Positions 1-64,000 of a stretch of 64,000 nucleotides of DNA are shown here, in pieces. The stretch is from positions 1,054,001-1,118,000 of the forward strand of contig NZ_FOZE01000002.1 in NCBI RefSeq assembly GCF_900113225.1, given 5' to 3'. Each line of letters begins with the position of its first letter. Position 1 is the stretch's first letter. A program made the position numbers and the translations under genes. The notes beneath the pieces are model-generated. The model had not been told where the DNA came from and did no database searches. It saw only the letters and a list, made by a program, of their open reading frames with translations. The stretch is from Mitsuaria sp. PDC51 (GTDB taxonomy: Bacteria > Pseudomonadota > Gammaproteobacteria > Burkholderiales > Burkholderiaceae_C).

Positions 1-358
1 CGTGCACGTCGCAGGCCCGGACCAGCGCGTTGATGTCGGGTTCATGCGGCTGCGGCGTCATCGGATCGCGCAGGAACACCACCGCGTCGATCTGCCCCAC
101 CGCCAGCCGCGCGCCGATCTGCAGGTCGCCGCCATGCGGACCGGACAGCATGCGCTCGACCACCAGGCCCACCTCGGCCGTCAGGCGCGCACCGGTCGTG
201 CCGGTCGCGACCAGCTCGCAGCCGCCGAGGAAGTCGGCGAACTCGGTGGCGAGCATCACCATCTCGTCCTTCTTGCCGTCGTGGGCGATCAGGGCGATGC
301 GCAGGCGCGCGGGAGCGGCGCTCGCCGCCGGCAGGTCGAGGGAGGTCGGTGCGGTCAT
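1..358 (-). CDS. mgsA: Methylglyoxal synthase (3' end outside window)
   Basis: This enzyme converts dihydroxyacetone phosphate to methylglyoxal and phosphate, a cytosolic bypass of lower glycolysis. The first 119 residues are present. They contain the family signatures [15 protein letters not shown] near residue 20, [11 protein letters not shown] near residue 75 (phosphate-binding region) and [20 protein letters not shown] near residue 95, matching the E. coli protein, which is about 150 residues. Translation starts at an ATG whose first base is 358. The N-terminal extension of about 20 residues before the conserved core is Ala/Pro-rich. The stop codon lies beyond base 1. The chitinase gene lies 34 bases upstream on the same strand, so co-transcription is possible. 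Confidence 0.93.
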
Positions 359-392
359 GGCGCGATCGTAGGCCCGGCGCATGGGCCGCGAG

Positions 393-1781
393 TTACCGAC
401 GCGGTTCTTTCTGCGCCGCCGTCGCGGCCCGGGCCGCCGGCTCCTGCGCCGCGACGCCGGTCAGCGGCAGATTGCCGACCCCGCGGTTCATCGCATTGAG
501 CAGGTCGCCGTTGTCCTGGCTCAGCTCCCAGGCGAAGACGCCCGCCAGGCCGAGCTCCCGCGCGAAGCGGCCCTTGGCCAGCACCGCCCGCGGATCGTCG
601 TAGCCCATCCAGAGCTTCAGCTTCGGGTGGTACAGCGACCACGACTGCGTCACCGGGTCCCAGGCGGACTGGTAGCCCGCGCGGCCCTGGCCCTTCGCGT
701 CGAGGATGCGCCCGGCGATCTCGCGATAGCCCTGCGCGCCTTCGGCGCCCGGATAGGCGCCGGTCTTGGCCGCGCCGGCCCGGGTCTGGCCGACACCGGT
801 GAAGCCGCGGCCGTACATCGCCACGCCGGCCACCAGCTTGGAGCGCGGCACGCCCGCGGTCTCCAGGTTGCGCACCGCGCGCTCCAGGCTGTCGTCCGCC
901 TGCGCCGACGAGGACCGCAGCGCGGTGTGATGGCCGGCCACCGGCGACCACATGCCGTAGAAGTCGTAGCTCATCATGAAGACGAGGTCGAGCGGCTTGG
1001 CGGCGTCCTTGAAATTGATCTTGCCGACGATCGAGTCCATCGGATTGACCGCCGTGGTCAACAGGTAGGGACGGCCGGTCTCGGCGGTCAGCACGTCCAG
1101 CGCCCGGCGCAGGTCGGCCATCAGCTCGGCGTAGGACTGGCCGTCGCGCGGGCTGCCGAGCTGCACGCCGTTGGCCGCGCCGTTGTTGCCGGGATGCTCC
1201 CAGTCGATGTCGATGCCGTCGAAGGACGGATGCTCGCGCAGGAAGCGCTGCGCCGAGGCCGCGAAGACGGCGCGCCGGGCAGGATCGCCCGCGAGATGGA
1301 AGATCGGATCCGAGCCGCCCCAGCCGCCGATCGAGGCGACGATCTTCAGGTGCGGCGCCCGCTGCTTGTAGCGCTGGAAGGCGGCATCGAAGCGCGCGTC
1401 GACCGGTCCGGTGCCGATCTCGAAGTCCTGCCTGCCCACGCACTTGGCGGCGTCCTTCTCCAACTGGCCGGGGCCGCACAGGCGCAGGAAGGCGTAGAGC
1501 ACATGGGTCAGGTTCTGCGGCGGCACGCGCTCGATCAGCTCGACCGGCTCCCAGTTCGGGACATAGATTCCGACCACCTTGTTGCCGGTGCGCTCGAACG
1601 CCACCGGCTTGCCGCCGAAGAGCGGGTAGCCCGCGGCCTCGGCTGCGGCCTCGGGCGCGGTGCCGGCCGCCGCGCCGGGCGCGGGCGTGGCGGCGATGGC
1701 GGCCGAAGCGGCGATGGCGCCGAGCGAAGCAATCGCCGCGGTCAATGGGGTGGGCAGGTGGGACAGGACTCGAGCGGGCAT
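393..1781 (-). CDS. Secreted glycoside hydrolase family 18 chitinase
   Basis: A 462-residue GH18 enzyme predicted to hydrolyse chitin or chitooligosaccharides outside the cytoplasm. Residues 1-31 form an Ala-rich signal peptide ending near ATP. The catalytic signature DGIDIDWE lies at about residues 188-195, with Glu195 the expected acid/base of the DxxDxDxE motif. The SIGGWGGS strand-3 motif is near residue 150 and the MSYDFYG motif further on, as in Serratia ChiA-type enzymes. No separate chitin-binding domain is visible. The upstream spacer (rc of 1782-1895) carries two TGGT half-sites 11 bases apart start-to-start, which could be a regulator site but is unproven. A TGGAGA ribosome site precedes the ATG. 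Confidence 0.93.
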
Positions 1782-1895
1782 GCGGGTCTCCAGTGGACGC
1801 CGGAGCTTAGCCGATCACCGCGAAAATCAACACCAGTCGAATACCAATTTCGCCAAAAAGCGCGGCTTGAAAAGACCGTTATGGAGCCACTTTCG

Positions 1896-2624
1896 TTACG
1901 GCGCGACATCCACCCGCAATTGCAGTTCCCGCAGCTTCTGGACCTCGGCGTCGCGCGTGCTGTAGACGTTGCGACTGGCGCTCGCCGTCACGCTGCCGGT
2001 GCGGGCGATGGTGACCCAGATCCCCAACGGCGCCTGGACGGTGCTGAGCACGTCGGTGCTGGGCCGCTGCTGGGCGTCGGGCAGCGAGGTCCCGTAGGCA
2101 CCGCCGGATGGCATCTGCGCCTGGTCCGACGCCCGGACTTCGACGTTCACCGGATTGCGGCCGCCCGGCCAGCTGGGCCGCACGACGATGCCGCGCACCC
2201 GCTCGGCCAGCCCCTGGCGCGGCACGACCACCACGCGATCGCGCTCGCCCTGCTGGCGGTCCAGCGCGACGTCGACCCACTGGATCGGCGTCGACTCGGT
2301 CATCGTGAACGAGGCCTGCGCGCCGTTGAGCACCAGCAGGCGCGGGAAGAGCTGCTGGCGCTGCTCGCGGTTCTCGGTGGAGAGCGTCACGCCGCCGCGC
2401 GCCGAGACGCTGCCGCCGGTGCTCACGACGGTGCTGCCGTCGCGCACGCCGGCGACGGTGGCGCCGCTGAGCTCCGATTCGACCCAGCGCAGCTCGACCT
2501 GCAGGTTCTGCTTCGGGCCCTGCGCGCGGGCGGGCGCCATCAAGGCGGCGCTGGCGCCGAGCAGCGCGGCGGGGAGCGCGACGCGAGACGCGGCGGAAAG
2601 GACGAAGCGGCGTGTCGGGTTCAT
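1896..2624 (-). CDS. Exported secretin-like domain protein of unknown function
   Basis: A 242-residue exported protein. The N-terminus (MNPTRRFVLSAAS followed by a hydrophobic Ala/Leu stretch to about residue 34) is a signal peptide with a twin-arginine look. The segment from about residue 38, NLQVELRWVESE, followed by Gly/Ser-rich strands and a QQLFPRLLVLNGAQASF stretch, resembles the repeated beta domain of secretin-type outer-membrane proteins. It is far too short to form a secretin channel, and no secretion genes are nearby. Sequence resemblance is by eye only. The chitinase starts 114 bases downstream on the same strand; there is no evidence that the two share a function. Confidence 0.6.
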   Translation of the reverse strand: MNPTRRFVLSAASRVALPAALLGASAALMAPARAQGPKQNLQVELRWVESELSGATVAGVRDGSTVVSTGGSVSARGGVTLSTENREQRQQLFPRLLVLNGAQASFTMTESTPIQWVDVALDRQQGERDRVVVVPRQGLAERVRGIVVRPSWPGGRNPVNVEVRASDQAQMPSGGAYGTSLPDAQQRPSTDVLSTVQAPLGIWVTIARTGSVTASASRNVYSTRDAEVQKLRELQLRVDVAP

Positions 2625-2694
2625 CGCGGCAGCATACGCCGTCGGCCGTCGCGGCCGGGGCCCCCCTGCGGCGCGGCCCGGTCTCCGCGAGGGC

Positions 2695-3402
2695 TCAGCG
2701 GTTGAGCGCGCGGCAGCGCTCGATGTCGCAGGCGGTGGGCAGCGCCGAGCGGTACTCGACGACGCTGCCCCAGGCCTTCGGGTCGCGCAGCGCGCAGCGT
2801 TCGCCCTTGCCGTTGTCGTAGTAGGACATCGTGTCGACGCAGCGTTTCGAATGCGCCATCAGGCCGAGGAAGTGCCCCATCTCGTGCGACAGCACCATCT
2901 GCAGCGTCTGCGCCGCCGGGTGTCTGGGGTTGCGCTCGCGCAGCAGCGCGAACAGCGCCGGCCCGATCGACAGGCTGCGCGCGCCCACGTTGGCCAACGC
3001 GAACTGGCCGCGGCTGCCGACGTCGCTCCACAGGATCTGGATGGCGTCCTCGGGCGGCGCCTGGCCGCGCGGCACCGCGATGACGGCGAGCTTGAGCCCG
3101 CAAGCGGACCAGGCCTGGGCCGAGCGCGTCACGAGCGCCATCACCTGCGCCTCGCTGAACCATGGCGGCGCGTTGTCGTGCCGATAGGCGAAGCGCAGCG
3201 CGCGCGAGGCGATCGGGTGATCGCGCCCATCGCCCCAGGTCTGAAGCTCGCCGGGGCGGCATTCCGCGATTTCCTGGTCGCGCACCGAGGGTGCGGCCGG
3301 CGTCTTGCCGGTGTCCGGCGGCACGAACTGGGCGAGCGCCGTGGACGAGGCCAGCACGAGCGCGGCGGCGACACGCGCAGCCGCCGCGGCCGCGGCAGTC
3401 AT
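2695..3402 (-). CDS. Secreted matrixin-like zinc metalloprotease
   Basis: A 235-residue protein with an N-terminal signal peptide (Ala-rich, ending near LAQ at about residue 25). The zinc site is the metzincin motif HEMGHFLGLMAHS near residue 170, giving three histidine ligands and the catalytic glutamate of the HExxHxxGxxH type, followed by a DTMSYYD stretch that supplies the Met-turn. It is therefore probably a small extracytoplasmic matrixin-type protease; its substrate is unknown. The ATG at 3402 overlaps the stop codon of the upstream exporter gene (ATGA), so the two are translationally coupled. A much longer frame extends upstream to 4407, but that part only shadows the exporter gene. 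Confidence 0.85.
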   Translation of the reverse strand: MTAAAAAAARVAAALVLASSTALAQFVPPDTGKTPAAPSVRDQEIAECRPGELQTWGDGRDHPIASRALRFAYRHDNAPPWFSEAQVMALVTRSAQAWSACGLKLAVIAVPRGQAPPEDAIQILWSDVGSRGQFALANVGARSLSIGPALFALLRERNPRHPAAQTLQMVLSHEMGHFLGLMAHSKRCVDTMSYYDNGKGERCALRDPKAWGSVVEYRSALPTACDIERCRALNR

Positions 3403-4283
3403 GCGGCGCGCAGCGCGCCGCGCATCCGCGGCCACAGCAGGTTCACCGCCAGGCCGCTCATCACCAGCGCCGCGGCCATCAACTTCCAGGGCGGCAGGCC
3501 TTCGCCCAGCAGCAGCGCGGAGCAGCTCATGCCGAAGACCGGGACCAGCAGCGCCATCGGGACGATGGTCGCGGCGGGATGGCGCGAAAGCAGCCAGCTC
3601 CAGGCGCCGTAGCCGAACAGCGTGTTCCCGACCGCCTGCCAGAGCACGGCGGCCCAGGCGCCGAGGCCGGCGTGCTGGAGCGCCTCGCCCATGCGGGCCG
3701 GGCCTTCGACGACGAAGGAGAGCGCGAACAGCGGCGGCGCGGCGAAGGCGCTGCTCCAGACCACGTAGGCGAGCATGTTCACGGAGCCGGCGCGCTTGCC
3801 GACGATGTTGCCGCTGGACCAGCTGAAGGCCGCCAGCAGCACCATCGCCAGGCCGAGCACGGTGGTGGTGCCGTCGGTGTGCGACGCGATGACGCCGATG
3901 CCGGCCGCGGCCATGGCCAGCGCGAGCCACTGGAAGCCCTGGACGCGTTCGCCGCTCAGGCGCATGGCCAGCAGCAGGGTGAAGAAGACCTGGGTCTGGA
4001 TGACCAGCGAGGCGAGCCCGGGCGAGATCTGCGAGCGCATCGCCAGGTAGAGCAGGCCGAACTGCCCGACGCCGACCAAGGCGCCATACGCGGCGAGGTT
4101 GCGCCAGCCCACCTTGGGCCGCGGCAGGAAAAGGATGGCCGGCAAGGTTGCCAGCGTGAATCGCAGCGCCGCGAACAGCAGCGGCGGGAACGCGTTCAGG
4201 CCCCAGCGGATCACGACGAAGTTGCTTCCCCAGATGGCGACCACGGTCAGCGCGAGCAGGAAATGGCGGAGCGGGAGCGTCAT
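3399..4283 (-). CDS. EamA/DMT family exporter, similar to cysteine exporter EamA
   Basis: A 294-residue inner-membrane protein with about ten transmembrane helices forming two EamA repeats. The opening VVAIWGSNFVVIRWGL, the RPKVGW turn, the GLASLVIQTQVFF helix and the SWSSGNIVGKRA segment closely parallel E. coli EamA (YdeD), which exports O-acetylserine and cysteine. Substrate assignment by this resemblance is an inference; related DMT proteins export many metabolites. It ends in an ATGA overlap with the secreted metalloprotease, making a two-gene operon. Start chosen at the ATG at 4283, directly before the first hydrophobic helix; no strong ribosome site is visible. Confidence 0.85.
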   Translation of the reverse strand: MTLPLRHFLLALTVVAIWGSNFVVIRWGLNAFPPLLFAALRFTLATLPAILFLPRPKVGWRNLAAYGALVGVGQFGLLYLAMRSQISPGLASLVIQTQVFFTLLLAMRLSGERVQGFQWLALAMAAAGIGVIASHTDGTTTVLGLAMVLLAAFSWSSGNIVGKRAGSVNMLAYVVWSSAFAAPPLFALSFVVEGPARMGEALQHAGLGAWAAVLWQAVGNTLFGYGAWSWLLSRHPAATIVPMALLVPVFGMSCSALLLGEGLPPWKLMAAALVMSGLAVNLLWPRMRGALRAA

Positions 4284-4650
4284 GGCGGCCAGGGCGAGCG
4301 GGGGGACCGCCGACTATGCCAGCGGGCCCCCGCGGCGGCCCGGTACAGGGACTTGCGATGCCGACCGGTACAGCGGACGTTGCCGGCGCCTGACGAGTTT
4401 CAGCCACTTAATATTGACCAGCGCCGGGCTCGAATGCCCGACCGACTTGTTTTCACCGGGCCGCAGCGAGCATGCGGAGGAATTCCCACTGATTTCAGTT
4501 AACAGATATCCATGATGGAATTTCCCCTAGTTCCAGCGATATCCATCGGCATTTAGCGTTGCTCCGCGACTCGAGAAATACGAAGGGGTCGCTCCTGGCG
4601 CCGCCATCCCGGCGGCCTTCAATATCGACAGGATTCATAGGAGAACGCAT
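4284..4650. other. 367-bp intergenic region upstream of the microcin-like gene
   Basis: No gene is supported here. The part from about 4480 to 4570 is markedly richer in A and T than the flanks. It contains a 9-base direct repeat GATATCCAT at 4505-4513 and 4538-4546, 33 bases apart (about three helical turns), which would suit a regulator site. A ribosome site AGGAG at 4639-4643 precedes the ATG at 4651. An open frame on the minus strand across 4495-4923 is antisense to the peptide gene and has no coding character. Confidence 0.6.
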
Positions 4651-4935
4651 ATGTTGACGATGGAACTCTCCCAAGCCGGATTCCGCGAACTGTCTGCGGA
4701 GGAAATCGACAGCGTGGCCGGCGGCTGGGACACGCAAGCCGCCGTCCAAGGGGCCTGGGCCGGTGCGGTCGGGACCGGCATCGCCGGGGGAATCACCGGC
4801 GCGGTGCTGGGCCCCGGCGCGGCATTTGGTTTCGGCGTCGGGTTCATCGCGGGCGGCATCGGCGGCTTCATCGGCGGCGGGCTGTTCAGCGGCGGCCTCA
4901 GCTCCGAGCGCCAAATCTCCCACGCGCAGCAGTGA
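4651..4935 (+). CDS. Double-glycine-leader bacteriocin/microcin-like peptide precursor
   Basis: A 94-residue precursor. Residues 1-25 read as a double-glycine leader ending in EEIDSVAGG, closely matching the leader pattern of class II microcins (for example microcin V, ELDSVSGG), with cleavage expected after Gly25. The remaining 69 residues are mostly Gly/Ala with many GxxxG motifs (AGAVGTGIAGG, GFIAGGIGGFIGG), typical of helix-packing, pore-forming class II bacteriocins, and contain no cysteine. Such leaders are normally removed by a C39-peptidase ABC exporter, which is not in this window. AGGAG lies eight bases before the ATG. The stop overlaps the start of the next gene. A non-bacteriocin exported peptide is the main alternative. 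Confidence 0.75.
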   Translation: MLTMELSQAGFRELSAEEIDSVAGGWDTQAAVQGAWAGAVGTGIAGGITGAVLGPGAAFGFGVGFIAGGIGGFIGGGLFSGGLSSERQISHAQQ

Positions 4936-5153
4936 AGCGCTTCCTGGCCGACAAGCCAGTTTCCGCGACGACGCTGTCGCCGCGTTGGCTGGTCAGGTCG
5001 GTGAGCCTGATCGCCATCCTCCAACCGGTCGTCCAACGCGGTTTGTTCGGAGATTGGCCCACGCTGCCTTCCTGGGCGCTGACGGTTTTCTGCACGGCCC
5101 TCTTGCTCAGCCTGATCGCCTGGACGGCAGGCGGGTTTGAGAAACGTGGCTAG
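4932..5153 (+). CDS. Small two-helix membrane protein, candidate immunity protein
   Basis: A 73-residue protein starting at a GTG (4932-4934) that overlaps the TGA of the microcin-like gene (GTGA), indicating translational coupling. It has two hydrophobic segments, about residues 19-39 and 47-67, separated by a short GDWPTLPS loop, and a basic C-terminus FEKRG. I recognise no family. Size, membrane nature and coupling to a double-glycine peptide gene fit a self-immunity protein, which is an inference from context; it could also be a second peptide or an accessory factor. Confidence 0.6.
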   Translation: MKRFLADKPVSATTLSPRWLVRSVSLIAILQPVVQRGLFGDWPTLPSWALTVFCTALLLSLIAWTAGGFEKRG

Positions 5154-5163
5154 AAACTAACCG

Positions 5164-5189
5164 GCGGTCGTCGAGTATTCGACGACCGC
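5164..5189. terminator. Hairpin between convergent genes
   Basis: A perfect 11-bp inverted repeat (GCGGTCGTCGA, loop GTAT) lies just after the two-gene microcin-like unit and before the end of the convergent Lrp-type gene. Neither side has a long T-run; the minus-strand side is followed by GGTTAGTTTCT. It is a probable bidirectional terminator. Confidence 0.65.
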
Positions 5190-5246
5190 ATTCCCATTCA
5201 CCGAAAGTAAAGTGGATAGATATGCCGGAAGTTTCTCCGCCGTCGC

Positions 5247-5876
5247 TCATCCCTTCGGTTTCAAATGCCCGAGCGGTAATGCGCCGCCGGCCTTTACTTC
5301 ACCGAGCGAGAAACTCGTGTGGATATCTTTCACGTTCGGCAGGTTCAGCAGCGTGTCGATCGAGAACCGGCTGAACGCATCCAGGTCGGTCGCCATGACC
5401 TCGAGCTCGAAGGTGCCCGCGCCGCTGATGTAGTGGCAGGCGATCACCTCCGGCAGCTGCCGGATCGCCTCCTCCAGCTCCTTCGTCGCGGCGCCGTTGT
5501 TGCGGTCCGCGTCCACCCGCACGAACGCGAGCACGCCCAGGCCCAGCCGGCGGCGGTCGATCTCCGCGCGGTAGCCGGTGATGAAGCCCTGCTCCTCCAG
5601 CCACCGCACCCGCCGCCACGTCGGCGCCGGCGACAACCCGATGCGCGCCGCCAATTCGGCGTTGGACAACCGCGCCTCGCGCTGCAGTTCGGCCAAGATC
5701 GCCACGTGATACCGGTCGAGTTCCCCGTTCGGCGCCCCGCCATTCAATCCATTCGACCCACCGATCGACCCACCGATCGACCCGCCCGGCCCCACCCCGT
5801 CCGCGGCGTCGTCGCCGCCCGGCGACCCTGCCGGCACCCTCATGGTTTTCCCTGATGCGCCATTTTTCGATGCCAT
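5247..5876 (-). CDS. Lrp/AsnC family transcriptional regulator with Gly-rich N-terminal extension
   Basis: A 209-residue regulator. From about residue 53, LDRYHVAILAELQREARLSN begins the winged helix-turn-helix of Lrp/AsnC proteins (NAELAARIGLSPAPTWRRVRWLE), followed by an RAM effector domain (VIACHYISGAGTFELEV). The first 52 residues are an unusual low-complexity tail containing tandem GGSI units encoded by roughly three 12-bp repeats at 5749-5784. Removing them leaves a normal-size family member of about 155 residues, so a downstream start cannot be excluded. The gene is divergent from the indolepyruvate oxidoreductase and probably controls it in response to an amino acid, by analogy with other Lrp-type neighbours; this is inference. 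Confidence 0.88.
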   Translation of the reverse strand: MASKNGASGKTMRVPAGSPGGDDAADGVGPGGSIGGSIGGSNGLNGGAPNGELDRYHVAILAELQREARLSNAELAARIGLSPAPTWRRVRWLEEQGFITGYRAEIDRRRLGLGVLAFVRVDADRNNGAATKELEEAIRQLPEVIACHYISGAGTFELEVMATDLDAFSRFSIDTLLNLPNVKDIHTSFSLGEVKAGGALPLGHLKPKG

Positions 5877-6084
5877 ACGAACTCCTTGAACCGGTTCGGG
5901 AAAGATTCTTGCTCAAACAGCCCGCGACGGCGGAGAACTAGCAAACACTCGCCGGGCATTGTTTTCTACACTGTTCGCTGCGTTTTCCGCGCGCGCCCAT
6001 ACTGGCGACGCGTCGGCAGCCACGGCACACGGCCCCGCCACAAGCGGGGACCGGAGGTCAGCCACCCATCAGGAGACTCCCCGC

Positions 6085-9000
6085 ATGAACGCCCCCTTGC
6101 CCGAACACATCCTGCGCGCCCTGGAGAAGGTCACGCTGGATGACAAATACGCACTCGACGAGGGCCGCGCCTTCATGAGCGGCGTCCAGGCGCTGGTCCG
6201 CCTGCCGATGCTGCAACGCACCCGCGACGCCATCGCCGGCCTGAACACCGCCGGCTTCATCTCCGGCTACCGCGGCTCCCCGCTGGGCGGCTACGACCAG
6301 GCCCTGATGGCCGCCAAGAAGCACCTGGCCAAGCAGAACATCGTCTTCCAGCCCGGCGTCAACGAGGAACTCGGCGCCACCGCCGTCTGGGGCACCCAGC
6401 AGATGGCGCTGTTCCCCGAGAAGGCCAAATTCGATGGCGTCTTCGGCATGTGGTACGGCAAGGGCCCCGGCGTCGACCGCTGCATCGACGTCTTCAAGCA
6501 CGCCAACATGGCCGGCACCAGCAAGCATGGCGGCGTGATCGCGATCGCCGGCGACGACCACATCGCCAAGAGCTCCACCGCCGCCCACCAGAGCGACCAC
6601 GTCTTCAAGGCGGTCGGCTTCCCGGTCTTCTTCCCGTCGAGCGTCCAGGACATCCTCGACATGGGCCTGCACGCCTTCGCGATGAGCCGCTTCTCGGGCC
6701 TGTGGTCCGGGCTCAAGACGATCCAGGAGATCGTCGAGTCCTCCAGCAGCGTCTCCATCGATCCCGACCGCGTCGACATCGTGCTGCCCACCGACTTCCA
6801 GATGCCCCCGGGCGGCCTGCACATCCGCTGGCCCGATCCGCCGCTGGACCAGGAAGCCCGGATGATGGACTTCAAGTGGTACGCCGCCCTCGCCTACGTC
6901 CGCGCGAACAAGCTCAACCACAACGTCATCAGCACGCCCAACGACCGCATCGGCCTGATCGCCTCCGGCAAGGCCTGGAACGACACCCGCCAGGCGCTGC
7001 ACGACCTGGGCCTGGACGACGACAGCTGCCGCCGCCTTGGCATCCGGCTGCACAAGGTCAACGTCGTGTGGCCGCTGGAAGCCACCATCACCCGCGACTT
7101 CGCCACCGGGCTGCAGGAAATCCTCGTCATCGAGGAGAAGCGCCAGATGATCGAGTACCAGCTCAAGGAAGAGCTGTACAACTGGCGCCCCGACGTCCGC
7201 CCGAACGTGCTGGGCAAGTTCGACGAGTCCGACGGCGACCGCAGCGGCGGCGAATGGAGCCAGCCCAACCCCAGCAGCAACTGGCTGCTGCGCCCGCAGG
7301 CGGACCTGACGCCGGCCATCATCGCCCGCGCCATCGCCAAGCGCCTGAAGAAGCTGGGCGTGGACGCCGACACGGCCGCGCGCCTGGACTCGCGCGTCGC
7401 GCTGATCGACGCCAAGGAGCAGTCGCTCAAGAGCGAGGAGAAGACCGCCGGCGGCGCCGACCGCACGCCCTGGTTCTGCTCCGGCTGCCCGCACAACACC
7501 AGCACTCGCGTGCCGGACGGCTCGCGCGCCGTCGGCGGCATCGGCTGCCACTACATGGTCACCTGGATGCCGGGCCGCAACACCGCGACCTTCACCCAGA
7601 TGGGCGGCGAAGGCGTGCCCTGGGTGGGCCAGGCGCCGTTCACCGACGAGAAGCACATCTTCAGCAACCTCGGCGACGGGACCTACTTCCACAGCGGCAT
7701 CCTGGCGATCCGCCAGTCCATCGCCGCCGGCGTGAACATCACCTACAAGGTGCTCTACAACGACGCCGTCGCGATGACCGGCGGCCAGCAGGTCGGCGAG
7801 CGCCCCGAGGGCCACAGCGTCACGCAGATCATGAACAGCCTGATCAGCGAAGGCGTCGCCAAGCTGGTCATCGTCACCGACGAGCCGGAGAAGTACGACG
7901 GCAAGCCGCTCGCGGCCGGCGTGACCGTGCATCACCGCGACGAGCTCGACGCCATCCAGCGCCAGTTCCGCGAGATCCCCGGCACCACGGTCATCATCTA
8001 CGACCAGACCTGCGCCACCGAGAAGCGCCGCCGCCGCAAGCGCGGCAAGCTGGTCGACCCGGCCAAGCGCACCGTCATCAACGAGTTGGTCTGCGAGGGC
8101 TGCGGCGACTGCTCGGTGCAGTCGAACTGCCTGTCGGTCGAGCCGCTCGAGACCGAGTTCGGCCGCAAGCGCCAGATCAACCAGAACACCTGCAACAAGG
8201 ACTTCAGCTGCGTGAAGGGCTTCTGCCCGAGCTTCGTCACCATCGAGGGCGGCGAGCTCAAGAAGCCGAAGAAGGACAAGCGCGTCAGCCCCTTCGACGC
8301 CTCGCTGCCGACGATCCCGCAGCCGCTGGTGCCCAACCCGGTCGAGGCCTGGGGCATCGTCGTGGCCGGCGTCGGCGGCACGGGCGTGATCACGATCGGC
8401 CAGCTGCTGGGCATGGCCGCCCACCTGGAGGGCAAGGGCGTCGTCACGCAGGACGCCGCCGGCCTGGCGCAGAAGGGCGGCGCGACCTGGAGCCACATCC
8501 AGATCGCCAACTCGCCGGACGCGATCTACTGCACCAAGGTCGGCACCGCCGAGGCGGACCTGGTCATCGCCTGCGATTCCATCGTCGCCGCCAACAAGAC
8601 GACGCTGGCCGTGATGCGCGAGGGCCGCAGCTTCGTCGCGCTGAACACCCACGGCTCGCCCACCGCCACGCTGGTCAACAACGCGGACTGGTCCTTCCCC
8701 GGCGCGGCCTGCGAGGCCGCGGTGCAGAAGGCCGTCGGCGCGTCGCATCTGGGCATGTTCGACGCGGAAGAGGTCGCGGTGAAACTGCTGGGCGACTCGC
8801 TCTACACCAACCCGCTGATGCTGGGCTATGCGTGGCAGAAGGGCCGCGTGCCGCTGAGCCACGCCGCGCTGATGCGCGCCATCGAGCTCAACGGCGTGCA
8901 GGTCGACAACAACAAGGCCGCCTTCGAATGGGGCCGCCGCTGCGCCCATGACCTGGCCGCGGTGCAGTCGCTGTTCGCGGCGCAGCAGGTGATCAACTTC

Positions 9001-9645
9001 GTCAAGCGCCAGGGCGTCGACGAGTTGATCGCCAAGCGCGTCGAGTTCCTGACCGACTACCAGAACGCCGCCTACGCCGAGCAGTACCGCGCCTTCGTCG
9101 AGAAGGTCCGCCAGGCGGAGCAGCCGGTGGGCGGCACGCGGTTGACCGAGGCCGTCGCGCGCTATCTCTTCAAGCTGATGGCCTACAAGGACGAGTACGA
9201 GGTCGCCCGCCTGCACACGGACACCAAGTTCCTGGACAAGATCCAGGCCCAGTTCGAGGGCGACTTCAAGGTCGTGCACCACCTCGCGCCGCCGATGCTC
9301 GCCAAGAAGAACGAGAAGGGCGAGCTGCAGAAGCGCGCCTTCGGCGGCTGGGTGCGTCCGGCGATGGGCGTGCTGGCGAAGATGAAGGGCCTGCGCGGCA
9401 CCGCCTTCGATCCGTTCGGTCACACCGAGGAACGCAAGATGGAGCGCCAGCTGATCGCCGACTACCGCGCCACGATCGAGGCCATCCTGGCCAAGGGCCT
9501 GACCGCCGAGCGCCTGCCGGTGGCCGTCGACCTGGCCCGTATCCCGGAGGACATCCGCGGCTACGGCCACGTCAAGGAACGCCACGTCAAGGCCGCGCGC
9601 CTGAAGTGGGAGCAGCTGAAGCAGCAGTGGCAGAACGCGGCGTGA
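6085..9645 (+). CDS. Indolepyruvate:ferredoxin oxidoreductase family protein (fused IorA-IorB)
   Basis: A 1186-residue single-chain 2-oxoacid:ferredoxin oxidoreductase that decarboxylates arylpyruvates or related 2-oxoacids to acyl-CoA in aromatic or branched amino-acid catabolism. Visible in order are the N-terminal pyrimidine-binding domain (GYRGSPLGGYDQ), a central thiamine-diphosphate domain (GDGTYFHSG and YKVLYNDAVAMTGGQ), a cysteine-rich Fe-S region (CEGCGDC, then further Cys including CVKGFCPSF) and a C-terminal gamma-type domain starting near VAGVGGTGVITIGQLLG. The ATG at 6085 is chosen because AGGAG precedes it and because conserved sequence starts there; an upstream in-frame start at 5959 adds no conserved sequence. 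A strong terminator follows. Confidence 0.93.
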   Translation: MNAPLPEHILRALEKVTLDDKYALDEGRAFMSGVQALVRLPMLQRTRDAIAGLNTAGFISGYRGSPLGGYDQALMAAKKHLAKQNIVFQPGVNEELGATAVWGTQQMALFPEKAKFDGVFGMWYGKGPGVDRCIDVFKHANMAGTSKHGGVIAIAGDDHIAKSSTAAHQSDHVFKAVGFPVFFPSSVQDILDMGLHAFAMSRFSGLWSGLKTIQEIVESSSSVSIDPDRVDIVLPTDFQMPPGGLHIRWPDPPLDQEARMMDFKWYAALAYVRANKLNHNVISTPNDRIGLIASGKAWNDTRQALHDLGLDDDSCRRLGIRLHKVNVVWPLEATITRDFATGLQEILVIEEKRQMIEYQLKEELYNWRPDVRPNVLGKFDESDGDRSGGEWSQPNPSSNWLLRPQADLTPAIIARAIAKRLKKLGVDADTAARLDSRVALIDAKEQSLKSEEKTAGGADRTPWFCSGCPHNTSTRVPDGSRAVGGIGCHYMVTWMPGRNTATFTQMGGEGVPWVGQAPFTDEKHIFSNLGDGTYFHSGILAIRQSIAAGVNITYKVLYNDAVAMTGGQQVGERPEGHSVTQIMNSLISEGVAKLVIVTDEPEKYDGKPLAAGVTVHHRDELDAIQRQFREIPGTTVIIYDQTCATEKRRRRKRGKLVDPAKRTVINELVCEGCGDCSVQSNCLSVEPLETEFGRKRQINQNTCNKDFSCVKGFCPSFVTIEGGELKKPKKDKRVSPFDASLPTIPQPLVPNPVEAWGIVVAGVGGTGVITIGQLLGMAAHLEGKGVVTQDAAGLAQKGGATWSHIQIANSPDAIYCTKVGTAEADLVIACDSIVAANKTTLAVMREGRSFVALNTHGSPTATLVNNADWSFPGAACEAAVQKAVGASHLGMFDAEEVAVKLLGDSLYTNPLMLGYAWQKGRVPLSHAALMRAIELNGVQVDNNKAAFEWGRRCAHDLAAVQSLFAAQQVINFVKRQGVDELIAKRVEFLTDYQNAAYAEQYRAFVEKVRQAEQPVGGTRLTEAVARYLFKLMAYKDEYEVARLHTDTKFLDKIQAQFEGDFKVVHHLAPPMLAKKNEKGELQKRAFGGWVRPAMGVLAKMKGLRGTAFDPFGHTEERKMERQLIADYRATIEAILAKGLTAERLPVAVDLARIPEDIRGYGHVKERHVKAARLKWEQLKQQWQNAA

Positions 9646-9690
9646 TCCGCCGAGCCTGAGCGGCGGACCACCCGGTCCGCCCGACCACCG

Positions 9691-9734
9691 ACACGGCCCG
9701 CCCGGGGGAGACCCCGGCGGGCCGTGTGTCTTTT
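9691..9734 (+). terminator. Rho-independent terminator after the indolepyruvate oxidoreductase gene
   Basis: A perfect 12-bp stem (ACACGGCCCGCC at 9691-9702 with its complement at 9716-9727), extended by inner G/C pairs, is followed by GTCTTTTG. It lies 46 bases after the stop codon. Confidence 0.9.
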
Positions 9735-9861
9735 GTCACCCTGGGCGCAAGGCGACGCCCCCGGAAGGGGGAGGTGCGTCTTTTTCGATGGCCCGCATCG
9801 ATAGACTCGCACCCCTCGGCCCGCCAGAGGCCGTGCATCCGTCCGTTTCGAGGGAGTCCCC

Positions 9862-10779
9862 ATGCTTGCCACCACCCCCGCCCGCGCCTTGCGGGCCTTC
9901 GCCGCCGCCCTGCTGGGCGCGCTGTCCCTGGTCACCGCGCCGGTCTGGGCGCAGGCCGGCGAGAACGAATTCGCCAAGGTCATCGCCGCCGCGCAGAACG
10001 ACATCGTCAAGGGCCCGCAGGACATCAAGCTGTCCACCCAGGCCGTGCTGCACCTGCCCGAGGGCAAGGTCTACGTGCCGCAACCGCATGCGGCCAAGCT
10101 GATGCACGCGATGGGCAACCCGGGCGATTACAGCGACCTGGAGGGCGTGGTGTTCCCGCGCGGCGACGGCGAGTGGTTCGCGACGCTGCGCTTCGAGAAG
10201 TCGGGCTACATCAAGGACGACGACGCCAAGCACTGGGACGCCGCCGACATGCTCAAGAGCTTCAAGGAAGGCACCGAGGCCAGCAACGGCGAGCGCAAGA
10301 AGATGGGCGGCCGCGCGCTGGAGATCACCGGCTGGGCGCAGGAGCCGACCTACGCGGCCGACACCCACCGGCTGGTGTGGGCGATGAAGTCGCGCGAGGT
10401 GGGCGCGCCGGCCGACGAGCCGCTGGGCGTCAACTACAACACCTACGCGCTGGGCCGCGAGGGCTACATGTCGCTCAACCTGGTCACCGGCCTGAACGAC
10501 CTGCCCAAGTACCAGGGCGATGCGCAGCAGCTGCTGGGCGCGCTGGAGTTCAACGACGGCAAGCGCTACGCCGATTTCAACGCCAGCACCGACCACGTGG
10601 CCGAGTACGGCCTGGCCGCGCTGGTGCTGGGTGTCGGTGCGAAGAAGCTGGGCCTGCTGGCGGTGATCGGCGCGTTCTTCCTGAAGTTCGCCAAGGTCAT
10701 CCTGCTGGCGGGCGTGGCCTTCGGCGGCGCGATCCTGAAGCTGTTCGGCCGCAAGAAGTCCGAAACCGCGGAGTCCTGA
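9862..10779 (+). CDS. DUF2167 family membrane-anchored protein
   Basis: A 305-residue exported protein of the DUF2167 family, whose biochemical role is not established. A signal peptide ends near VWAQA at about residue 31. The extracytoplasmic domain carries family-typical stretches such as VVFPRGDGEWFATLRFEKSG and NYNTYALGREGYMSLNLVT. Two hydrophobic helices follow near residues 252-290 before a short basic tail, anchoring the protein in the inner membrane. The ribosome site GAGGGAG precedes the ATG. The gene is four bases upstream of a site-2-type protease gene, a pairing that suggests the protein is a substrate, regulator or partner of that protease. Confidence 0.85.
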   Translation: MLATTPARALRAFAAALLGALSLVTAPVWAQAGENEFAKVIAAAQNDIVKGPQDIKLSTQAVLHLPEGKVYVPQPHAAKLMHAMGNPGDYSDLEGVVFPRGDGEWFATLRFEKSGYIKDDDAKHWDAADMLKSFKEGTEASNGERKKMGGRALEITGWAQEPTYAADTHRLVWAMKSREVGAPADEPLGVNYNTYALGREGYMSLNLVTGLNDLPKYQGDAQQLLGALEFNDGKRYADFNASTDHVAEYGLAALVLGVGAKKLGLLAVIGAFFLKFAKVILLAGVAFGGAILKLFGRKKSETAES

Positions 10780-10783
10780 GGCG

Positions 10784-11518
10784 ATGACCAAGCTGCTGTT
10801 GCTGCTGCTGTCGGGCGCCAAGCTGAGCAAGCTGCTGCTCAGCGGCGGCACGATGCTGCTGTCGGTGCTGCTCTACGCCTGGGTCTACGGCTGGCGCTAC
10901 GCGGTGGGTTTCGTCGCGCTGATGTTCGTGCACGAGATGGGCCACTTCATCGCCGCGCGCCAGAAGGGCCTGGACGTCGGGCTGCCGACCTTCATTCCCT
11001 TTGTCGGCGCCTGGGTCGAGCTCAAGCACATGCCCCACGACGCGCAGACCGAGGCCTACATCGGCCTGGGCGGGCCGCTGCTGGGCACTGTCGGCGCCAC
11101 CGTCTGCTACCTGCTGGCGCGGAGCTGGAACCTGGACTGGCTGCTGGCGGTCTCGTATGCCGGCTTCTTCCTGAACCTGTTCAACCTGATCCCGCTGTCG
11201 CCCTTCGACGGCGGCCGGATCACCGCGGTGCTGTCGCCGCGGATCTGGTTCGCCGGCGTGCCGGTGCTGGTCGGGCTGTTCCTGTACCGGCCCAGCCCGA
11301 TGCTGCTGCTGATCGCGCTGATGGCGGGCCCGCAGCTGGTCAAGGCCTGGAAGTACCGCAGCGACAGCGACGAGGCGCTCACCTACTACGCGGTCCCGTC
11401 GCGCGTGAAGTGGGAGTACGCCGCCTACTACATCGGCCTGGCGGCCTTCCTCGCGGTGATGACGCACGACGTCCACGAGATGCTGGGCGCCGCGCGGCAC
11501 CTGGGTGGAAGCGCCTGA
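10784..11518 (+). CDS. Site-2 protease (M50) family membrane metalloprotease
   Basis: A 244-residue polytopic membrane protein of the M50 family, which cleaves within or near transmembrane segments. The zinc motif HEMGH is near residue 47 inside a hydrophobic helix, and the second family motif NLIPLSPFDGGR near residue 137 supplies the aspartate ligand. The N-terminus is a Leu-rich helix with a LLLLLLSGAKLSKLLLSGG pattern. No PDZ domain is present, so it is a minimal type. It starts four bases after the DUF2167 gene and is presumably translated from the same message. Its substrate is unknown; the upstream protein is the obvious candidate. Confidence 0.87.
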   Translation: MTKLLLLLLSGAKLSKLLLSGGTMLLSVLLYAWVYGWRYAVGFVALMFVHEMGHFIAARQKGLDVGLPTFIPFVGAWVELKHMPHDAQTEAYIGLGGPLLGTVGATVCYLLARSWNLDWLLAVSYAGFFLNLFNLIPLSPFDGGRITAVLSPRIWFAGVPVLVGLFLYRPSPMLLLIALMAGPQLVKAWKYRSDSDEALTYYAVPSRVKWEYAAYYIGLAAFLAVMTHDVHEMLGAARHLGGSA

Positions 11519-11587
11519 CGACGCGTCCGCTCGGACGGCTCGGTCCGGCGCGCTGGGTCCGCCCGGTGCGCCCGGGAGCCTCTCCCT

Positions 11588-13162
11588 CTAGTTCTTCCCC
11601 TTGGAGGGCTTGGCCGGCGTCGCGGGCTTGACGGCCCGCACCGCCTTGCGCGCCTTCTCCAGCGCATGCCGCTGGCGGGGCCGCAGCCAGCCCAGCGAGA
11701 ACCCCGCTTGCGCCGCGGCGGGCACGTCGCCGCTGGCCATCGCCATCGCCAGCTGCTCGCGGGCCTGCGCGAGGCCGACCTCGAGGTCGTTCAGCGCGCC
11801 CAGCCGCTGAGCGGCCTCATGGACGCGCGCGAGCAGCTTGCCGCGCGCCTCGAATTCCTTCTTCGACAGCCGCCGCCCCGCCGCGCCACCGGGCACGGCG
11901 GCGCTCAGTTCCAGCGCCAGCCGCAGGCGACGCAAGCGGCGACGCAGGTGATGCCGGCCCTCGGCATCGAGGCGGTCGAAGCGCCGGATCTGCTTGTCCA
12001 CGGCCGCGCGCCATTGGGCGATGCGCTCGTGGACGCCGTCCAGGCCCGGCGCCTCGCCGCTCGCCGGATCCAGAACCGGTCGCGCCAGCCAGCCGATGAC
12101 CGCGAGCATCCAGCCCTGGACCTCGCGCGTCAGCAGCAGGCCGGCCACGTCGGCCGGTGGCGCCTCGGGCGTCGTCGTCGCCGCGGACGGGCGCTCGGCG
12201 CGCCAGGCGGCCAGCAGTTCCTGGCGCCATGGCGCCTCGGCCTGCGCGTCGGCGTCGCGCGCCGCGGTGAGCCGGCGCGACAGCTGCCCGGCGCCTTCGG
12301 CGAGCGCCAGCATCGCCGGCTCGTCCTCGCGGGCGAGCAGCCGCAGGCCGACCCGTAGCCGGCGCAGGCCGACGCGCATTTGATGCAGGTGTTCCGGCAG
12401 ATGGCGACCGCTCGCGATCTGCGAGGCATTGCCGACCACCGGCTCGAGGCAGGTGCGCAGCAAGGTGCCCAACGCCGCCTCGCGGGACTGGCCCTCGGTC
12501 CAGCGCAGGGGCCTGGACGCGGCCACCGGCGCGACCTCGGCCTGGCGCGCGAGCAGGTCGCCGCGCAGCGCCTTGGTGCGCAGTTCCAGCGACAGCCCGA
12601 AGCGCTCGATCGCCCACACCCGCGCGACCTCCAGCACCGCGCGCGGCTGGCCGCTCTTGAGCTCGATTTCCAGCTCGGCCACCGGCGTGCGCCGGAGCGT
12701 GTCGCCCTCGCCGGCGAGCAGCGCGCCCTGGTCGAGCGCGAGTTCGACCACGCCATGCCGCGTGGGCAGCGTCCGGCTGAGGCGGGTGATGTCGGTGCGG
12801 AACAGCGCCTGTAGCGCGTCGGCTGGCAGCGTGTCGACCAGCGCCTGCAGCGCCTGTCCGGCGGGATGGTCGGCGTGTCGCGCGACATCGAGCGTTGGCG
12901 TCGCGTTGCCGAGCGCGACGTTGTGTTCGAGGCGGGTCATGCCGTCCGGCGCGGCGCCCTTGAGCGTCTGCACCCAGGCCTCGCCTTCGCGTCGCAGGCG
13001 CAAGGCGAAGCCGGCCCGTGCGAGGTCGCGGGCCGGCGTGTCGAAGTAGATGGCCTGCAGCCGTTCTTCCGTGGCCGGCGACTGGGCGCTGCCCGCGACC
13101 CAGCGGCGGACCGCGGCCGATTGCGATGCGGGGATCTGGAAGCGCAGCTCGATTTCGGTCAT
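11588..13162 (-). CDS. CYTH-CHAD domain protein (putative inorganic triphosphatase)
   Basis: A 524-residue protein. Residues 1 to about 200 form a CYTH domain: the N-terminal acidic signature is EIELRF, so the lysine of the usual ExExK is replaced by arginine, and later strands include LRLRREGEAWVQTLKG and ELEIELKSG. Residues 220-500 form a CHAD helical domain with the His/Arg-rich motif HLHQMRVGLRRLRVGLRLL and a second RRRLRRLRLALEL copy. CYTH enzymes hydrolyse triphosphates and CHAD domains bind polyphosphate. The ATG at 13162 overlaps the stop of the upstream phosphoesterase (ATGA); an eight-residue longer form is possible but less likely. Confidence 0.9.
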   Translation of the reverse strand: MTEIELRFQIPASQSAAVRRWVAGSAQSPATEERLQAIYFDTPARDLARAGFALRLRREGEAWVQTLKGAAPDGMTRLEHNVALGNATPTLDVARHADHPAGQALQALVDTLPADALQALFRTDITRLSRTLPTRHGVVELALDQGALLAGEGDTLRRTPVAELEIELKSGQPRAVLEVARVWAIERFGLSLELRTKALRGDLLARQAEVAPVAASRPLRWTEGQSREAALGTLLRTCLEPVVGNASQIASGRHLPEHLHQMRVGLRRLRVGLRLLAREDEPAMLALAEGAGQLSRRLTAARDADAQAEAPWRQELLAAWRAERPSAATTTPEAPPADVAGLLLTREVQGWMLAVIGWLARPVLDPASGEAPGLDGVHERIAQWRAAVDKQIRRFDRLDAEGRHHLRRRLRRLRLALELSAAVPGGAAGRRLSKKEFEARGKLLARVHEAAQRLGALNDLEVGLAQAREQLAMAMASGDVPAAAQAGFSLGWLRPRQRHALEKARKAVRAVKPATPAKPSKGKN

Positions 13163-14919
13163 CCGGCAGTGTCGCACGCAGGCCATGACAGCCGCCCGTC
13201 GGGCGCCGCCCGCGCGGGTCCGGCCCGATCGAACCAGAGATCGACACCGCCCTGGCTCACGCGCAGCACCGCGAAGCCGTCGCCGGGATGGTCGTGCCAG
13301 GCGCCGACCACGCAGCGCAGGCGCCGCCCGCCGGGCTCGACGAACTCGAACGCGTCCGGCGCGGCCAGCTCCTCCGCCGCAGTGACCGCGAACGGCCAGG
13401 GCGCGTAGAGCGCGGAGCTGTGGACCGAATGGAGCTGCACCGGCGCGCGGTCCTCGCCGTCCACCGCCTCGATCCGCGCGCTCAGCCAGCCGGAGCGGTG
13501 CTCGTCGCCGGAGAGGAACACCAGGCCGGTCGCGCGCTGCCGCCAGATCGCGCCGAGCAATTCATGCAGGCTGTGCGGATAACCGTCCCAGGCGTCGGAG
13601 CGCAGGCAGCTCGCCGAATGCTCGGCCGTCGCGCGGCGACGCGGCAGCGGCAGCGAGCCCGACAGCAGGAAGCGCGGCCGCCCCCGCGTGCGGCCGAGCC
13701 AGTCCTCGAAGGCATCGCGCTGCGCGATCGACCACAGGCGCGCGGTCGACCAGTTGGCGACCCGACGCGCCTCGCGTTCGCCACGCGCGTCGGCGATGAA
13801 GAAGGCGGCGCCACGCCAGTCGAATTCGTGCCACATCAGGCCCGGTCCACCGACGCGGGCGCCGGCTTCCCAGCGGTGATCCCAGGCCGCCTGCCGCGCG
13901 ACATCGAACCACGGCCCCTTGCCCCCATGGCTCGCGCCCGGCGTCGGCTCCCAGTTGTCGACGATCTCGTGATCGTCGGGCGCGTGCACCAGGCGCTCGA
14001 CGGTGGGCGGAAGCAACCGTATCGGCCCCGCCTTGAACTCCCCATAAGCGCGCCCGTAACGCTCGACGCCGCTGCGCGAGTCCGCCAGCCCGCCGCTCGC
14101 ATCCGCGTAAATCTGGTCGCCGGCGAACAGCACCAGCGAGCAGGCCTGCCCCCGCGCCGTCGACCGCGTGAAGCGATGCAGCCGCGCCAGCGACGCGAGC
14201 GCCGGCCCCGCCTCGTCGGCGTCGAGCTCCCAGCCCGGGCTCACGTCGAGCAGCCCCGGCGGGTACTGGCAGGCCGCGAGCACGAAGCAGAGGTCAACGT
14301 CGCCGGAGACGCTCGCGTCCGGGGCATCCGGCGCGTCCGGCGACGGCACGAAGCCATGGGCCCAGCAATGCGGCGGCAGGACCAGGAGCTGTTCCAGCGC
14401 GCCCTCGACCTGCGCCTGCAGCTCGTCCTTGCCCAGTTCGTGCATGACGCCGCGATGCGCGCCCTCCATCGCCAGTGCGCGCGGCTCCAGGTACAGCGCC
14501 AGGAAGAGCAGGCCGCTCAGATCGACGTTGTTGTCGTTGTCGTTGTCGACGTCGTTGTCGATGTCGGAATCAAGGTCGAGCACCGGCGCACCGCCGGTCG
14601 GGCCTTGGCTTGGCGAGGCCGGAAAGTGCTCGACATCGACCGCACCGCGCCACGGCTCGCCGGGCCGCCCGATGCCCGGCGGCACGAAGGCCTCCAGCCG
14701 CCAGGGCAGCGGCAGGCGCTCATAGTCCCAGCCGCCGCGCCAGCGCATCGGCACCCAGAGCAGCCAGTGCGGCCAGCCGCGCTCCGGCCGCAACGCGGTC
14801 AGCAGGGGCACCCGGCCGTTCACCGGCGCCGCGCGCTCGACGCGATGGCCGGGTGCCTCGGCGCCGATCAGCAGGCCGCTGATGGCGGTCCGGGCGGTGC
14901 GGTGTCTCGCGCCGCTCAT
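13159..14919 (-). CDS. PhoD-like metallophosphatase family protein
   Basis: A 586-residue protein of the PhoD-like phosphoesterase family. Metal-site motifs are FAGDQIYAD, APDDHEIVDNWE and LSGDEHRSGW, the expected order for this fold. There is no signal peptide, so it is probably cytoplasmic, unlike secreted PhoD. Around residues 116-132 a strikingly acidic Asp/Asn run is encoded by a GTTGTC-type microsatellite at 14526-14571. The start overlaps the stop of the upstream oxidoreductase-hydrolase gene (ATGA), and its own stop overlaps the CYTH-CHAD start, so the three are translationally chained. The substrate is unknown. Confidence 0.85.
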   Translation of the reverse strand: MSGARHRTARTAISGLLIGAEAPGHRVERAAPVNGRVPLLTALRPERGWPHWLLWVPMRWRGGWDYERLPLPWRLEAFVPPGIGRPGEPWRGAVDVEHFPASPSQGPTGGAPVLDLDSDIDNDVDNDNDNNVDLSGLLFLALYLEPRALAMEGAHRGVMHELGKDELQAQVEGALEQLLVLPPHCWAHGFVPSPDAPDAPDASVSGDVDLCFVLAACQYPPGLLDVSPGWELDADEAGPALASLARLHRFTRSTARGQACSLVLFAGDQIYADASGGLADSRSGVERYGRAYGEFKAGPIRLLPPTVERLVHAPDDHEIVDNWEPTPGASHGGKGPWFDVARQAAWDHRWEAGARVGGPGLMWHEFDWRGAAFFIADARGEREARRVANWSTARLWSIAQRDAFEDWLGRTRGRPRFLLSGSLPLPRRRATAEHSASCLRSDAWDGYPHSLHELLGAIWRQRATGLVFLSGDEHRSGWLSARIEAVDGEDRAPVQLHSVHSSALYAPWPFAVTAAEELAAPDAFEFVEPGGRRLRCVVGAWHDHPGDGFAVLRVSQGGVDLWFDRAGPARAAPDGRLSWPACDTAG

Positions 14920-17900
14920 GGCGGGGACTCCTCGGCGAGGAAGGCCAGCACATGCGGGAACACCAGCGTCGCCACATGGCGCCCGATCAGGCAGTCCTGA
15001 TGGCCATGGCCGGCGATCACGCGATAGCGGTAGCGGCCCGGCGCGGCCTGGTCGTAATGGTCCTTGAGCAGCTCGGCGCTGTCGGCGCTGCACAGCCCGT
15101 TGTCCTCGCCATGCAGCGACAGCACCGGGAAGGCCTGCAGCAGCGCCAGGCTCTTGGCCAGGCTGTCGAGGTAGAGGCTCGCGCCCTGCCAGTCGGTGAT
15201 CTCGTGGCAGCGCGCGAAGTGGATCGCCTGCGCGACGGTGTCCATGTTCAGCGGTCCGAAGTGGTCGTCGATGAAGTCCAGCACCGGCTGGTCGACATTG
15301 GCGACCGCGAAGTCCCGCCCGTAGAGCAGGTCCATGCGGTGCCGCGTCGCCGTCCACGGCGTGCGGCGCATGCGCCAGGGCGGCCACGGCGGCGGGTTCT
15401 CGAGGTCGAACTCCCGATCCGGATACGGCAGGCTGGCCAGCAGGCGGTCGAGCAGCTGGTCGACCAGCGTCGGCGGGCCCTCGGGCCGGAAGGTGTAGCC
15501 GCCCATCGGCAGGTAGGGCCGCAGGTACTGCATCAGCACGCCGCGCAGGCTGTTGGTCGGCGACATCACCATCAGCGGCGTCACCTGCGAGATCACCAGC
15601 TTCGCGATCCGGTCCTTCAGCAGCGCGCGCAGCGGATGGTGGCGCTCCCAGGGCTGCTCGCGCGGCTCCAGCAGCGCCATGTGCAGCATCACCGAGCCCA
15701 TGCAGTGCGCGAAGACGTTCAGGCGCCGATGCCCGGTCTCGCGCAGCACGCGGTCCACGGCCAGCGGGATGTCGTTGAACGCGGACTCCTCGAAGGTCCA
15801 GGGCAGCGTCGCCGTGGGCAGGCCGGCGCTGGTGCGCATGTCCAGCACCCACACGTCGTGCCCCGCGTCCCACAGCAGCTTGGCCGGCCCGGGCCTCACC
15901 GAGTGGTGGGCGAAGGTCGTGCCGCTGGCGCTGTAGCCATGGATCATCAGCATCGGCACGCCACCCGGGCGCGCGTAACGCGTCAGGCGGATGAGCACCG
16001 GGCGGTCGTCGTCGGCGCGCGGCGGGCGGTCCAGGTCCTGGCGCTGCGTGCCCGCGTCGCCCCAGCGGCCCGCGGCCATCTCGATCACCACCGGCTCCGG
16101 CAGCCCCGGCACCGCGCCGGGCAGGCGCGAGACGCGCCGCGGCGGCGCTTCGTCGGGTTTGCGGAAGGTCCAGGCATGCAGCCCGATCGTCATCCGCGCG
16201 ATGTAGGCCATCAGCGCGCCGACATCGCGCACCGCCGACGGGACGTCCCGAGCCTGACGCACGCGCAGCAGCGGCAGGCGCTCGCGGGCGAGGTGATGCA
16301 GGTCGACCGTCAGCGTGATCGCGCGCGCGCCCGGCGGCGGCGCCAGGCCCGCAACCGGCGTCAGGACCATGCGGCTCAGCTGCGTCCACGGATTGCCGCG
16401 CCGGGTGTAGCTGATGCGCTTGCAGCCGTGCAGGTCCTGGCCGCGCAGCGCGGCCGCCCAGGCCGGCAGCTCGGCCGCGGGGTCGACGCGCACCCGATAG
16501 CGCATCAGGCGCGCCTCGCCCGCGTGGCCGGCGAGATGCCAGGCGTTGACCGCCCGCGCACGCAGCCCGGCGCGGGCCGCGCCCGGGGCCTTCGGCGCGG
16601 CGCGTCGTCCGGCCCAGTCGACCAGGCCCTGCCAGCTGTCCCGGATGCCGCGGTTGATCGCCCAGGCCCAGAGCCCGCGTGCATGTCGGCGCAGCGGGCC
16701 CGAGGCCTCGCGCTGGAACAGCGTCAACTCGCCGTCGGCCAGCGGCACGCTGAACAGCGCGTGATCGTCGCCGTGCTCCTCGTGCGGCCAGAGCCGGCCG
16801 TCACCGGCCTTCGGGCCGACGATCTCGAAGCCGCCCGAGCGCTTCTCGCTCGCCTCGAAGACGCGCAGCCGGCTGCCCGGCGCGACCACCAGCCGGCGCT
16901 CCGGCCCCGGCCGCAGCAGCGCGGCCAGCACGGCCGGCCGATAAACGACGCACAGCTCCAGGTACTTCACCGGCGAGCCGGGCGCGCCGGGCCAGCGGAC
17001 GAAACCGCCGAGGCGCTCGCGCACCTCGATGACGGTGTCGCGCGGCGCGGCGCCATCGGCGGCGACGCGGTCGGCGGTGCGATCGGACGCGCGATCGGCA
17101 GTGGCTCGCTCGCCGGCGAGTCGGTCGGTGGTGGCGGGACCGCGAGCGGCTCGATCGTGGGCGGTTCCATCAGGCGCGGAGGGCGTCGCGGGGGCGCGCT
17201 CATGGGACAGGTCCCGGAACATCGGCCGCTCGCGCTCGCGCCGCTGGGCGACCGGCGACGGCCCGCCCAGCCCCCAGGCCGCCACCAGGTGGTCGAGCGC
17301 GCGCTGCGCGAGCGCGCTGATCGTCAGCGCCGGATTGATCGCCAGCGAGCCCGGCACGATCGCGCCGTCGAGCACGACGAGCCCGTCATGCACCGCCTCG
17401 CCATCGCCGGCGAAGACCTGGCCGATCGCGTTGACGACGCCATCGGTGCCGCGGTCGCCCATCGCGCAGCCGCCCAGCGGATGGACGCTGACCATGGGGC
17501 CTCGCGCATCGTTCGCGAGGAAGGCCATCTCCGGCGGCAGCAGCTGCCACAGCGGATTGCGCAGCAGGCGCGCGCCCTGCGCGGCGAGGCGGCGCTGCAG
17601 GGCCTCGTGGCGGCGGACGACCGCGGGTTCGTCGCGCAGGCTCGGCCAGTCGACCTGCAGCCCGCCCGGTTCCGCGAAGCCCTCGGGCCGCACCAGCCGC
17701 CCGGTGCCGCTGTCGCGGCCGACGATCGCGAGCGGCAGCTGCCGCGCCGTCGTGGACGGCCGCACGGCGAAGGGGTCGTCGAAATCGGCGCGTTCCTCAT
17801 GCGGGCCGGCGTTCGGCCGCGCCAGCGCATCCAGCGTCGCGGCCAGCGCGAAACCTTCCTCGAAGATCGGCCGGAGCGCGCCCGGGATCGCGAGGTCCTC

Positions 17901-19103
17901 GACGACATGGTCCGGCCCCGCGTCCAGCACGCCGGTGATGGTCGGGCCCACCTGCCGCGACGCGGGCGGCTGGTCCTCGTCGGCGACGGCGTGGACCGCG
18001 CGCGGCCAGTCGTGGCCGACCGCGATCGCGTCGCCGTTGGCGGAAAACGCCTGGCCCAGCATCCGCGACAGCGGCAGGCCGCGGTCGCGCGCGCTCATCA
18101 GGATCTCGGTCGAGCCCAGCGATCCGGCCGCCAGCACGACCCGGCGCGCGATCACCTCGAACGGCGCGCCCTGCCGGTCGCGCAGCAGTTCGTCGGTGTG
18201 CTGCACGGCCACGCGCCAGCCGGCGCCGGGCACCGCCTCGAGCCCTTCGACGCTGGCGCCGCAGACCAGCTCCGCGCCCTGCCGCCAGGCCTGCAGCAGC
18301 AGCCCGGTGTCCAGCGACAGCTTGGCCTCGTGGTTGCAGCCGGTCGCGCAATCGCCGCAGGCGAGGCAGGGCCGGTGCGCCCAGTCCGCCGCGCCGCGCG
18401 GCGCCGCGTCCATGGCCACCTGCAAGCGCGCCGCCCGGGTGCGCGCCGGATCCAGCGCCCGCAGCGCGTCCAGCCGGCGGCGCGCGGCCTCGGGCCGCTG
18501 GACGCGCAGCCGCTCGATCGTGTTGTCTCCCTGGGCGTCGCGCACGCCCAGCAGCCGCTCGGCGCGCTCGAACCACGGCGTCATGTCCTCGTCGAGGAAG
18601 GCCTGCGGCCAGCCGGGCTCGCGGAACACCGCCGGATCGGGCCGCTCCATCACGCCCGCGTTGATCAGCGAGCCGCCGCCCAGGCCATTGGCCAGCGCGA
18701 CGCAGACATCCGGTCCCAGCCGCACATCGAAGAGCCCCTCGCGACGGCCCATCGGCGCGGAGGCGCCGGCCCGCGCGAGCCGCACATGCCCGGGCAGGTC
18801 GGCGAAGCGGCTGGGGAAGGCGCCGGGCAGGTACTCCCGGCCGCGCTCCAGCACCACGACCTCGAGACGCCGGCCGTCCGCGTCGCGGCGACCCGCGAGC
18901 GCCTGCGCGGCGGCCGCGCCCCCATAGCCGCTGCCGACGATGAGCACGTCCACGGCGGCCGGGCCGGGCGCGGGCGCGCCCAGCCGCTCGACCATCCAGT
19001 CCTCCAGCGGGCGCGACAGCCAGCGCGTGCCCAGCGGCCGTTCCCGGCCGGCGGCGGCACCGTCAGACGGGGCTGGCGGCGCCTCCTCGAACGGACGAGA
19101 CAT
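14916..19103 (-). CDS. GMC (cholesterol-oxidase-like) oxidoreductase fused to alpha/beta hydrolase
   Basis: A 1395-residue fusion. The N-terminal half is an FAD-dependent GMC oxidoreductase: dinucleotide motif GSGYGG at residues 57-62, a CLACGDCATGC cysteine cluster near 250, and HPLGGCAMG near 540 before a C-terminal NPALTISALAQRA helix. A linker rich in Ala/Thr/Asp leads to a beta-rich middle region and then an alpha/beta hydrolase domain (MLMIHGYSASGTTF, later HGHQDC near the end). Its nucleophile elbow reads AHCMGS, with Cys1134 in place of serine. The ATG at 19103 follows AGGGAGGG by five bases; the gene overlaps the end of the histidine-kinase gene by 41 bases. Sterol or lipid substrates are likely but unproven. 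Confidence 0.85.
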   Translation of the reverse strand: MSRPFEEAPPAPSDGAAAGRERPLGTRWLSRPLEDWMVERLGAPAPGPAAVDVLIVGSGYGGAAAAQALAGRRDADGRRLEVVVLERGREYLPGAFPSRFADLPGHVRLARAGASAPMGRREGLFDVRLGPDVCVALANGLGGGSLINAGVMERPDPAVFREPGWPQAFLDEDMTPWFERAERLLGVRDAQGDNTIERLRVQRPEAARRRLDALRALDPARTRAARLQVAMDAAPRGAADWAHRPCLACGDCATGCNHEAKLSLDTGLLLQAWRQGAELVCGASVEGLEAVPGAGWRVAVQHTDELLRDRQGAPFEVIARRVVLAAGSLGSTEILMSARDRGLPLSRMLGQAFSANGDAIAVGHDWPRAVHAVADEDQPPASRQVGPTITGVLDAGPDHVVEDLAIPGALRPIFEEGFALAATLDALARPNAGPHEERADFDDPFAVRPSTTARQLPLAIVGRDSGTGRLVRPEGFAEPGGLQVDWPSLRDEPAVVRRHEALQRRLAAQGARLLRNPLWQLLPPEMAFLANDARGPMVSVHPLGGCAMGDRGTDGVVNAIGQVFAGDGEAVHDGLVVLDGAIVPGSLAINPALTISALAQRALDHLVAAWGLGGPSPVAQRRERERPMFRDLSHERAPATPSAPDGTAHDRAARGPATTDRLAGERATADRASDRTADRVAADGAAPRDTVIEVRERLGGFVRWPGAPGSPVKYLELCVVYRPAVLAALLRPGPERRLVVAPGSRLRVFEASEKRSGGFEIVGPKAGDGRLWPHEEHGDDHALFSVPLADGELTLFQREASGPLRRHARGLWAWAINRGIRDSWQGLVDWAGRRAAPKAPGAARAGLRARAVNAWHLAGHAGEARLMRYRVRVDPAAELPAWAAALRGQDLHGCKRISYTRRGNPWTQLSRMVLTPVAGLAPPPGARAITLTVDLHHLARERLPLLRVRQARDVPSAVRDVGALMAYIARMTIGLHAWTFRKPDEAPPRRVSRLPGAVPGLPEPVVIEMAAGRWGDAGTQRQDLDRPPRADDDRPVLIRLTRYARPGGVPMLMIHGYSASGTTFAHHSVRPGPAKLLWDAGHDVWVLDMRTSAGLPTATLPWTFEESAFNDIPLAVDRVLRETGHRRLNVFAHCMGSVMLHMALLEPREQPWERHHPLRALLKDRIAKLVISQVTPLMVMSPTNSLRGVLMQYLRPYLPMGGYTFRPEGPPTLVDQLLDRLLASLPYPDREFDLENPPPWPPWRMRRTPWTATRHRMDLLYGRDFAVANVDQPVLDFIDDHFGPLNMDTVAQAIHFARCHEITDWQGASLYLDSLAKSLALLQAFPVLSLHGEDNGLCSADSAELLKDHYDQAAPGRYRYRVIAGHGHQDCLIGRHVATLVFPHVLAFLAEESPP

Positions 19104-20865
19104 CGACACCCTCCCTGCGGTACTCGGCCAGCGCGGCCTGCATCGCGTTGATCAGCAGCTCTTCGGTGACCGGCTTGTGCAGCAGCGTCAAGCCGGCCTC
19201 GTGGGCCTCGCGCAGCCGCTCCGGCGCGGTGTCGCCGCTGACGATCAGCGCCGGCAGGCCGGGGAAGGCGCTGCGCAGCGAACGCACGGCGCTGATGCCG
19301 TCCTCGCCGCCGCGCAGCCGGAAGTCGGTCAGCAGCAGGTCGGGCTGCTGGCCCATGCTCTTGAGCAGGCCTTCCCGCGTGCTGCCCGCCAGCAGCACCT
19401 GGCAGCCGTGCGCGCTCAGCAGCGCATGCATGGCCACGCGCACCGGCTCCTCGTCGTCGATCACCAGCACCCGCATCGGCGGCAGCGCCGGGCCCTGTCT
19501 GGGCGCCGCACCGGGCCGCACCAGCGCGATGTCGGCGGCCGTCACGTTCAGCATGAAGCTGGAGCCATGCCCCGGCGCCGATCGCAGCCCCAGGTGCAGG
19601 TCCAGCAGGTCGACCAGGCGGGTGACGATGGACAGCCCCAGGCCCAGGCCCTTGGCGCGGTCGCGCTCCGGATTCCCGACCTGGTAGAACTCCTCGAAGA
19701 TGCGCTGCTGCTCGTGCTCGGGGATGCCCATGCCGGTGTCGCGCACCGACAGGCGCCAGACTTCCTCGTCCTGGCCGCGGTTGACCTCGATGGCCACCTC
19801 GCCGCGCATCGTGTACTTGATGGCGTTGTCGATCAGGTTGCGCACCACGCGCTCGAGCAGCACCGGGTCGCTCTCGACGCAGGCCTCGGGCGGGCAGTCC
19901 AGGCGCAGCAGCAGCTGCTTGCGCAGCGCCGCGGGCTGGAACTCCCGCTGCAGCCGGCCCAGCCAGGGCTGCAAGGCGAAGACCTGGTTGTTCACCGGCA
20001 CGACGTTGGCGTCCAGCTTGGAGATGTCCAGCAGCGCGTCCATCTGCGAGGAGAGCGACTGCAGCGCCAGGTTCATCTGCGTCACGATGACGCGGCCTTC
20101 GTCGTCCATCGGCCGCTTGTCCAGCGCCGCGCCGAACAGCGACAGCGTGTGCATCGGCTGGCGCAGGTCGTGGCTGGCCGAGGCGAGGAAACGCGTCTTG
20201 GCCGCCATCGCGGACTCCGCCTGCGACAGCGCCTGGCGCAATTGCTGGTTGCTCTTGTTCTGCTGCAGCCGGATCAGCACCGACTCGGCGAACACGCGGT
20301 AGGTGTCGCGCGCCAGGCCGGTCAGGATGACGCCGAAGAAGACGATCAGCGCCGACAGCACCCAGTCGAGCCAGCGGTGCTGCTCGCCGGGCTGGTGGAA
20401 GAGGCCCCACGCGAGCGCATTGGCCAGCGTCACCGGCCACAGGAAGACCTGGAACACGACGCGATGGCCGGCGGTCGTCGCGACCGCGCCGGCGCACAGG
20501 CCCAGCAGCACGATGGTCTGCACCATCCGTTGGAAATCGCTCAGGTGCGGCGCGGCGACCAGCGACACGCTGAAGACCAGGCCGTTGGCCAGGCTCAGCC
20601 AGATCGCCCAGTCCAGGCGCTGCTCGAGGGGGCGCTCATGCATCTCGGGCAGCCGGCCCAGCACGACCCAGCGCGCCGCCAGCACCACGAAGACCACGCC
20701 CAGCCAACCGTAGGCCAGCCACGGCGACATCACCTGCGCCGCCATCATCGCCATCATCAGCGCGGCGATGCTCACCGGATACGGGACGCGGCGGCCCTGC
20801 TTGCCGATCAGGCGCAGCAGTTCGAGCTCGACGCTCGCCTGCTCGGCGCTGCGCTCACCCGCCAT
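19063..20865 (-). CDS. Hybrid sensor histidine kinase with C-terminal receiver
   Basis: A 600-residue protein. About six transmembrane helices span residues 29-185. A HisKA domain follows with ASHDLRQPMHTLSLFG, phospho-accepting His232, then an ATPase domain (NLIDNAIKY, DTGMGI, GLGLGLSIV) and a C-terminal receiver (LVIDDEE, LLTDFRLRGG, HKPV). No periplasmic sensor domain is evident, so the helices may sense a membrane or hydrophobic signal. The start is placed at the ATG at 20865, before the membrane region; the 42-residue upstream extension lacks family features. Its 3' end overlaps the GMC-hydrolase gene, suggesting it controls, or is at least co-expressed with, that operon. Confidence 0.88.
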   Translation of the reverse strand: MAGERSAEQASVELELLRLIGKQGRRVPYPVSIAALMMAMMAAQVMSPWLAYGWLGVVFVVLAARWVVLGRLPEMHERPLEQRLDWAIWLSLANGLVFSVSLVAAPHLSDFQRMVQTIVLLGLCAGAVATTAGHRVVFQVFLWPVTLANALAWGLFHQPGEQHRWLDWVLSALIVFFGVILTGLARDTYRVFAESVLIRLQQNKSNQQLRQALSQAESAMAAKTRFLASASHDLRQPMHTLSLFGAALDKRPMDDEGRVIVTQMNLALQSLSSQMDALLDISKLDANVVPVNNQVFALQPWLGRLQREFQPAALRKQLLLRLDCPPEACVESDPVLLERVVRNLIDNAIKYTMRGEVAIEVNRGQDEEVWRLSVRDTGMGIPEHEQQRIFEEFYQVGNPERDRAKGLGLGLSIVTRLVDLLDLHLGLRSAPGHGSSFMLNVTAADIALVRPGAAPRQGPALPPMRVLVIDDEEPVRVAMHALLSAHGCQVLLAGSTREGLLKSMGQQPDLLLTDFRLRGGEDGISAVRSLRSAFPGLPALIVSGDTAPERLREAHEAGLTLLHKPVTEELLINAMQAALAEYRREGVDVSSVRGGAASPV

Positions 20866-21261
20866 GACCGGAGGGGGCAGCGCCTGGCCGCTGCCGCGAG
20901 TGGAGATGCATGGGTTGTGTAAGGCTTGTACTGGGCCGGCAATATATCTTGCCGAACCCTCACACCCAAGTGCCATGCCTGGGGGCGGCACCGCATCGCG
21001 GCCGGGTCGCCGCGCAAATCGCGAGAAAGGCTAAAAAGCGCAGCGCGGATAAAACTATGCCGACCACCGCCGCCCCATCGGGCTTTGGTAGGTCGGCATA
21101 GCACTCCTCCCCTTGATCACAACGCTGAGGTCCAGGCAGCGCGCGATCGGTGCCCAGTATGCGAAGGGAGGCCACCGCCCGGTATCCCCCTCAAGAGGGA
21201 GAGCGCCGAGGGCCTCGGCCTCCCGCAGGTCCGCGGCGTTCGGGCAAGGCGCTCATGCCGC
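20866..21261. other. 396-bp intergenic region between the HD-protein and histidine-kinase genes
   Basis: Both flanking genes are on the minus strand. The region holds a hairpin terminator for the HD-protein gene at 21045-21101 and presumably the promoter of the histidine-kinase operon; I cannot assign a convincing promoter. Several short open frames cross it on both strands, but none has a ribosome site or recognisable protein. Confidence 0.55.
21045..21101 (-). terminator. Rho-independent terminator of the HD-protein gene
   Basis: Perfect 11-bp arms CTATGCCGACC (21055-21065) and its complement (21091-21101) enclose further pairable segments (GCCC-CATC-GGGC). Read on the minus strand, the stem is followed immediately by TTTTATCC. 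It lies 160 bases after the stop codon of the HD gene. Confidence 0.75.
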
Positions 21262-21840
21262 TCAGGCGATCCGCAGTCGCTCCGGCGCATGGCTGTCGCG
21301 CAGCAGTTCCTCCAGCAGCGCGAGGTAGTAGCCCAGCGGCGGCGTCCGCATGCCCGGCCGCTTGGCCAGGTCGTCCCAGCGGCGCAGCTGCAGCGCGGCG
21401 CTCGCATGCCGCTGGGTCATGAAGCGCAGGCGCTCCTCCGCGTTCATCGGACCGCCCTGCAGCGCCAGGCTGTGGCGCGAGGCCTCGGACAGGCCGGGCC
21501 CGTAGGCCGGATCGGTGCTCACCAGGTAGCGCTTGGCGTCGACATGCAGCCGGATCGGCTCCAGCACGTCGGGTCCCAGACCGCCCGCGCGCAGCAGCGG
21601 CAGCGCGGTCAATTCGTGCTGGTCATCCCGCAGAGGGGCGGTTGAACCACCGTCCATCAGTTGGCCGACGTCATGCAGCAGCGCCGCGGCTACAAGGCTA
21701 TGCTCCGCGTGCGCCCATTCGGCCAGTTGCGCGCATTGGAGCGCGTGCTCCAGCGCGGTGACCGGCTCGCGGCGCTCGTCGCCGTACTGCAGGTGGCCGC
21801 GACGGTGAAACACGGCCTCGACCTTCGCGATCAGGTCCAT
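21262..21840 (-). CDS. HD-domain phosphohydrolase of the phosphonate-associated type
   Basis: A 192-residue HD-fold protein. Metal-ligand motifs are EHALQCAQLAEW and ALLHDVGQLM in the N-terminal half, with a conserved IRLHVDAKRYL helix supplying a further histidine; these match the family annotated as phosphonate-degradation-associated HD proteins, related to the oxygenase PhnZ. No phosphonate gene is present nearby, so the real substrate is open. A GAGGAT ribosome site precedes the ATG at 21840. The gene is divergent from the cytochrome b561 gene and has its own terminator, so it is probably monocistronic. Confidence 0.8.
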   Translation of the reverse strand: MDLIAKVEAVFHRRGHLQYGDERREPVTALEHALQCAQLAEWAHAEHSLVAAALLHDVGQLMDGGSTAPLRDDQHELTALPLLRAGGLGPDVLEPIRLHVDAKRYLVSTDPAYGPGLSEASRHSLALQGGPMNAEERLRFMTQRHASAALQLRRWDDLAKRPGMRTPPLGYYLALLEELLRDSHAPERLRIA

Positions 21841-22071
21841 GACGAATCCTCGACGTCACTCCAAGGGCGGAGCGGCGCCAGTCTCGACCCCGCCGATGAC
21901 GGGTCTGTGAAGCGACGATGGGGTTCTCATTCAAATCGACTGAACAGTGGCCTCAGTTCCGGTGAACCGACGACGTACGGCGCACGCAGACACTTCGTTC
22001 CATTCCGGACGCTCCGGCCCTCGACGGCCCGGGGATCTGCCCCAGGAACTTTCCCAGGACGCGAGCTTTCC

Positions 22072-22713
22072 ATGACCACGATCGACGACCAGCCCCAGGA
22101 CCCCGACAACGCCCCGACGCAGCCGGCCGAGGCGGCCGCCCTGCCCGTGGCGCCGGTCGCCGCGCCGGCGCCGATGCCTGCGGTCAAGACCCGCTACGAC
22201 GGCGTGGCGATGCTGTTCCACTGGGTGCTGGCGATCGCGATCATCGGGACCTTCTCGGTGGGTTGGTACATGGCCGACCTGCCGTTCTCGCTGACCCGGC
22301 TCAAGCTCTTCAACTGGCACAAGTGGGCCGGCGTGACCATCCTGGCGCTGTCGGCGCTGCGGCTGCTGTGGCGCCTGGGGCACCGCCCGCCGGCGGACCT
22401 GCCGATGCCGGCGTGGCAGAAGCTGGGCGCACACGCGGTGCACTGGCTGCTGTACGCGGCCTTCTTCGCGGTGCCGCTGAGCGGCTGGGCCTACAGCTCG
22501 GCGGCCGGCTTCCCGATCGTGTGGTTCGGCGTGCTGCCGCTGCCCGACTTCGTGCCCAAGGACAAGGCGCTGGCGGAATCGCTCAAGCAGCTCCACCAGT
22601 TTTTTGCCTACGGCCTTGGCCTGCTCGTCCTTGCCCACCTTGGCGCCGTGGTCAAGCACGTCGTGCTCGACAAGGACGGCCTGCTGCGGCGCATGCTCCC
22701 GGGCCGCGCCTGA
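22072..22713 (+). CDS. Cytochrome b561 family protein
   Basis: A 213-residue inner-membrane di-haem b-type cytochrome with four transmembrane helices. Likely haem-ligating histidines are in MLFHWVLAIAI, FNWHKWAGV, AHAVHWLLYA and KQLHQFFAYGLG. A 35-residue Ala/Pro-rich cytoplasmic tail precedes the first helix. Members of this family move electrons between quinol and periplasmic acceptors. The next two genes encode YceI proteins, which bind isoprenoid quinones, and the trio is a recurrent arrangement in proteobacteria, suggesting a quinone-linked periplasmic redox role. The ribosome site is weak (AGGA at some distance). Confidence 0.92.
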   Translation: MTTIDDQPQDPDNAPTQPAEAAALPVAPVAAPAPMPAVKTRYDGVAMLFHWVLAIAIIGTFSVGWYMADLPFSLTRLKLFNWHKWAGVTILALSALRLLWRLGHRPPADLPMPAWQKLGAHAVHWLLYAAFFAVPLSGWAYSSAAGFPIVWFGVLPLPDFVPKDKALAESLKQLHQFFAYGLGLLVLAHLGAVVKHVVLDKDGLLRRMLPGRA

Positions 22714-22782
22714 GCGGCATCGGCGCGGCAATCGCCCTGGACAACACCTGACCCCAAGACTTCCGACCCCGCAGAGGATTCC

Positions 22783-23415
22783 ATGACCGCACGTATGGCC
22801 ACCCATCTCTCGATCACCGCGCTGTCGGTGCTGAGCACCGCCTTCATCCTGGCCGCGCCGGCGATGGCGCAGACCAAGCCGGCCACGCCCGCCGCCGCCG
22901 CGGCCGCCCCCGCCACCGCCAAGCTGGTGCCGGCGCAGAGCGACATCGCCTTCACCTTCCGCCAGATGGGCGTGCCGGTGGACGGCCACTTCAAGAAATT
23001 CGACGCGCAGGTGGCCTTCGATCCGAAGAACCCAGCCGCCGGCAAGGTGTCGCTGTCGATCGAGCTGGGCAGCGCCACGCTGGGCGACGCCGCCACCGAC
23101 GCCGAGCTGGTCAAGCCCGAGTGGTTCAACGTCAAGAAGATCCCGACCGCCACCTTCCAGAGCACCGCCATCAAGGCGCTGGGCGGCGGCAAGTTCGAGG
23201 CCACCGGCAAGCTCACGATCAAGGGCCAGGTGAAGGACGTGGTCGTGCCGGTGGCGCTGGCCCAGGCCGGCGGCACCACGACCGCCACCGGCGCGTTCGC
23301 GATCAAGCGGCTGGACTTCAACATCGGCGAGGGCGAGTGGAAGGACACCTCCATGGTCGCCAACGACGTCCAGGTGAAGTTCAAGCTGGCCCTCACCGGC
23401 ATGGCGCCGCTGTAA
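22783..23415 (+). CDS. YceI family periplasmic protein (first copy)
   Basis: A 210-residue secreted lipocalin-like YceI protein. The signal peptide ends at AMAQ, about residue 30, followed by an Ala/Pro/Thr linker. The YceI core begins at KLVPAQSDIAFTFRQMGVPVDGHF and includes WFNVKKIPTATFQST, LTIKGQVKDVVVPV and RLDFNIGEGEW, all typical. YceI barrels bind polyisoprenoid lipids such as quinones in the periplasm. The gene lies 69 bases after cytochrome b561 and 100 bases before a second YceI gene. It differs from that copy in the KHFG-type motif region and in its longer N-terminal linker, so the two are divergent paralogues rather than a recent duplication. Confidence 0.92.
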   Translation: MTARMATHLSITALSVLSTAFILAAPAMAQTKPATPAAAAAAPATAKLVPAQSDIAFTFRQMGVPVDGHFKKFDAQVAFDPKNPAAGKVSLSIELGSATLGDAATDAELVKPEWFNVKKIPTATFQSTAIKALGGGKFEATGKLTIKGQVKDVVVPVALAQAGGTTTATGAFAIKRLDFNIGEGEWKDTSMVANDVQVKFKLALTGMAPL

Positions 23416-23515
23416 GCGGCCCGCCGCCATTCCTTCGAGTTCCTCCGAGTTCCTCCAACCGGTCCGGGTCCTCGCCCGGTTCCTTTCCATCCCAACTGTT
23501 CGACAGGACCCCACG

Positions 23516-24088
23516 ATGATGAAGAAAGCCCTGCTGCTCGCCTCCCTGATCGCCGCCGCCGGCCTGGCGCAAGCCCAGAGCGCGACCTACGCGATCGACC
23601 CGACGCACACCTACGCCACCTTCGAGATCAAGCACTTCGGCACCTCGACCAACCGCGGCCGCTTCGACAAGAAGGAAGGCACCGTGCAGTTCGACAAGGC
23701 CGGCAAGTCGGGCAAGGTCGAGATCACCTTCGACATGAACGGCATCAGCACCGGCTCGACGCAGTTCGACAACCACCTGAAGAGCAAGGACTTCTTCGAC
23801 GTGGCCAACAACCCGACGGCCAAGTTCGTCGGCGACAAGTTCACCTTCTCGGGCGACAAGGTGGCCTCGGTGTCCGGCCAGCTGACGCTCAAGGGCAAGA
23901 CCGCCCCGGTGACGCTGACCGCGACCAACTTCAACTGCTACGACAACCCGATGCTCAAGCGCGAGGTCTGCGGCGGTGACTTCGAGACCACCTTCGACCG
24001 CACGGCCTTCGGTGTCGACTACGGCATCCAGTACGGCTTCTCGAAGGACATCAAGGTCATCGTCCAGGTCGAGGCGGTGAAGCAGTAA
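23516..24088 (+). CDS. YceI family periplasmic protein (second copy)
   Basis: A 190-residue YceI protein with a short signal peptide ending in AQAQ near residue 21. Core motifs include TYAIDPTHTYATFEIKHFGTS, DNHLKSKDFFDVANNPTAKF, LTLKGKTAPVTLTATNFNCY and FGVDYGIQYGFS. Two cysteines (CYDNPMLKREVCGG) in the late barrel region could form a disulfide. It closes the cytochrome b561/YceI/YceI cluster and is followed by a clear terminator. Tandem ATG codons lie at 23516 and 23519; either would give essentially the same protein. Confidence 0.93.
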   Translation: MMKKALLLASLIAAAGLAQAQSATYAIDPTHTYATFEIKHFGTSTNRGRFDKKEGTVQFDKAGKSGKVEITFDMNGISTGSTQFDNHLKSKDFFDVANNPTAKFVGDKFTFSGDKVASVSGQLTLKGKTAPVTLTATNFNCYDNPMLKREVCGGDFETTFDRTAFGVDYGIQYGFSKDIKVIVQVEAVKQ

Positions 24089-24117
24089 GTCCCCGGGAAT
24101 CCTTCACACCCGATGCC

Positions 24118-24143
24118 GAAAGGCCCGCGAAAGCGGGCCTTTC
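24118..24143 (+). terminator. Rho-independent terminator after the YceI cluster
   Basis: Perfect 11-bp stem GAAAGGCCCGC with a GAAA tetraloop and right arm ending in CTTTC, followed by GCGTTTG. It ends the cytochrome b561/YceI/YceI unit. Confidence 0.88.
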
Positions 24144-24305
24144 GCGTTTGCGGGCGGTCGCCTGGAGCGGGCCGGACCGCCGCGCCGACGCCCCGGCCTG
24201 TCGCGGATCGGCGCAGTCCATCCCGGCCTCCGCACGGCGCGTCGCCCGCCGCCTCGGGCGCCCAGGGGACTTGCGTACAGTGCGCCCCATACGACAGGTC
24301 CCCCC

Positions 24306-25841
24306 ATGAACGCGCCGACTCCCGCCTCCCCCACCCCGCGCCAACGCTGGCAGCGCTTCATGAAAGCCGCCGAGCAGGGTTTCCACAGCTACGGCAGCTG
24401 GCTGGTCTCCATCACCTGGAAGCGCTTCGCGCTGCTGTCGGTGATGCTGATCATCGGCGCCAACATCCTCCAGACCCTGCCGCCCTTCTCCTTCAGCTGG
24501 CAGTTGCCGGTCGAGACCACCGAGACCATCCACCCGCCCAAGGACCTGCGCCGGGATCGCGACCGCGAGAAGGCAGCGGAGAAGGCCGCGGAGAAAGCCG
24601 CCGCCAAGGCCGAGAAGCAGGCGGCGGAGGCCGAACGGGCCGCCCGCTCGCAGCGCTCCGGCGACGAGGCCGAGCCCGAGCATGCCGCCTCCGCCGCCAG
24701 CGGCATCCAGGCCGAGGACCTCGAGGGCCTGCGCTACGAAGTCCAGATCGACAAGCGCGGCGTGCGCATCGTGCCGCGCAAGCCGCTCAGCGCCGCCAGC
24801 GCGGCGGCCAGCGGCGGGGCGTCCGAGGCCGAGTTCACCGATCCCAACCTGCCCGCCATCGACATCCGCATCCCCAACGAGAAGCAGCGCGACGCGGTGC
24901 GTGAAGCGGTCCGCACCGCCGTCAACGACGCCAAGCGCGTGCTGGAAGAGGCCGCCGAGGAGGCGCGCCAGGCCAAGGCCGAAGCCGAGGAAGCCAAGGA
25001 CGAACTCGAGCAGGCCCAGCGCGAGACCTCGCGCAAGACCCGCTACCGCACCGTCCACCTGGGCGACTTCCTCGACAAGCTCGCCATCCTGGTGGTGCTG
25101 GCCTCGGCGCTGCTGAAGGCCACCTACAAGGGCCGGCTGCAGGCCGAGGTCAAGGCCGCCAAGGCCACCGAGACCGCCGAGGCCGAATCGCTGCGCCGCC
25201 AGGTCGTCGAGGCCCGCATGGCCGCGATGCAGGCCCAGGTCGAGCCGCACTTCCTGTTCAACACCCTGGCCTCCATCGATCACCTGATCGAGACCGACCC
25301 GCCGCGCGCCTCGCAGATGCAGAAGAACCTGATCGCGCTGCTGCGGGCCTCGATGCCGACGATGCGCGAGGCCAATGCCAACGGCGGCGTGCGCGACCTG
25401 GGCCGCGAGATGGCCGTGATCCGGCCCTACCTCGAGATCCTGCAGGTCCGCATGGAAGAGCGGCTCCAGACCCGCATCGACGTGCCCGAGGGTCTGCTCT
25501 CGGCCGAGTTCCCGCCGATGATGATTCAGAGCCTGGTCGAGAACGCCATCAAGCACGGCCTGGAGCCCAAGGCCGAAGGCGGCAGCCTGACCCTCAAGGC
25601 CGAGATCGTCCACGGCAAGCTGCAGGTCACCGTCGCCGACACCGGCCTGGGCTTCGGCCGGGCCGCGACCTCCGGCACCGGCGTCGGCCTGGCCAACATC
25701 CGCGAGCGCCTGTCGCTGCTCTACGGCAAGGCGGCCAGCCTGACCGTCGCGGAGAACCAGCCCTCCGGCACCGTCGTCACCATCACCGTCCCGTACCGGA
25801 CCTCCGCCCACCACGCGCAGGAACAAGGAGCACACGCATGA
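24306..25841 (+). CDS. LytS-type sensor histidine kinase with long charged segment between two membrane helices
   Basis: A 511-residue kinase of the His_kinase (LytS/YehU) family. The first hydrophobic helix is near residues 42-62; a long Ala/Glu/Lys-rich segment (about residues 80-245, coiled-coil-like) precedes a second helix at about 257-275. The kinase core has AQVEPHFLFNTLASIDHL with phospho-acceptor His315, and an ATPase domain with NAIKHGL, DTGLGFG and GTGVGLANIRERL. The segment between the helices is much longer than a normal loop and may be a periplasmic or cytoplasmic stalk. The stop overlaps the next gene's ATG, and a LytTR regulator follows, so this is a LytS/LytR-type system with an inserted membrane protein. 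Confidence 0.88.
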   Translation: MNAPTPASPTPRQRWQRFMKAAEQGFHSYGSWLVSITWKRFALLSVMLIIGANILQTLPPFSFSWQLPVETTETIHPPKDLRRDRDREKAAEKAAEKAAAKAEKQAAEAERAARSQRSGDEAEPEHAASAASGIQAEDLEGLRYEVQIDKRGVRIVPRKPLSAASAAASGGASEAEFTDPNLPAIDIRIPNEKQRDAVREAVRTAVNDAKRVLEEAAEEARQAKAEAEEAKDELEQAQRETSRKTRYRTVHLGDFLDKLAILVVLASALLKATYKGRLQAEVKAAKATETAEAESLRRQVVEARMAAMQAQVEPHFLFNTLASIDHLIETDPPRASQMQKNLIALLRASMPTMREANANGGVRDLGREMAVIRPYLEILQVRMEERLQTRIDVPEGLLSAEFPPMMIQSLVENAIKHGLEPKAEGGSLTLKAEIVHGKLQVTVADTGLGFGRAATSGTGVGLANIRERLSLLYGKAASLTVAENQPSGTVVTITVPYRTSAHHAQEQGAHA

Positions 25842-26314
25842 AGACGCTGTTCAAGGCCCTGTTGATCTTCGGTTTCGTCCTGGTCGGCGTGGCGACGCTG
25901 CTCGGCTGGGGCGCGGTCCACCTGCTGGGCGACGTGCCCGGCGTACACCTCACCATCGACGGCGACGACGTCATCTGGACCAGCCTGGACCTGGCCGATG
26001 CCTTCGGCGCCGGGCTGGGACTGATCATCGCCATCGGCGTGATGTGCCTGATCGTGCCGCTGCTGCTCCTGCTGGGCCTGGGCCTGCCGCTGCTGATCAT
26101 CGGAGCGCTGGTGCTGGCCGGGCTGGCGGCGCTGGTGGGGGTGGGCGCGATCGTCGGCTCGCCGCTGATCCTGATCGGCCTGGTCGTCTGGCTGCTGGTG
26201 CGCGACAAGCCGCGCAAGGCGCCGATGGCGCCGCCCGCCGCGCCGGTCGGCCCGGCCGCGCCCCACGTGTCCAACGGCCCCCATGCGCCCACCGAGCCGA
26301 CCCTGCACGCCTGA
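25838..26314 (+). CDS. Small polytopic membrane protein coupled to the LytS-type kinase
   Basis: A 158-residue protein with roughly four hydrophobic segments: one at residues 6-30, and a nearly continuous Leu/Ile/Gly-rich stretch at about 48-122, ending in a basic RDKPRK and a Pro/Ala tail. A short hydrophilic loop (DVPGVHLTIDGDDVIWTS) lies between the first two. I recognise no family. It begins inside the stop codon of the kinase gene (ATGA) and precedes the LytTR regulator, so it may be an accessory sensor or a target of this system; that is inferred from position only. Confidence 0.75.
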   Translation: MKTLFKALLIFGFVLVGVATLLGWGAVHLLGDVPGVHLTIDGDDVIWTSLDLADAFGAGLGLIIAIGVMCLIVPLLLLLGLGLPLLIIGALVLAGLAALVGVGAIVGSPLILIGLVVWLLVRDKPRKAPMAPPAAPVGPAAPHVSNGPHAPTEPTLHA

Positions 26315-26366
26315 GCCTTCCTTCCCGCCGGTCCGCGGACCGGCGCCTGCCCTAACATCGCCCCTC

Positions 26367-27194
26367 ATGAGCGACACCACCTCCGCCCCCCGCGCCGTCC
26401 TCGCCGACGATGAACGACTGATGCGCGAGCAGCTGCGCAGCCGCATCGCCGAGGTCTGGCCCGAGCTCCAGATCGTCGCCGAGGCCAAGAACGGCCTGGA
26501 GGCCGTCGAGCTGGTCAAGGAACACAAACCCGACCTGGTCTTCCTCGACATCCGCATGCCGGGGCTGACCGGCGTGGAAGCGGCCAAGCAGATCGCGCAG
26601 CTGCCCGACGACGACGAGTGGGCGCTGCCCGAGATCGTCTTCATCACCGCCTACGACCAGTACGCGGTCGAGGCCTTCGAGCAGGGCGTCTGCGACTACG
26701 TGCTCAAGCCCGCGGAACGCGACCGGCTGCAGGTCACCGTCGGACGCATCAAGAAGCGCCTGGCCCAGCGCAGCGGCGAGGCCGAACCCGAAGGCCCGGC
26801 CACCGGCACGCTGCAGCAGCTGCTGCACTCGCTGTCGGCGCGGGTGAACAACGCGGGAGGGGCGCCGAAGTATCTGCAGTGGATTCAGGCGTCGGTCGGC
26901 CAGACCATTCAGATGATCCCGGTGGAGGACGTGCTGTTCTTCATCAGCGACGAGAAATACACCCGCGTCCAGACGCCCACCGTCGAGGCGCTGATCCGCA
27001 AGCCGATCAAGGAACTGGTCGAGGAACTCGACCCGCAACTGTTCTGGCAGATCCATCGCTCGACGCTGGTCAACGTGAAAGCCATCAACGGCATCAGCCG
27101 CGACTTCCGCGGCCGCCAGCTCGTGGGGGTTCGAGGCCTCGACGAAAAACTCGAGGTGAGCCGCTCCTACACCCACCTCTTCAAAGGCATGTGA
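26367..27194 (+). CDS. LytTR family response regulator
   Basis: A 275-residue regulator. The receiver domain shows ADDERLMRE, VFLDIRMPGLTG with the phospho-accepting aspartate, ITAYDQYA and LKPAE. The LytTR DNA-binding domain begins near residue 165 (IQMIPVEDVLFFISDEKYTRVQT) and includes FWQIHRSTLVNVKAI. It is the cognate partner of the LytS-type kinase two genes upstream. The start is set at ATG 26367 by the receiver domain; no ribosome site is visible, so leaderless or coupled translation is possible. Its stop codon lies within the left arm of a long palindrome. Confidence 0.92.
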   Translation: MSDTTSAPRAVLADDERLMREQLRSRIAEVWPELQIVAEAKNGLEAVELVKEHKPDLVFLDIRMPGLTGVEAAKQIAQLPDDDEWALPEIVFITAYDQYAVEAFEQGVCDYVLKPAERDRLQVTVGRIKKRLAQRSGEAEPEGPATGTLQQLLHSLSARVNNAGGAPKYLQWIQASVGQTIQMIPVEDVLFFISDEKYTRVQTPTVEALIRKPIKELVEELDPQLFWQIHRSTLVNVKAINGISRDFRGRQLVGVRGLDEKLEVSRSYTHLFKGM

Positions 27195-27298
27195 CGCGGC
27201 TGCGAGTCGGGTGCCGGGCGGTGTTGCAAATCCTCGCCATAGCGCTGCTATGGCTGCGGTTTGCGCCTAGCCCGGCGCCCGACTCGCAACCGCGTCAC
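27191..27298. repeat. Long imperfect palindrome between convergent genes
   Basis: Outer arms of 29 bases (27191-27219 and 27270-27298) match with only two mismatches. Inside, a second stem pairs around CCATAGC (27237-27243) and GCTATGG (27247-27253) with flanking GCAAA/TTTGC. The whole 108-base element could form one extended hairpin. It includes the stop codon of the LytTR gene and ends 23 bases before the stop of the convergent membrane-protein gene. There is no terminal T-run. It may act as a bidirectional terminator, or be a dispersed extragenic palindrome. Confidence 0.85.
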
Positions 27299-27321
27299 TC
27301 GTGGCAGGCATCCCTGGGGAA

Positions 27322-29982
27322 TTAGCGAGGGGGAGCTTTGAGCTTGACGCCAGCAGCCTTCATCGCACGGCGAACCTCGGGGGCACCCTCGAAGTCGGAA
27401 TCCATGTCGGGCTGCACCGTCTCGAGGCCGTGGCTGGAGTCAAGGTCGCCAGGGCCGCCGGGGCGACGCGAAGGCGTGCGAAGGCCAAGGCCCAGCGCCA
27501 TCAGCGCGTAGAAGAGGAACGCAATCCGCGGGGCATCGATCAGGCTGTCGAAGAGACCGACGATCACGAAGGCCGAGAGGCCGCCCACGACGGCGGGTGA
27601 CAGCGGATGGCGGCGACCCGCACCGAAGGTGCAGCGCCACAGCACCGTCACCAGCAGGCTGCTCCACAGCGCCAGGCCGAACAGGCCCTGCTCGAACAGC
27701 ACATGCAAGGGCAGGCTCTTCATGTGGAACGGCATGTGGTTGCGGTCGCTGGTGAAGTACCAGCGCGCCAGGCCCTCGCTGAAGTCGCCGTTGCGCAGCA
27801 GCGGTCCGTGCACGCTGTCCGCGATCGACACCGACGCAATCTCGAGCACGCCACCCCGCCAGTTCTGCGTGACCGAGGCCACCAGCCGTCGCGGCGCCCA
27901 GAGCGAACCGCCGAAGTCCGGCGGCACATGACCCAGCTTCAGCTGCACCGGCTGCCAGGCGCCGCCCAGCGGCTCGACATCCGCCTCGCGGTCCACGCAG
28001 CGCAGCGGATAGAGCAGGAACTTCTCGCAGACCTCGACCCGCAGCCGGGTCTTGAACTGGGTTCGCAGGGTCACCGTCGCGGCCACCTCGCCCGCCACCG
28101 ACGGCACGCGCTGGCTGAGACGGAACATCTCACCGTTGCCCATCATGTGCAGGCCGCTGGTCAGCGTGACGGTCGGTCGCGGTGACGGCTCCGCACCCGG
28201 CAACCCCACGGCCAACCCGTCCTCGCGCGCCGGGTTCCACCGGTAGTCGCCGACACGCTCGTCGAAGGGGCCGCCATTGGCGAAGCTCGCCGGGAAACGG
28301 CCGCTGCCCTTGCCGAGCAGCCATTCGTCCATGGTCTTGAGCAGGTCCAGGCCGATGCGCCAGTGCTCGAGGCGACCCTCGAAGTCCTGCTGCCCCGTCG
28401 ACATCCGCTGGCCGATGTACGCGCCCCCGCCCAGCGCCGCGACCACCGCGCAGGCCAGCAGGCAGCCGGTCCACACCAGCCCCCGGATGCGCCAGCCGAC
28501 GCTGCGCAGGTCGGCGCCGACACGCGGCGACCATTGCGTCGAGATCCATGCGATCGCCAGCACGGCCAGCACCGCCGCGACCGGCCCCAGTCCGCGACCG
28601 CCGCCCCAGTGCGCCGCGACCAGGCCGGCGCCCGCCAGCGTGGCCATCCACACCACCGCGAACGCGAAGGCCTGCGCAGGCTGCGTCAGCCCGCCGCGCC
28701 ACAGCCAGCCCAATCCCAGGCCCAGTAGCACCACGGCGCCGTCGATGAGGTAGGCGCCCTTGGGCACGAGGTCGATCAGCAGCCCGCCGCCAAGCGCCAG
28801 CAGCAGCGCCGGCAGTGGCGACAGCATCAGCAGCGCCCGCTGCTGTCCGCGCGGCCAGGAGGCGCGCGAGGCCGGCATCGCCAGCAGCACCGCGACGCTG
28901 CCCGCGAGCGCGAGCAGGGCCCGATACCCGCCAGCGCCGAACAGCACCCAGGCCGCCAGCGCGGTGCCCCCGATCACGCCGGCGGACCAGCCCAGCGGCA
29001 CGGGGCCACCGGTCGCCGCCAGGCTGCCGGGCAACGATCCTTCCTGCCGCGCCGCCGCCAGGGTCTCGCGGCGCTGCACCGCCCACAGCAGCGCGCACAG
29101 CGCCATGCCCAGCGGCACCGCCAGGTAGACGCCGCGCGAGAAGGTCGTCAGCGAGGCGTAGAAGGCCAGCAGCAGCACCGCCAGCGCGCCGAGGAAGCGC
29201 AGCGGGCGGCGCTCCCGCATCGCCCACAGCAGCGCGAACGGCAGGCTCAGCGCGAGCGCGCCGTCCAGCGACGCGCCGCCGACATTCATCTCCCAGAATA
29301 GCGAGGTGGTCCGGTAGTCGGTCGAGAAGTCCAGCAGCCCGGTGTAGACCCAGCGCTCCCACAGCGCGCCCAGCGAGGTGCTCAGCAGCACCAGCACCCA
29401 GGCCGCGCGGGACAGGCGCTGCACCGACGAGGGCCGCAGGTCGGACGCCTTCTGCCACAGCGGCAGCAACAGCAGCACCAGGAAGAAGCTCTTGCCCGCG
29501 CGCAGGCTGTTCATCGGCTCCTGGAAGCCCTGCCAGAAGCCGGACTGCACGCCGCCGGCATGCACGAAGCCGCGCCACACCGCGATGAATGCCGACAGCG
29601 CGAAGACCGCCATCAGCACCCGCACCGCGGCGCGCCAGCGCAGCGTGCGGTAGCGCCACGGCACCGGCTGGTGCGCGGGCGCCGTCAGCGCGAGCGCCGC
29701 GTAACCGCCCGCCGCCACGGCAAGCACGACCAGGTCCAGCTCCTCGAAGGTGATCCAGCCGGTCCAGGGCGCGAAGCCGATCGCCGGCATCAGCGCCGGC
29801 ACGAGGAAGGGCAGCGCGCGCCAGCCAAAGAAGCTGGCGACGGCCAGAGCCGTCCACAGGGCGACGGCCGCAGCCGGTTCGATGGGGTAATGACGCGCGA
29901 GCCACAGCCCGGCGACGGCGCAGGCGGCGCCCGCCGCCAGCGTGGCCAGGGCCGGCAGGCGCCGGGGTAGGACGAAGTTCAT
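27322..29982 (-). CDS. O-antigen ligase-like polytopic membrane protein
   Basis: An 886-residue protein with about a dozen or more transmembrane helices. The motif TTFSRGVYLAVPLG near residue 280 and the C-terminal HVLFEQGLFGLALW stretch match the O-antigen ligase/Wzy-like family. Between them, about residues 615-775, a non-hydrophobic, beta-rich domain (VTLRTQFKTRLRVEVCEK, LEIASVSIADSVHGPLLRNGDFS) looks like an inserted extracytoplasmic carbohydrate-binding-type module. The ATG at 29982 overlaps the stop of the YhhN gene (ATGA). No surface-polysaccharide genes are nearby, so its glycan is unknown and the family call is moderate. Confidence 0.65.
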   Translation of the reverse strand: MNFVLPRRLPALATLAAGAACAVAGLWLARHYPIEPAAAVALWTALAVASFFGWRALPFLVPALMPAIGFAPWTGWITFEELDLVVLAVAAGGYAALALTAPAHQPVPWRYRTLRWRAAVRVLMAVFALSAFIAVWRGFVHAGGVQSGFWQGFQEPMNSLRAGKSFFLVLLLLPLWQKASDLRPSSVQRLSRAAWVLVLLSTSLGALWERWVYTGLLDFSTDYRTTSLFWEMNVGGASLDGALALSLPFALLWAMRERRPLRFLGALAVLLLAFYASLTTFSRGVYLAVPLGMALCALLWAVQRRETLAAARQEGSLPGSLAATGGPVPLGWSAGVIGGTALAAWVLFGAGGYRALLALAGSVAVLLAMPASRASWPRGQQRALLMLSPLPALLLALGGGLLIDLVPKGAYLIDGAVVLLGLGLGWLWRGGLTQPAQAFAFAVVWMATLAGAGLVAAHWGGGRGLGPVAAVLAVLAIAWISTQWSPRVGADLRSVGWRIRGLVWTGCLLACAVVAALGGGAYIGQRMSTGQQDFEGRLEHWRIGLDLLKTMDEWLLGKGSGRFPASFANGGPFDERVGDYRWNPAREDGLAVGLPGAEPSPRPTVTLTSGLHMMGNGEMFRLSQRVPSVAGEVAATVTLRTQFKTRLRVEVCEKFLLYPLRCVDREADVEPLGGAWQPVQLKLGHVPPDFGGSLWAPRRLVASVTQNWRGGVLEIASVSIADSVHGPLLRNGDFSEGLARWYFTSDRNHMPFHMKSLPLHVLFEQGLFGLALWSSLLVTVLWRCTFGAGRRHPLSPAVVGGLSAFVIVGLFDSLIDAPRIAFLFYALMALGLGLRTPSRRPGGPGDLDSSHGLETVQPDMDSDFEGAPEVRRAMKAAGVKLKAPPR

Positions 29983-30677
29983 GCGCGCGCCCGTCCCAGG
30001 CTGCTGGCGATGCACCACTGCGCCGGCCAGTAGCTGGCGAGCACCCAGAAGCTGGCCATGTCCAGCGGGCCGGCGAACTTGTTGATCGCCAGCATCGCGT
30101 CGGACAGCACGAACAGCGTGCCGCCCCAGGCGGCCCAGCGGGCCAGCGGCTCGTCGGACTGCCCGACGCTGCCGCGCCACCAGGCCCAGGCCTGCGCCGC
30201 CATGGTCGCCAGGCAGACCACGTAGACCACCACCGGCACCTGCAGCGCGGCCGGGATGCTGGACCAGAGCCGCCCCAGCACCATCGCCGCGATGAGGCCG
30301 AACATCAGGAAGGGCCAGCGCACCGCGCCCAGCCGCTTGCGGGTGCAGAAGCCGACGACGTAGCAGACGTGCGCCGCGAGGAAGCTCACCAGCCCGGGCA
30401 GGAAACCCTGCTCCGGCCAGAGCAAGGCGACGTCACCCGCCAGCGAGCACAGCAGGCCGGCCCGCAGCCACCGCGCCAGGCGCGGCTGCTGCGCGCCCCG
30501 CCCCCAGGCGTACAGCAGGATGAGGACGGTCGTCAGCGGCTTGAAGACGAAGGCCAGCGCCGGCGGCAGCTCGGGCGGCTGGGACAGCGCAAGGATGGCG
30601 ACGGCCGCGCTGAGCAAGGTCAGCAACGGCAGTGCGACACCCATCCGGGAGGCGGGCTTGGCGGCGGAGGCGGTCAT
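29979..30677 (-). CDS. YhhN family membrane protein (lysoplasmalogenase-like)
   Basis: A 232-residue protein with about eight transmembrane helices. Family features include KPLTTVLILLYAW, SLAGDVALLWP, LVSFLAAHVCYVVGF and GGTLFVLSDAMLAINKF, with the conserved acidic residues inside helices. Animal TMEM86 members hydrolyse lysoplasmalogens; bacterial function is largely unproven. The stop codon overlaps the start of the O-antigen-ligase-like gene, so the two are expressed together and may both act on envelope lipids or glycans, which is inference. Confidence 0.85.
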   Translation of the reverse strand: MTASAAKPASRMGVALPLLTLLSAAVAILALSQPPELPPALAFVFKPLTTVLILLYAWGRGAQQPRLARWLRAGLLCSLAGDVALLWPEQGFLPGLVSFLAAHVCYVVGFCTRKRLGAVRWPFLMFGLIAAMVLGRLWSSIPAALQVPVVVYVVCLATMAAQAWAWWRGSVGQSDEPLARWAAWGGTLFVLSDAMLAINKFAGPLDMASFWVLASYWPAQWCIASSLGRARA

Positions 30678-30828
30678 GCGGCCGCATTCTGCCGTTTGCC
30701 GATGGCGTCCATCCCCCTGGACCCGGTGACATGGCAGACCTTACAGGTCGGTCGCCGGCAGGGGCGACAGCAAGGACGATGACGACGGCGAGGGCGGGAG
30801 AGAGGACGGCATGGACGCGCACCGCCGG

Positions 30829-31392
30829 TCAGAGGTAGCCGCTCCGGCGGTCGAGCGCCTGCATGCGTTCATGCAGCGAGGCCTCGGGGACCTGGAACTT
30901 GTTGGCCAGCTTGCGGGCGCTGAGCATGCCGTGATCCATCAACCGGTAGATCGCGACCTCCGGCATCAGCAGGTCCAGCGCGAAGTGGTGGGCCTCCTGC
31001 TCGATGCGTCGCGGGCAGCAGGTGGACAGCGTGACCAGCGTCTCCGGCGGCACCGGTCCGTGTCCCAGCAGGTGGTGGCCCAGCGCGTGCGCCAGCACGA
31101 TGCGCCGCCGCGCCGCGTCCTCGCCCAGGTTGACCTCGATCACCGGCCGTTCGTCGAGGTAGAGCAGGCGGCCGCGATACGGGTACAGCGGTTCCTGCGC
31201 GCCGCCGCGGGCGCGCACCTCCACGCCGGCGCCCTCGGCCAGGTCCTGCGCGCTCACCGGCAGCGTGGCGGGATGCCAATGGGCCTGGCGCAGTTCATCG
31301 GCAATCGTGCCGATGAGGCGGTGGCGGGCGGCGGCCTCCTCGGGCGGCAGCGCGTCGCTGAAGCGCGACTTGGGGAAGGGGGCGGCGGACAT
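30829..31392 (-). CDS. ImmA/IrrE-like protein lacking the catalytic glutamate
   Basis: A 187-residue protein with the ImmA/IrrE-type fold. The zinc-binding helix reads HALGHHLLGH (His102 to His106), where the usual HELGH has glutamate at position 103; here it is alanine, read directly from codons at 31075-31089. The later RIEQEAHHFALDLLMPE motif, which supplies the third zinc ligand, is retained. Zinc may therefore bind without normal proteolysis. The C-terminal part (MLSARKLANKFQVPEASLHERMQAL) resembles the helix-turn-helix-like end of the family. No adjacent antitoxin or repressor gene is visible. Confidence 0.8.
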   Translation of the reverse strand: MSAAPFPKSRFSDALPPEEAAARHRLIGTIADELRQAHWHPATLPVSAQDLAEGAGVEVRARGGAQEPLYPYRGRLLYLDERPVIEVNLGEDAARRRIVLAHALGHHLLGHGPVPPETLVTLSTCCPRRIEQEAHHFALDLLMPEVAIYRLMDHGMLSARKLANKFQVPEASLHERMQALDRRSGYL

Positions 31393-31518
31393 CGGGTCTC
31401 CTCGGCGGGCGCAGAGGGACCGGATGCTAGGAAGGCGGACAGGGCCTCGTAATGACCCGAACCAGTAAGAATCCTGCGCTTGCGCCCCCGCACCCGTGGG
31501 TCGGGTGACCGGGGTTGC

Positions 31519-33585
31519 TCAGCGCTCGTCCTTGGCCGCCTGCGCCTGCCGGGCCGCGGTCTCGGCGGCCTTGGCGGCCAGCTGCTCGCGCATGCGCTTG
31601 AGCTTCTCCCGCGGGTCTTCCTTGATGCCGCTCTCGTTGAGCTTCATCTCCGCGATGAAGCGCGAGGGCACGCCCACCACCGTCTCGCGGTTCTTCTTGC
31701 GCCGCCGCAGCGTGGACACCGCCAGCGTGCGCCGCGCCCGCGTGATGCCGACGTACATCAGCCGGCGCTCCTCCTCGACGCGCTGCGGCGTGAGGTCCTC
31801 GTTCTCGGCCTTGAAGGGCAGCAGACCCTCGTTGACGCCGGCCAGCAGCACGTGCGGCCATTCCAGACCCTTGGAGGCATGCAGCGTCGTCAGCACGACC
31901 TGGTCCTGCTCCTCCTGGCGCTCGGCCAGCGACAGGATGACGCTGATCGTCTGCGCCACCTCGAGCAGCGACTGGCGCGGGCTCTCCGTGGTGATGCCGC
32001 CGTCGGTGGTGATCTCGCCGCCACAGCGCTTGGCGACCCAGTCGACGAAGTCCAGCACGTTGCCCCAGCGGGCCTGCGCCACCTTCTCGTTGTCCTCCTG
32101 GTCGACCAGGTACTGCTCGTAGCCGATGTCCTTGAGCCACTCCATCATCAGCGCCTTGCCCTCCTCGCCGCCGACGGCGTGACGGGCGCGGTACTCCAGG
32201 TCGACGACATAGCGGCCGAATTCATGCAGCCCGTGCAGCGCCTTGCTCGACAGCGTCGCCTTGAGCGACTCGGCGAACAGCGACTCGAACATCGACAGCT
32301 TCCACTTCGCCGAGAAGTCGCTCAGGTGACCCAGCGTCTGGTGGCCGATGCCGCGCTTGGGCGTGGTCACCGCGCGCAGGAACGCGGGGTCGTCGTCCTG
32401 GTTGACGAGCAGCCGCAGCCACGCGCACAGGTCCTTGATCTCGGTGCGGTCGAAGAAGCTCTGGCCGCCGGAGACCTTGTAGGGGATCTCGGCGCGGCGC
32501 AGCGCCTGCTCGAAGATGCGCGCCTGGTGGTTGGCGCGGTACAGGATCGCGAAGTCGGAGAACTTCGTCGTCGGATGGTTGGCGCGGATCGACTGGATGC
32601 GCGCGACGGCGCGCTCGGCCTCGTGTTCCTCGCCATCGGCCTCGATCAGCGTGATGGGGTCGCCCTCGCCGAACTCGCTCCACAGCGTCTTGGGGAACAG
32701 CTTCGGATTGCCGCCGATCACGTTGTTGGCCGCGCGCAGGATCGCGCTGGTGGAGCGGTAGTTCTGCTCCAGCGGGATCACCTTGAGCTGCGGGAAATCG
32801 ACCGGCAGCTTCTTGAGGTTCTCGATGGTGGCGCCGCGCCAGCCGTAGATGGACTGGTCGTCGTCGCCCACGGCGGTGAACATCGCGCGCTCGCCCACCA
32901 GGCACTTCAGCAGCTCGTACTGGACCGCGTTGGTGTCCTGGTATTCATCGACCAGCACATAGCGCAGCGTCTCCTGCCACTTGCCGCGCGCTTCCTCGTT
33001 GGTCTGCAGCAGCTTGAGGGGCATGCCGATCAGGTCATCGAAGTCCACCGCCTGGTAGGCGGTCAGCCGTTCCTGGTAGCGCTGCATGACGACGGCGGCG
33101 GCGCGCTCCATATCGTCCTTGGCGTAGGCCAGCGCCTGCTGCGGGCTGAGGTTCTGGTTCTTCCACAGCGAGATCGTCCACTGCCAGGACTTGGCCGTCG
33201 CCGCGTCGGTGGTGCCGCCCGCGTCGCGGAGCACGGACAGCACGTCGTCCGAGTCCAGGATCGAGAACTGCTCCTTGAGCCCGAGGTGCCGCCCGTCCTC
33301 GCGCAGGATGCGCACGCCCAGCGAGTGGAAGGTCGAGATCACCAGCTCCGAACCCGCCTTGTTGCCCACCAGGTGCCGGGCGCGCTCGCGCATCTCCTGC
33401 GACGCCTTGTTGGTGAAGGTGATCGCGGCGATGTTCTTCGGCCGGTAGCCCTCGGACATCAGCTTGGCGATCTTCTGCGTGATCACGCTGGTCTTGCCCG
33501 ACCCCGCGCCCGCGATCACCAGGCAGGGCCCCGCCAGGTGATGCACGGCCGCGAGCTGGGCCGGATTGAGCGTGGTCTTGGACAT
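31519..33585 (-). CDS. rep: ATP-dependent DNA helicase Rep
   Basis: A 688-residue superfamily 1 3'-5' helicase that restarts and clears stalled replication forks. Visible motifs: GAGSGKTSV (Walker A, residues about 22-30), TFTNKASQEM (Ia), VDEYQDTN (II), VGDDDQSIYGWRGA (III), LEQNYRS (IV), TLHASKGLEWPHV (V) and EERRLMYVGITRARR (VI). Length agrees with E. coli Rep (673). The start is the ATG at 33585, immediately before the conserved LNPAQLAAVHH; an upstream in-frame ATG at 33693 would overlap the divergent DUF1304 gene. Confidence 0.95.
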   Translation of the reverse strand: MSKTTLNPAQLAAVHHLAGPCLVIAGAGSGKTSVITQKIAKLMSEGYRPKNIAAITFTNKASQEMRERARHLVGNKAGSELVISTFHSLGVRILREDGRHLGLKEQFSILDSDDVLSVLRDAGGTTDAATAKSWQWTISLWKNQNLSPQQALAYAKDDMERAAAVVMQRYQERLTAYQAVDFDDLIGMPLKLLQTNEEARGKWQETLRYVLVDEYQDTNAVQYELLKCLVGERAMFTAVGDDDQSIYGWRGATIENLKKLPVDFPQLKVIPLEQNYRSTSAILRAANNVIGGNPKLFPKTLWSEFGEGDPITLIEADGEEHEAERAVARIQSIRANHPTTKFSDFAILYRANHQARIFEQALRRAEIPYKVSGGQSFFDRTEIKDLCAWLRLLVNQDDDPAFLRAVTTPKRGIGHQTLGHLSDFSAKWKLSMFESLFAESLKATLSSKALHGLHEFGRYVVDLEYRARHAVGGEEGKALMMEWLKDIGYEQYLVDQEDNEKVAQARWGNVLDFVDWVAKRCGGEITTDGGITTESPRQSLLEVAQTISVILSLAERQEEQDQVVLTTLHASKGLEWPHVLLAGVNEGLLPFKAENEDLTPQRVEEERRLMYVGITRARRTLAVSTLRRRKKNRETVVGVPSRFIAEMKLNESGIKEDPREKLKRMREQLAAKAAETAARQAQAAKDER

Positions 33586-33649
33586 GGAACGTGCGGGACA
33601 GGGAACTGCGGGCGGGCCAGGGATGATAGCGGGACGTAAAGTGCGAACC

Positions 33650-34006
33650 ATGAACACAGCCGCCAACATCGTCGTCGCGCTCGTCGCGCTCATCCACGTC
33701 TACATCCTCGTGCTGGAGATGTTTCTCTGGACCACGCCCACCGGCCGCAAGGCTTTCGGGCTGACGCCCGAATTCGCCCAGGCCAGCAAGGTGCTGGCCG
33801 CCAACCAGGGCCTCTACAACGGCTTCCTGGCCGCGGGCCTGATCTGGGGGCTGGTGCTGGGCGCCGCGGGCGGTCCGGTGAAGGTCTTCTTCCTGGCCTG
33901 CGTGCTGGTGGCCGGGCTCTACGGCGCCGCGACGGCCAGCCGCAAGATCCTCTTCATCCAGGCGCTGCCGGCCGCCATCGGCCTGGCCCTGCTGCTCCTG
34001 GGCTGA
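33650..34006 (+). CDS. DUF1304 family small membrane protein
   Basis: A 118-residue protein with four transmembrane helices. The opening IVVALVALIHVYILVLEMFLWTTPTGRKAFGL and the ANQGLYNGFLAAGL segment are hallmarks of DUF1304 proteins, whose function is not known. It is divergent from rep, with only 64 bases between starts, and convergent with the solute-binding-protein gene 16 bases downstream. It appears to be monocistronic. Confidence 0.9.
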   Translation: MNTAANIVVALVALIHVYILVLEMFLWTTPTGRKAFGLTPEFAQASKVLAANQGLYNGFLAAGLIWGLVLGAAGGPVKVFFLACVLVAGLYGAATASRKILFIQALPAAIGLALLLLG

Positions 34007-34022
34007 ACGGGCGGCGCGCCGC

Positions 34023-34853
34023 TCACTCGGGCAGCGCGACGCCGCGTCGCGCGGCCATCTGCTGCAGCTCGCCGCTGGCGCGCAGGCGCTGCATGCCGGC
34101 GTCGACCAGCGCGAGCCAGGACTCGCCCGCCGGCTCGCGGCTGAACGCGAAGTGCCCCTTGAGCTGCGCGAACGGCGGGGCGCAGAGAGCGACCTGCTCG
34201 CCCAGGCCCAGTTCCTGGATCACCGGCTCCGAATTGCGCTGATTGGCGGCGATCAGGTCCAGGCGGCCCACTTGCAGCATGCGCAGCGCGGTGGCCAGGT
34301 CGCGCACGACGGTGACGCTGAGCGCGGCGCGCGACTGCTCGAAGCGCTCGCCGTAGACCCAGCCCTGCACCGCGCCGATGCTCAGGCGCTGCAGCGCCTG
34401 GAAGTCGCCCCACCACAGGCCCTCCTCGCGCCGGCGCGCGTAGAAGACCAGCGCGTCCTCGTAGAAGGCCTGGCGCGAGAAACGCATCAGCCGCTCGCGC
34501 TCCGGGGTCCGGTAGGGACCGACCAGGACCTGCGCCGGGCCGTGCTCGATCATCGACTGCGCCCGCAGCCAGGGATAGAACTCGTAGCGCGGCGTGTGGC
34601 CGGCGGGAATCAGAATCGCGTCGAGCAGGTCCACCGCCAGGCCGAACGGCTTGGCGCCGTCCGCGCCGGGCTCGAAGAGCCGGGCGAAGGTGGTGCCCAC
34701 GATCCGCACCAGGCCCGATCGCGGCCGGGCTGGCACGGCGTTGAAGGCCGGGCTGCCGCTCGTCAGGGGCTCGGCCCGGACGGCCCCGCACCCGGCCAGG
34801 GTCGCGGCGCCGAGCGCGGCATGGCGGAGCAGTTGGCGGCGGAGGGCGTCCAT
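34023..34853 (-). CDS. Extracytoplasmic solute-binding protein (family 3 type), possible lipoprotein
   Basis: A 276-residue exported protein. The N-terminus has LAGC near residue 22, a plausible lipobox, followed by an alternative signal-peptidase I site after VRA. The mature part has the two-lobed family 3 solute-binding pattern: AVDLLDAILIPAGHTPRYEFYPW, LVGPYRTPERERLMRFS, then IGAVQGWVYGERFEQS and a C-terminal GMQRLRASGELQQM. No transporter permease or ATPase genes lie nearby, so it may serve in sensing or feed an unlinked transporter. Confidence 0.82.
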   Translation of the reverse strand: MDALRRQLLRHAALGAATLAGCGAVRAEPLTSGSPAFNAVPARPRSGLVRIVGTTFARLFEPGADGAKPFGLAVDLLDAILIPAGHTPRYEFYPWLRAQSMIEHGPAQVLVGPYRTPERERLMRFSRQAFYEDALVFYARRREEGLWWGDFQALQRLSIGAVQGWVYGERFEQSRAALSVTVVRDLATALRMLQVGRLDLIAANQRNSEPVIQELGLGEQVALCAPPFAQLKGHFAFSREPAGESWLALVDAGMQRLRASGELQQMAARRGVALPE

Positions 34854-34915
34854 GTGAGCGCCGATGATAGGCGCCCGGTCCGCGCGGGACAGCCCCGCGA
34901 CACGGGGTTGCGGCC

Positions 34916-35401
34916 TCAGGAACCGCGGGTCTCGGCGGCGAGGTTCTCGGGCATCAGCGCGCCGGGAATGAACACCGGCTCGCGGATCGGATCGCGCCCG
35001 ATGTCCTCCGCATACGAGCCGTGCACCGCGAAGGCCGCGGACAGCACCGCGTGGACCTGCGCCATGGCCTCGTAGGACGGCGAGGAGCCGCCCGCGAAGA
35101 ACACCTTCGACTCGCCCACCCCCAGGCCGCAGAGTCCGTAGAGCCGCTCGCCGACGCGGGCGCAGAACTGGTCCGAGATCTGCCGCCCGATCAGCGAGGG
35201 CAGCCGGACCAGGTAGTCGCCGGTGGCGCCGTCCACGGCCCAGCGCTCGGACAGCCGGATCCAGTGCGCGTTCTTCCCGTCGATGCAGCTCTCCAGCACA
35301 CCGCGCAGCCAGGGGGAGCATTCGGGGTCGGTCACCGCGTCCCGCCAGCAGGTCCGCCAGTCGGCGACCGACATCGACCGGATTTCGAAACTCACGCGCA
35401 T
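34916..35401 (-). CDS. Hypothetical protein
   Basis: A 161-residue soluble protein I do not recognise. It starts MRVSFEIRSMSVADWRTCWRD and has four cysteines scattered through the first 95 residues (for example TCWRDAVTDPEC and LYGLCGLGVGES). No signal peptide, membrane helix or catalytic motif is visible. It has good codon structure and a GAGGAG-like ribosome site before the ATG, which supports it as a real gene. It sits 62 bases upstream of the solute-binding protein on the same strand; a functional link is not shown. Confidence 0.65.
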   Translation of the reverse strand: MRVSFEIRSMSVADWRTCWRDAVTDPECSPWLRGVLESCIDGKNAHWIRLSERWAVDGATGDYLVRLPSLIGRQISDQFCARVGERLYGLCGLGVGESKVFFAGGSSPSYEAMAQVHAVLSAAFAVHGSYAEDIGRDPIREPVFIPGALMPENLAAETRGS

Positions 35402-35684
35402 CTCCTCGCGTCACCATCCATGGCGACAGGAGATGGATCGTAGGAAGACGCCCGCGCCCAAACAATTCGCCTGAACTCGGGCGCTTGTGACTCATCGATG
35501 GCGACTGGCCTCGCGAAGTAGTCGATTCGCCAGGGTGTTCCGATACCCCAGACAGCGGGATGCGTGAGATGACTAGCTCATCGAGGTCGTCAATCCGTCA
35601 TCCAGCTGGGCTGCTCCGGGCGCCGGCGTCCCAACCGCGCCTCTCCAGCCCTCACCCCGGGCGCCCCCGGGACTCAACTCGCCC
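35402..35684. other. Intergenic region of about 280 bases without a recognised gene
   Basis: The left part holds the presumed promoter of the hypothetical gene; the right part follows the end of the pseudokinase gene. Composition is somewhat less GC-rich around 35450-35600. I see no convincing gene, hairpin terminator or RNA here. Confidence 0.5.
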
Positions 35685-36791
35685 TCAACCCGCGCGCAGC
35701 AGCAGCCAGGCGACGACCGCGGCCAGCGCCAGCACCAGCGCGATGCCGACCAGCCGTTCCGCGAGCGACGCGGCGGGCGCCCGGGGGCGCTCGTCGGCCT
35801 CGTGGTCCAGCGGCGGTGGCGACGGCAGCAGCGGCATCGGCGCGGACGCCGGCGCGCCGGTGGGGGCGGATCGCGTCGCCGGCACCGGCTCGGCCTCGAT
35901 CCAGTCGCGGACGGCCTGCGCCAGCAGCTGGCGGTCGGTGAAGGAGCGGCCGTCCATCATGGCGCGGTCCAGCAACTGGTCCAGGCTCTCGCGCTGCGCG
36001 GCGGTCAGCGACAGCCAGGACTGCAGCGAGGCGACCGGCGTCGCGCCCGGTTCGGGCTCCTCCTCGAATCCCTCCTCGGTTGCGTCGCGACGCGGCAGCC
36101 GGCCATTGACCAGCAGCCCCAGCAGGCGGCCCAGCGTGTGGGCCTCGCTGTTCGCGTCCGGGCGCCCGCCCGCGCGCTGGCGCGCGTTCGCGAGCGGCTC
36201 GGCGGCGCGCACCAGCGCGGCGGGGGCCTGGCTGTCGCGCGGGGCCAGGCCCTGGCCCAGCCAGTGCAGTTGCTGGGCCGGGCTCAGCCACAAGGTGCCC
36301 GGGTCGAGCTCTTGCAGCACCAGCCCCTGCGCATGGGCGGCTTCGAGCAGGTCGACGAGGTCCAGCAGCAGCTGCATCCGGCGCTTGAGCGGCAGCGCCA
36401 TCGCCACGCGCATCAGCGGCGCGCCCTCCATCGCCGGCACGACGAGGTAGGGCAGCCCGGTGGGGCTCAGCCCGCTGTCCAGCGGCGCGCCGTAGGCGGG
36501 ATGCTGGAAGCGCGACAGCGACTCGGAGTCCTCGGCGAAGCGCATCAGCACGGCCTGCGCATCGACCTCATGGCGATAGACCAGCGCCAGGCCGGTCTGG
36601 GCCGCGGCCTTGCCGTGCTCGACGCGGAACCAGAAGCCGGAGGCGCATTCGAACAGCTCGGCGGCGACGCGCCAGACGCCCAGGCGCTCGCCGACCGCCG
36701 GCAGCGCCGCGACCGCCCGGCCGCCCCTGGCGGCGGACGGATCGTGCGGGGCGCGGGATTCCGGCGCGTGCGGGCTGGGCGGCTCGATCAT
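35685..36791 (-). CDS. Membrane-anchored protein-kinase-like protein without catalytic residues (pseudokinase)
   Basis: A 368-residue protein whose region 40-290 follows the layout of a Ser/Thr kinase: ESLSRFQHPAYGAPLDSGLSPTGLPYLVVPAMEG matches the N-lobe to hinge, and AAHAQGLVLQELDPGTLWLS matches the catalytic loop. The catalytic HRDLKxxN is replaced by LQELDxxT, DFG by GQG, and no Gly-rich loop or VAIK lysine is visible, so kinase activity is unlikely. A Pro/Ala linker leads to a C-terminal transmembrane helix (about 342-365). The gene is divergent from the S9 peptidase gene by 35 bases. It probably acts as a membrane scaffold or ligand-binding sensor. Confidence 0.75.
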   Translation of the reverse strand: MIEPPSPHAPESRAPHDPSAARGGRAVAALPAVGERLGVWRVAAELFECASGFWFRVEHGKAAAQTGLALVYRHEVDAQAVLMRFAEDSESLSRFQHPAYGAPLDSGLSPTGLPYLVVPAMEGAPLMRVAMALPLKRRMQLLLDLVDLLEAAHAQGLVLQELDPGTLWLSPAQQLHWLGQGLAPRDSQAPAALVRAAEPLANARQRAGGRPDANSEAHTLGRLLGLLVNGRLPRRDATEEGFEEEPEPGATPVASLQSWLSLTAAQRESLDQLLDRAMMDGRSFTDRQLLAQAVRDWIEAEPVPATRSAPTGAPASAPMPLLPSPPPLDHEADERPRAPAASLAERLVGIALVLALAAVVAWLLLRAG

Positions 36792-36826
36792 GGGCGCGAA
36801 TCCTAGCGCAGCGATACTTCGGCCCC

Positions 36827-39319
36827 ATGCCCTCCCGCGTCCCCTCTGTCGGCCTGATCCGCCCGCCCGTCGGCGCCCTCGCGGCCCTCCTCGCCACCTC
36901 GCTGCTGGCGACCCTCCTGCCCGGCCGGGCCGGCGCGGCGCCCTCCCCGTACAAGCAGCCGTCGCCGGCGATCCGCGAGCTGCTGGACGCGCCGGCCCTG
37001 CCGCGGCTGCTGCCCTCGCCGGACCGGCAATCGCTGGCGCTGGTCGAGCAACGCCGCTACACGCCGCTGGAAGAGCTGGCCCGCCCCGGGCTGCGGCTGG
37101 CCGGCGCCCGCTTCGATCCCCGCAACGCGAGCCAGCAGAACCTGGTCGCGGTGCAGCGCGTGCGGCTGCGCTCGCTGCTCGATCCCGAGGCGGCCGAGCG
37201 CGAGGTCGAGCTGCCCGCCGGCGGCACCTGGCACAACTTCGTCTGGGCGCCGGACGGGCAGCGCTTCCTGCTGTCCCGGCGCACGGACACCGGCGAAGAG
37301 CTCTGGGCCGGGGCGACGTCCAACGGCCAACTCTGGCGCATCTACAACGTGCGGCTCAACAACGCCATCGATGCGGATGACATCGCCTGGCTGAATCCGC
37401 GCGAGGCGGTGGTGCTCACCATTCCCGACGATCGCGGCCCCGTGCCCAACCGGCCGCAGACCGGCCCGGCGATCCAGGAAACGCATGGCAAGGCGTCGCC
37501 CGAGCGCACCTATCCGGACCTGCTGCGCAACCCGCGCGACGAGGACCTGTTCGAGTACTTCGCGCGCGCGCAGCTCACGCTGATCGACATCGCCAGCGGC
37601 CAGAGCCGCGACATCGGCACGCCGGGCCTGTTCACCAGCGTGTCCAGCGTCGGCAACGGCCAGGCGCTGCTGACCGAGCGGCTGGTGCGCCCGTTCAGCT
37701 ACGCGCTCACCTTCGACGACTTCCCCACCGTCGTGGAGGTGCGCCAGCGCGACGGCAAGGTCATCCGCGAGCTGGCCAAGATGCCGCTCAAGCAGGGCGT
37801 GGCCATCGACGGCGCGTTGCCCGGCCCGCGGGTCTTCTATCCGTCGCCGAGCAAGGACGCGGCGATCTACTGGGTGGAGGCGCTCGACGGCGGGAACCCC
37901 GCCAACCGCGCCGCCTTCCGCGACCGCGTCATGCGGCTGGACCCGCCCTACACCGGCGAGCCCTTCGAGGTGCAACGCATGCCTTACCGCTTCACGCGGC
38001 TGCGTTTCCTGGACGACGGCGTGCATGGCCTGCTGACAGAGGAGGACCGCAGCCGCGGCTGGTCACGGACCTACCTGCTGCCGCTCAACGGCAAGCAGAG
38101 CCGGCCCTTGTTCGAGCACTCGGTGCGCGAGCGCTACCGGCACCCGGGCTTCCCCTTCATGCGAACGCTGGCCAATGGTCACCAGGTCGCGCAGACGCTC
38201 AACGGCGACCTGCTGCTGTCGGGCCAGGGCGCGAGTCCCAAGGGCGACCGGCCTTTCCTCGACAAGCTGTCGCTGCGCGACCTGAGCGTGCAGCGGCTGT
38301 TCCAGTCGGCCGAGGGCGTGTACGAGCAGCCGGTGGCGCTGCTGGAGGACCGGCGGCTGGTGACGCAGCGCGAGACCGAGCATGAGCCGCCCAACCTGAG
38401 CCTGCGGGAGAACGGCAAGGTCACGCCGCTGACGCGGATCAAGGATCCGGCGCCGCAGCTCAAGGCGGTGCGGCGCGAGCTGGTGAGTTTCAAGCGCAAC
38501 GATGGCGTCGAGCTGTCGTTCTGGATGTATTTGCCGCCGGATCTCAAGGAGGGTGAGAAGCGGCCGGCGCTGGTGTGGGCGTATCCGCTGGAGTTCAACG
38601 ATGCGGCGATCGCCGGTCAGTTGAGCGGATCGCCGGGCCGGTACATGAGTTTCTCGGGCATCAGTCCGTTGAACCTGCTGATGGATGGGTATGTGGTGCT
38701 GATGGACGCGACGATGCCGGTGGTCGGTGACTCGCGCAACATGAACGACAGCTTCATCGAGCAGGTCACTGCGAATGCGCGGGCGATCGTGGACAAGGCG
38801 GAGGATCTGGGCGTGGTGGATCCGAGGCGTGTGGCGATCGGGGGTCACAGCTACGGCGCCTTCATGGCGGTGAACCTGTTGGCGCACACGAAGCTGTTCC
38901 GTTGTGGCATTGCGCGAAGTGGGGCCTACAACCGCACGCTGACGCCGTTTGGATTCCAGAGCGAGCGCCGATCGTTGTGGGATGCGAAGGATGTCTACCT
39001 GAAGCTGTCGCCCTTCCTTTTCGCGAACCAGATCAAGGATCCGCTGTTGCTGATTCATGGTGAGGCGGACAACAACTCGGGCACGTTCCCGATGCAGAGC
39101 GAGCGTCTGTACCAGGCCTTGGCGGGCCTGGGCGGCACGGCCCGCTATGTCTTGCTGCCTTTCGAGGCGCACGGCTACAGCTCGCGCGAGTCTGCTGGCC
39201 AGGTGCAATGGGAGATGAGTCAATGGTTGAGGGGTTGCGTCGGCGATCCTCGAGCCGAGGCGCGTCCGCGCCCTGCCCCGGGCTCCGCCCCCGCCACTCC
39301 CCCACAGTCGTCGCAATGA
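36827..39319 (+). CDS. Secreted prolyl-oligopeptidase (S9) family peptidase
   Basis: An 830-residue periplasmic serine peptidase. A signal peptide covers about residues 1-38 (ending in GRAGAA). An N-terminal beta-propeller region occupies roughly 40-550, followed by an alpha/beta hydrolase domain with catalytic serine in GGHSYGA, aspartate in HGEADNNSGT and histidine in EAHGYSS. This resembles glutamyl/prolyl S9 enzymes (S9D-like). The C-terminus has a Pro/Ala/Ser tail. The start is the first ATG; ribosome-site evidence is poor. Convergent with the YpfJ-type metallopeptidase, with a long palindrome between. Confidence 0.9.
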   Translation: MPSRVPSVGLIRPPVGALAALLATSLLATLLPGRAGAAPSPYKQPSPAIRELLDAPALPRLLPSPDRQSLALVEQRRYTPLEELARPGLRLAGARFDPRNASQQNLVAVQRVRLRSLLDPEAAEREVELPAGGTWHNFVWAPDGQRFLLSRRTDTGEELWAGATSNGQLWRIYNVRLNNAIDADDIAWLNPREAVVLTIPDDRGPVPNRPQTGPAIQETHGKASPERTYPDLLRNPRDEDLFEYFARAQLTLIDIASGQSRDIGTPGLFTSVSSVGNGQALLTERLVRPFSYALTFDDFPTVVEVRQRDGKVIRELAKMPLKQGVAIDGALPGPRVFYPSPSKDAAIYWVEALDGGNPANRAAFRDRVMRLDPPYTGEPFEVQRMPYRFTRLRFLDDGVHGLLTEEDRSRGWSRTYLLPLNGKQSRPLFEHSVRERYRHPGFPFMRTLANGHQVAQTLNGDLLLSGQGASPKGDRPFLDKLSLRDLSVQRLFQSAEGVYEQPVALLEDRRLVTQRETEHEPPNLSLRENGKVTPLTRIKDPAPQLKAVRRELVSFKRNDGVELSFWMYLPPDLKEGEKRPALVWAYPLEFNDAAIAGQLSGSPGRYMSFSGISPLNLLMDGYVVLMDATMPVVGDSRNMNDSFIEQVTANARAIVDKAEDLGVVDPRRVAIGGHSYGAFMAVNLLAHTKLFRCGIARSGAYNRTLTPFGFQSERRSLWDAKDVYLKLSPFLFANQIKDPLLLIHGEADNNSGTFPMQSERLYQALAGLGGTARYVLLPFEAHGYSSRESAGQVQWEMSQWLRGCVGDPRAEARPRPAPGSAPATPPQSSQ

Positions 39320-39335
39320 GCGACTCGATTGACGT

Positions 39336-39471
39336 GCTTGGCCGAGGCCGCCGGCGAAGCCGAAGCTTCGTCAACTGACTGGGGCGCCGTCTGTTTGAGC
39401 GGAGCGAGCCGCAGGTGAGCGGAGCGAGTTGGCGCCCTGAGCTTCGGCTTCGCCGGCGGCCTCGGCCAAGC
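39336..39471. repeat. Long palindrome with perfect 32-bp arms between convergent genes
   Basis: Arms at 39336-39367 and 39440-39471 are perfectly complementary (left arm begins GCTTGGCCGAGGCC). The 72-base centre contains two copies of TGAGCGGAGCGAG (39396-39408 and 39416-39428) and an inner GGGCGCC/GGCGCCC pair. It sits between the ends of two convergent peptidase genes. It could be a strong bidirectional terminator, or a dispersed repeat or mini-element. Confidence 0.85.
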
Positions 39472-39505
39472 GCGTGCGCTCGACCTCCCACCGCAACCCG
39501 CGATT

Positions 39506-40390
39506 TCAGATCTGCCGCGCCGAGAAGGTATCGCAGTCTCTGAGGTCCCCCTGTGCCATGCCTCGCTTGAACCACCGCTGGCGTTGTTCGCTGGTGCCGT
39601 GGGTGAAGCTTTCTGGCACGACGGCGCGCCCCGCGTTGCGTTGAAGCGTGTCGTCGCCGATCTTGGCGGCTGCATTGAGCGCTTCGTCGATATCACCGGC
39701 CTCCAGCCAGCCTTTGCTTTGTTGGGAGTGATGGGCCCAGACCCCGGCGAAGCAGTCGGCCTGTAGCTCGACGCGAACGCTGGTGGCGTTGGCGGCCTGT
39801 TCGGACTGACGGCGGCGGGCGGCTTCGACTTTCTGGGTGATGCCGAGTTGATGTTGGACGTGATGGCCGACCTCGTGGGCGATCACGTAGGCCTGGGCGA
39901 AGTCGCCGGGCGCGCCGAGGCGCTCGCGCAGGGTTTGGTAGAAGCTGAGGTCGATGTAGACCTTGCTGTCGCCGGGGCAGTAGAACGGGCCCATGGCGGC
40001 CTGGCCCATGCCGCAGGCGGTGGGCTGGGTGCCTTCGAAGAGGCGGAGCTTGGGGGCTTCGTAGGTCTTGCCGCCGGCCTGGAAGAGTTTGTTCCAGACG
40101 TCTTCGGTGTCGGCCAGCACGACGCTGACGAATTTGGCGGGCGTGTCCTGGGGATGACTGGGTGCGACGGGCCGCTGCTCGCCGCCGGTCTGGACGGTGC
40201 TGCCGTCGAGCGCGCTGAGCACGGTCAGCGGGTTGATGCCGAAGGCCCAGGAGGCGAGCAGGGCGATGACGATGCCGCCGATGCCGATGCCGCGTCCGCC
40301 GAGCATCGGGAAGCCGCCTCCGCCACCGCCGCCGCCGCCGCCTCGTGCGTCCTCGACGTTGTCGCTCTCGCGTTGTCCTTCCCACTTCAT
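39506..40390 (-). CDS. ypfJ: YpfJ/KPN_02809 family neutral zinc metallopeptidase
   Basis: A 294-residue protein with a short Arg/Asp start, a poly-Gly run, and one membrane helix (about residues 33-53), so it is likely anchored in the inner membrane facing the periplasm. Zinc motif AHEVGHHVQHQLG is near residue 175, followed by RVELQADCFAGVWAHH, which supplies the third ligand. A conserved TACGMGQAAMGPFYCPGDSKVYID segment precedes it. These are the signatures of the family; substrates are unknown. AGGAG lies seven bases before the ATG at 40390. Confidence 0.92.
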   Translation of the reverse strand: MKWEGQRESDNVEDARGGGGGGGGGGFPMLGGRGIGIGGIVIALLASWAFGINPLTVLSALDGSTVQTGGEQRPVAPSHPQDTPAKFVSVVLADTEDVWNKLFQAGGKTYEAPKLRLFEGTQPTACGMGQAAMGPFYCPGDSKVYIDLSFYQTLRERLGAPGDFAQAYVIAHEVGHHVQHQLGITQKVEAARRRQSEQAANATSVRVELQADCFAGVWAHHSQQSKGWLEAGDIDEALNAAAKIGDDTLQRNAGRAVVPESFTHGTSEQRQRWFKRGMAQGDLRDCDTFSARQI

Positions 40391-40538
40391 GGTGCGCTCC
40401 TGCCGCCGGCGTGCCGGCTCCAACGATGCGCAAGGATGGCACAGCGCGCCGGACGGCGCTGTCGGACGGCGCCGCGCCGCGCGCGGGCGGCCTCGATCAG
40501 GGGACAGCGGCGGCCCGGTTGGCGGCCCGGTTGGCGGC

Positions 40539-42719
40539 TCAGTCGGCGGCCAGTGCGCCGTCCCCGGGCGTCGCCGAATCCGTGGCGGGCAGGATCAGGT
40601 GGAATTCGGCCCCGCCGCCTTCGCGGTTGGCCGCGTACAGCTGGCCGCCATGCATCTCGACGATGCGCCGGCTGATCGGCAGGCCCAGGCCGGTGCCGCC
40701 GGAGCCGTCCTTGGTCGTGCTCGACTGGACGAAGGGATCGAAGATGCGCTCCAGCTCATCGACCGGGATGCCCGGCCCGCGGTCGGCGACGCACAGGTGC
40801 AACGCGCCGTCGGACCGCCGTTGCCCGCGCAGCTCGATGGTGCCGCCCTGCGGCGCGAACTTGATCGCGTTGGCCAGCACGTTGCGCACCGCCTGCTGGA
40901 AGCGCAGTGGATCGACGCTCGCGGGCATCGGCTCGGGTAATTCGGCGGCCAGCGTGAGCTGGCGCTTGGCGGTCAAGGGCGCGAGCTCCCGCATCACCGC
41001 GCCCACCGGCTCGCGCAGGTCCTGCGCGCGGAGTTCCAGCGCGCCAACGGCGTCGAGCTTGGACGCGTCCAGCAGGTCGTTGACCAAGGCCAGCATGCGC
41101 TGGCCGGAGCCGTGGATGTCCGAGAACATCGCATGCAACCGCTCCTGGCCGCCGCTGCGCGCCATGCCGAGTTCGGAGAAGCCGAGGATGGATTGCAAGG
41201 GCGTGCGCAGCTCGTGGCTGATGTTGGCGAGGAACTCGGTCTTGGTGCGCGAGGCCTCCTCCGCCGCGTCGCGCGCCTGGCGGGTGAGCCGCTCGGCGGC
41301 CGCGCGTTCGGTGATGTCGACGGCGCTGCCGGCGTAGCCGAGCAGCTCTCCGTCGCGGCGCAGCGGCACCGTCGCGATCTGGTAGCGACGCGGCGCGCCC
41401 TCGCCGTTGCGGATCGTGGCCTCGACGCTGCGCACGCCCTCGTCGCCGCCGAAGAGCCCGGCCACCGCCTCCCGGTCGGCCGGCTCGGCGAGGTCGGCCA
41501 GCCGGCGGCCGACGGCCTCGTCCGGACGCCCGCGATGCAGCGTCGTCCAGCGCGCGTTCACGAAGGTCAGCGTGCCCGACGGATTGGTCCGGAAGATCAC
41601 CTCCTGCACGCTCTTGAGCAGCACGCGCATGTCGCGCTCGCGGTCGGCGAGCTGCACGTGCGCGCCCTCCAGCGCTTCCATCGCCTCGGCCCGCGCCTGC
41701 AGGCTGCGCCGCACGGTGACCGTCGCCAGCGTGATCAGGGCCAGCGCCAGGGCGCCGATCAGCATCAGCCAGCGCAGGCCGGCGTGCCAGCGCGCGAGCA
41801 CCTCCTCGACCGACTGCTCCACGCCCACCATCAGCGAGCGCCGCGGCGCCGCGCGGTAGGCCACGACGACCTCGCCCGGCAAGGCGCCGGCACCGATGTA
41901 GGTGCCGTGCTCGCGCCCGCGACGCAGGGCGTCGAACGCCGGGTGGCCGTCCAGCCGCTGGCCGGGCAGTTGGTGCAGCGTCTCCATCGCGGCAAGCAGC
42001 TGGCCGTCCGTCGACGCGAGCCAGGCGGCGCTGCGCCCGGTGGGCAGCGCGCGCTGCTGGACTTGCGTCAGCGCATCCGGATTGATCAGCGCCAGCAGCC
42101 AGCGCGGCTCGCGCTCGCGCGCACCGGGCGCGACGCCGGCCGCCGTGGACGCGCCGCTCGCGGGCGTGTCCGGCGACGCCGGCAGTTGCAACAGCAGCGG
42201 CAGCATCCCCACCGGCGAACTGCGCGGCGGTCGTCCCCGCGCCAGGTCCGCGAGGCCGCGCCCCGGTCGCAGCGGCATCAGCATGTCGCGGTCCGGACCG
42301 GGCAGCCGGCCGAAGTCGTCCAGCGGCACTTCCAGGCCGATTTCATCGGCATTCGTGCTGATCAGCACCTTCCCGCGGGTGTCCAGCAGCGACACGCTGC
42401 GGATGAACGGCAAGCCCACCAGCACATGGCTGAAATGCGCCTCCAGGTGCTCGGCCTCGTGCGGATCGGCGATCGATCGCGTCAGCCCATCCCCGATCGC
42501 ATGCAGGGACAGCGACGCGGTCTCGATGGTGCGGCTCGCGTCGCTCTCCAGCACCTGCGCCAGCAGCGCGCCGCGGGCGCGGGCCTCGTCGATCGCCTCC
42601 TGGCGACCGACCCAGGCCGGGCCGATCAGACCGGCCAGCGTGCCCGCCGCCACGACGACGCCGGCCCACAGCGCCGCGCGGCGCAGGCGCTGGAGGGATC
42701 GGACGGCCGGACCAAGCAT
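40539..42719 (-). CDS. Membrane sensor histidine kinase with PAS domain
   Basis: A 726-residue kinase. A first membrane helix (about 16-38) and a second (about 316-337) flank a large periplasmic region with a Cache-like look (FIRSVSLLDTRGKVLISTN). After it come a PAS domain (about 360-475, ending in YAGSAVDITERAAAER), HisKA with ANISHELRTPLQSILGF (His502), and an ATPase domain (NVLANAIKFAP, DRGPGIP, GGTGLGLPISRRI). There is no receiver. It is 15 bases downstream of a solute-binding-protein gene and divergent from HTH-receiver and receiver-Hpt genes, which probably complete the phosphorelay. Confidence 0.9.
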   Translation of the reverse strand: MLGPAVRSLQRLRRAALWAGVVVAAGTLAGLIGPAWVGRQEAIDEARARGALLAQVLESDASRTIETASLSLHAIGDGLTRSIADPHEAEHLEAHFSHVLVGLPFIRSVSLLDTRGKVLISTNADEIGLEVPLDDFGRLPGPDRDMLMPLRPGRGLADLARGRPPRSSPVGMLPLLLQLPASPDTPASGASTAAGVAPGAREREPRWLLALINPDALTQVQQRALPTGRSAAWLASTDGQLLAAMETLHQLPGQRLDGHPAFDALRRGREHGTYIGAGALPGEVVVAYRAAPRRSLMVGVEQSVEEVLARWHAGLRWLMLIGALALALITLATVTVRRSLQARAEAMEALEGAHVQLADRERDMRVLLKSVQEVIFRTNPSGTLTFVNARWTTLHRGRPDEAVGRRLADLAEPADREAVAGLFGGDEGVRSVEATIRNGEGAPRRYQIATVPLRRDGELLGYAGSAVDITERAAAERLTRQARDAAEEASRTKTEFLANISHELRTPLQSILGFSELGMARSGGQERLHAMFSDIHGSGQRMLALVNDLLDASKLDAVGALELRAQDLREPVGAVMRELAPLTAKRQLTLAAELPEPMPASVDPLRFQQAVRNVLANAIKFAPQGGTIELRGQRRSDGALHLCVADRGPGIPVDELERIFDPFVQSSTTKDGSGGTGLGLPISRRIVEMHGGQLYAANREGGGAEFHLILPATDSATPGDGALAAD

Positions 42720-42734
42720 CGTCGCGACTCCGCC

Positions 42735-43592
42735 TCAGGGGACCACGATCGCGCCCAGCCCGTGGCGCTCGGCCGCGGCGCGCAGCCGGCCGTCGCGCTT
42801 GATGCGCGCGACGAACTCGTCCAGGCGCGCCAGCCAGGCCGCGTCGCCGCGCCGGATGGCGTAGGCATACGGCAGGACGTGGAAGGGCTTGGGCGGCGCG
42901 ATCAGCTGCGCCCAGTCGGCGTTGTCGAGCAGCCGCCGGCTGTAGGGGTAGTCGGTCATGAAGACATCGGCGCGGCCGGACTCCAGTTCGCGCTCGCGCG
43001 TCGCCGGCGGCTGCACGACCAGCAGCCGCGCGCGCTTGAGCGCCTCGCGCATCACAGGCTCCATCGAGGTGCCCGCCTGCACGGCGACCACCACCCCGCT
43101 CTGGTCGATGTCCTCCCAGCGCTTGACGACGCGGCTCGCGCGGCTCGCGATCGCGTAGATGTCGCTCTGCAGGTAGGGCTGGGTGAAGGCGAGCGCCGCC
43201 TTGCGCTGCTGCACCACGGCTACCGCGAACATCGCCACGTCGCAGCGGTCGCCTTCGAGATCGGGGATCAGGCGCTGGAAGGAGGATTCGACATAGCGCA
43301 GGCGCACGCCCAGGTCCTTGGCGAGCTCGTTGGAGAGGTCGATGTCCAGGCCGCTGAGCGTCTCGTCGCGAGGATGGCGGTAGGTGATGCCGTAGTAGTC
43401 GGGCCAGATGCAGACCCGCAGCACGCCGCTGGCCTGGATGCGCTGCAGCGTGCTGCCCGCCGCCGGCAGAGCGGTCGGCGCGGCGTCCTTCGGAGCGCTG
43501 CTCGCGGCCGGCGCGAACGCAAGCAGCCACAAGGCTGCCGTCATCGCGGCCAGCCGGCCCGCCATGGCCTGTCCGGTCCTTCGCATCGTCAT
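42735..43592 (-). CDS. Periplasmic solute-binding protein (family 3), linked to sensor kinase
   Basis: A 285-residue exported protein with a signal peptide ending around SSA (residue 34). The family 3 core starts at LQRIQASGVLRVCIWPDYYGITYRHP and includes LSGLDIDLSNELAKDLGV, IPDLEGDRCDVAMFAVAV and a C-terminal DEFVARIKRDGRLRAAAERHG. It may bind an amino acid or similar solute. GAGGAG lies five bases before the ATG at 43592. The next gene is a sensor kinase and no permease is nearby, so the protein probably delivers a ligand signal to that kinase, as fused domains do in BvgS-type sensors; this is inference. Confidence 0.85.
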   Translation of the reverse strand: MTMRRTGQAMAGRLAAMTAALWLLAFAPAASSAPKDAAPTALPAAGSTLQRIQASGVLRVCIWPDYYGITYRHPRDETLSGLDIDLSNELAKDLGVRLRYVESSFQRLIPDLEGDRCDVAMFAVAVVQQRKAALAFTQPYLQSDIYAIASRASRVVKRWEDIDQSGVVVAVQAGTSMEPVMREALKRARLLVVQPPATRERELESGRADVFMTDYPYSRRLLDNADWAQLIAPPKPFHVLPYAYAIRRGDAAWLARLDEFVARIKRDGRLRAAAERHGLGAIVVP

Positions 43593-43715
43593 CGCATCTC
43601 CTCGGACCCGGATTGCACCAGAGTTCGCCCCACCGGACCGCAAGGGAAGCCCCGATCTCCCACGGATGTCACATCGACTATCAGTTTTATCGCTTATAAA
43701 TGGGGATATTGCCCA

Positions 43716-43729
43716 CCTAAAACTTTAGG
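43716..43729. promoter_or_regulatory. Palindromic candidate operator in divergent spacer
   Basis: CCTAAA-AC-TTTAGG is a perfect 6+2+6 inverted repeat in the AT-rich spacer (43593-43749) between the divergent solute-binding-protein and HTH-receiver genes, 20 bases before the ATG of the latter. Its position suits an operator for this signalling module. Binding is not shown. Confidence 0.5.
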
Positions 43730-43749
43730 AAATTCGGCAAAATCGACTC

Positions 43750-44397
43750 ATGACTGCCATTGCCCGGACCCCCGACGACATGCAAGAGGACTTCAGCACG
43801 CGCGAAGTCGCGCAGCGCCTCGGCATGGCGGTCCGGTCGGTGCAGCTGATGGTCGATCGCGGGGAGCTGCAGGCCTGGCGCACGCCGGGCGGCCACCGAC
43901 GCATCCTGCGGGCCTCGCTCGACGCCTGGCTCACCGGCCGGGGCCTCGCGCCGACCAAACCCGCCGAGCTGGCGCCCGCCGACGGCGCGCCGCAGCGGCT
44001 GAAGGCGCTGCTGATCGAAGACTCGGTCCATTACCAGAACCTGGTGATGCTGCTGGCGCAGCAGGAGTTCCCCGACCTGGACCTGCATACCGCCAACGAC
44101 GGCATCGGCGGCCTGGTGATGTACGGGCAGCTGCAGCCGGAAATCCTGCTGGTCGACATCCTGCTGCCCGGCATCGACGGCGCGGCGCTGGTGACCAGCC
44201 TGCGCTCGCAGCCGCAATTCGCCAGCAGCGAACTGATCTTCGTCACCGCGCTGGACGAACAGCAGCGCTCGCCCTACGCATTCGCCCTCGCCGGTCTGCC
44301 GCTGGTGCACAAGCCGCGGCTCGTCACCGACCTGCCGCCGCTGCTCGCCGCGGCGGTCCAGCGCATCCGGGCCCGTCAGCCGCAGTTCGCCGGCTGA
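43750..44397 (+). CDS. Excisionase-type HTH fused to response-regulator receiver
   Basis: A 215-residue protein with an inverted domain order. Residues 15-61 form a MerR/excisionase-type helix-turn-helix (FSTREVAQRLGMAVRSVQLMVDRGELQAWRTPGGHRRI, split here as one domain), and residues 83-200 form a receiver with LLIEDSVHY, ILLVDILLPGIDG (phospho-accepting Asp136), FVTALDEQ and VHKP. It is likely a DNA-binding output regulator of the adjacent sensor kinase. It starts two bases before the end of spacing to the receiver-Hpt gene, with which it forms an operon (gap of two bases). Confidence 0.87.
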   Translation: MTAIARTPDDMQEDFSTREVAQRLGMAVRSVQLMVDRGELQAWRTPGGHRRILRASLDAWLTGRGLAPTKPAELAPADGAPQRLKALLIEDSVHYQNLVMLLAQQEFPDLDLHTANDGIGGLVMYGQLQPEILLVDILLPGIDGAALVTSLRSQPQFASSELIFVTALDEQQRSPYAFALAGLPLVHKPRLVTDLPPLLAAAVQRIRARQPQFAG

Positions 44398-44399
44398 GC

Positions 44400-45122
44400 A
44401 TGGCGTCCCGCATCCGGGTCCTCCTCGTGGAGGACGACACCACGCTGCAGCGCTTCGTCGCGATGGCGCTGGAGGACGACGAGGTGCGCCTGCAGGCCTG
44501 CATCTCGGTCGACGAGGCGCTGCTGGCGCTCGCGACGCAGAGTTTCGACCTCGTCATCAGCGACCTGATGCTGCCCGGCCGTCACGGGCTGGACCTGCTG
44601 CAGACGCTCAAGCAGCGGCCCGAACTGCGCGGCAAGGCGCGGCTGGCCGTGTTCAGCGCCGGCCTGAATCCGGCGGTGCGCGAGCAGCTCGAGGCGCTGG
44701 GCGTGACGCGTTTCCTGTCCAAGCCCTGCTCGCTGGCGGACCTGCAATCGTGCCTGGACGGCCTGCGCGACGCCGCGTCGCCGCCGGCGGCGATGCCGTC
44801 GATCCACCAGGCCGCCATCGAGCAGTACTTCGGCGGCAACGCCGCGCTGTACCAGGCTTTCCTGGCGCGCTGCCGGATGCAGTTCCCGATCGACATCGCC
44901 AGCGGTCGCAGCGCCTGCGAGCGGGGCGAGCACGTGAAGCTGCGCCATCTCGCGCACAGCCTCAAGAGCGTGCTGCTGACGCTCGGCCATGCCGATGCTG
45001 CCGAAGTGGCGCGCCAGCTCGAGCAGGACGCGCAGGACGCCGCCACCGGCTCGGAGGACGCGCTGGCCGCGGTGCGCGCCGCGTGGCCGGTGCTCGAGGA
45101 GGCGCTCGCGCGCCTGCTGTGA
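44400..45122 (+). CDS. Receiver-Hpt phosphotransfer protein
   Basis: A 240-residue two-domain protein. The receiver (residues 5-125) has VLLVEDDTTLQRF, VISDLMLPGRHG with phospho-accepting Asp55, and LSKPCS. An Ala/Pro linker leads to an Hpt domain (about 140-240) with LAHSLKSVLLTLGHADAAEVARQLE, where His186 is the expected phosphotransfer residue. It probably relays phosphate between the divergent sensor kinase and the HTH-receiver encoded two bases upstream, or acts as a phosphate sink. Start at the ATG 44400. Confidence 0.88.
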   Translation: MASRIRVLLVEDDTTLQRFVAMALEDDEVRLQACISVDEALLALATQSFDLVISDLMLPGRHGLDLLQTLKQRPELRGKARLAVFSAGLNPAVREQLEALGVTRFLSKPCSLADLQSCLDGLRDAASPPAAMPSIHQAAIEQYFGGNAALYQAFLARCRMQFPIDIASGRSACERGEHVKLRHLAHSLKSVLLTLGHADAAEVARQLEQDAQDAATGSEDALAAVRAAWPVLEEALARLL

Positions 45123-45141
45123 GGCGGCGCTGACGGGCGCC

Positions 45142-47256
45142 TCAGATCGCCAGCGGATCGACGTCCACCGCCCAGCGCGTCAGCCCCTTCTGACGGCGCT
45201 TGAGCGCGTGCAGCTCCGGCAGCCAGGCGCGCAGGAAGCGCTGCAGCTGCGCGCGGCTGCCGGCCTCGATCAGCATCTGGAAGCGCTCGCTGTCCGCGAC
45301 CCGCGCCACCGCCATCGGCACCGGCGGATACAGCAGCAGGCCGAGCGACAAGGGCAGCGCCTGCGCCGCCTCCTGCGCCGCGGTCAGGAAGTCGCGCGCG
45401 GCCTCGACGCTGCGCCCTTCCGCGCGCACCAGCGCCAGATGCGCGAATGGCGGCAGATTGGCCGACATGCGCTCGTGCAGCTGACTGGACGCGAAGGCCT
45501 CGTAGTCGTGCTTCTGCAGCGACTGGTAGAGCGCGTGCTCGGGATACCAGGTCTGCACCCACATCTCGCTGGCGGCGGCCTGCGCCGCGTCGCGGCCCGC
45601 GCGTCCGCCCGCCTGCATCAGCAGCGAGAACAGCCGCTCCGGCGCGCGGAAGTCGCTGCTGAACAGCGCGCCGTCCGGATTCACCGCCGCGACCAGCGTG
45701 ATGCGGCGGAAGTCGTGGCCCTTGGCGACCATCTGCGTGCCCACCAGGATGTCGACATCGCCCTCATGCACCGCCGCGAGCTGCGATTCGAGGCTGCCCT
45801 TGAGCTTGGTGGTGTCGGCATCGATGCGCGCCACGCGCGCGCCGGGCAGCGCCTGCGCGAGTTGCTCCTCCAGGCGCTCGGTCCCGCGGCCCAGTGGCGC
45901 GATGTCCGGATTGCCGCAGGACGGACAGGCCCGCGGCACGCGCGCCGACACGCCGCAATGGTGGCAGCGCAGCGTGCGGTCCTCCTTGTGGAAGACCTGG
46001 TGCGCGCTGCAATGCGGGCAGTCGCTCTTCCAGTTGCACTGGTCGCAATGCAATACCGGCGCGTAACCGCGGCGGTTCAGGAACACCAGGCTCTGCTCGC
46101 CGCGGTCGAGCCGCTTGCGCAGCGCGTCCAGCAGCGGCACCGACAGCGTCGTGGTGACGCCCTTCTTGCGCTCGAGCCGGTTCATGTCGAACAGCCGCAC
46201 CCGCGGCAGCGCGCCGCCGCCGATGCGCTCGGTCAGGTCGATGCGCCGATAACGACCGCCCAGCGCGTGCTGCCAGCTCTCCAGCGAGGGCGTCGCCGAG
46301 CCCAGCAGCACCGGGACCTTCTCCAGGTGGCCGCGATAGACCGCCAGGTCCCGCGCCGAGTAGCGCGCGCCGTCCTGCTGCTTGTAGGACGGGTCGTGTT
46401 CCTCGTCGACCACGATCAAACCGAGCCGCGGCATCGACGCGAAGACCGCCAGCCGGGTGCCCAGCACCAGCTGCGCGCGACCCAGGTGCGCCGCGAGCCA
46501 GTGACGCAGGCGCTGCGCCGGCGTGAGCCCGCTGTGCAGCGACACGATCGCGTGGCCGGCGAAGCGCTCGGCGAAACGCGCCTCGAGTTGCGGCGTCAGG
46601 TTGATCTCCGGCACCAGCACCAGCACCTGCTGGCCGCGCTCCAGGGCGGCCTCGGCGGCGCGCAGGTAGATCTCGGTCTTGCCGCTGCCGGTCAGACCCC
46701 AGAGCAGCGCGGGCGGTGGCGCCTCGCGAGCGGCCAGCTCCAGGACGGCGTCGAGCGCCACCTGCTGCTGCGCGGTCAGCGCGGGCCGGTCAGCGGGCGT
46801 GGCCGGCGTATCCGGCGTGTCGGCCGCCTGCGCCGCGGCCGCCGCGTCGGCCTTGTCCAGCTTCTTCAGCCGCGCCTGCAGCTGCTTGGCGTCCAGGTCC
46901 CGCAGCTGGGGCGGCAGCACCGCCAGCGCCAGTTCGCCGACGCTGCGCTGGTAGTAGCTCGCGGCGAACTCCACCAGCCGCCGCCAGCGGTCGGACAGCG
47001 GCGGCAGCGCATCGAGCGCCTCGCCCACCGGTCGCAGCTCGGATTCGGGCAGGCGCTCGTCCTCGGGCAGGTCCACGCCGTCCGGCAGGTCGTCCCACAC
47101 CAGCCCCATCACGTCCCGGCGGCCCAGCGTCACATGCACCAGGGTGCCCGGGGTCAAGTCTTGCGGGCCGAGGTAGTCCAGCGGTCCGGTCAGCCCGCTG
47201 TGCTGGGGCGCCTCCACGGCGACCCGCACGCGGCGTGGGGCCGGCGCCTCGCTCAT
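45142..47256 (-). CDS. priA: Primosomal protein N' (replication restart helicase PriA)
   Basis: A 704-residue replication restart helicase. An N-terminal DNA-binding domain starts at RVRVAVEAPQHSGLTGPLDY. The helicase core has GLTGSGKTEIYL (Walker A), VVDEEHDPSYKQQ (DEEH box) and later VGTQMVAKGHDF. The zinc-binding insertion carries eight cysteines in pairs (CDQC, CPHC, CHHC, CPSC). Length matches E. coli PriA (732). The start is the ATG at 47256; a longer frame to 47469 adds non-conserved sequence. Convergent with the receiver-Hpt gene 19 bases away. Confidence 0.95.
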   Translation of the reverse strand: MSEAPAPRRVRVAVEAPQHSGLTGPLDYLGPQDLTPGTLVHVTLGRRDVMGLVWDDLPDGVDLPEDERLPESELRPVGEALDALPPLSDRWRRLVEFAASYYQRSVGELALAVLPPQLRDLDAKQLQARLKKLDKADAAAAAQAADTPDTPATPADRPALTAQQQVALDAVLELAAREAPPPALLWGLTGSGKTEIYLRAAEAALERGQQVLVLVPEINLTPQLEARFAERFAGHAIVSLHSGLTPAQRLRHWLAAHLGRAQLVLGTRLAVFASMPRLGLIVVDEEHDPSYKQQDGARYSARDLAVYRGHLEKVPVLLGSATPSLESWQHALGGRYRRIDLTERIGGGALPRVRLFDMNRLERKKGVTTTLSVPLLDALRKRLDRGEQSLVFLNRRGYAPVLHCDQCNWKSDCPHCSAHQVFHKEDRTLRCHHCGVSARVPRACPSCGNPDIAPLGRGTERLEEQLAQALPGARVARIDADTTKLKGSLESQLAAVHEGDVDILVGTQMVAKGHDFRRITLVAAVNPDGALFSSDFRAPERLFSLLMQAGGRAGRDAAQAAASEMWVQTWYPEHALYQSLQKHDYEAFASSQLHERMSANLPPFAHLALVRAEGRSVEAARDFLTAAQEAAQALPLSLGLLLYPPVPMAVARVADSERFQMLIEAGSRAQLQRFLRAWLPELHALKRRQKGLTRWAVDVDPLAI

Positions 47257-47574
47257 TGGGCTCGCCCTCTGGGGCGTTCGCCCAGCGCCACCGCGTCCCG
47301 GACGGCCTCCATCGGCCATGAGGAAAACGCGCCAAGTGCCTGATTTCCAACGGTGTTCACAACGGGGTCGAGAGCCTGTGGATAACTTTGTGGGAAACGC
47401 CCCGGGATTTTCGAGGTCGATGCGATTGCCGCCGCGAGCGCCTGTCGGCGTCAAATTCCGGGGAAACACTCCCTCCCCTTTGGAATCAACGACTTACACG
47501 CCCATCGGGGAAAGCCCTAGCTGCAAGCCAACGCATGTGCTGCGTTTGGGTGACATGCACGGATTTGGGGATAA
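47257..47574. other. 318-bp intergenic region between hemE and priA with DnaA-box-like sites
   Basis: No gene is convincing here; a short open frame at 47318-47578 on the plus strand lacks a ribosome site and a recognisable product. The region is less GC-rich than its flanks. It contains a consensus DnaA box, TGTGGATAA at 47377-47385 (TTATCCACA on the other strand), and a one-mismatch box TGGGGATAA at 47566-47574. It should also hold the priA promoter. Confidence 0.55.
47377..47385 (-). promoter_or_regulatory. Consensus DnaA-box-like site
   Basis: TTATCCACA on the minus strand matches the 9-base DnaA box exactly. It lies 120 bases upstream of the priA start, near which DnaA control would make sense. 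A single 9-base match can occur by chance. Confidence 0.35.
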
Positions 47575-48669
47575 CTAGGCCGTGTCACCCCGCAGCCGGC
47601 GCGAGTGCCGATGCACTTCGTCGACCAGTTCGGCCACGCTTTGCGGCGGCGTGAACTGGCTGATGCCATGGCCGAGGTTGAACACATGGCCGCCCCAGGC
47701 GCCATCCGCGCGGCGCGGCGCGCCGAAGCTGTCGAGCACCGCGCGCGCCTGCTCGCGCACCGCGGCCGGCGGCGCGAACAGCACGTTCGGATCGAGGTTG
47801 CCCTGCAGCGCGACGCGGTCCTGAACCTGCGCGCGGGCGCGGCCCAGGTTCACCGTCCAGTCCAGGCCGACGACGTCGGCGCCCGAGGCCGCGATCTCGT
47901 CCAGCCACAGGCCGCCACCCTTGGTGAACAGCAGCTTGGGGATGCGGCGGCCGTCGTGCTCGCCCTTGAGCTGCGCCAGCACGCGGCGCGAGTACGCCAG
48001 GCTGAACTGCTGGAACTGGCCGTCGGCCAGCACGCCGCCCCAGGAGTCGAAGACCATCACCGCCTGCGCGCCGGCCTCGATCTGCGCGTTCAGGTAGGCG
48101 GCGACCGCGTCGGCGTTGATGGACAGGATGCGGTGCATCAGGTCCGGGCGCGCGTACATCAGGCTCTTGACGTGGCGATAGTCGTCGGAGCCGCCGCCCT
48201 CCACCATGTAGCAGGCCAGCGTCCACGGGCTGCCGGAGAAGCCGATCAGCGGCACGCGGCCGTTCAGCGCGCGGCGGATCGAGCTCACCGCGTCGAAGAC
48301 GTAGCGCAGCTTGTCCATGTCGGGCACGGCCAGCGTGTTCACCGCCGCCTCGTCGCGCACGACCTTCTCGAACTTGGGGCCCTCGCCCTGCGCGAACGAC
48401 AGGCCCAGGCCCATCGCGTCCGGCACGGTCAGGATGTCGCTGAAGAGGATGGCCGCGTCGAGCGGGTAACGCTCCAGCGGCTGCAGCGTGACCTCGGTCG
48501 CGTAGTCCGTGTTGGTGGCCAGGCCCATGAAGCTGCCGGCCTTGGCGCGGGTGTCGCGATATTCAGGCAGGTAGCGGCCGGCCTGGCGCATCAGCCAGAC
48601 GGGGGTGTATTCGGTGGGCTGGCGCAGGCAGGCGCGCAGGAAGACGTCGTTCTGAAGGGGGGCGCTCAT
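47575..48669 (-). CDS. hemE: Uroporphyrinogen decarboxylase
   Basis: A 364-residue enzyme of haem and chlorophyll biosynthesis that decarboxylates uroporphyrinogen III to coproporphyrinogen III in the cytoplasm. Signature motifs are [17 protein letters not shown] (residues about 22-38), [36 protein letters not shown] and [13 protein letters not shown] near the C-terminus. Length agrees with the family (about 355). The start at 48669 is the ATG of [15 protein letters not shown]; a long upstream extension in this frame merely shadows lemA on the other strand. No close partner gene. Confidence 0.96.
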
Positions 48670-48701
48670 GGGAGGGCGATTATCCTCGGGGCTCCCTGCT
48701 C

Positions 48702-48730
48702 TTGAATTCCCGCGGCTGGCACACGATATG
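48702..48730 (+). promoter_or_regulatory. Candidate sigma-70 promoter of the lemA operon
   Basis: A -35-like TTGAAT (48702-48707) and a -10-like GATATG (48725-48730) are separated by exactly 17 bases, 26 bases before the lemA ATG. The pattern is good but not consensus. Confidence 0.5.
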
Positions 48731-48756
48731 CCGGTGCGCACAAGGAGGTTACGCGA

Positions 48757-49440
48757 ATGACATCGACCCCGTCCCGTTTGCTTGCCGCCGCGCGCGCCGC
48801 GGCCGCCGCCACGCTGATCGTCGGGGCGCCCCTGGCGCTGACCGGCTGCGGCTACAACGAGTTCCAGAGCCTGGACGAGCAGGTCAACGCCAGTTGGTCC
48901 GAGGTGCTGAGCCAGTACCAGCGCCGCAGCGACCTCATCCCCAACATCGTCAACACGGTCAAGGGCGAGGCCAATTTCGAGCAGGAGACGCTGACCAAGG
49001 TCGTCGAGGCCCGCGCCAAGGCCACCAGCATCCAGGTCACGCCCGAGCTGGCGCGCGACCCGGCCGCGCTGCAGAAGTTCCAGGCCGCTCAGGGCGAGCT
49101 CTCCGGCGCGCTGAGCCGGCTGATGGTGGTCAGCGAGCGGTATCCGCAGCTGCAGGCCAACCAGGGCTTCCGCGACCTGCGCGTGCAGCTCGAGGGCACC
49201 GAGAACCGCATCACCGTCGCCCGCAACCGCTACATCAAGTCGGTGCAGGAGTACAACGTGCTGACGCGCCGCTTCCCGACCAACCTGACGGCCAAGGTCT
49301 TCGGCTACGAGGTCAAGCCCAACTTCACGGTGCAGAACGAGGCCGCGATCTCCGCGCCGCCGTCGGTGAGCTTCGACAAGCCCACCCCGGCCACGGCGCC
49401 CGCGACGCCGGCGCCGGCCGCCTCTCCGGCGTCGAACTGA
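48757..49440 (+). CDS. lemA: LemA family membrane protein
   Basis: A 227-residue LemA protein. The N-terminal signal is Ala-rich with LTGC at residues 28-31, a good lipobox, followed by the family core: [37 protein letters not shown], then [25 protein letters not shown] and [21 protein letters not shown] long helical bundle is expected, with a C-terminal Pro/Ala tail. A near-perfect ribosome site AAGGAGGT (48742-48749) precedes the ATG. It leads an operon with two TPM-type genes, the standard LemA partnership; function in the envelope is not well defined. Confidence 0.94.
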
Positions 49441-49450
49441 GGACCCGCGC

Positions 49451-50473
49451 ATGCGGGCGGCCTCGGTGGCGGCGCGACTCCCGGTGATGAACAACGCCGG
49501 CGCCAGTCCCGCGCGCTGGTCCGCGCTGCTGCGCGTGTTCGCGCTCGCCTGCCTCGGCCTGCTGATGAGCGTCGGACTGCTGCCGCGCGCACGGGCGCAG
49601 GACGTGCAGGCGGTCCCCGCGCTCAGCGGTCGTGTCATCGACCAGACCGGCACCCTGACCGCCGCGCAGCAGCAGGCGATCGATGCCAAGCTCGCCGCCT
49701 TCGAGCGCGAGGCCGGGCCGCAGATCGTCGTGCTGATGGTGGCGACGACCGCGCCCGAGGACATCGCCGCCTACGCGCAGCGGGTCGGCGACCAATGGAA
49801 GATCGGCCGGCGGGACGTCGGCGACGGGCTGTTGATCGTCGTGGCCAAGAACGACCGGCGCATCAACATCCAGACCGCCAAGGCGCTGGAAGGCGCGGTG
49901 CCCGACCTGGCCGCGCGCCAGATCATCGAGCGCGACATCACGCCCGCCTTCAAGGCCGGCGACTACGCTGGCGGATTGAACCGGGCGATCGACTCGCTGC
50001 AGGCGCGCATCCGAGGCGAGCACCTGCCCGCACCGACGCAGCGACCGGCGCCATCGACGGGCGGTCACGGCATCGACCTCGGCGAGATCGCGATGATCGC
50101 CTTCCTCGGCGTGCCGCTGGCCGGCGCGCTGCTCACCGCGATCTTCGGCCGCAAGCTCGGCAGCCTGTTCACCGGCGCCGGCGCTGGCGCGGTCGGCTGG
50201 GGGCTGAGCGGCAGCCTGCTGCTGGGCGCTGGCGCGGCGATCGCCTCGCTGATCCTGGTGGGCGTGCTCGGCATCGGCGCGGCCCGACGCGGCTCGGGAT
50301 CCTCCGGCGCCTACCGGCGCAGCGCCCATGGATCGGGCGGCATCGCGCCACCGATCATCTGGGGCGGTGGCGGTGGTGATGGCGGCGGCAGTTGGGGCGG
50401 CGGCGACGGCGGCGGCTTCTCGTCCGGCGGCGGTGGCGACTTCGGCGGCGGTGGCGCCTCGGGAGACTGGTGA
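49451..50473 (+). CDS. TPM domain protein (YgcG family)
   Basis: A 340-residue exported membrane protein. The signal peptide ends at RARAQ near residue 49. The TPM domain (about 55-185) includes [43 protein letters not shown] and [21 protein letters not shown]. Two hydrophobic helices (about 210-230 and 250-285) precede a very Gly/Ser-rich tail ([14 protein letters not shown]). This is the usual architecture of LemA-linked YgcG proteins. Starting 10 bases after lemA and ending in a one-base overlap with the next gene (TGATG), it is clearly in the same operon. Confidence 0.92.
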
Positions 50474-51021
50474 TGAACCGACGGACCGATCACGAGGCGC
50501 GCCACGCCGGCGACGCCAGCCGGCTGGGGCGGTTCTTCCGCCATCGCTTCTGGGACGAGGCCGACGTGCGTCGCGTGCTGCCCGCGGCGGCGCTGGCGCG
50601 GCTGTCCGCGCGGGTGACCGAGAGCGAGTTGCGCCATGCTGGCGAGATCCGGGTGTGCGTCGAGGCCAGCCTGCCGGTCAGCTACCTGTGGCGTGGCCTG
50701 TCCGCGCGGCAGCGGGCGCTGGCGCTGTTCGGCAAGCTGCGCGTGTGGGACACCGAGCACAACAACGGCGTGCTGGTCTACCTGCTGCTGGCGGAGCACG
50801 CGATCGAGATCGTCGCGGACCGCGGGCTGAACCGGCGCGTCAGCGCGGCGCAGTGGCAGGCCATCGTCGACGGGCTGCGGCAGTCGCTGCGCGATGGCCG
50901 CTTCGAGGAAGGTCTGGTGGAGGCGATCCGCGCGGTGGAGGCCCTGCTCGCCGAGCACTTCCCGCCCGAAGCGGGCTCGGTGCCGCGCAATGAGCTGCCG
51001 GACGCGGTCGTCGTGCTGTAG
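50473..51021 (+). CDS. TPM-type domain protein, third gene of the LemA operon
   Basis: A 182-residue soluble protein with no signal peptide. It carries a TPM-like domain (RVTESELRHAGEIRVCVEASLPVSYLW, then FGKLRVWDTEHNNGVLVYLLLAEHAIEIVADRGLN), which is the cytoplasmic-type second TPM protein commonly found after lemA and ygcG homologues. The start codon overlaps the preceding stop by one base. Its role is probably shared with the LemA/YgcG pair; no catalytic residues are known. Confidence 0.85.
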   Translation: MNRRTDHEARHAGDASRLGRFFRHRFWDEADVRRVLPAAALARLSARVTESELRHAGEIRVCVEASLPVSYLWRGLSARQRALALFGKLRVWDTEHNNGVLVYLLLAEHAIEIVADRGLNRRVSAAQWQAIVDGLRQSLRDGRFEEGLVEAIRAVEALLAEHFPPEAGSVPRNELPDAVVVL

Positions 51022-51050
51022 GGCCAGCGGCGGTCGCAGTCCGCAAGCGC

Positions 51051-51881
51051 TCAAAGGCTCTTGATCGGCTTGAGCTTCCAGCCGAAGCGCTCGGCTTTCG
51101 GCCCGCCCTTGAGCTTGGGGAACACCAGTTCCTTCGCGGGCACGGTCACGTCCGGCAGGTGGTCGAGCAGGTGGCGGATCAGCGTGAGCCGGCCGCGGCG
51201 CTGGTCATTGAAGTCGACCAGCGTCCAGGGCGCGTGCTTGGTGTGCGTGTGCTCGAGCATGCGGTCGCGCGCACGGCCGTAGTCCTGGTAATGCTTGCGG
51301 GCCTCGAGGTCGATCGGCGAGAGCTTCCACTGCTTGAGCGGATCCTCGGCGCGTTCGGCGAAGCGCTCTTCCTGCTGCTGCTGGTCGACGGTGAGCCAGT
51401 ATTTGAAGAGCAGCAGGCCGTCGTCGACCAGCAGCCGCTCCAGTCGCGGCGCCTGCTCGAGGAAGTCCTCGGTCTGCCGCGGCGTGCAGAAGCCCATCAC
51501 CGCCTCGACGCCGGCGCGGTTGTACCAGCTGCGGTCGAAGAGCACGATCTCGCCGGCGGACGGCAGGTGGGTGAGGTAGCGCTGGAAGTACCACTCGCCC
51601 TGCTCCCGCTCGCTGGGCTTGCCCAGTGCGACGGTGCGGCACTGGCGGGGATTGAGCGTCTCGGAGATCGCGTTGATGACGCCGCCCTTCCCGGCGGTGT
51701 CGCGGCCTTCGATGATCACCAGCAGCCGCTTGCGCGTGTGCTGCAGCCATCGGGCCAGGTTGTTCAGCTCGACCTGCATCGGCTGCAGGCGGTCCAGGTA
51801 GTCGGACTTGGAGAGCTTGCCGCCGTTCTGGCCGGGCCGGTCACTTTGCTTCGCGTCGTTCTTGGACTTCTTGTCGCCCAT
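51051..51881 (-). CDS. ppk2: Polyphosphate kinase 2
   Basis: A 276-residue PPK2 enzyme that transfers phosphate from polyphosphate to nucleotides, favouring the nucleoside diphosphate reaction in this single-domain class. Motifs: IIEGRDTAGKGGVI (Walker A, residues about 57-70), GEWYFQRYLTHLP and VLFDRSWYNRAGVE (Walker B), and the lid region with SPIDLEARKHYQDYGRAR. A charged N-terminal tail of about 25 residues precedes the core. The ATG at 51881 begins the conserved protein. It is convergent with the LemA operon. Confidence 0.94.
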   Translation of the reverse strand: MGDKKSKNDAKQSDRPGQNGGKLSKSDYLDRLQPMQVELNNLARWLQHTRKRLLVIIEGRDTAGKGGVINAISETLNPRQCRTVALGKPSEREQGEWYFQRYLTHLPSAGEIVLFDRSWYNRAGVEAVMGFCTPRQTEDFLEQAPRLERLLVDDGLLLFKYWLTVDQQQQEERFAERAEDPLKQWKLSPIDLEARKHYQDYGRARDRMLEHTHTKHAPWTLVDFNDQRRGRLTLIRHLLDHLPDVTVPAKELVFPKLKGGPKAERFGWKLKPIKSL

Positions 51882-51949
51882 GCTCGCTCCGTGCAGTGAA
51901 GGACGGGCCAGCTTAACTCGTCGCCGGCACCGGCCACGACGCGAGCGGA

Positions 51950-52795
51950 TCAGAGCAGCTCGAGCGTCTGCATGCCGGCCCAGCTCTCGCCGGGCGCGAG
52001 TTCGACCGGCTTGAGCACCTGCGCCGCTTCGACGCAGAGCATCTGCTTCCAGCCGCCTTCGGGCATGTCGGGAAGCGCGTCGCCCTTGGCTTGGCCGGGG
52101 TTCCAGACCACGGCGTCGGCGAATCCCTGCTGGCGGATCGCCAGGCGACGGTCGCCGTCGCGCAGGGTCAGGCCGTGCTTCACGTCCTGGTAGATGCGGT
52201 CGGTCTCGCCGTCCAGGCGCAGCAGGTCCTCGTGCTGGGTGGCGGCGCGTTCGATCGTCGAGTCCCAATACGCCAGGCCGGACAGTCCCTGGACCGACGC
52301 CGACATGATCTGCGTCAGCCGCAGGTAGGTGTGCAGCGCGGCGCTGAAGGACAGCGGCGCGTCGCCCTGGTTCTCGCAGGCGAGTTCGATCTCCAGCGCG
52401 CGGCCGGCGATCCGGATGCTGATCTCGGCCTCGAAGGCGTGCGGCCAGACCATGCGGGTGGCGCCGTCGTCGTTCAGGCGCAGCACGGCCAATGCGTCGT
52501 CCTTGCCGGACTCGGCGCTGACCAGCTGCCACGGCTTCCCACGCGCGAAGCCATGGCGCTGCAGCGGGCCGCGCGTGGCGAACTGCGGAAAGATCACCGG
52601 TACGCCGCCGCGGATCGCCTGGCCGGTGGCGAAGGCGCTCTTGGGGGAGAGGTAGAGCTGCTCGTCGGCGCCCGCGGGCACCCAGGACACCAGGTGCGCG
52701 CCATGCAGCAGCAGCGTCGCGCGGGCGCCATCGGGCGCACGGAGTTCGATGGCCTCGAGGCCCTGGTGGCGGGTGATGGAGATCGGAGTGGTCAT
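51950..52795 (-). CDS. yeaD: D-hexose-6-phosphate mutarotase (aldose 1-epimerase family)
   Basis: A 281-residue enzyme interconverting anomers of hexose 6-phosphates in the cytoplasm. Family motifs are VSWVPAGADEQLYLSPKSAF, IRGGVPVIFPQFATRGPLQRHGFAR (catalytic histidine region), and LHTYLRL; the C-terminal WNPGQAKGDALPDMPEGGWKQMLCVEA with its glutamate matches the YeaD subgroup. A terminator just upstream belongs to the preceding lipoprotein operon, so this gene has its own promoter or receives readthrough. Start at the ATG 52795. Confidence 0.93.
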   Translation of the reverse strand: MTTPISITRHQGLEAIELRAPDGARATLLLHGAHLVSWVPAGADEQLYLSPKSAFATGQAIRGGVPVIFPQFATRGPLQRHGFARGKPWQLVSAESGKDDALAVLRLNDDGATRMVWPHAFEAEISIRIAGRALEIELACENQGDAPLSFSAALHTYLRLTQIMSASVQGLSGLAYWDSTIERAATQHEDLLRLDGETDRIYQDVKHGLTLRDGDRRLAIRQQGFADAVVWNPGQAKGDALPDMPEGGWKQMLCVEAAQVLKPVELAPGESWAGMQTLELL

Positions 52796-52800
52796 GCTGA

Positions 52801-52834
52801 AAAAAGAAAACCCACCGGCGCGAACCGGTGGGTG
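52801..52834 (-). terminator. Rho-independent terminator of the CsgG-like lipoprotein operon
   Basis: On the minus strand an 8-9 bp stem (CCCACCGG / CCGGTGGG) with a 6-base loop is followed by TTTTCTTTTTT. It ends the three-gene lipoprotein operon 56 bases after its last stop and lies right before the mutarotase ATG. Confidence 0.92.
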
Positions 52835-52889
52835 GGGATCGGCTGGCGCGTCGCGGCGCCCGCCGTTTCCGGGTTCGTGGTCGAGACCC

Positions 52890-53549
52890 TTAGTTTTTCA
52901 CAGGCTGACGCGCCCGGGGACCCGGCAGCAGGCCATTAGGGGCGTAGACCAGACGGTTGCTGGTCATGCCCGCGATCTGGTAGCTGCGGTCGGTAAGGTT
53001 CGCAGCGATTTGATCCACCACAGCCTGTACCAGCATCGCGATTGGATTGCTTTGGGTGCTGCTCTGTTCAGCGCTGGATGCCGTCGCCTTGCCGTCCCAC
53101 AGCAGCGCGCCGGTGCGCAGGTCCACCAGCTTGGCATGCATCTCGACGATGGTCTCGCTCGACAGCACCTTGTAGACCGAGCCGTACTGCTTCACGTCGA
53201 CATACAACGCCGCATCGGCGCCAAAGATCTGGCGCAGCTTGGCGGCGTCGATCTGGTGTGCGTCCGCCGGCGTGGTGATGCCGTTGGTGCGCAGCGTCTC
53301 ATCGACCAGCGACACCGGCAGCACGTAGTAGCCGGCTTCGCCCAGCGGCATCGACAGGTTGGAGAGCACGCCATAGGTGGCATTCACGTCCGGCGTGTCG
53401 TTGACCGGCGGCAGCACCAGCAGCGAGGCCGGCTTGGCTTCCTTGAACGCGGTGTAGTCGTAGGGCTTGGACGGCGAGGCGCAGGCGGTCAGCGCGGCCA
53501 GCACGGCCACGGCGCCGAGGCGGCGGATCAGGGACATCAGGTTCGTCAT
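52890..53549 (-). CDS. DUF799 (GNA1162-type) lipoprotein
   Basis: A 219-residue lipoprotein with lipobox ALTAC (Cys23). The core, SLLVLPPVNDTPDVNATYGVLSNLSMPLGEAGYYVLPVSLVDETLR, matches DUF799, the family of Neisseria GNA1162. It ends with TDRSYQIAGMTSNRLVYAPNGLLPGPR. It is the last gene of the CsgG-like, DUF4810, DUF799 operon, whose products probably form an outer-membrane assembly; the exact role is unknown. A terminator follows. Confidence 0.9.
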   Translation of the reverse strand: MTNLMSLIRRLGAVAVLAALTACASPSKPYDYTAFKEAKPASLLVLPPVNDTPDVNATYGVLSNLSMPLGEAGYYVLPVSLVDETLRTNGITTPADAHQIDAAKLRQIFGADAALYVDVKQYGSVYKVLSSETIVEMHAKLVDLRTGALLWDGKATASSAEQSSTQSNPIAMLVQAVVDQIAANLTDRSYQIAGMTSNRLVYAPNGLLPGPRARQPVKN

Positions 53550-53569
53550 GGTGTCGTTCTCCTCGGCGC

Positions 53570-53983
53570 TCAGACGCCGCTGGCCGCCTTGGCGGGCACG
53601 GCGGCAGCGGCCGCGGTCTTCTCGGACGGCTTCTTCAGCAGGAAGTCCACGTAGGCGGCGGATTCCGGGAACAGCGCGCGCTCGGCTTCCAGGTGGGCTC
53701 GCGCGGCGTCGTCGTTGCCGACCTTCGCGTAGAGCAGCGCCAGGTGGCCGTGCAGGCCGGGCGGCGTCGCTTCGTTGGCCGCCTTGTTCTTGATCAGCTG
53801 CGCTTCGAGCTGCGTGATCTGGTCGCCAGGCGCGGTGCCGTTGGTCTTGAAGTACTGGTAGACGCTGTTCTGGTAACCGGCCCATTGATAGAGCGGCTTC
53901 TGCGGCGTGCCGCAGGCGGTCAGCAGCGCGGCGACGGCCACGGCTGCGCTCACGCGCAGCGCGTGCTTGATACGGAGGGTCAT
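53570..53983 (-). CDS. DUF4810 lipoprotein
   Basis: A 137-residue lipoprotein with lipobox LLTAC (Cys24). The mature part begins GTPQKPLYQWAGYQNSVYQYFK, the DUF4810 signature, followed by a TPR-like helical section (GLHGHLALLYAKVGNDDAARAHLEAERALFPES) and an Ala/Lys tail. It is the middle gene of the three-lipoprotein operon, 20 bases upstream of the DUF799 gene and 14 downstream of the CsgG-like gene. Confidence 0.9.
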   Translation of the reverse strand: MTLRIKHALRVSAAVAVAALLTACGTPQKPLYQWAGYQNSVYQYFKTNGTAPGDQITQLEAQLIKNKAANEATPPGLHGHLALLYAKVGNDDAARAHLEAERALFPESAAYVDFLLKKPSEKTAAAAAVPAKAASGV

Positions 53984-53997
53984 GATCGGGCTCCTGG

Positions 53998-54681
53998 TCA
54001 GCGGGCGGCTTGCGGCTTCCAGGCGCCGCTGTCGATGCCGGCGACCATCGTGTTGACGGCCTCCTTGATGGCCAGGTCCAGGACCTTGCCGTTCAGCGTC
54101 GCGTCGTAGCTGGCGGTGCCGCCGAAGCCGACGACCTCGCGCGTCGAGAGCTCGTATTCGCCAGCGCCCTGCGCCGAGTACACGACTTCCGAGGTCTGGC
54201 TGTTCACCACGTTCAGCGTGACCTTGGCGTAGGCGATCTGCTTCTTGCCGCGGCCCAGCACGCCGAACAGCTGCTGGTCGCCGACTTCCTTGCGGCCGAA
54301 TTCGGTGACCGAGCCCGTCACCAGGTAGTCCGCGCCCTTGATCGTCAGCGCGCTGTTCTTGAACTTGGCTTCCTGCTGCGCCTCTTCGAGGTTGTCGCGG
54401 TCCAGCACGCTGAAGCGGTTGGTCTGCTGCAGGTGGGCGATCAGGATCGACTTGGACTGGTTGCCCAGGCGGTCGATGGCGTCGGCGAACATGCCGCGCA
54501 TGAAGCTCGAGCGGTTCTCGAACTTGCCCACCGCGATCGGGGCACGCTGACCCTGGTACTGGACCGGGGCGGGCGCCGCGCGCGGGACTTCAATGGTGCG
54601 GGATTGCTCGGTCGCGCAGCCGAACAGGGCCGTCAGGGCGAGCGCCAGGGTGGCGCGGCGCGCCAGGACGTTGAATGACAT
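53998..54681 (-). CDS. CsgG-like outer-membrane lipoprotein
   Basis: A 227-residue lipoprotein with lipobox ALFGC (Cys22). It shows CsgG-family features: VGKFENRSSFMRGMFADAIDRLGNQSKSILIAHLQQTNRFSVLDRDNL, ADYLVTGSVTEFGRKEVG and AYAKVTLNVVNSQTSEVVYSAQGAGEY. CsgG forms an outer-membrane export pore for curli in enterics, but there are no curli genes here; this form travels with DUF4810 and DUF799 lipoproteins. It is the first gene of that operon, beginning at ATG 54681. Confidence 0.9.
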   Translation of the reverse strand: MSFNVLARRATLALALTALFGCATEQSRTIEVPRAAPAPVQYQGQRAPIAVGKFENRSSFMRGMFADAIDRLGNQSKSILIAHLQQTNRFSVLDRDNLEEAQQEAKFKNSALTIKGADYLVTGSVTEFGRKEVGDQQLFGVLGRGKKQIAYAKVTLNVVNSQTSEVVYSAQGAGEYELSTREVVGFGGTASYDATLNGKVLDLAIKEAVNTMVAGIDSGAWKPQAAR

Positions 54682-54783
54682 GGGAACTCCCTCAAAAACG
54701 ACACCGGCGGGACGCCGGTGCTTGCTCCGGTCGAAGCCGGATGTTCGAAGTGTGCGATACCGAACCGAGTGGTTGGGGGAACG

Positions 54784-54832
54784 CCGAAAAGAACATCGGC
54801 AGGAGTGCGAGTTTTTCGCAGTCCTGCCGATG
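54784..54832 (-). terminator. Rho-independent terminator of the atp operon
   Basis: On the minus strand a 17-bp stem with one mismatch (arms at 54794-54810 and 54816-54832, 5-base loop) is followed by TTCTTTTCGG. It lies 53 bases after the atpC stop. A further small hairpin (54702-54720) is nearer the CsgG-like gene. Confidence 0.88.
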
Positions 54833-54885
54833 CAGTGTGGTGTCCTCGCCGCACCGGCGTCCCGGCGCGCGAGGAGATGGGGGGC

Positions 54886-55302
54886 TCAGCGCTTGGCGCG
54901 GAACTTGCGCAGCGCGGCGATCTGCGCGGCCATGGCCGCGAATTCGCTTTGCGCCTTGGCGAAGTCGATGTCGCTCTTGGCGTTCTTCATCGCTTCCTCT
55001 GCGGCCTTCTTCGCGGCCTCGGCGCGGGCCTCGTCGAGGTCCTTGCCGCGGATCGCGGTGTCGGCCAGCACGGTCACGACGTCCGGCTGCACTTCCAGCA
55101 GGCCGCCGGCAACGAAGACGAACTCTTCATCGCCATTGGGACGCTGGATACGCACCGCGCCCGGCTTGATGCGGGTGATCAGCGGGGTGTGCTTGGGCAG
55201 GATGCCCAGCTCGCCGCCTTCGCCCGGCAGCGCCACGAATTTCGCCTCGCCCGAGAAGATCTGCTCTTCCGCCGAGACCACGTTCACGTGGAGGGTTGCC
55301 AT
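54886..55302 (-). CDS. atpC: ATP synthase F1 subunit epsilon
   Basis: A 138-residue epsilon subunit, part of the central rotor stalk and inhibitor of ATP hydrolysis. The beta-barrel starts at [22 protein letters not shown] and includes [23 protein letters not shown]; the C-terminal helices are Ala/Lys-rich. The start is the ATG at 55302 after AAGGAA, not an upstream in-frame start at 55368. It is the last gene of the operon, followed by a terminator. Confidence 0.97.
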
Positions 55303-55383
55303 TGCGTTTCCTTGATCGAGAAGTGAGAAGTCCGTTCGGAGTTCAATGGCGCGCCGCTCGCACGGCACGCCATCGAAGGCTCT

Positions 55384-56808
<1,425 letters not shown>

Positions 56809-56846
56809 TCAATTCCAAATCTGTTGCCTGCGATCGATCGCCGGGA

Positions 56847-57722
56847 TCAACCGCTGATGGCGGCCGCGCCGCTGACGATTTCCGACAGTTCCTTGGTGAT
56901 CGCGGCCTGGCGGGTCTTGTTGTAGACCAGCTTCAGCTCACCGATCAGCGTGCCGGCGTTGTCGGTCGCGGCCTTCATGGCCACCATGCGCGCCGATTGC
57001 TCGGACGCCATGTTCTCCGCCACGGCCTGATAGACCAGGGCTTCGGTGTAGCGCACCAGCAGTTCGTTGATCACCGTCGGGGCATCGGGCTCGTACAGGT
57101 AGTCCCATGCGTGACCCGCGGCATCCGTCTCCAGCGACTCGGCCGTCAGCGGCAGCAGTTGCTGCACCACCGGCTCCTGCTTCATCGTGTTGACGAAGCG
57201 CGTGTAGCAGAGATAGACCGCCGACAGCCTGCCTTCCGCGTAAGCGTCCAGCAGCGTCTTGACCGGGCCGACCAGCTTCTCGAGCTGGGGGCTGTCGCCG
57301 AGTTGCGTCGCATGCGCGACGACCTTGGCGCCGATCCGGTTCATGAAACCCAGACCCTTGTTGCCGATCGCGACCACTTCCGCCTTCTGACCCGCCTGCT
57401 CGATTTCCTTGAGCTTGCTGGTCGTCGCGCGAAGCAGGTTAGTGTTCAGACCACCGCACAGGCCCTTGTCGGTCGTGACCACCACGAAACCGGCCGTCTT
57501 GGCGTCGGCATGCGACACCATGAACGGATGGCGGTACTCGGGGTTGGCCTTGGACAGGTTGGCGGCGATGTTGCCGACCTTCTCCGCGTACGGACGGGCC
57601 GCGCGCATCCGATCCTGCGCCTTGCGCATCTTCGAAGCGGCGACCATCTCCATGGCCTTGGTGATCTTCTTGGTGTTCTCGACCGACTTGATCTTGCCGC
57701 GAATTTCCTTGCCTGCTGCCAT
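56847..57722 (-). CDS. atpG: ATP synthase F1 subunit gamma
   Basis: A 291-residue rotor shaft subunit. The N-terminal [36 protein letters not shown] and C-terminal SDNAGTLI-type region ([34 protein letters not shown]) are the conserved coiled-coil ends that rotate in the alpha-beta hexamer. AGGAGA lies eight bases before the ATG. Located between atpA and atpD. Confidence 0.98.
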
Positions 57723-57781
57723 GATTTCTCCTGTGAGGGCCGGGTCTTGCCTGACTTCAGCGAGACCCGGTCATGGTTGCT

Positions 57782-59335
<1,554 letters not shown>

Positions 59336-59426
59336 TGCTTGCTCCCAACGGCATCCCGCCGAAGCGGGACACCAGGGTGAATCGGGGGGATCTTTGGCAG
59401 TCGGGCTGGGACCGGAGGCTTGCGCC

Positions 59427-59960
59427 TCAGGCCGTCAGCGCCACTTTCATGCGTTCCAGGCGGGCCTTGACCGAGGTGTCCAGCACCTCGTCGCCGACCA
59501 CCACACGGATACCGCCGATCAGGCCAGGCTCCAGCTCGACGCGGGCTTGCAGCTTGCGACCGAAGCGCTTCTCCAGCGACGCGACCACGTCGGCCAGTTG
59601 GGCCGGCTCGATCGGGTAGGCGCTGAAGATCTGCGCATCGGACACGCCGGAAGCGGCGTTGGCCAGTTCGTGGAACTGCTGGACCATCGCCGGCAGCGCC
59701 GACAGGCGGCCGTTGGCGATCACCTCGCGCAGGAAGTTCTGCACGCCGGGCAGCAGCGTCTGCTTGCTGGCCGCCGACATGACCTGGAACACCTGGTCGG
59801 TGCCCACCTTCGGGTCTTCGGCGAACTGGCGCAGCTGGCTGTCGCCGGCGACGAGCGCCAGCGCGGCCAACTGCTCGTTCCAGGCCTTCAGGTCCTGCGA
59901 GGACGCGACCTGGAACAGCGCTTCGGCGTAGGGACGGGCAATGGTTGCGAGTTCAGCCAT
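59427..59960 (-). CDS. atpH: ATP synthase subunit delta
   Basis: A 177-residue peripheral-stalk subunit that links F1 to the b subunits. The start [19 protein letters not shown] and the C-terminal [30 protein letters not shown] motif are diagnostic. It begins two bases after the atpF stop codon. Confidence 0.97.
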
Positions 59961-59962
59961 GA

Positions 59963-60433
59963 TTACAGCTCCGTCTTGAGACGGTTCAGCAATTCGGCGT
60001 GCACGCTGGCATTGACCTCGCGCTGCAGGATCTGCTCGGCGCCCTTGACGGCCAGCGCGGCGACCTGCTCGCGCAGGGCCTCACGGACACGCACCGACTG
60101 CTGCTCGGCCTCGGCCTTCGCAGCGGCGATGATCTTGGCGCCTTCGTCCTCCGCGCGCTTCTTCGCTTCGTCCACGATGGCGGCGCCGCGCTTCTCGGCG
60201 TCGGACAGCAGCTTCGTGGTTTCGTTGCGGGTCTGCGCCAGTTGCTCGTCGACCTTCTTGTTGGCGTTGGCCAGCTCGGCCTTCGCCTGGTCAGCAGCCG
60301 CCAGGCCAGTGCGGATTCGCTCCGCGCGCTCGTCCAGCGCCTTCACGATCGGCGGCCAGATGAACCGCATCGTGACGAACACCAGGATGGCGAACGGAAT
60401 CCACTGAATGAAAAGGCTAGCGTTGATATTCAC
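59963..60433 (-). CDS. atpF: ATP synthase Fo subunit b
   Basis: A 156-residue b subunit: one N-terminal membrane helix ([22 protein letters not shown]) and a long Ala/Glu/Lys coiled coil forming the peripheral stalk. The start codon is a GTG at 60433, chosen because AAAGGAT lies seven bases upstream and the family start MNINASLF follows. Ends two bases before atpH. Confidence 0.97.
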
Positions 60434-60469
60434 GGCACGATCCTTTCAGTCGTGAAAGGGACGGGCCTA

Positions 60470-60757
<288 letters not shown>

Positions 60758-60816
60758 TTAGATAAAAAGGAAAGGGAAAGGGAATCGGGAAATCGAAGTA
60801 GCCGTGTCCAGCCGGA

Positions 60817-61686
60817 TCAGTGCGCGTCGTGCGCCTGGCCCAGGTAGATCAGCGTCAGCATCATGAAGATGAAGGCCTGCAGCGTGATCACAAGGATGTG
60901 GAACAGCGTCCAGACCGTGCCGGCGAGCACATGGCCGATGGCCAGGCCGATGCCGGTGCCGGTCAGGGCCCAGCCGCCGCCCATCAGGGCGATCAGCATG
61001 AACACGAGCTCGCCGGCGAACATGTTGCCGAACAGCCGCATGCCATGAGACACCGTCTTGGCGATGAACTCGATGACCTGCATGGCGAAGTTGAAGGGCC
61101 ACAGCACCGGGTGCGCGCCGAAGGGCGCGGAGATCAGTTCATGGCCCCAGCCGCCCACGCCCTTGATCTTCAAGCTGTAGAAGAACACCAGCAGCAGCAC
61201 GAACGTGGACATGCTCAGCGTGGTCGACAGGTCGGCGGTCGGCACGACGCGCTGATAGGCGTGGTGCGCGTCGTGGGCGACGTAGTTGGTGAACAGCGTG
61301 GGCAGCCAGTCCACCGGCAGCATGTCCATGAAGTTCATGAAGAAGATCCACACGAACACGGTCAAGGCGACCGGGCCGATGACCTTGCGGCTCTTCTCGT
61401 TGTGGATGACGGCCTTGGCCTGGTTGTCCACCATTTCGACCAGGATCTCGACGGCGGCCTGGAAGCGACCCGGCACGCCGGCATGCGCCTTGCGTGCGGC
61501 GCGCCACAGCAGGAACACGGCGAGCAGGCCCAGCACGGTCGAATAAATGAGCGAATCGAAGTTGAAGACGCTGAAGTCGACGATGTCGACCTGCTTGACG
61601 TCCTCGAACTGGAAGTTCTTCTGCCAATGCTGCAAATGGTGGGTGATGTATTCACCCGAGGTCGGCGCGTGCCCTTCTGCTGCCAT
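60817..61686 (-). CDS. atpB: ATP synthase Fo subunit a
   Basis: A 289-residue proton-channel subunit with about six transmembrane helices. The essential arginine lies in the SHGMRLFGNMFAGELVFML motif (about residues 214-232), and the C-terminal helix has LQAFIFMMLTLIYLGQAHDAH. A GGAAAG ribosome site precedes the ATG. Located between atpI and atpE. Confidence 0.97.
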   Translation of the reverse strand: MAAEGHAPTSGEYITHHLQHWQKNFQFEDVKQVDIVDFSVFNFDSLIYSTVLGLLAVFLLWRAARKAHAGVPGRFQAAVEILVEMVDNQAKAVIHNEKSRKVIGPVALTVFVWIFFMNFMDMLPVDWLPTLFTNYVAHDAHHAYQRVVPTADLSTTLSMSTFVLLLVFFYSLKIKGVGGWGHELISAPFGAHPVLWPFNFAMQVIEFIAKTVSHGMRLFGNMFAGELVFMLIALMGGGWALTGTGIGLAIGHVLAGTVWTLFHILVITLQAFIFMMLTLIYLGQAHDAH

Positions 61687-61701
61687 GGTTGCTTTCCGTC
61701 T

Positions 61702-62265
61702 CTATTTTCTGATTCGACCCCGCCGAAGCAGGGCCAGCCAATTTGCCTTCAGGGTCACGACGAGGGTCGAGAGCAACGCTGCCCAACTCAACGACGGGAA
61801 ACCCGCGGCGACCGCCACCAGGATGGCGACCGCCAGAATGATCTTCACCAGCTCCCAGACCGCGAACGTGAGCATCGGAGTGCCCGCGTCCCTCGCCGAT
61901 CGCCGCGTCATGCCCCACGCCATCAGGGCGTTCGGCAGGACGACCGAGGCGGCACCGAACAGCGCCGACCAGGTTTTGTCGGCTTGCAGGGACAGCAGAC
62001 CCCACAGCGCGACCATGACCGCTCCCGCCGCCGCCTGCCAGATCAACAAGGACCAGACCGACATTGCCGGAAGCCGGGCCCGCAAGTCCTGCGCTTGTTC
62101 TCGCGTCAGGGGCTTGAAAGCCGGTTCGCCGTCCGCATCTCCTTCGATTCCATCGTCCCAGGGATCCTGGCTGGCGGCGCCTCGGTCCTTCGCCTGATGG
62201 GGCGGAGTGGTCCGGAGCGGCTCGGCGGGCGGCGCAGTGGATGCGCGCGCTGGATCGGGATTCAC
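61702..62265 (-). CDS. atpI: ATP synthase protein I
   Basis: A 187-residue protein with four membrane helices in the C-terminal half (from WSLLIWQAAAGAVMVALWGLL) and an Asp/Pro-rich N-terminal half with the family-typical FKPLTREQAQDLRARL. AtpI helps c-ring assembly and is not part of the finished enzyme. A GTG at 62265 is chosen as the start because a -10 TATAAT lies 31 bases upstream and leaves room for only a short leader; an in-frame start at 62349 would lie upstream of that promoter. First gene of the atp operon. Confidence 0.87.
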   Translation of the reverse strand: MNPDPARASTAPPAEPLRTTPPHQAKDRGAASQDPWDDGIEGDADGEPAFKPLTREQAQDLRARLPAMSVWSLLIWQAAAGAVMVALWGLLSLQADKTWSALFGAASVVLPNALMAWGMTRRSARDAGTPMLTFAVWELVKIILAVAILVAVAAGFPSLSWAALLSTLVVTLKANWLALLRRGRIRK

Positions 62266-62296
62266 GGCTTCAAGGGGCGAGCGGCAAAACCACGGG

Positions 62297-62324
62297 ATTA
62301 TAGGGGGTCTGACCTTACAGACCC
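62297..62324 (-). promoter_or_regulatory. Probable promoter of the atp operon with overlapping inverted repeat
   Basis: A consensus -10 TATAAT (minus strand, 62302-62297) lies about 31 bases before the atpI start. Its spacer/-35 region contains a 7+6+7 inverted repeat GGGTCTG/CAGACCC (62305-62324), with no recognisable -35 hexamer, which suggests activator or repressor binding at this site. Confidence 0.65.
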
Positions 62325-62553
62325 TTAACAGGCTGCGGCGGCGGCCCATCGGCGCCGACTTGACAGGCCGTGCGAAGCCCGCATAGCCGGGCGCGCGCCG
62401 TGTTCATCGAGGCTGGCGGGGTGTCCGCCACGACGGGGCGCGAGGTGCGCACGCAACACCTGCCCCTTTGCCGCCACTCGGGATTGCCCTCGACCCGATC
62501 GGCGCAGGCCGCGCCGTCATGGCGCCACGGCGCCACCGCACCCTCGGTCGACC

Positions 62554-63498
62554 TCAGCCCGGCCAGCGCGCGAATTGCACCGGCAAGCCCGCCACCGGCA
62601 CCCGCATCTTGAGCACGCACCCTGCCCAGGGCTGGGCGGCGAGTTCCGCCTCGCTGCGCTTTTCCCGTGCAGTGGTGACGAAGATGGTGCGCAGGTCCGC
62701 ACCACCGAAGGTCGGCATCGTGGCGCAGCGCACCGGCAACTCGACCCGCGTCAGCAGCTCGCCCGACGGCGACAGGCGCAGCAGCTGCTGACCTTCCATC
62801 ATCGCGACCCAATAACCGCCCTCGACGTCGACCGCCGCGCCATCGGGCCGGCCGCCATAGGTCTCGAGCGGCTGGTCGGCGCCGCGCGGCGCGAATCGCG
62901 CGAACACCTCGCGCTCGCCAGGCGTGCCGCTGGCGGCGTCGAAGGCCATGCGGTAGATCTCGTGCGCCTTGGTGTCGGCCCAGTACATCGAGCGGCCGTC
63001 CGGGCTCCAGCCCAGGCCGTTGGAGGTGGTGATGCCGTCCTTCATCGGGACGAAGACGCCCTCGCGCAGGCAATAGAGCGCCGACTCGGGTTGGCGCGCG
63101 TCATCGATCGTGCCGACCCACAGGCGCCCTTGCGCATCGGCCTTGCCGTCGTTGAAGCGCCGCTTCGAGGCGTCGTACGGCGGGTCGAGCAGCTTCAGGT
63201 ACTCGCCGGTGGCGGGATCGAAGCGCCACAGCCCGTTGCGCTGCGGGATCAGCAGGCCGCCGCCCACCAGCGGCACCACACAGCCCGGCTCGTCGTTGAG
63301 CGCCCAGCGGGTCGGCGTCGCCGCGCCGCTGTCGAGCCGGAACAACGCCTTGCCCGGGATGTCGACGTAATAGAGACATTGCTCTAGCGGATGCCAGAAC
63401 GGCGATTCGCCGAGCAGCGCCGGCGTCAGCGACGCAGGCTCGAGGCGGAAGAACTCGTCCGTGGACGTCGTGGGGTCGGCATGAGGCTGCGAGGTCAT
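62554..63498 (-). CDS. SMP-30/gluconolactonase/LRE family protein
   Basis: A 314-residue six-bladed beta-propeller enzyme, probably a sugar lactonase. Conserved stretches are LGESPFWHPLEQCLYYVDIPG (metal-ligand glutamate), RFNDGKADAQGRLWVGTID (Asn/Asp ligands), TTSNGLGWSPDGRSMYWADT and RPDGAAVDVEGGYWVAM. No signal peptide, so cytoplasmic. There are no sugar dehydrogenase or transporter genes in the window to fix the substrate; lactones of arabinose, galactose or gluconate are typical. Confidence 0.92.
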   Translation of the reverse strand: MTSQPHADPTTSTDEFFRLEPASLTPALLGESPFWHPLEQCLYYVDIPGKALFRLDSGAATPTRWALNDEPGCVVPLVGGGLLIPQRNGLWRFDPATGEYLKLLDPPYDASKRRFNDGKADAQGRLWVGTIDDARQPESALYCLREGVFVPMKDGITTSNGLGWSPDGRSMYWADTKAHEIYRMAFDAASGTPGEREVFARFAPRGADQPLETYGGRPDGAAVDVEGGYWVAMMEGQQLLRLSPSGELLTRVELPVRCATMPTFGGADLRTIFVTTAREKRSEAELAAQPWAGCVLKMRVPVAGLPVQFARWPG

Positions 63499-63565
63499 GG
63501 CGCGATGCTATGCCGGTAACCCGGCGAAACCGGAAACCGCGCGGCCGACGGGGTGGGCGCCTCGA

Positions 63566-64000
63566 TCAGGCCAGGTCGACCTTCAGGTAGTGCGCGCCGG
63601 CGATCGGATTGAAGTAGTACGGCGGAATCTCTTCGAAGCCGAGGCTCTCGTACAGGTCGCGCGCGGCCTCCATGTCGTCGAGCGTGTCCAGCAGCATGTT
63701 GGAGTAGCCGGCGCTCGTGGCGCGATCGATCAGCGCCTGCGCCATCGTGCGGCCCAGGCCGAAACGACGGAACGCGGGGCGGATGAAGAGCCGCTTCATC
63801 TCGCAGGCGTTGGCGTAGTCCGAGTCCATGAGCGGCCGGAAACCGCCACAGCCGGCGACCTGTCCGTCCACCAGCGCGAGCAGCAGCGTGCCTTGGGGCG
63901 CGTCGTATTCCCCGGGGAGCGAGGCCAGTTCTTCCTCGAAGCCCTGGAAGCAGAGGTCCACGTCCAGGCTCTGCGCGTATTCGCGCAGGATCGCGCGCGC
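63566..64000 (-). CDS. GNAT family N-acetyltransferase (5' end outside window)
   Basis: The last 144 residues of a GNAT protein, open at the right edge. The acetyl-CoA site is in EMKRLFIRPAFRRFGLGRTMAQALID, with the usual R/QxxGxG/A form, followed by AARDLYESLGFEEIPPYYFNP. The frame continues upstream through AILREYAQSLDVDL, typical of a subfamily that begins about 10-20 residues earlier, so the GTG at 63961 is not the true start. Substrate unknown. Confidence 0.88.
   Translation of the reverse strand, partial: ARAILREYAQSLDVDLCFQGFEEELASLPGEYDAPQGTLLLALVDGQVAGCGGFRPLMDSDYANACEMKRLFIRPAFRRFGLGRTMAQALIDRATSAGYSNMLLDTLDDMEAARDLYESLGFEEIPPYYFNPIAGAHYLKVDLA

Follow-up and report, generated by a model that had tools for sequence, protein, structure and literature searches.

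Microcin V (colicin V; class IIa, PF17508) has a C-terminal disulphide and a membrane-active core, and its exporter is CvaB. The class IIb bacteriocins of Gram-positive bacteria (Bacteriocin_IIc, PF10439) join a double-glycine leader to a GxxxG core. A third system of this kind is Cdz of Caulobacter (CdzC/CdzD/CdzI). In the excerpts of PMC5380434 on which we draw, Cdz-like peptides have 60-151 residues and a leader ending in G[GAS], carry one or two glycine zippers that are flanked but not interrupted by a proline or charged residue, and are encoded within 10 kb of a type I secretion system; they form surface aggregates and kill by contact.

The window, by which we mean the whole stretch of 64,000 nucleotides analyzed here, comes from a Mitsuaria genome of 5.85 Mb and contains a gene for a small double-glycine (GG) peptide that runs directly into a gene for a small membrane protein. 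The features of this locus are as follows.

3399..4283, minus strand: left flank, EamA-family transporter, outside the cassette (PF00892, 4.8e-33)
4376..5246, no strand: variable slot between the flanking genes, from comparison with relatives
4639..4643, plus strand: Shine-Dalgarno AGGAG of the precursor gene, read directly, 7 nt before the ATG
4651..4935, plus strand: gene for the 94-aa precursor, with a C39-type double-glycine leader and a glycine-zipper core, from the ORF and homologues
4651..4725, plus strand: leader, 25 aa, ending VAGG, from seven aligned leaders of the genus
4726..4932, plus strand: predicted mature core, 69 aa, without Cys, with zipper stretches and a polar/charged C-terminus
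4932..5153, plus strand: putative immunity protein, 73 aa, GTG start, overlapping the peptide stop codon, with homologues
5164..5189, minus strand: 11-pair hairpin between cassette and regulator, T-rich tail on the minus strand
5247..5876, minus strand: right flank, Lrp/AsnC-family regulator, outside the cassette, present in 16/16 genus genomes

The pair resembles microcin V in its double-glycine leader, its glycine-rich core and its small, immunity-like membrane neighbour; C39-ABC and MFP exporters are present in the genome, and homologues of the peptide match PF17508 weakly over the leader and core start. Unlike microcin V, the pair has no adjacent exporter, the core has no cysteine, the host belongs to the Burkholderiales, and no match rises above the cut-off. 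By the general definition of a class II microcin in PMC9746304, the locus has a small precursor whose N-terminal signal ends in GG or GA (94 aa, VAGG) and, close to it, a possible immunity protein in the range of 30-250 aa that as a rule contains a TM segment (73 aa, one clear segment); the genome holds C39-ABC transporters with triad motifs and MFPs, none of them beside the pair.

The likeness to Cdz lies in listed sequence features more than in gene arrangement. Measured against the excerpted description (PMC5380434), the 94-aa precursor falls within the length range and its leader ends in GG, the zippers follow the pattern given, with only Pro55 inside a 49-residue stretch, and the further sequence feature checked in the window peptide is LSSERQISHAQQ. 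Charge-free zipper stretches, a polar C-terminus, a small TM protein of the immunity type and a patchy distribution are likewise common to both. The locus departs from Caulobacter Cdz in having one peptide instead of two, a partner that is not a 3-TM protein, and no secretion genes closer than 10 kb; on the contig, the first exporter match is 440 kb away. With the class IIb bacteriocins the window peptide has the GG leader and GxxxG core in common; the PF10439 cut-off is exceeded by one other cassette from the genus, whereas the window peptide has no match at E<=1 to either PF10439 or PF17508, and its host is Gram-negative.

The peptide, its partner and their homologues

The sequence-only reading had described a 94-aa precursor with a leader ending in EEIDSVAGG and a cysteine-free core of 69 residues, its stop codon overlapped by the start of the next gene; the lengths and coordinates were confirmed, and the overlap is the 4-base GTGA at 4932-4935. 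Residues E13, L14, E18, V22, G24 and G25 are invariant among seven aligned leaders of the genus, and cleavage would be expected after G25. The core is 72% G/A/V/I/L/F and 30% Gly. Eleven GxxxG motifs start within it, none of them spanning Pro55, and the 49-residue zipper stretch that begins at G34 contains no charged residue and no proline other than Pro55. The claim that the upstream DNA is AT-richer than its surroundings also held, the GC content of 4380-4650 being 0.554 compared with 0.700 for the window, a value as low as only 0.16% of 1,275 sliding 271-bp windows. A sigma-70 promoter scan gave no match.

Bacteriocin profiles, proposed earlier as a check, gave a divided answer. The window peptide passes no Pfam or NCBIfam cut-off, and its best matches (0.0086-0.032) cover the leader and core start; its homologues do match MccV, weakly and likewise below cut-off. 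The homologue in genome G013 gave DUF5862 at 0.0018, Bacteriocin_IIc at 0.024 (L010) and MccV at 0.049, and the homologue in G002 gave MccV at 0.056. These MccV matches are weak and are inflated because the sequences are glycine-rich. A lantibiotic or other modified peptide was considered and rejected: the CTB-bacteriocin (0.0086), lichenicidin (0.022) and Mersacidin (0.032) models all stay below cut-off and extend no further than the leader and the beginning of the core. On either side of the pair, where the neighbouring genes were considered, lie EamA and Lrp/AsnC. A search of solved structures returned three weak matches, the best over the core being an Rhs-family fragment (6xrr_J, E 0.0038, residues 37-83).

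The partner had been read as a two-helix membrane protein. One of the helices stands: hydropathy shows a clear TM segment at about residues 42-70, and each of the two homologous partners has one clear TM segment. The other, at residues 20-38, is only borderline (mean 1.22). The motif R-x-x-[FY]-G-[DE]-W-P is common to the 73-aa protein and its homologues. The hairpin downstream carries a T-rich tail on the minus strand and so more likely terminates the AsnC transcript than that of the cassette; shuffles of the region yield one such site on average.

Several lines of evidence bear on whether the pair is real. A loose scan for an acidic leader, a GG motif and a Shine-Dalgarno sequence found one ORF in the 64 kb, the precursor itself, and nothing in the reversed window. 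Since simulated windows give 0.13 matches on average (8/60 with one), the leader alone is weak evidence; what places the pair beyond chance is that two further genomes have homologues of both genes side by side. Within a set of 16 Roseateles/Mitsuaria genomes, own included, the full-length peptide and the partner occur in the same three: the source genome, G002 and G013, the last two taken as Roseateles aquatilis CCUG 48205 and Mitsuaria sp. GD03876. The peptide homologues share 52% and 54% identity with the window peptide and keep its leader, GG site and glycine positions; for the partners the identities are 35% and 24%. In the same two genomes (G002 and G013) the flanking genes are far more similar, at 92% and 94% for EamA and 84% and 83% for AsnC, the latter including its variable N-terminus. 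Peptide and partner are spaced by -4, 0 and +7 nt in the three pairs. Codon differences from G013 number 24/27/45 at positions 1/2/3 of the peptide gene (87 codons), a clear excess at the third; for the partner they number 40/27/47 (69 codons), and the third-position excess is weak.

Only three such pairs emerged from the genomes searched. A peptide profile built from three sequences matched four of the 16 genus genomes, and the fourth, distant match (G009, 4.6e-8) is another GG peptide at another place; a partner profile had no match in 13 of the 16. A single-sequence search at E<=0.01 matched 14 of 100 relatives, own included, strongly only in G002 (2.5e-25) and G013 (9.0e-22), the remainder scoring 0.0005-0.01 and proving, in several of those read, to be glycine-rich cross-matches. 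In a sample of 399 genomes of the family, with at most 13 candidates scored per genome and five genus members among the entries listed, the peptide profile matched one genome, the source genome. Carriage by phages or plasmids was rejected after tblastn of both gave no match.

A variable chromosomal slot

The cassette is an accessory element that is swapped at a fixed chromosomal slot. EamA adjoins AsnC, with a gap of less than 4.3 kb, in ten of the 16 genomes, own included. EamA was not found in the roughly 10 kb taken around AsnC in G008, G003, G011, G012 and G001, and G006 has it at a distance of about 8 kb. Among the ten slots, three hold the pair and three are nearly empty (105 bp in G005, 212 bp in G007, 334 bp in G004); one carries another GG peptide with a TM protein, one a HipBA-type module, and two other ORFs. 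The replacement in G009 (L061:721-1486; GC 0.57) consists of a different, 68-aa double-glycine peptide, which matches PF10439 Bacteriocin_IIc at E 0.002, below cut-off, a 95-aa protein with three predicted TM segments, and an ORF of 60 aa judged TM-like by eye. The slot of G010 (L059:7447-9082) encodes a HipA-like protein and an HTH partner.

At the left edge of the slot, conserved DNA upstream of EamA stops near 4374-4377 in most comparisons and near 4390 against G004; 92-95 bp match the window in G002, G010, G013, G005, G009 and G007, about 108 bp in G004 and 70 bp in G014, while G015 has a long match to G014 only. Beyond this edge, similarity to the window resumes only in G002 and G013, inside their peptide genes.

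The earlier suggestion had been that the lack of any C39 exporter in the genome, together with conservation of the pair as a housekeeping locus in all relatives, would count against a microcin. Neither half holds: the genome has C39 exporters, and the pair is found in 3/16 genus genomes and is missing from G010, whose exporter (98% identity) and, among the genomes where EamA was found, whose EamA (95%) make it the nearest relative. The patchy occurrence, the exchange of slot contents and the pair-less nearest relative fit an accessory conflict cassette and not a housekeeping locus.

Three further observations concern the slot. Two GGTACAG-like copies, 25 bp apart and operator-like, lie in window positions 4283-4376 and are kept, with changes, in most of the ten genomes. 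In G013 a helicase-like ORF of 1,163 aa (AAA_11/AAA_12), possibly defence-related, adjoins the pair (L063:6992-10483). The ORFs in the slots of G015 (L067) and G014 (L068) appear leucine-rich-repeat-like by eye.

Exporters and leader-bearing cassettes in the genus

No C39 domain and, by motif scan, no ABC-type ORF is present in the window, and an exporter beside the pair was rejected. A look for a C39-peptidase ABC exporter elsewhere in the genome had been proposed as a check, and there are seven Peptidase_C39 matches. The three inspected (L029, L031 and L032) are complete C39-ABC exporters of 705-726 aa with Walker A and LSGGQ, the C39 Cys, His and Asp motifs, and an HlyD-type MFP nearby in each case. 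The L031 locus, 440 kb from the pair, consists of a LuxR protein with an autoinducer-binding domain, an MFP and the C39-ABC exporter, whose gene is at G000:C4:1498799-1500976; no GG peptide was found beside it. Orthologues of this exporter (78-98% identity) occur in nine other genomes, or 10/16 in all. A leader profile picked out three credible GG leaders in the source genome: that of the window peptide (1.4e-8), that of a 49-aa peptide beside L032 (4.3e-8), and that of a 190-aa protein beside L029 (0.0015). Three further matches (0.46-3.3) were set aside as noise.

The 190-aa protein (L029:10917-11489), next to a C39 exporter and MFP, has a long, acidic, glycine-rich tail and no Pfam match. 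An adjoining ORF (L029:10015-10851) and downstream ORFs in L097 and L102, all next to double-glycine peptides, have a motif resembling G-x-C-x-x-A-C-A-x-Y by eye; P0002, the one motif protein scanned from these three loci, had no Pfam match.

Across the genus the leader profile gave 39 matches in 13 of the 16 genomes, and the translated matches look by eye like plausible small GG precursors. Fifteen are linked to an exporter and 24 are unlinked, that is, no exporter was detected within 10 kb (the nearest case is at 18 kb). None of the 39 lies within 200 kb of an L031-type exporter on the same contig. A small membrane-protein neighbour, defined as an ORF of 45-180 aa with a predicted TM segment no more than 75 bp downstream, follows 14/24 unlinked leader ORFs compared with 1/15 linked ones; ten of the 24 unlinked ORFs have none by that criterion. 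The background frequency of such neighbours is 123 of 1,666 stop codons in the window, and 6/155 for frames of at least 200 aa. The difference between unlinked and linked ORFs has a raw p of 0.0018, which becomes 0.020 after homologues are merged by eye on the partner side only. Counted by 19 core families it is 8/12 vs 1/7 (p 0.057), with one family of four linked and four unlinked members put among the unlinked by rounding, or otherwise 7/11 vs 2/8.

One unlinked cassette, L084 in G007, scores 28.6 bits against Bacteriocin_IIc, above the cut-off of 27.1, and matches MccV weakly (0.0021, below cut-off); two of nine genus peptides scanned had no match at E<=0.5. Of the 10 genomes with an L031-type exporter, 8 have unlinked leader ORFs, compared with 1 of the 6 that lack it (two-sided Fisher test, p 0.035); this is a hand tally over 16 related genomes in which shared ancestry is uncorrected and contig ends are ignored. 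Parts of PMC9746304 provide a precedent for one exporter serving two microcins. The assignment of an exporter rests on the correlation just given, and we give about an even chance to export of the window peptide by the solitary LuxR-linked exporter.

A wider model may be put forward tentatively, and we consider it somewhat short of an even prospect. In Roseateles, the conserved, peptide-less, quorum-sensing-linked LuxR-MFP-C39 exporter would serve a whole set of unlinked peptide/immunity cassettes with only the leader in common, their cores and membrane partners being varied, which swap in and out of fixed slots (one gun, many bullets). The exporter-linked peptides, most of which have no immunity-like partner, would then make up a class of their own.

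Function of the pair and its place among known systems

The leader, the zipper core, the tightly spaced partner, the co-occurrence of the two genes, their divergence relative to the flanks, the replacement of slot contents and the exporters are together best explained by a bacteriocin with its immunity protein. We consider it probable that the pair is a bacteriocin cassette, encoding an unmodified class II microcin-type glycine-zipper peptide (MccV/Cdz-like) and its cognate immunity protein, with export in trans. A microcin with an immunity protein had been the original proposal; the layout, homologous pairs and exporters agree with it, and we infer the function from them.

The cassette would act as follows. 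Precursor (94 aa) and membrane protein (73 aa) would be made from one message by translational coupling. A distant C39-ABC exporter, most likely the LuxR-MFP-C39 system 440 kb away, would recognize the ELxxEEIxxVxGG leader, cut after GG and export the 69-aa core. In close relatives, the core would insert into the inner membrane through its GxxxG helices and permeabilize it, delivery being either diffusible, as in MccV, or from the producer surface, as in Cdz. The producer would be protected by the 73-aa protein in its own inner membrane.

The manner of delivery divides the bacteriocin reading. A Cdz-type surface aggregate that acts by contact only, in place of a diffusible microcin, is a sub-case of that reading which we regard as possible but rather doubtful. 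The peptide shows four Cdz-like sequence features, and most Cdz-like clusters in the survey also have a single peptide, as far as the excerpts of PMC5380434 go; the same survey required secretion genes within 10 kb, which this locus does not have, and the partner has one or two TM segments, not three.

The bacteriocin reading of whichever kind has to be set against other uses of the same parts. C39 exporters secrete pheromones too, among them ComC-type peptides. The window peptide could accordingly be a double-glycine, pheromone-like signal exported by a C39 system, with the membrane protein as its receptor or processing factor, and the LuxR with an autoinducer-binding domain beside the peptide-less exporter may tie the export locus to cell-cell signalling. 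We judge this unlikely. A hydrophobic zipper core of 69 aa does not resemble that of a soluble pheromone, the stretch between the flanking genes showed no regulator or kinase in addition to the pair, another cassette of the genus passes Bacteriocin_IIc, and sequence divergence together with a slot in which one peptide/TM cassette takes the place of another is a better fit to toxin and immunity.

Zipper cores also occur in non-toxic envelope proteins, and related peptides do match Gly-zipper domains weakly (0.024 and 0.18). A structural or adhesive surface protein of the glycine-zipper amyloid type, accompanied by an assembly partner and killing nothing, is nevertheless quite improbable, as such a protein would not be expected to be patchily distributed, to be replaced in the same slot by another GG peptide/TM cassette, or to keep a tightly spaced TM partner. 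That the two ORFs arose by chance in GC-rich DNA, or are decaying, is scarcely credible, even though the loose leader scan matches in 8/60 simulated windows and long antisense ORFs overlap the pair, given two same-slot homologous pairs in which the leader, zipper and tight spacing are intact and a peptide gene whose substitutions are highest at third positions.

With the bacteriocin reading preferred, its novelty can be assessed. According to the portions of PMC10233263 and PMC9746304 used here, all microcins confirmed up to 2022 are from Enterobacteriaceae, and portions of PMC13101503 describe class II microcins in Serratia marcescens that were validated in 2026. Predictions of Cdz-like glycine-zipper systems from 2017 include Burkholderia cepacia and Xylella (excerpts of PMC5380434). 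A betaproteobacterial example had been singled out as being of interest. That judgement stands insofar as the Roseateles/Mitsuaria family, with its exporters and immunity candidates, provides a concrete, testable case, and a non-exhaustive literature search had no paper on a Roseateles/Mitsuaria microcin among the matches listed; the novelty is smaller than claimed because of the 2017 listing for Burkholderia cepacia. Since the peptide has the Cdz sequence features and no secretion genes within 10 kb, it represents a known kind of system in an arrangement that surveys based on exporter proximity would have dropped.

The genus-wide set of exporter-unlinked cassettes with a common leader is the less expected part. 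Should the solitary LuxR-linked exporter indeed act in trans, searches that require a nearby exporter, as the Cdz survey did, would miss such cassettes; in this genus 24 of the 39 ORFs with the leader are remote from every exporter detected.
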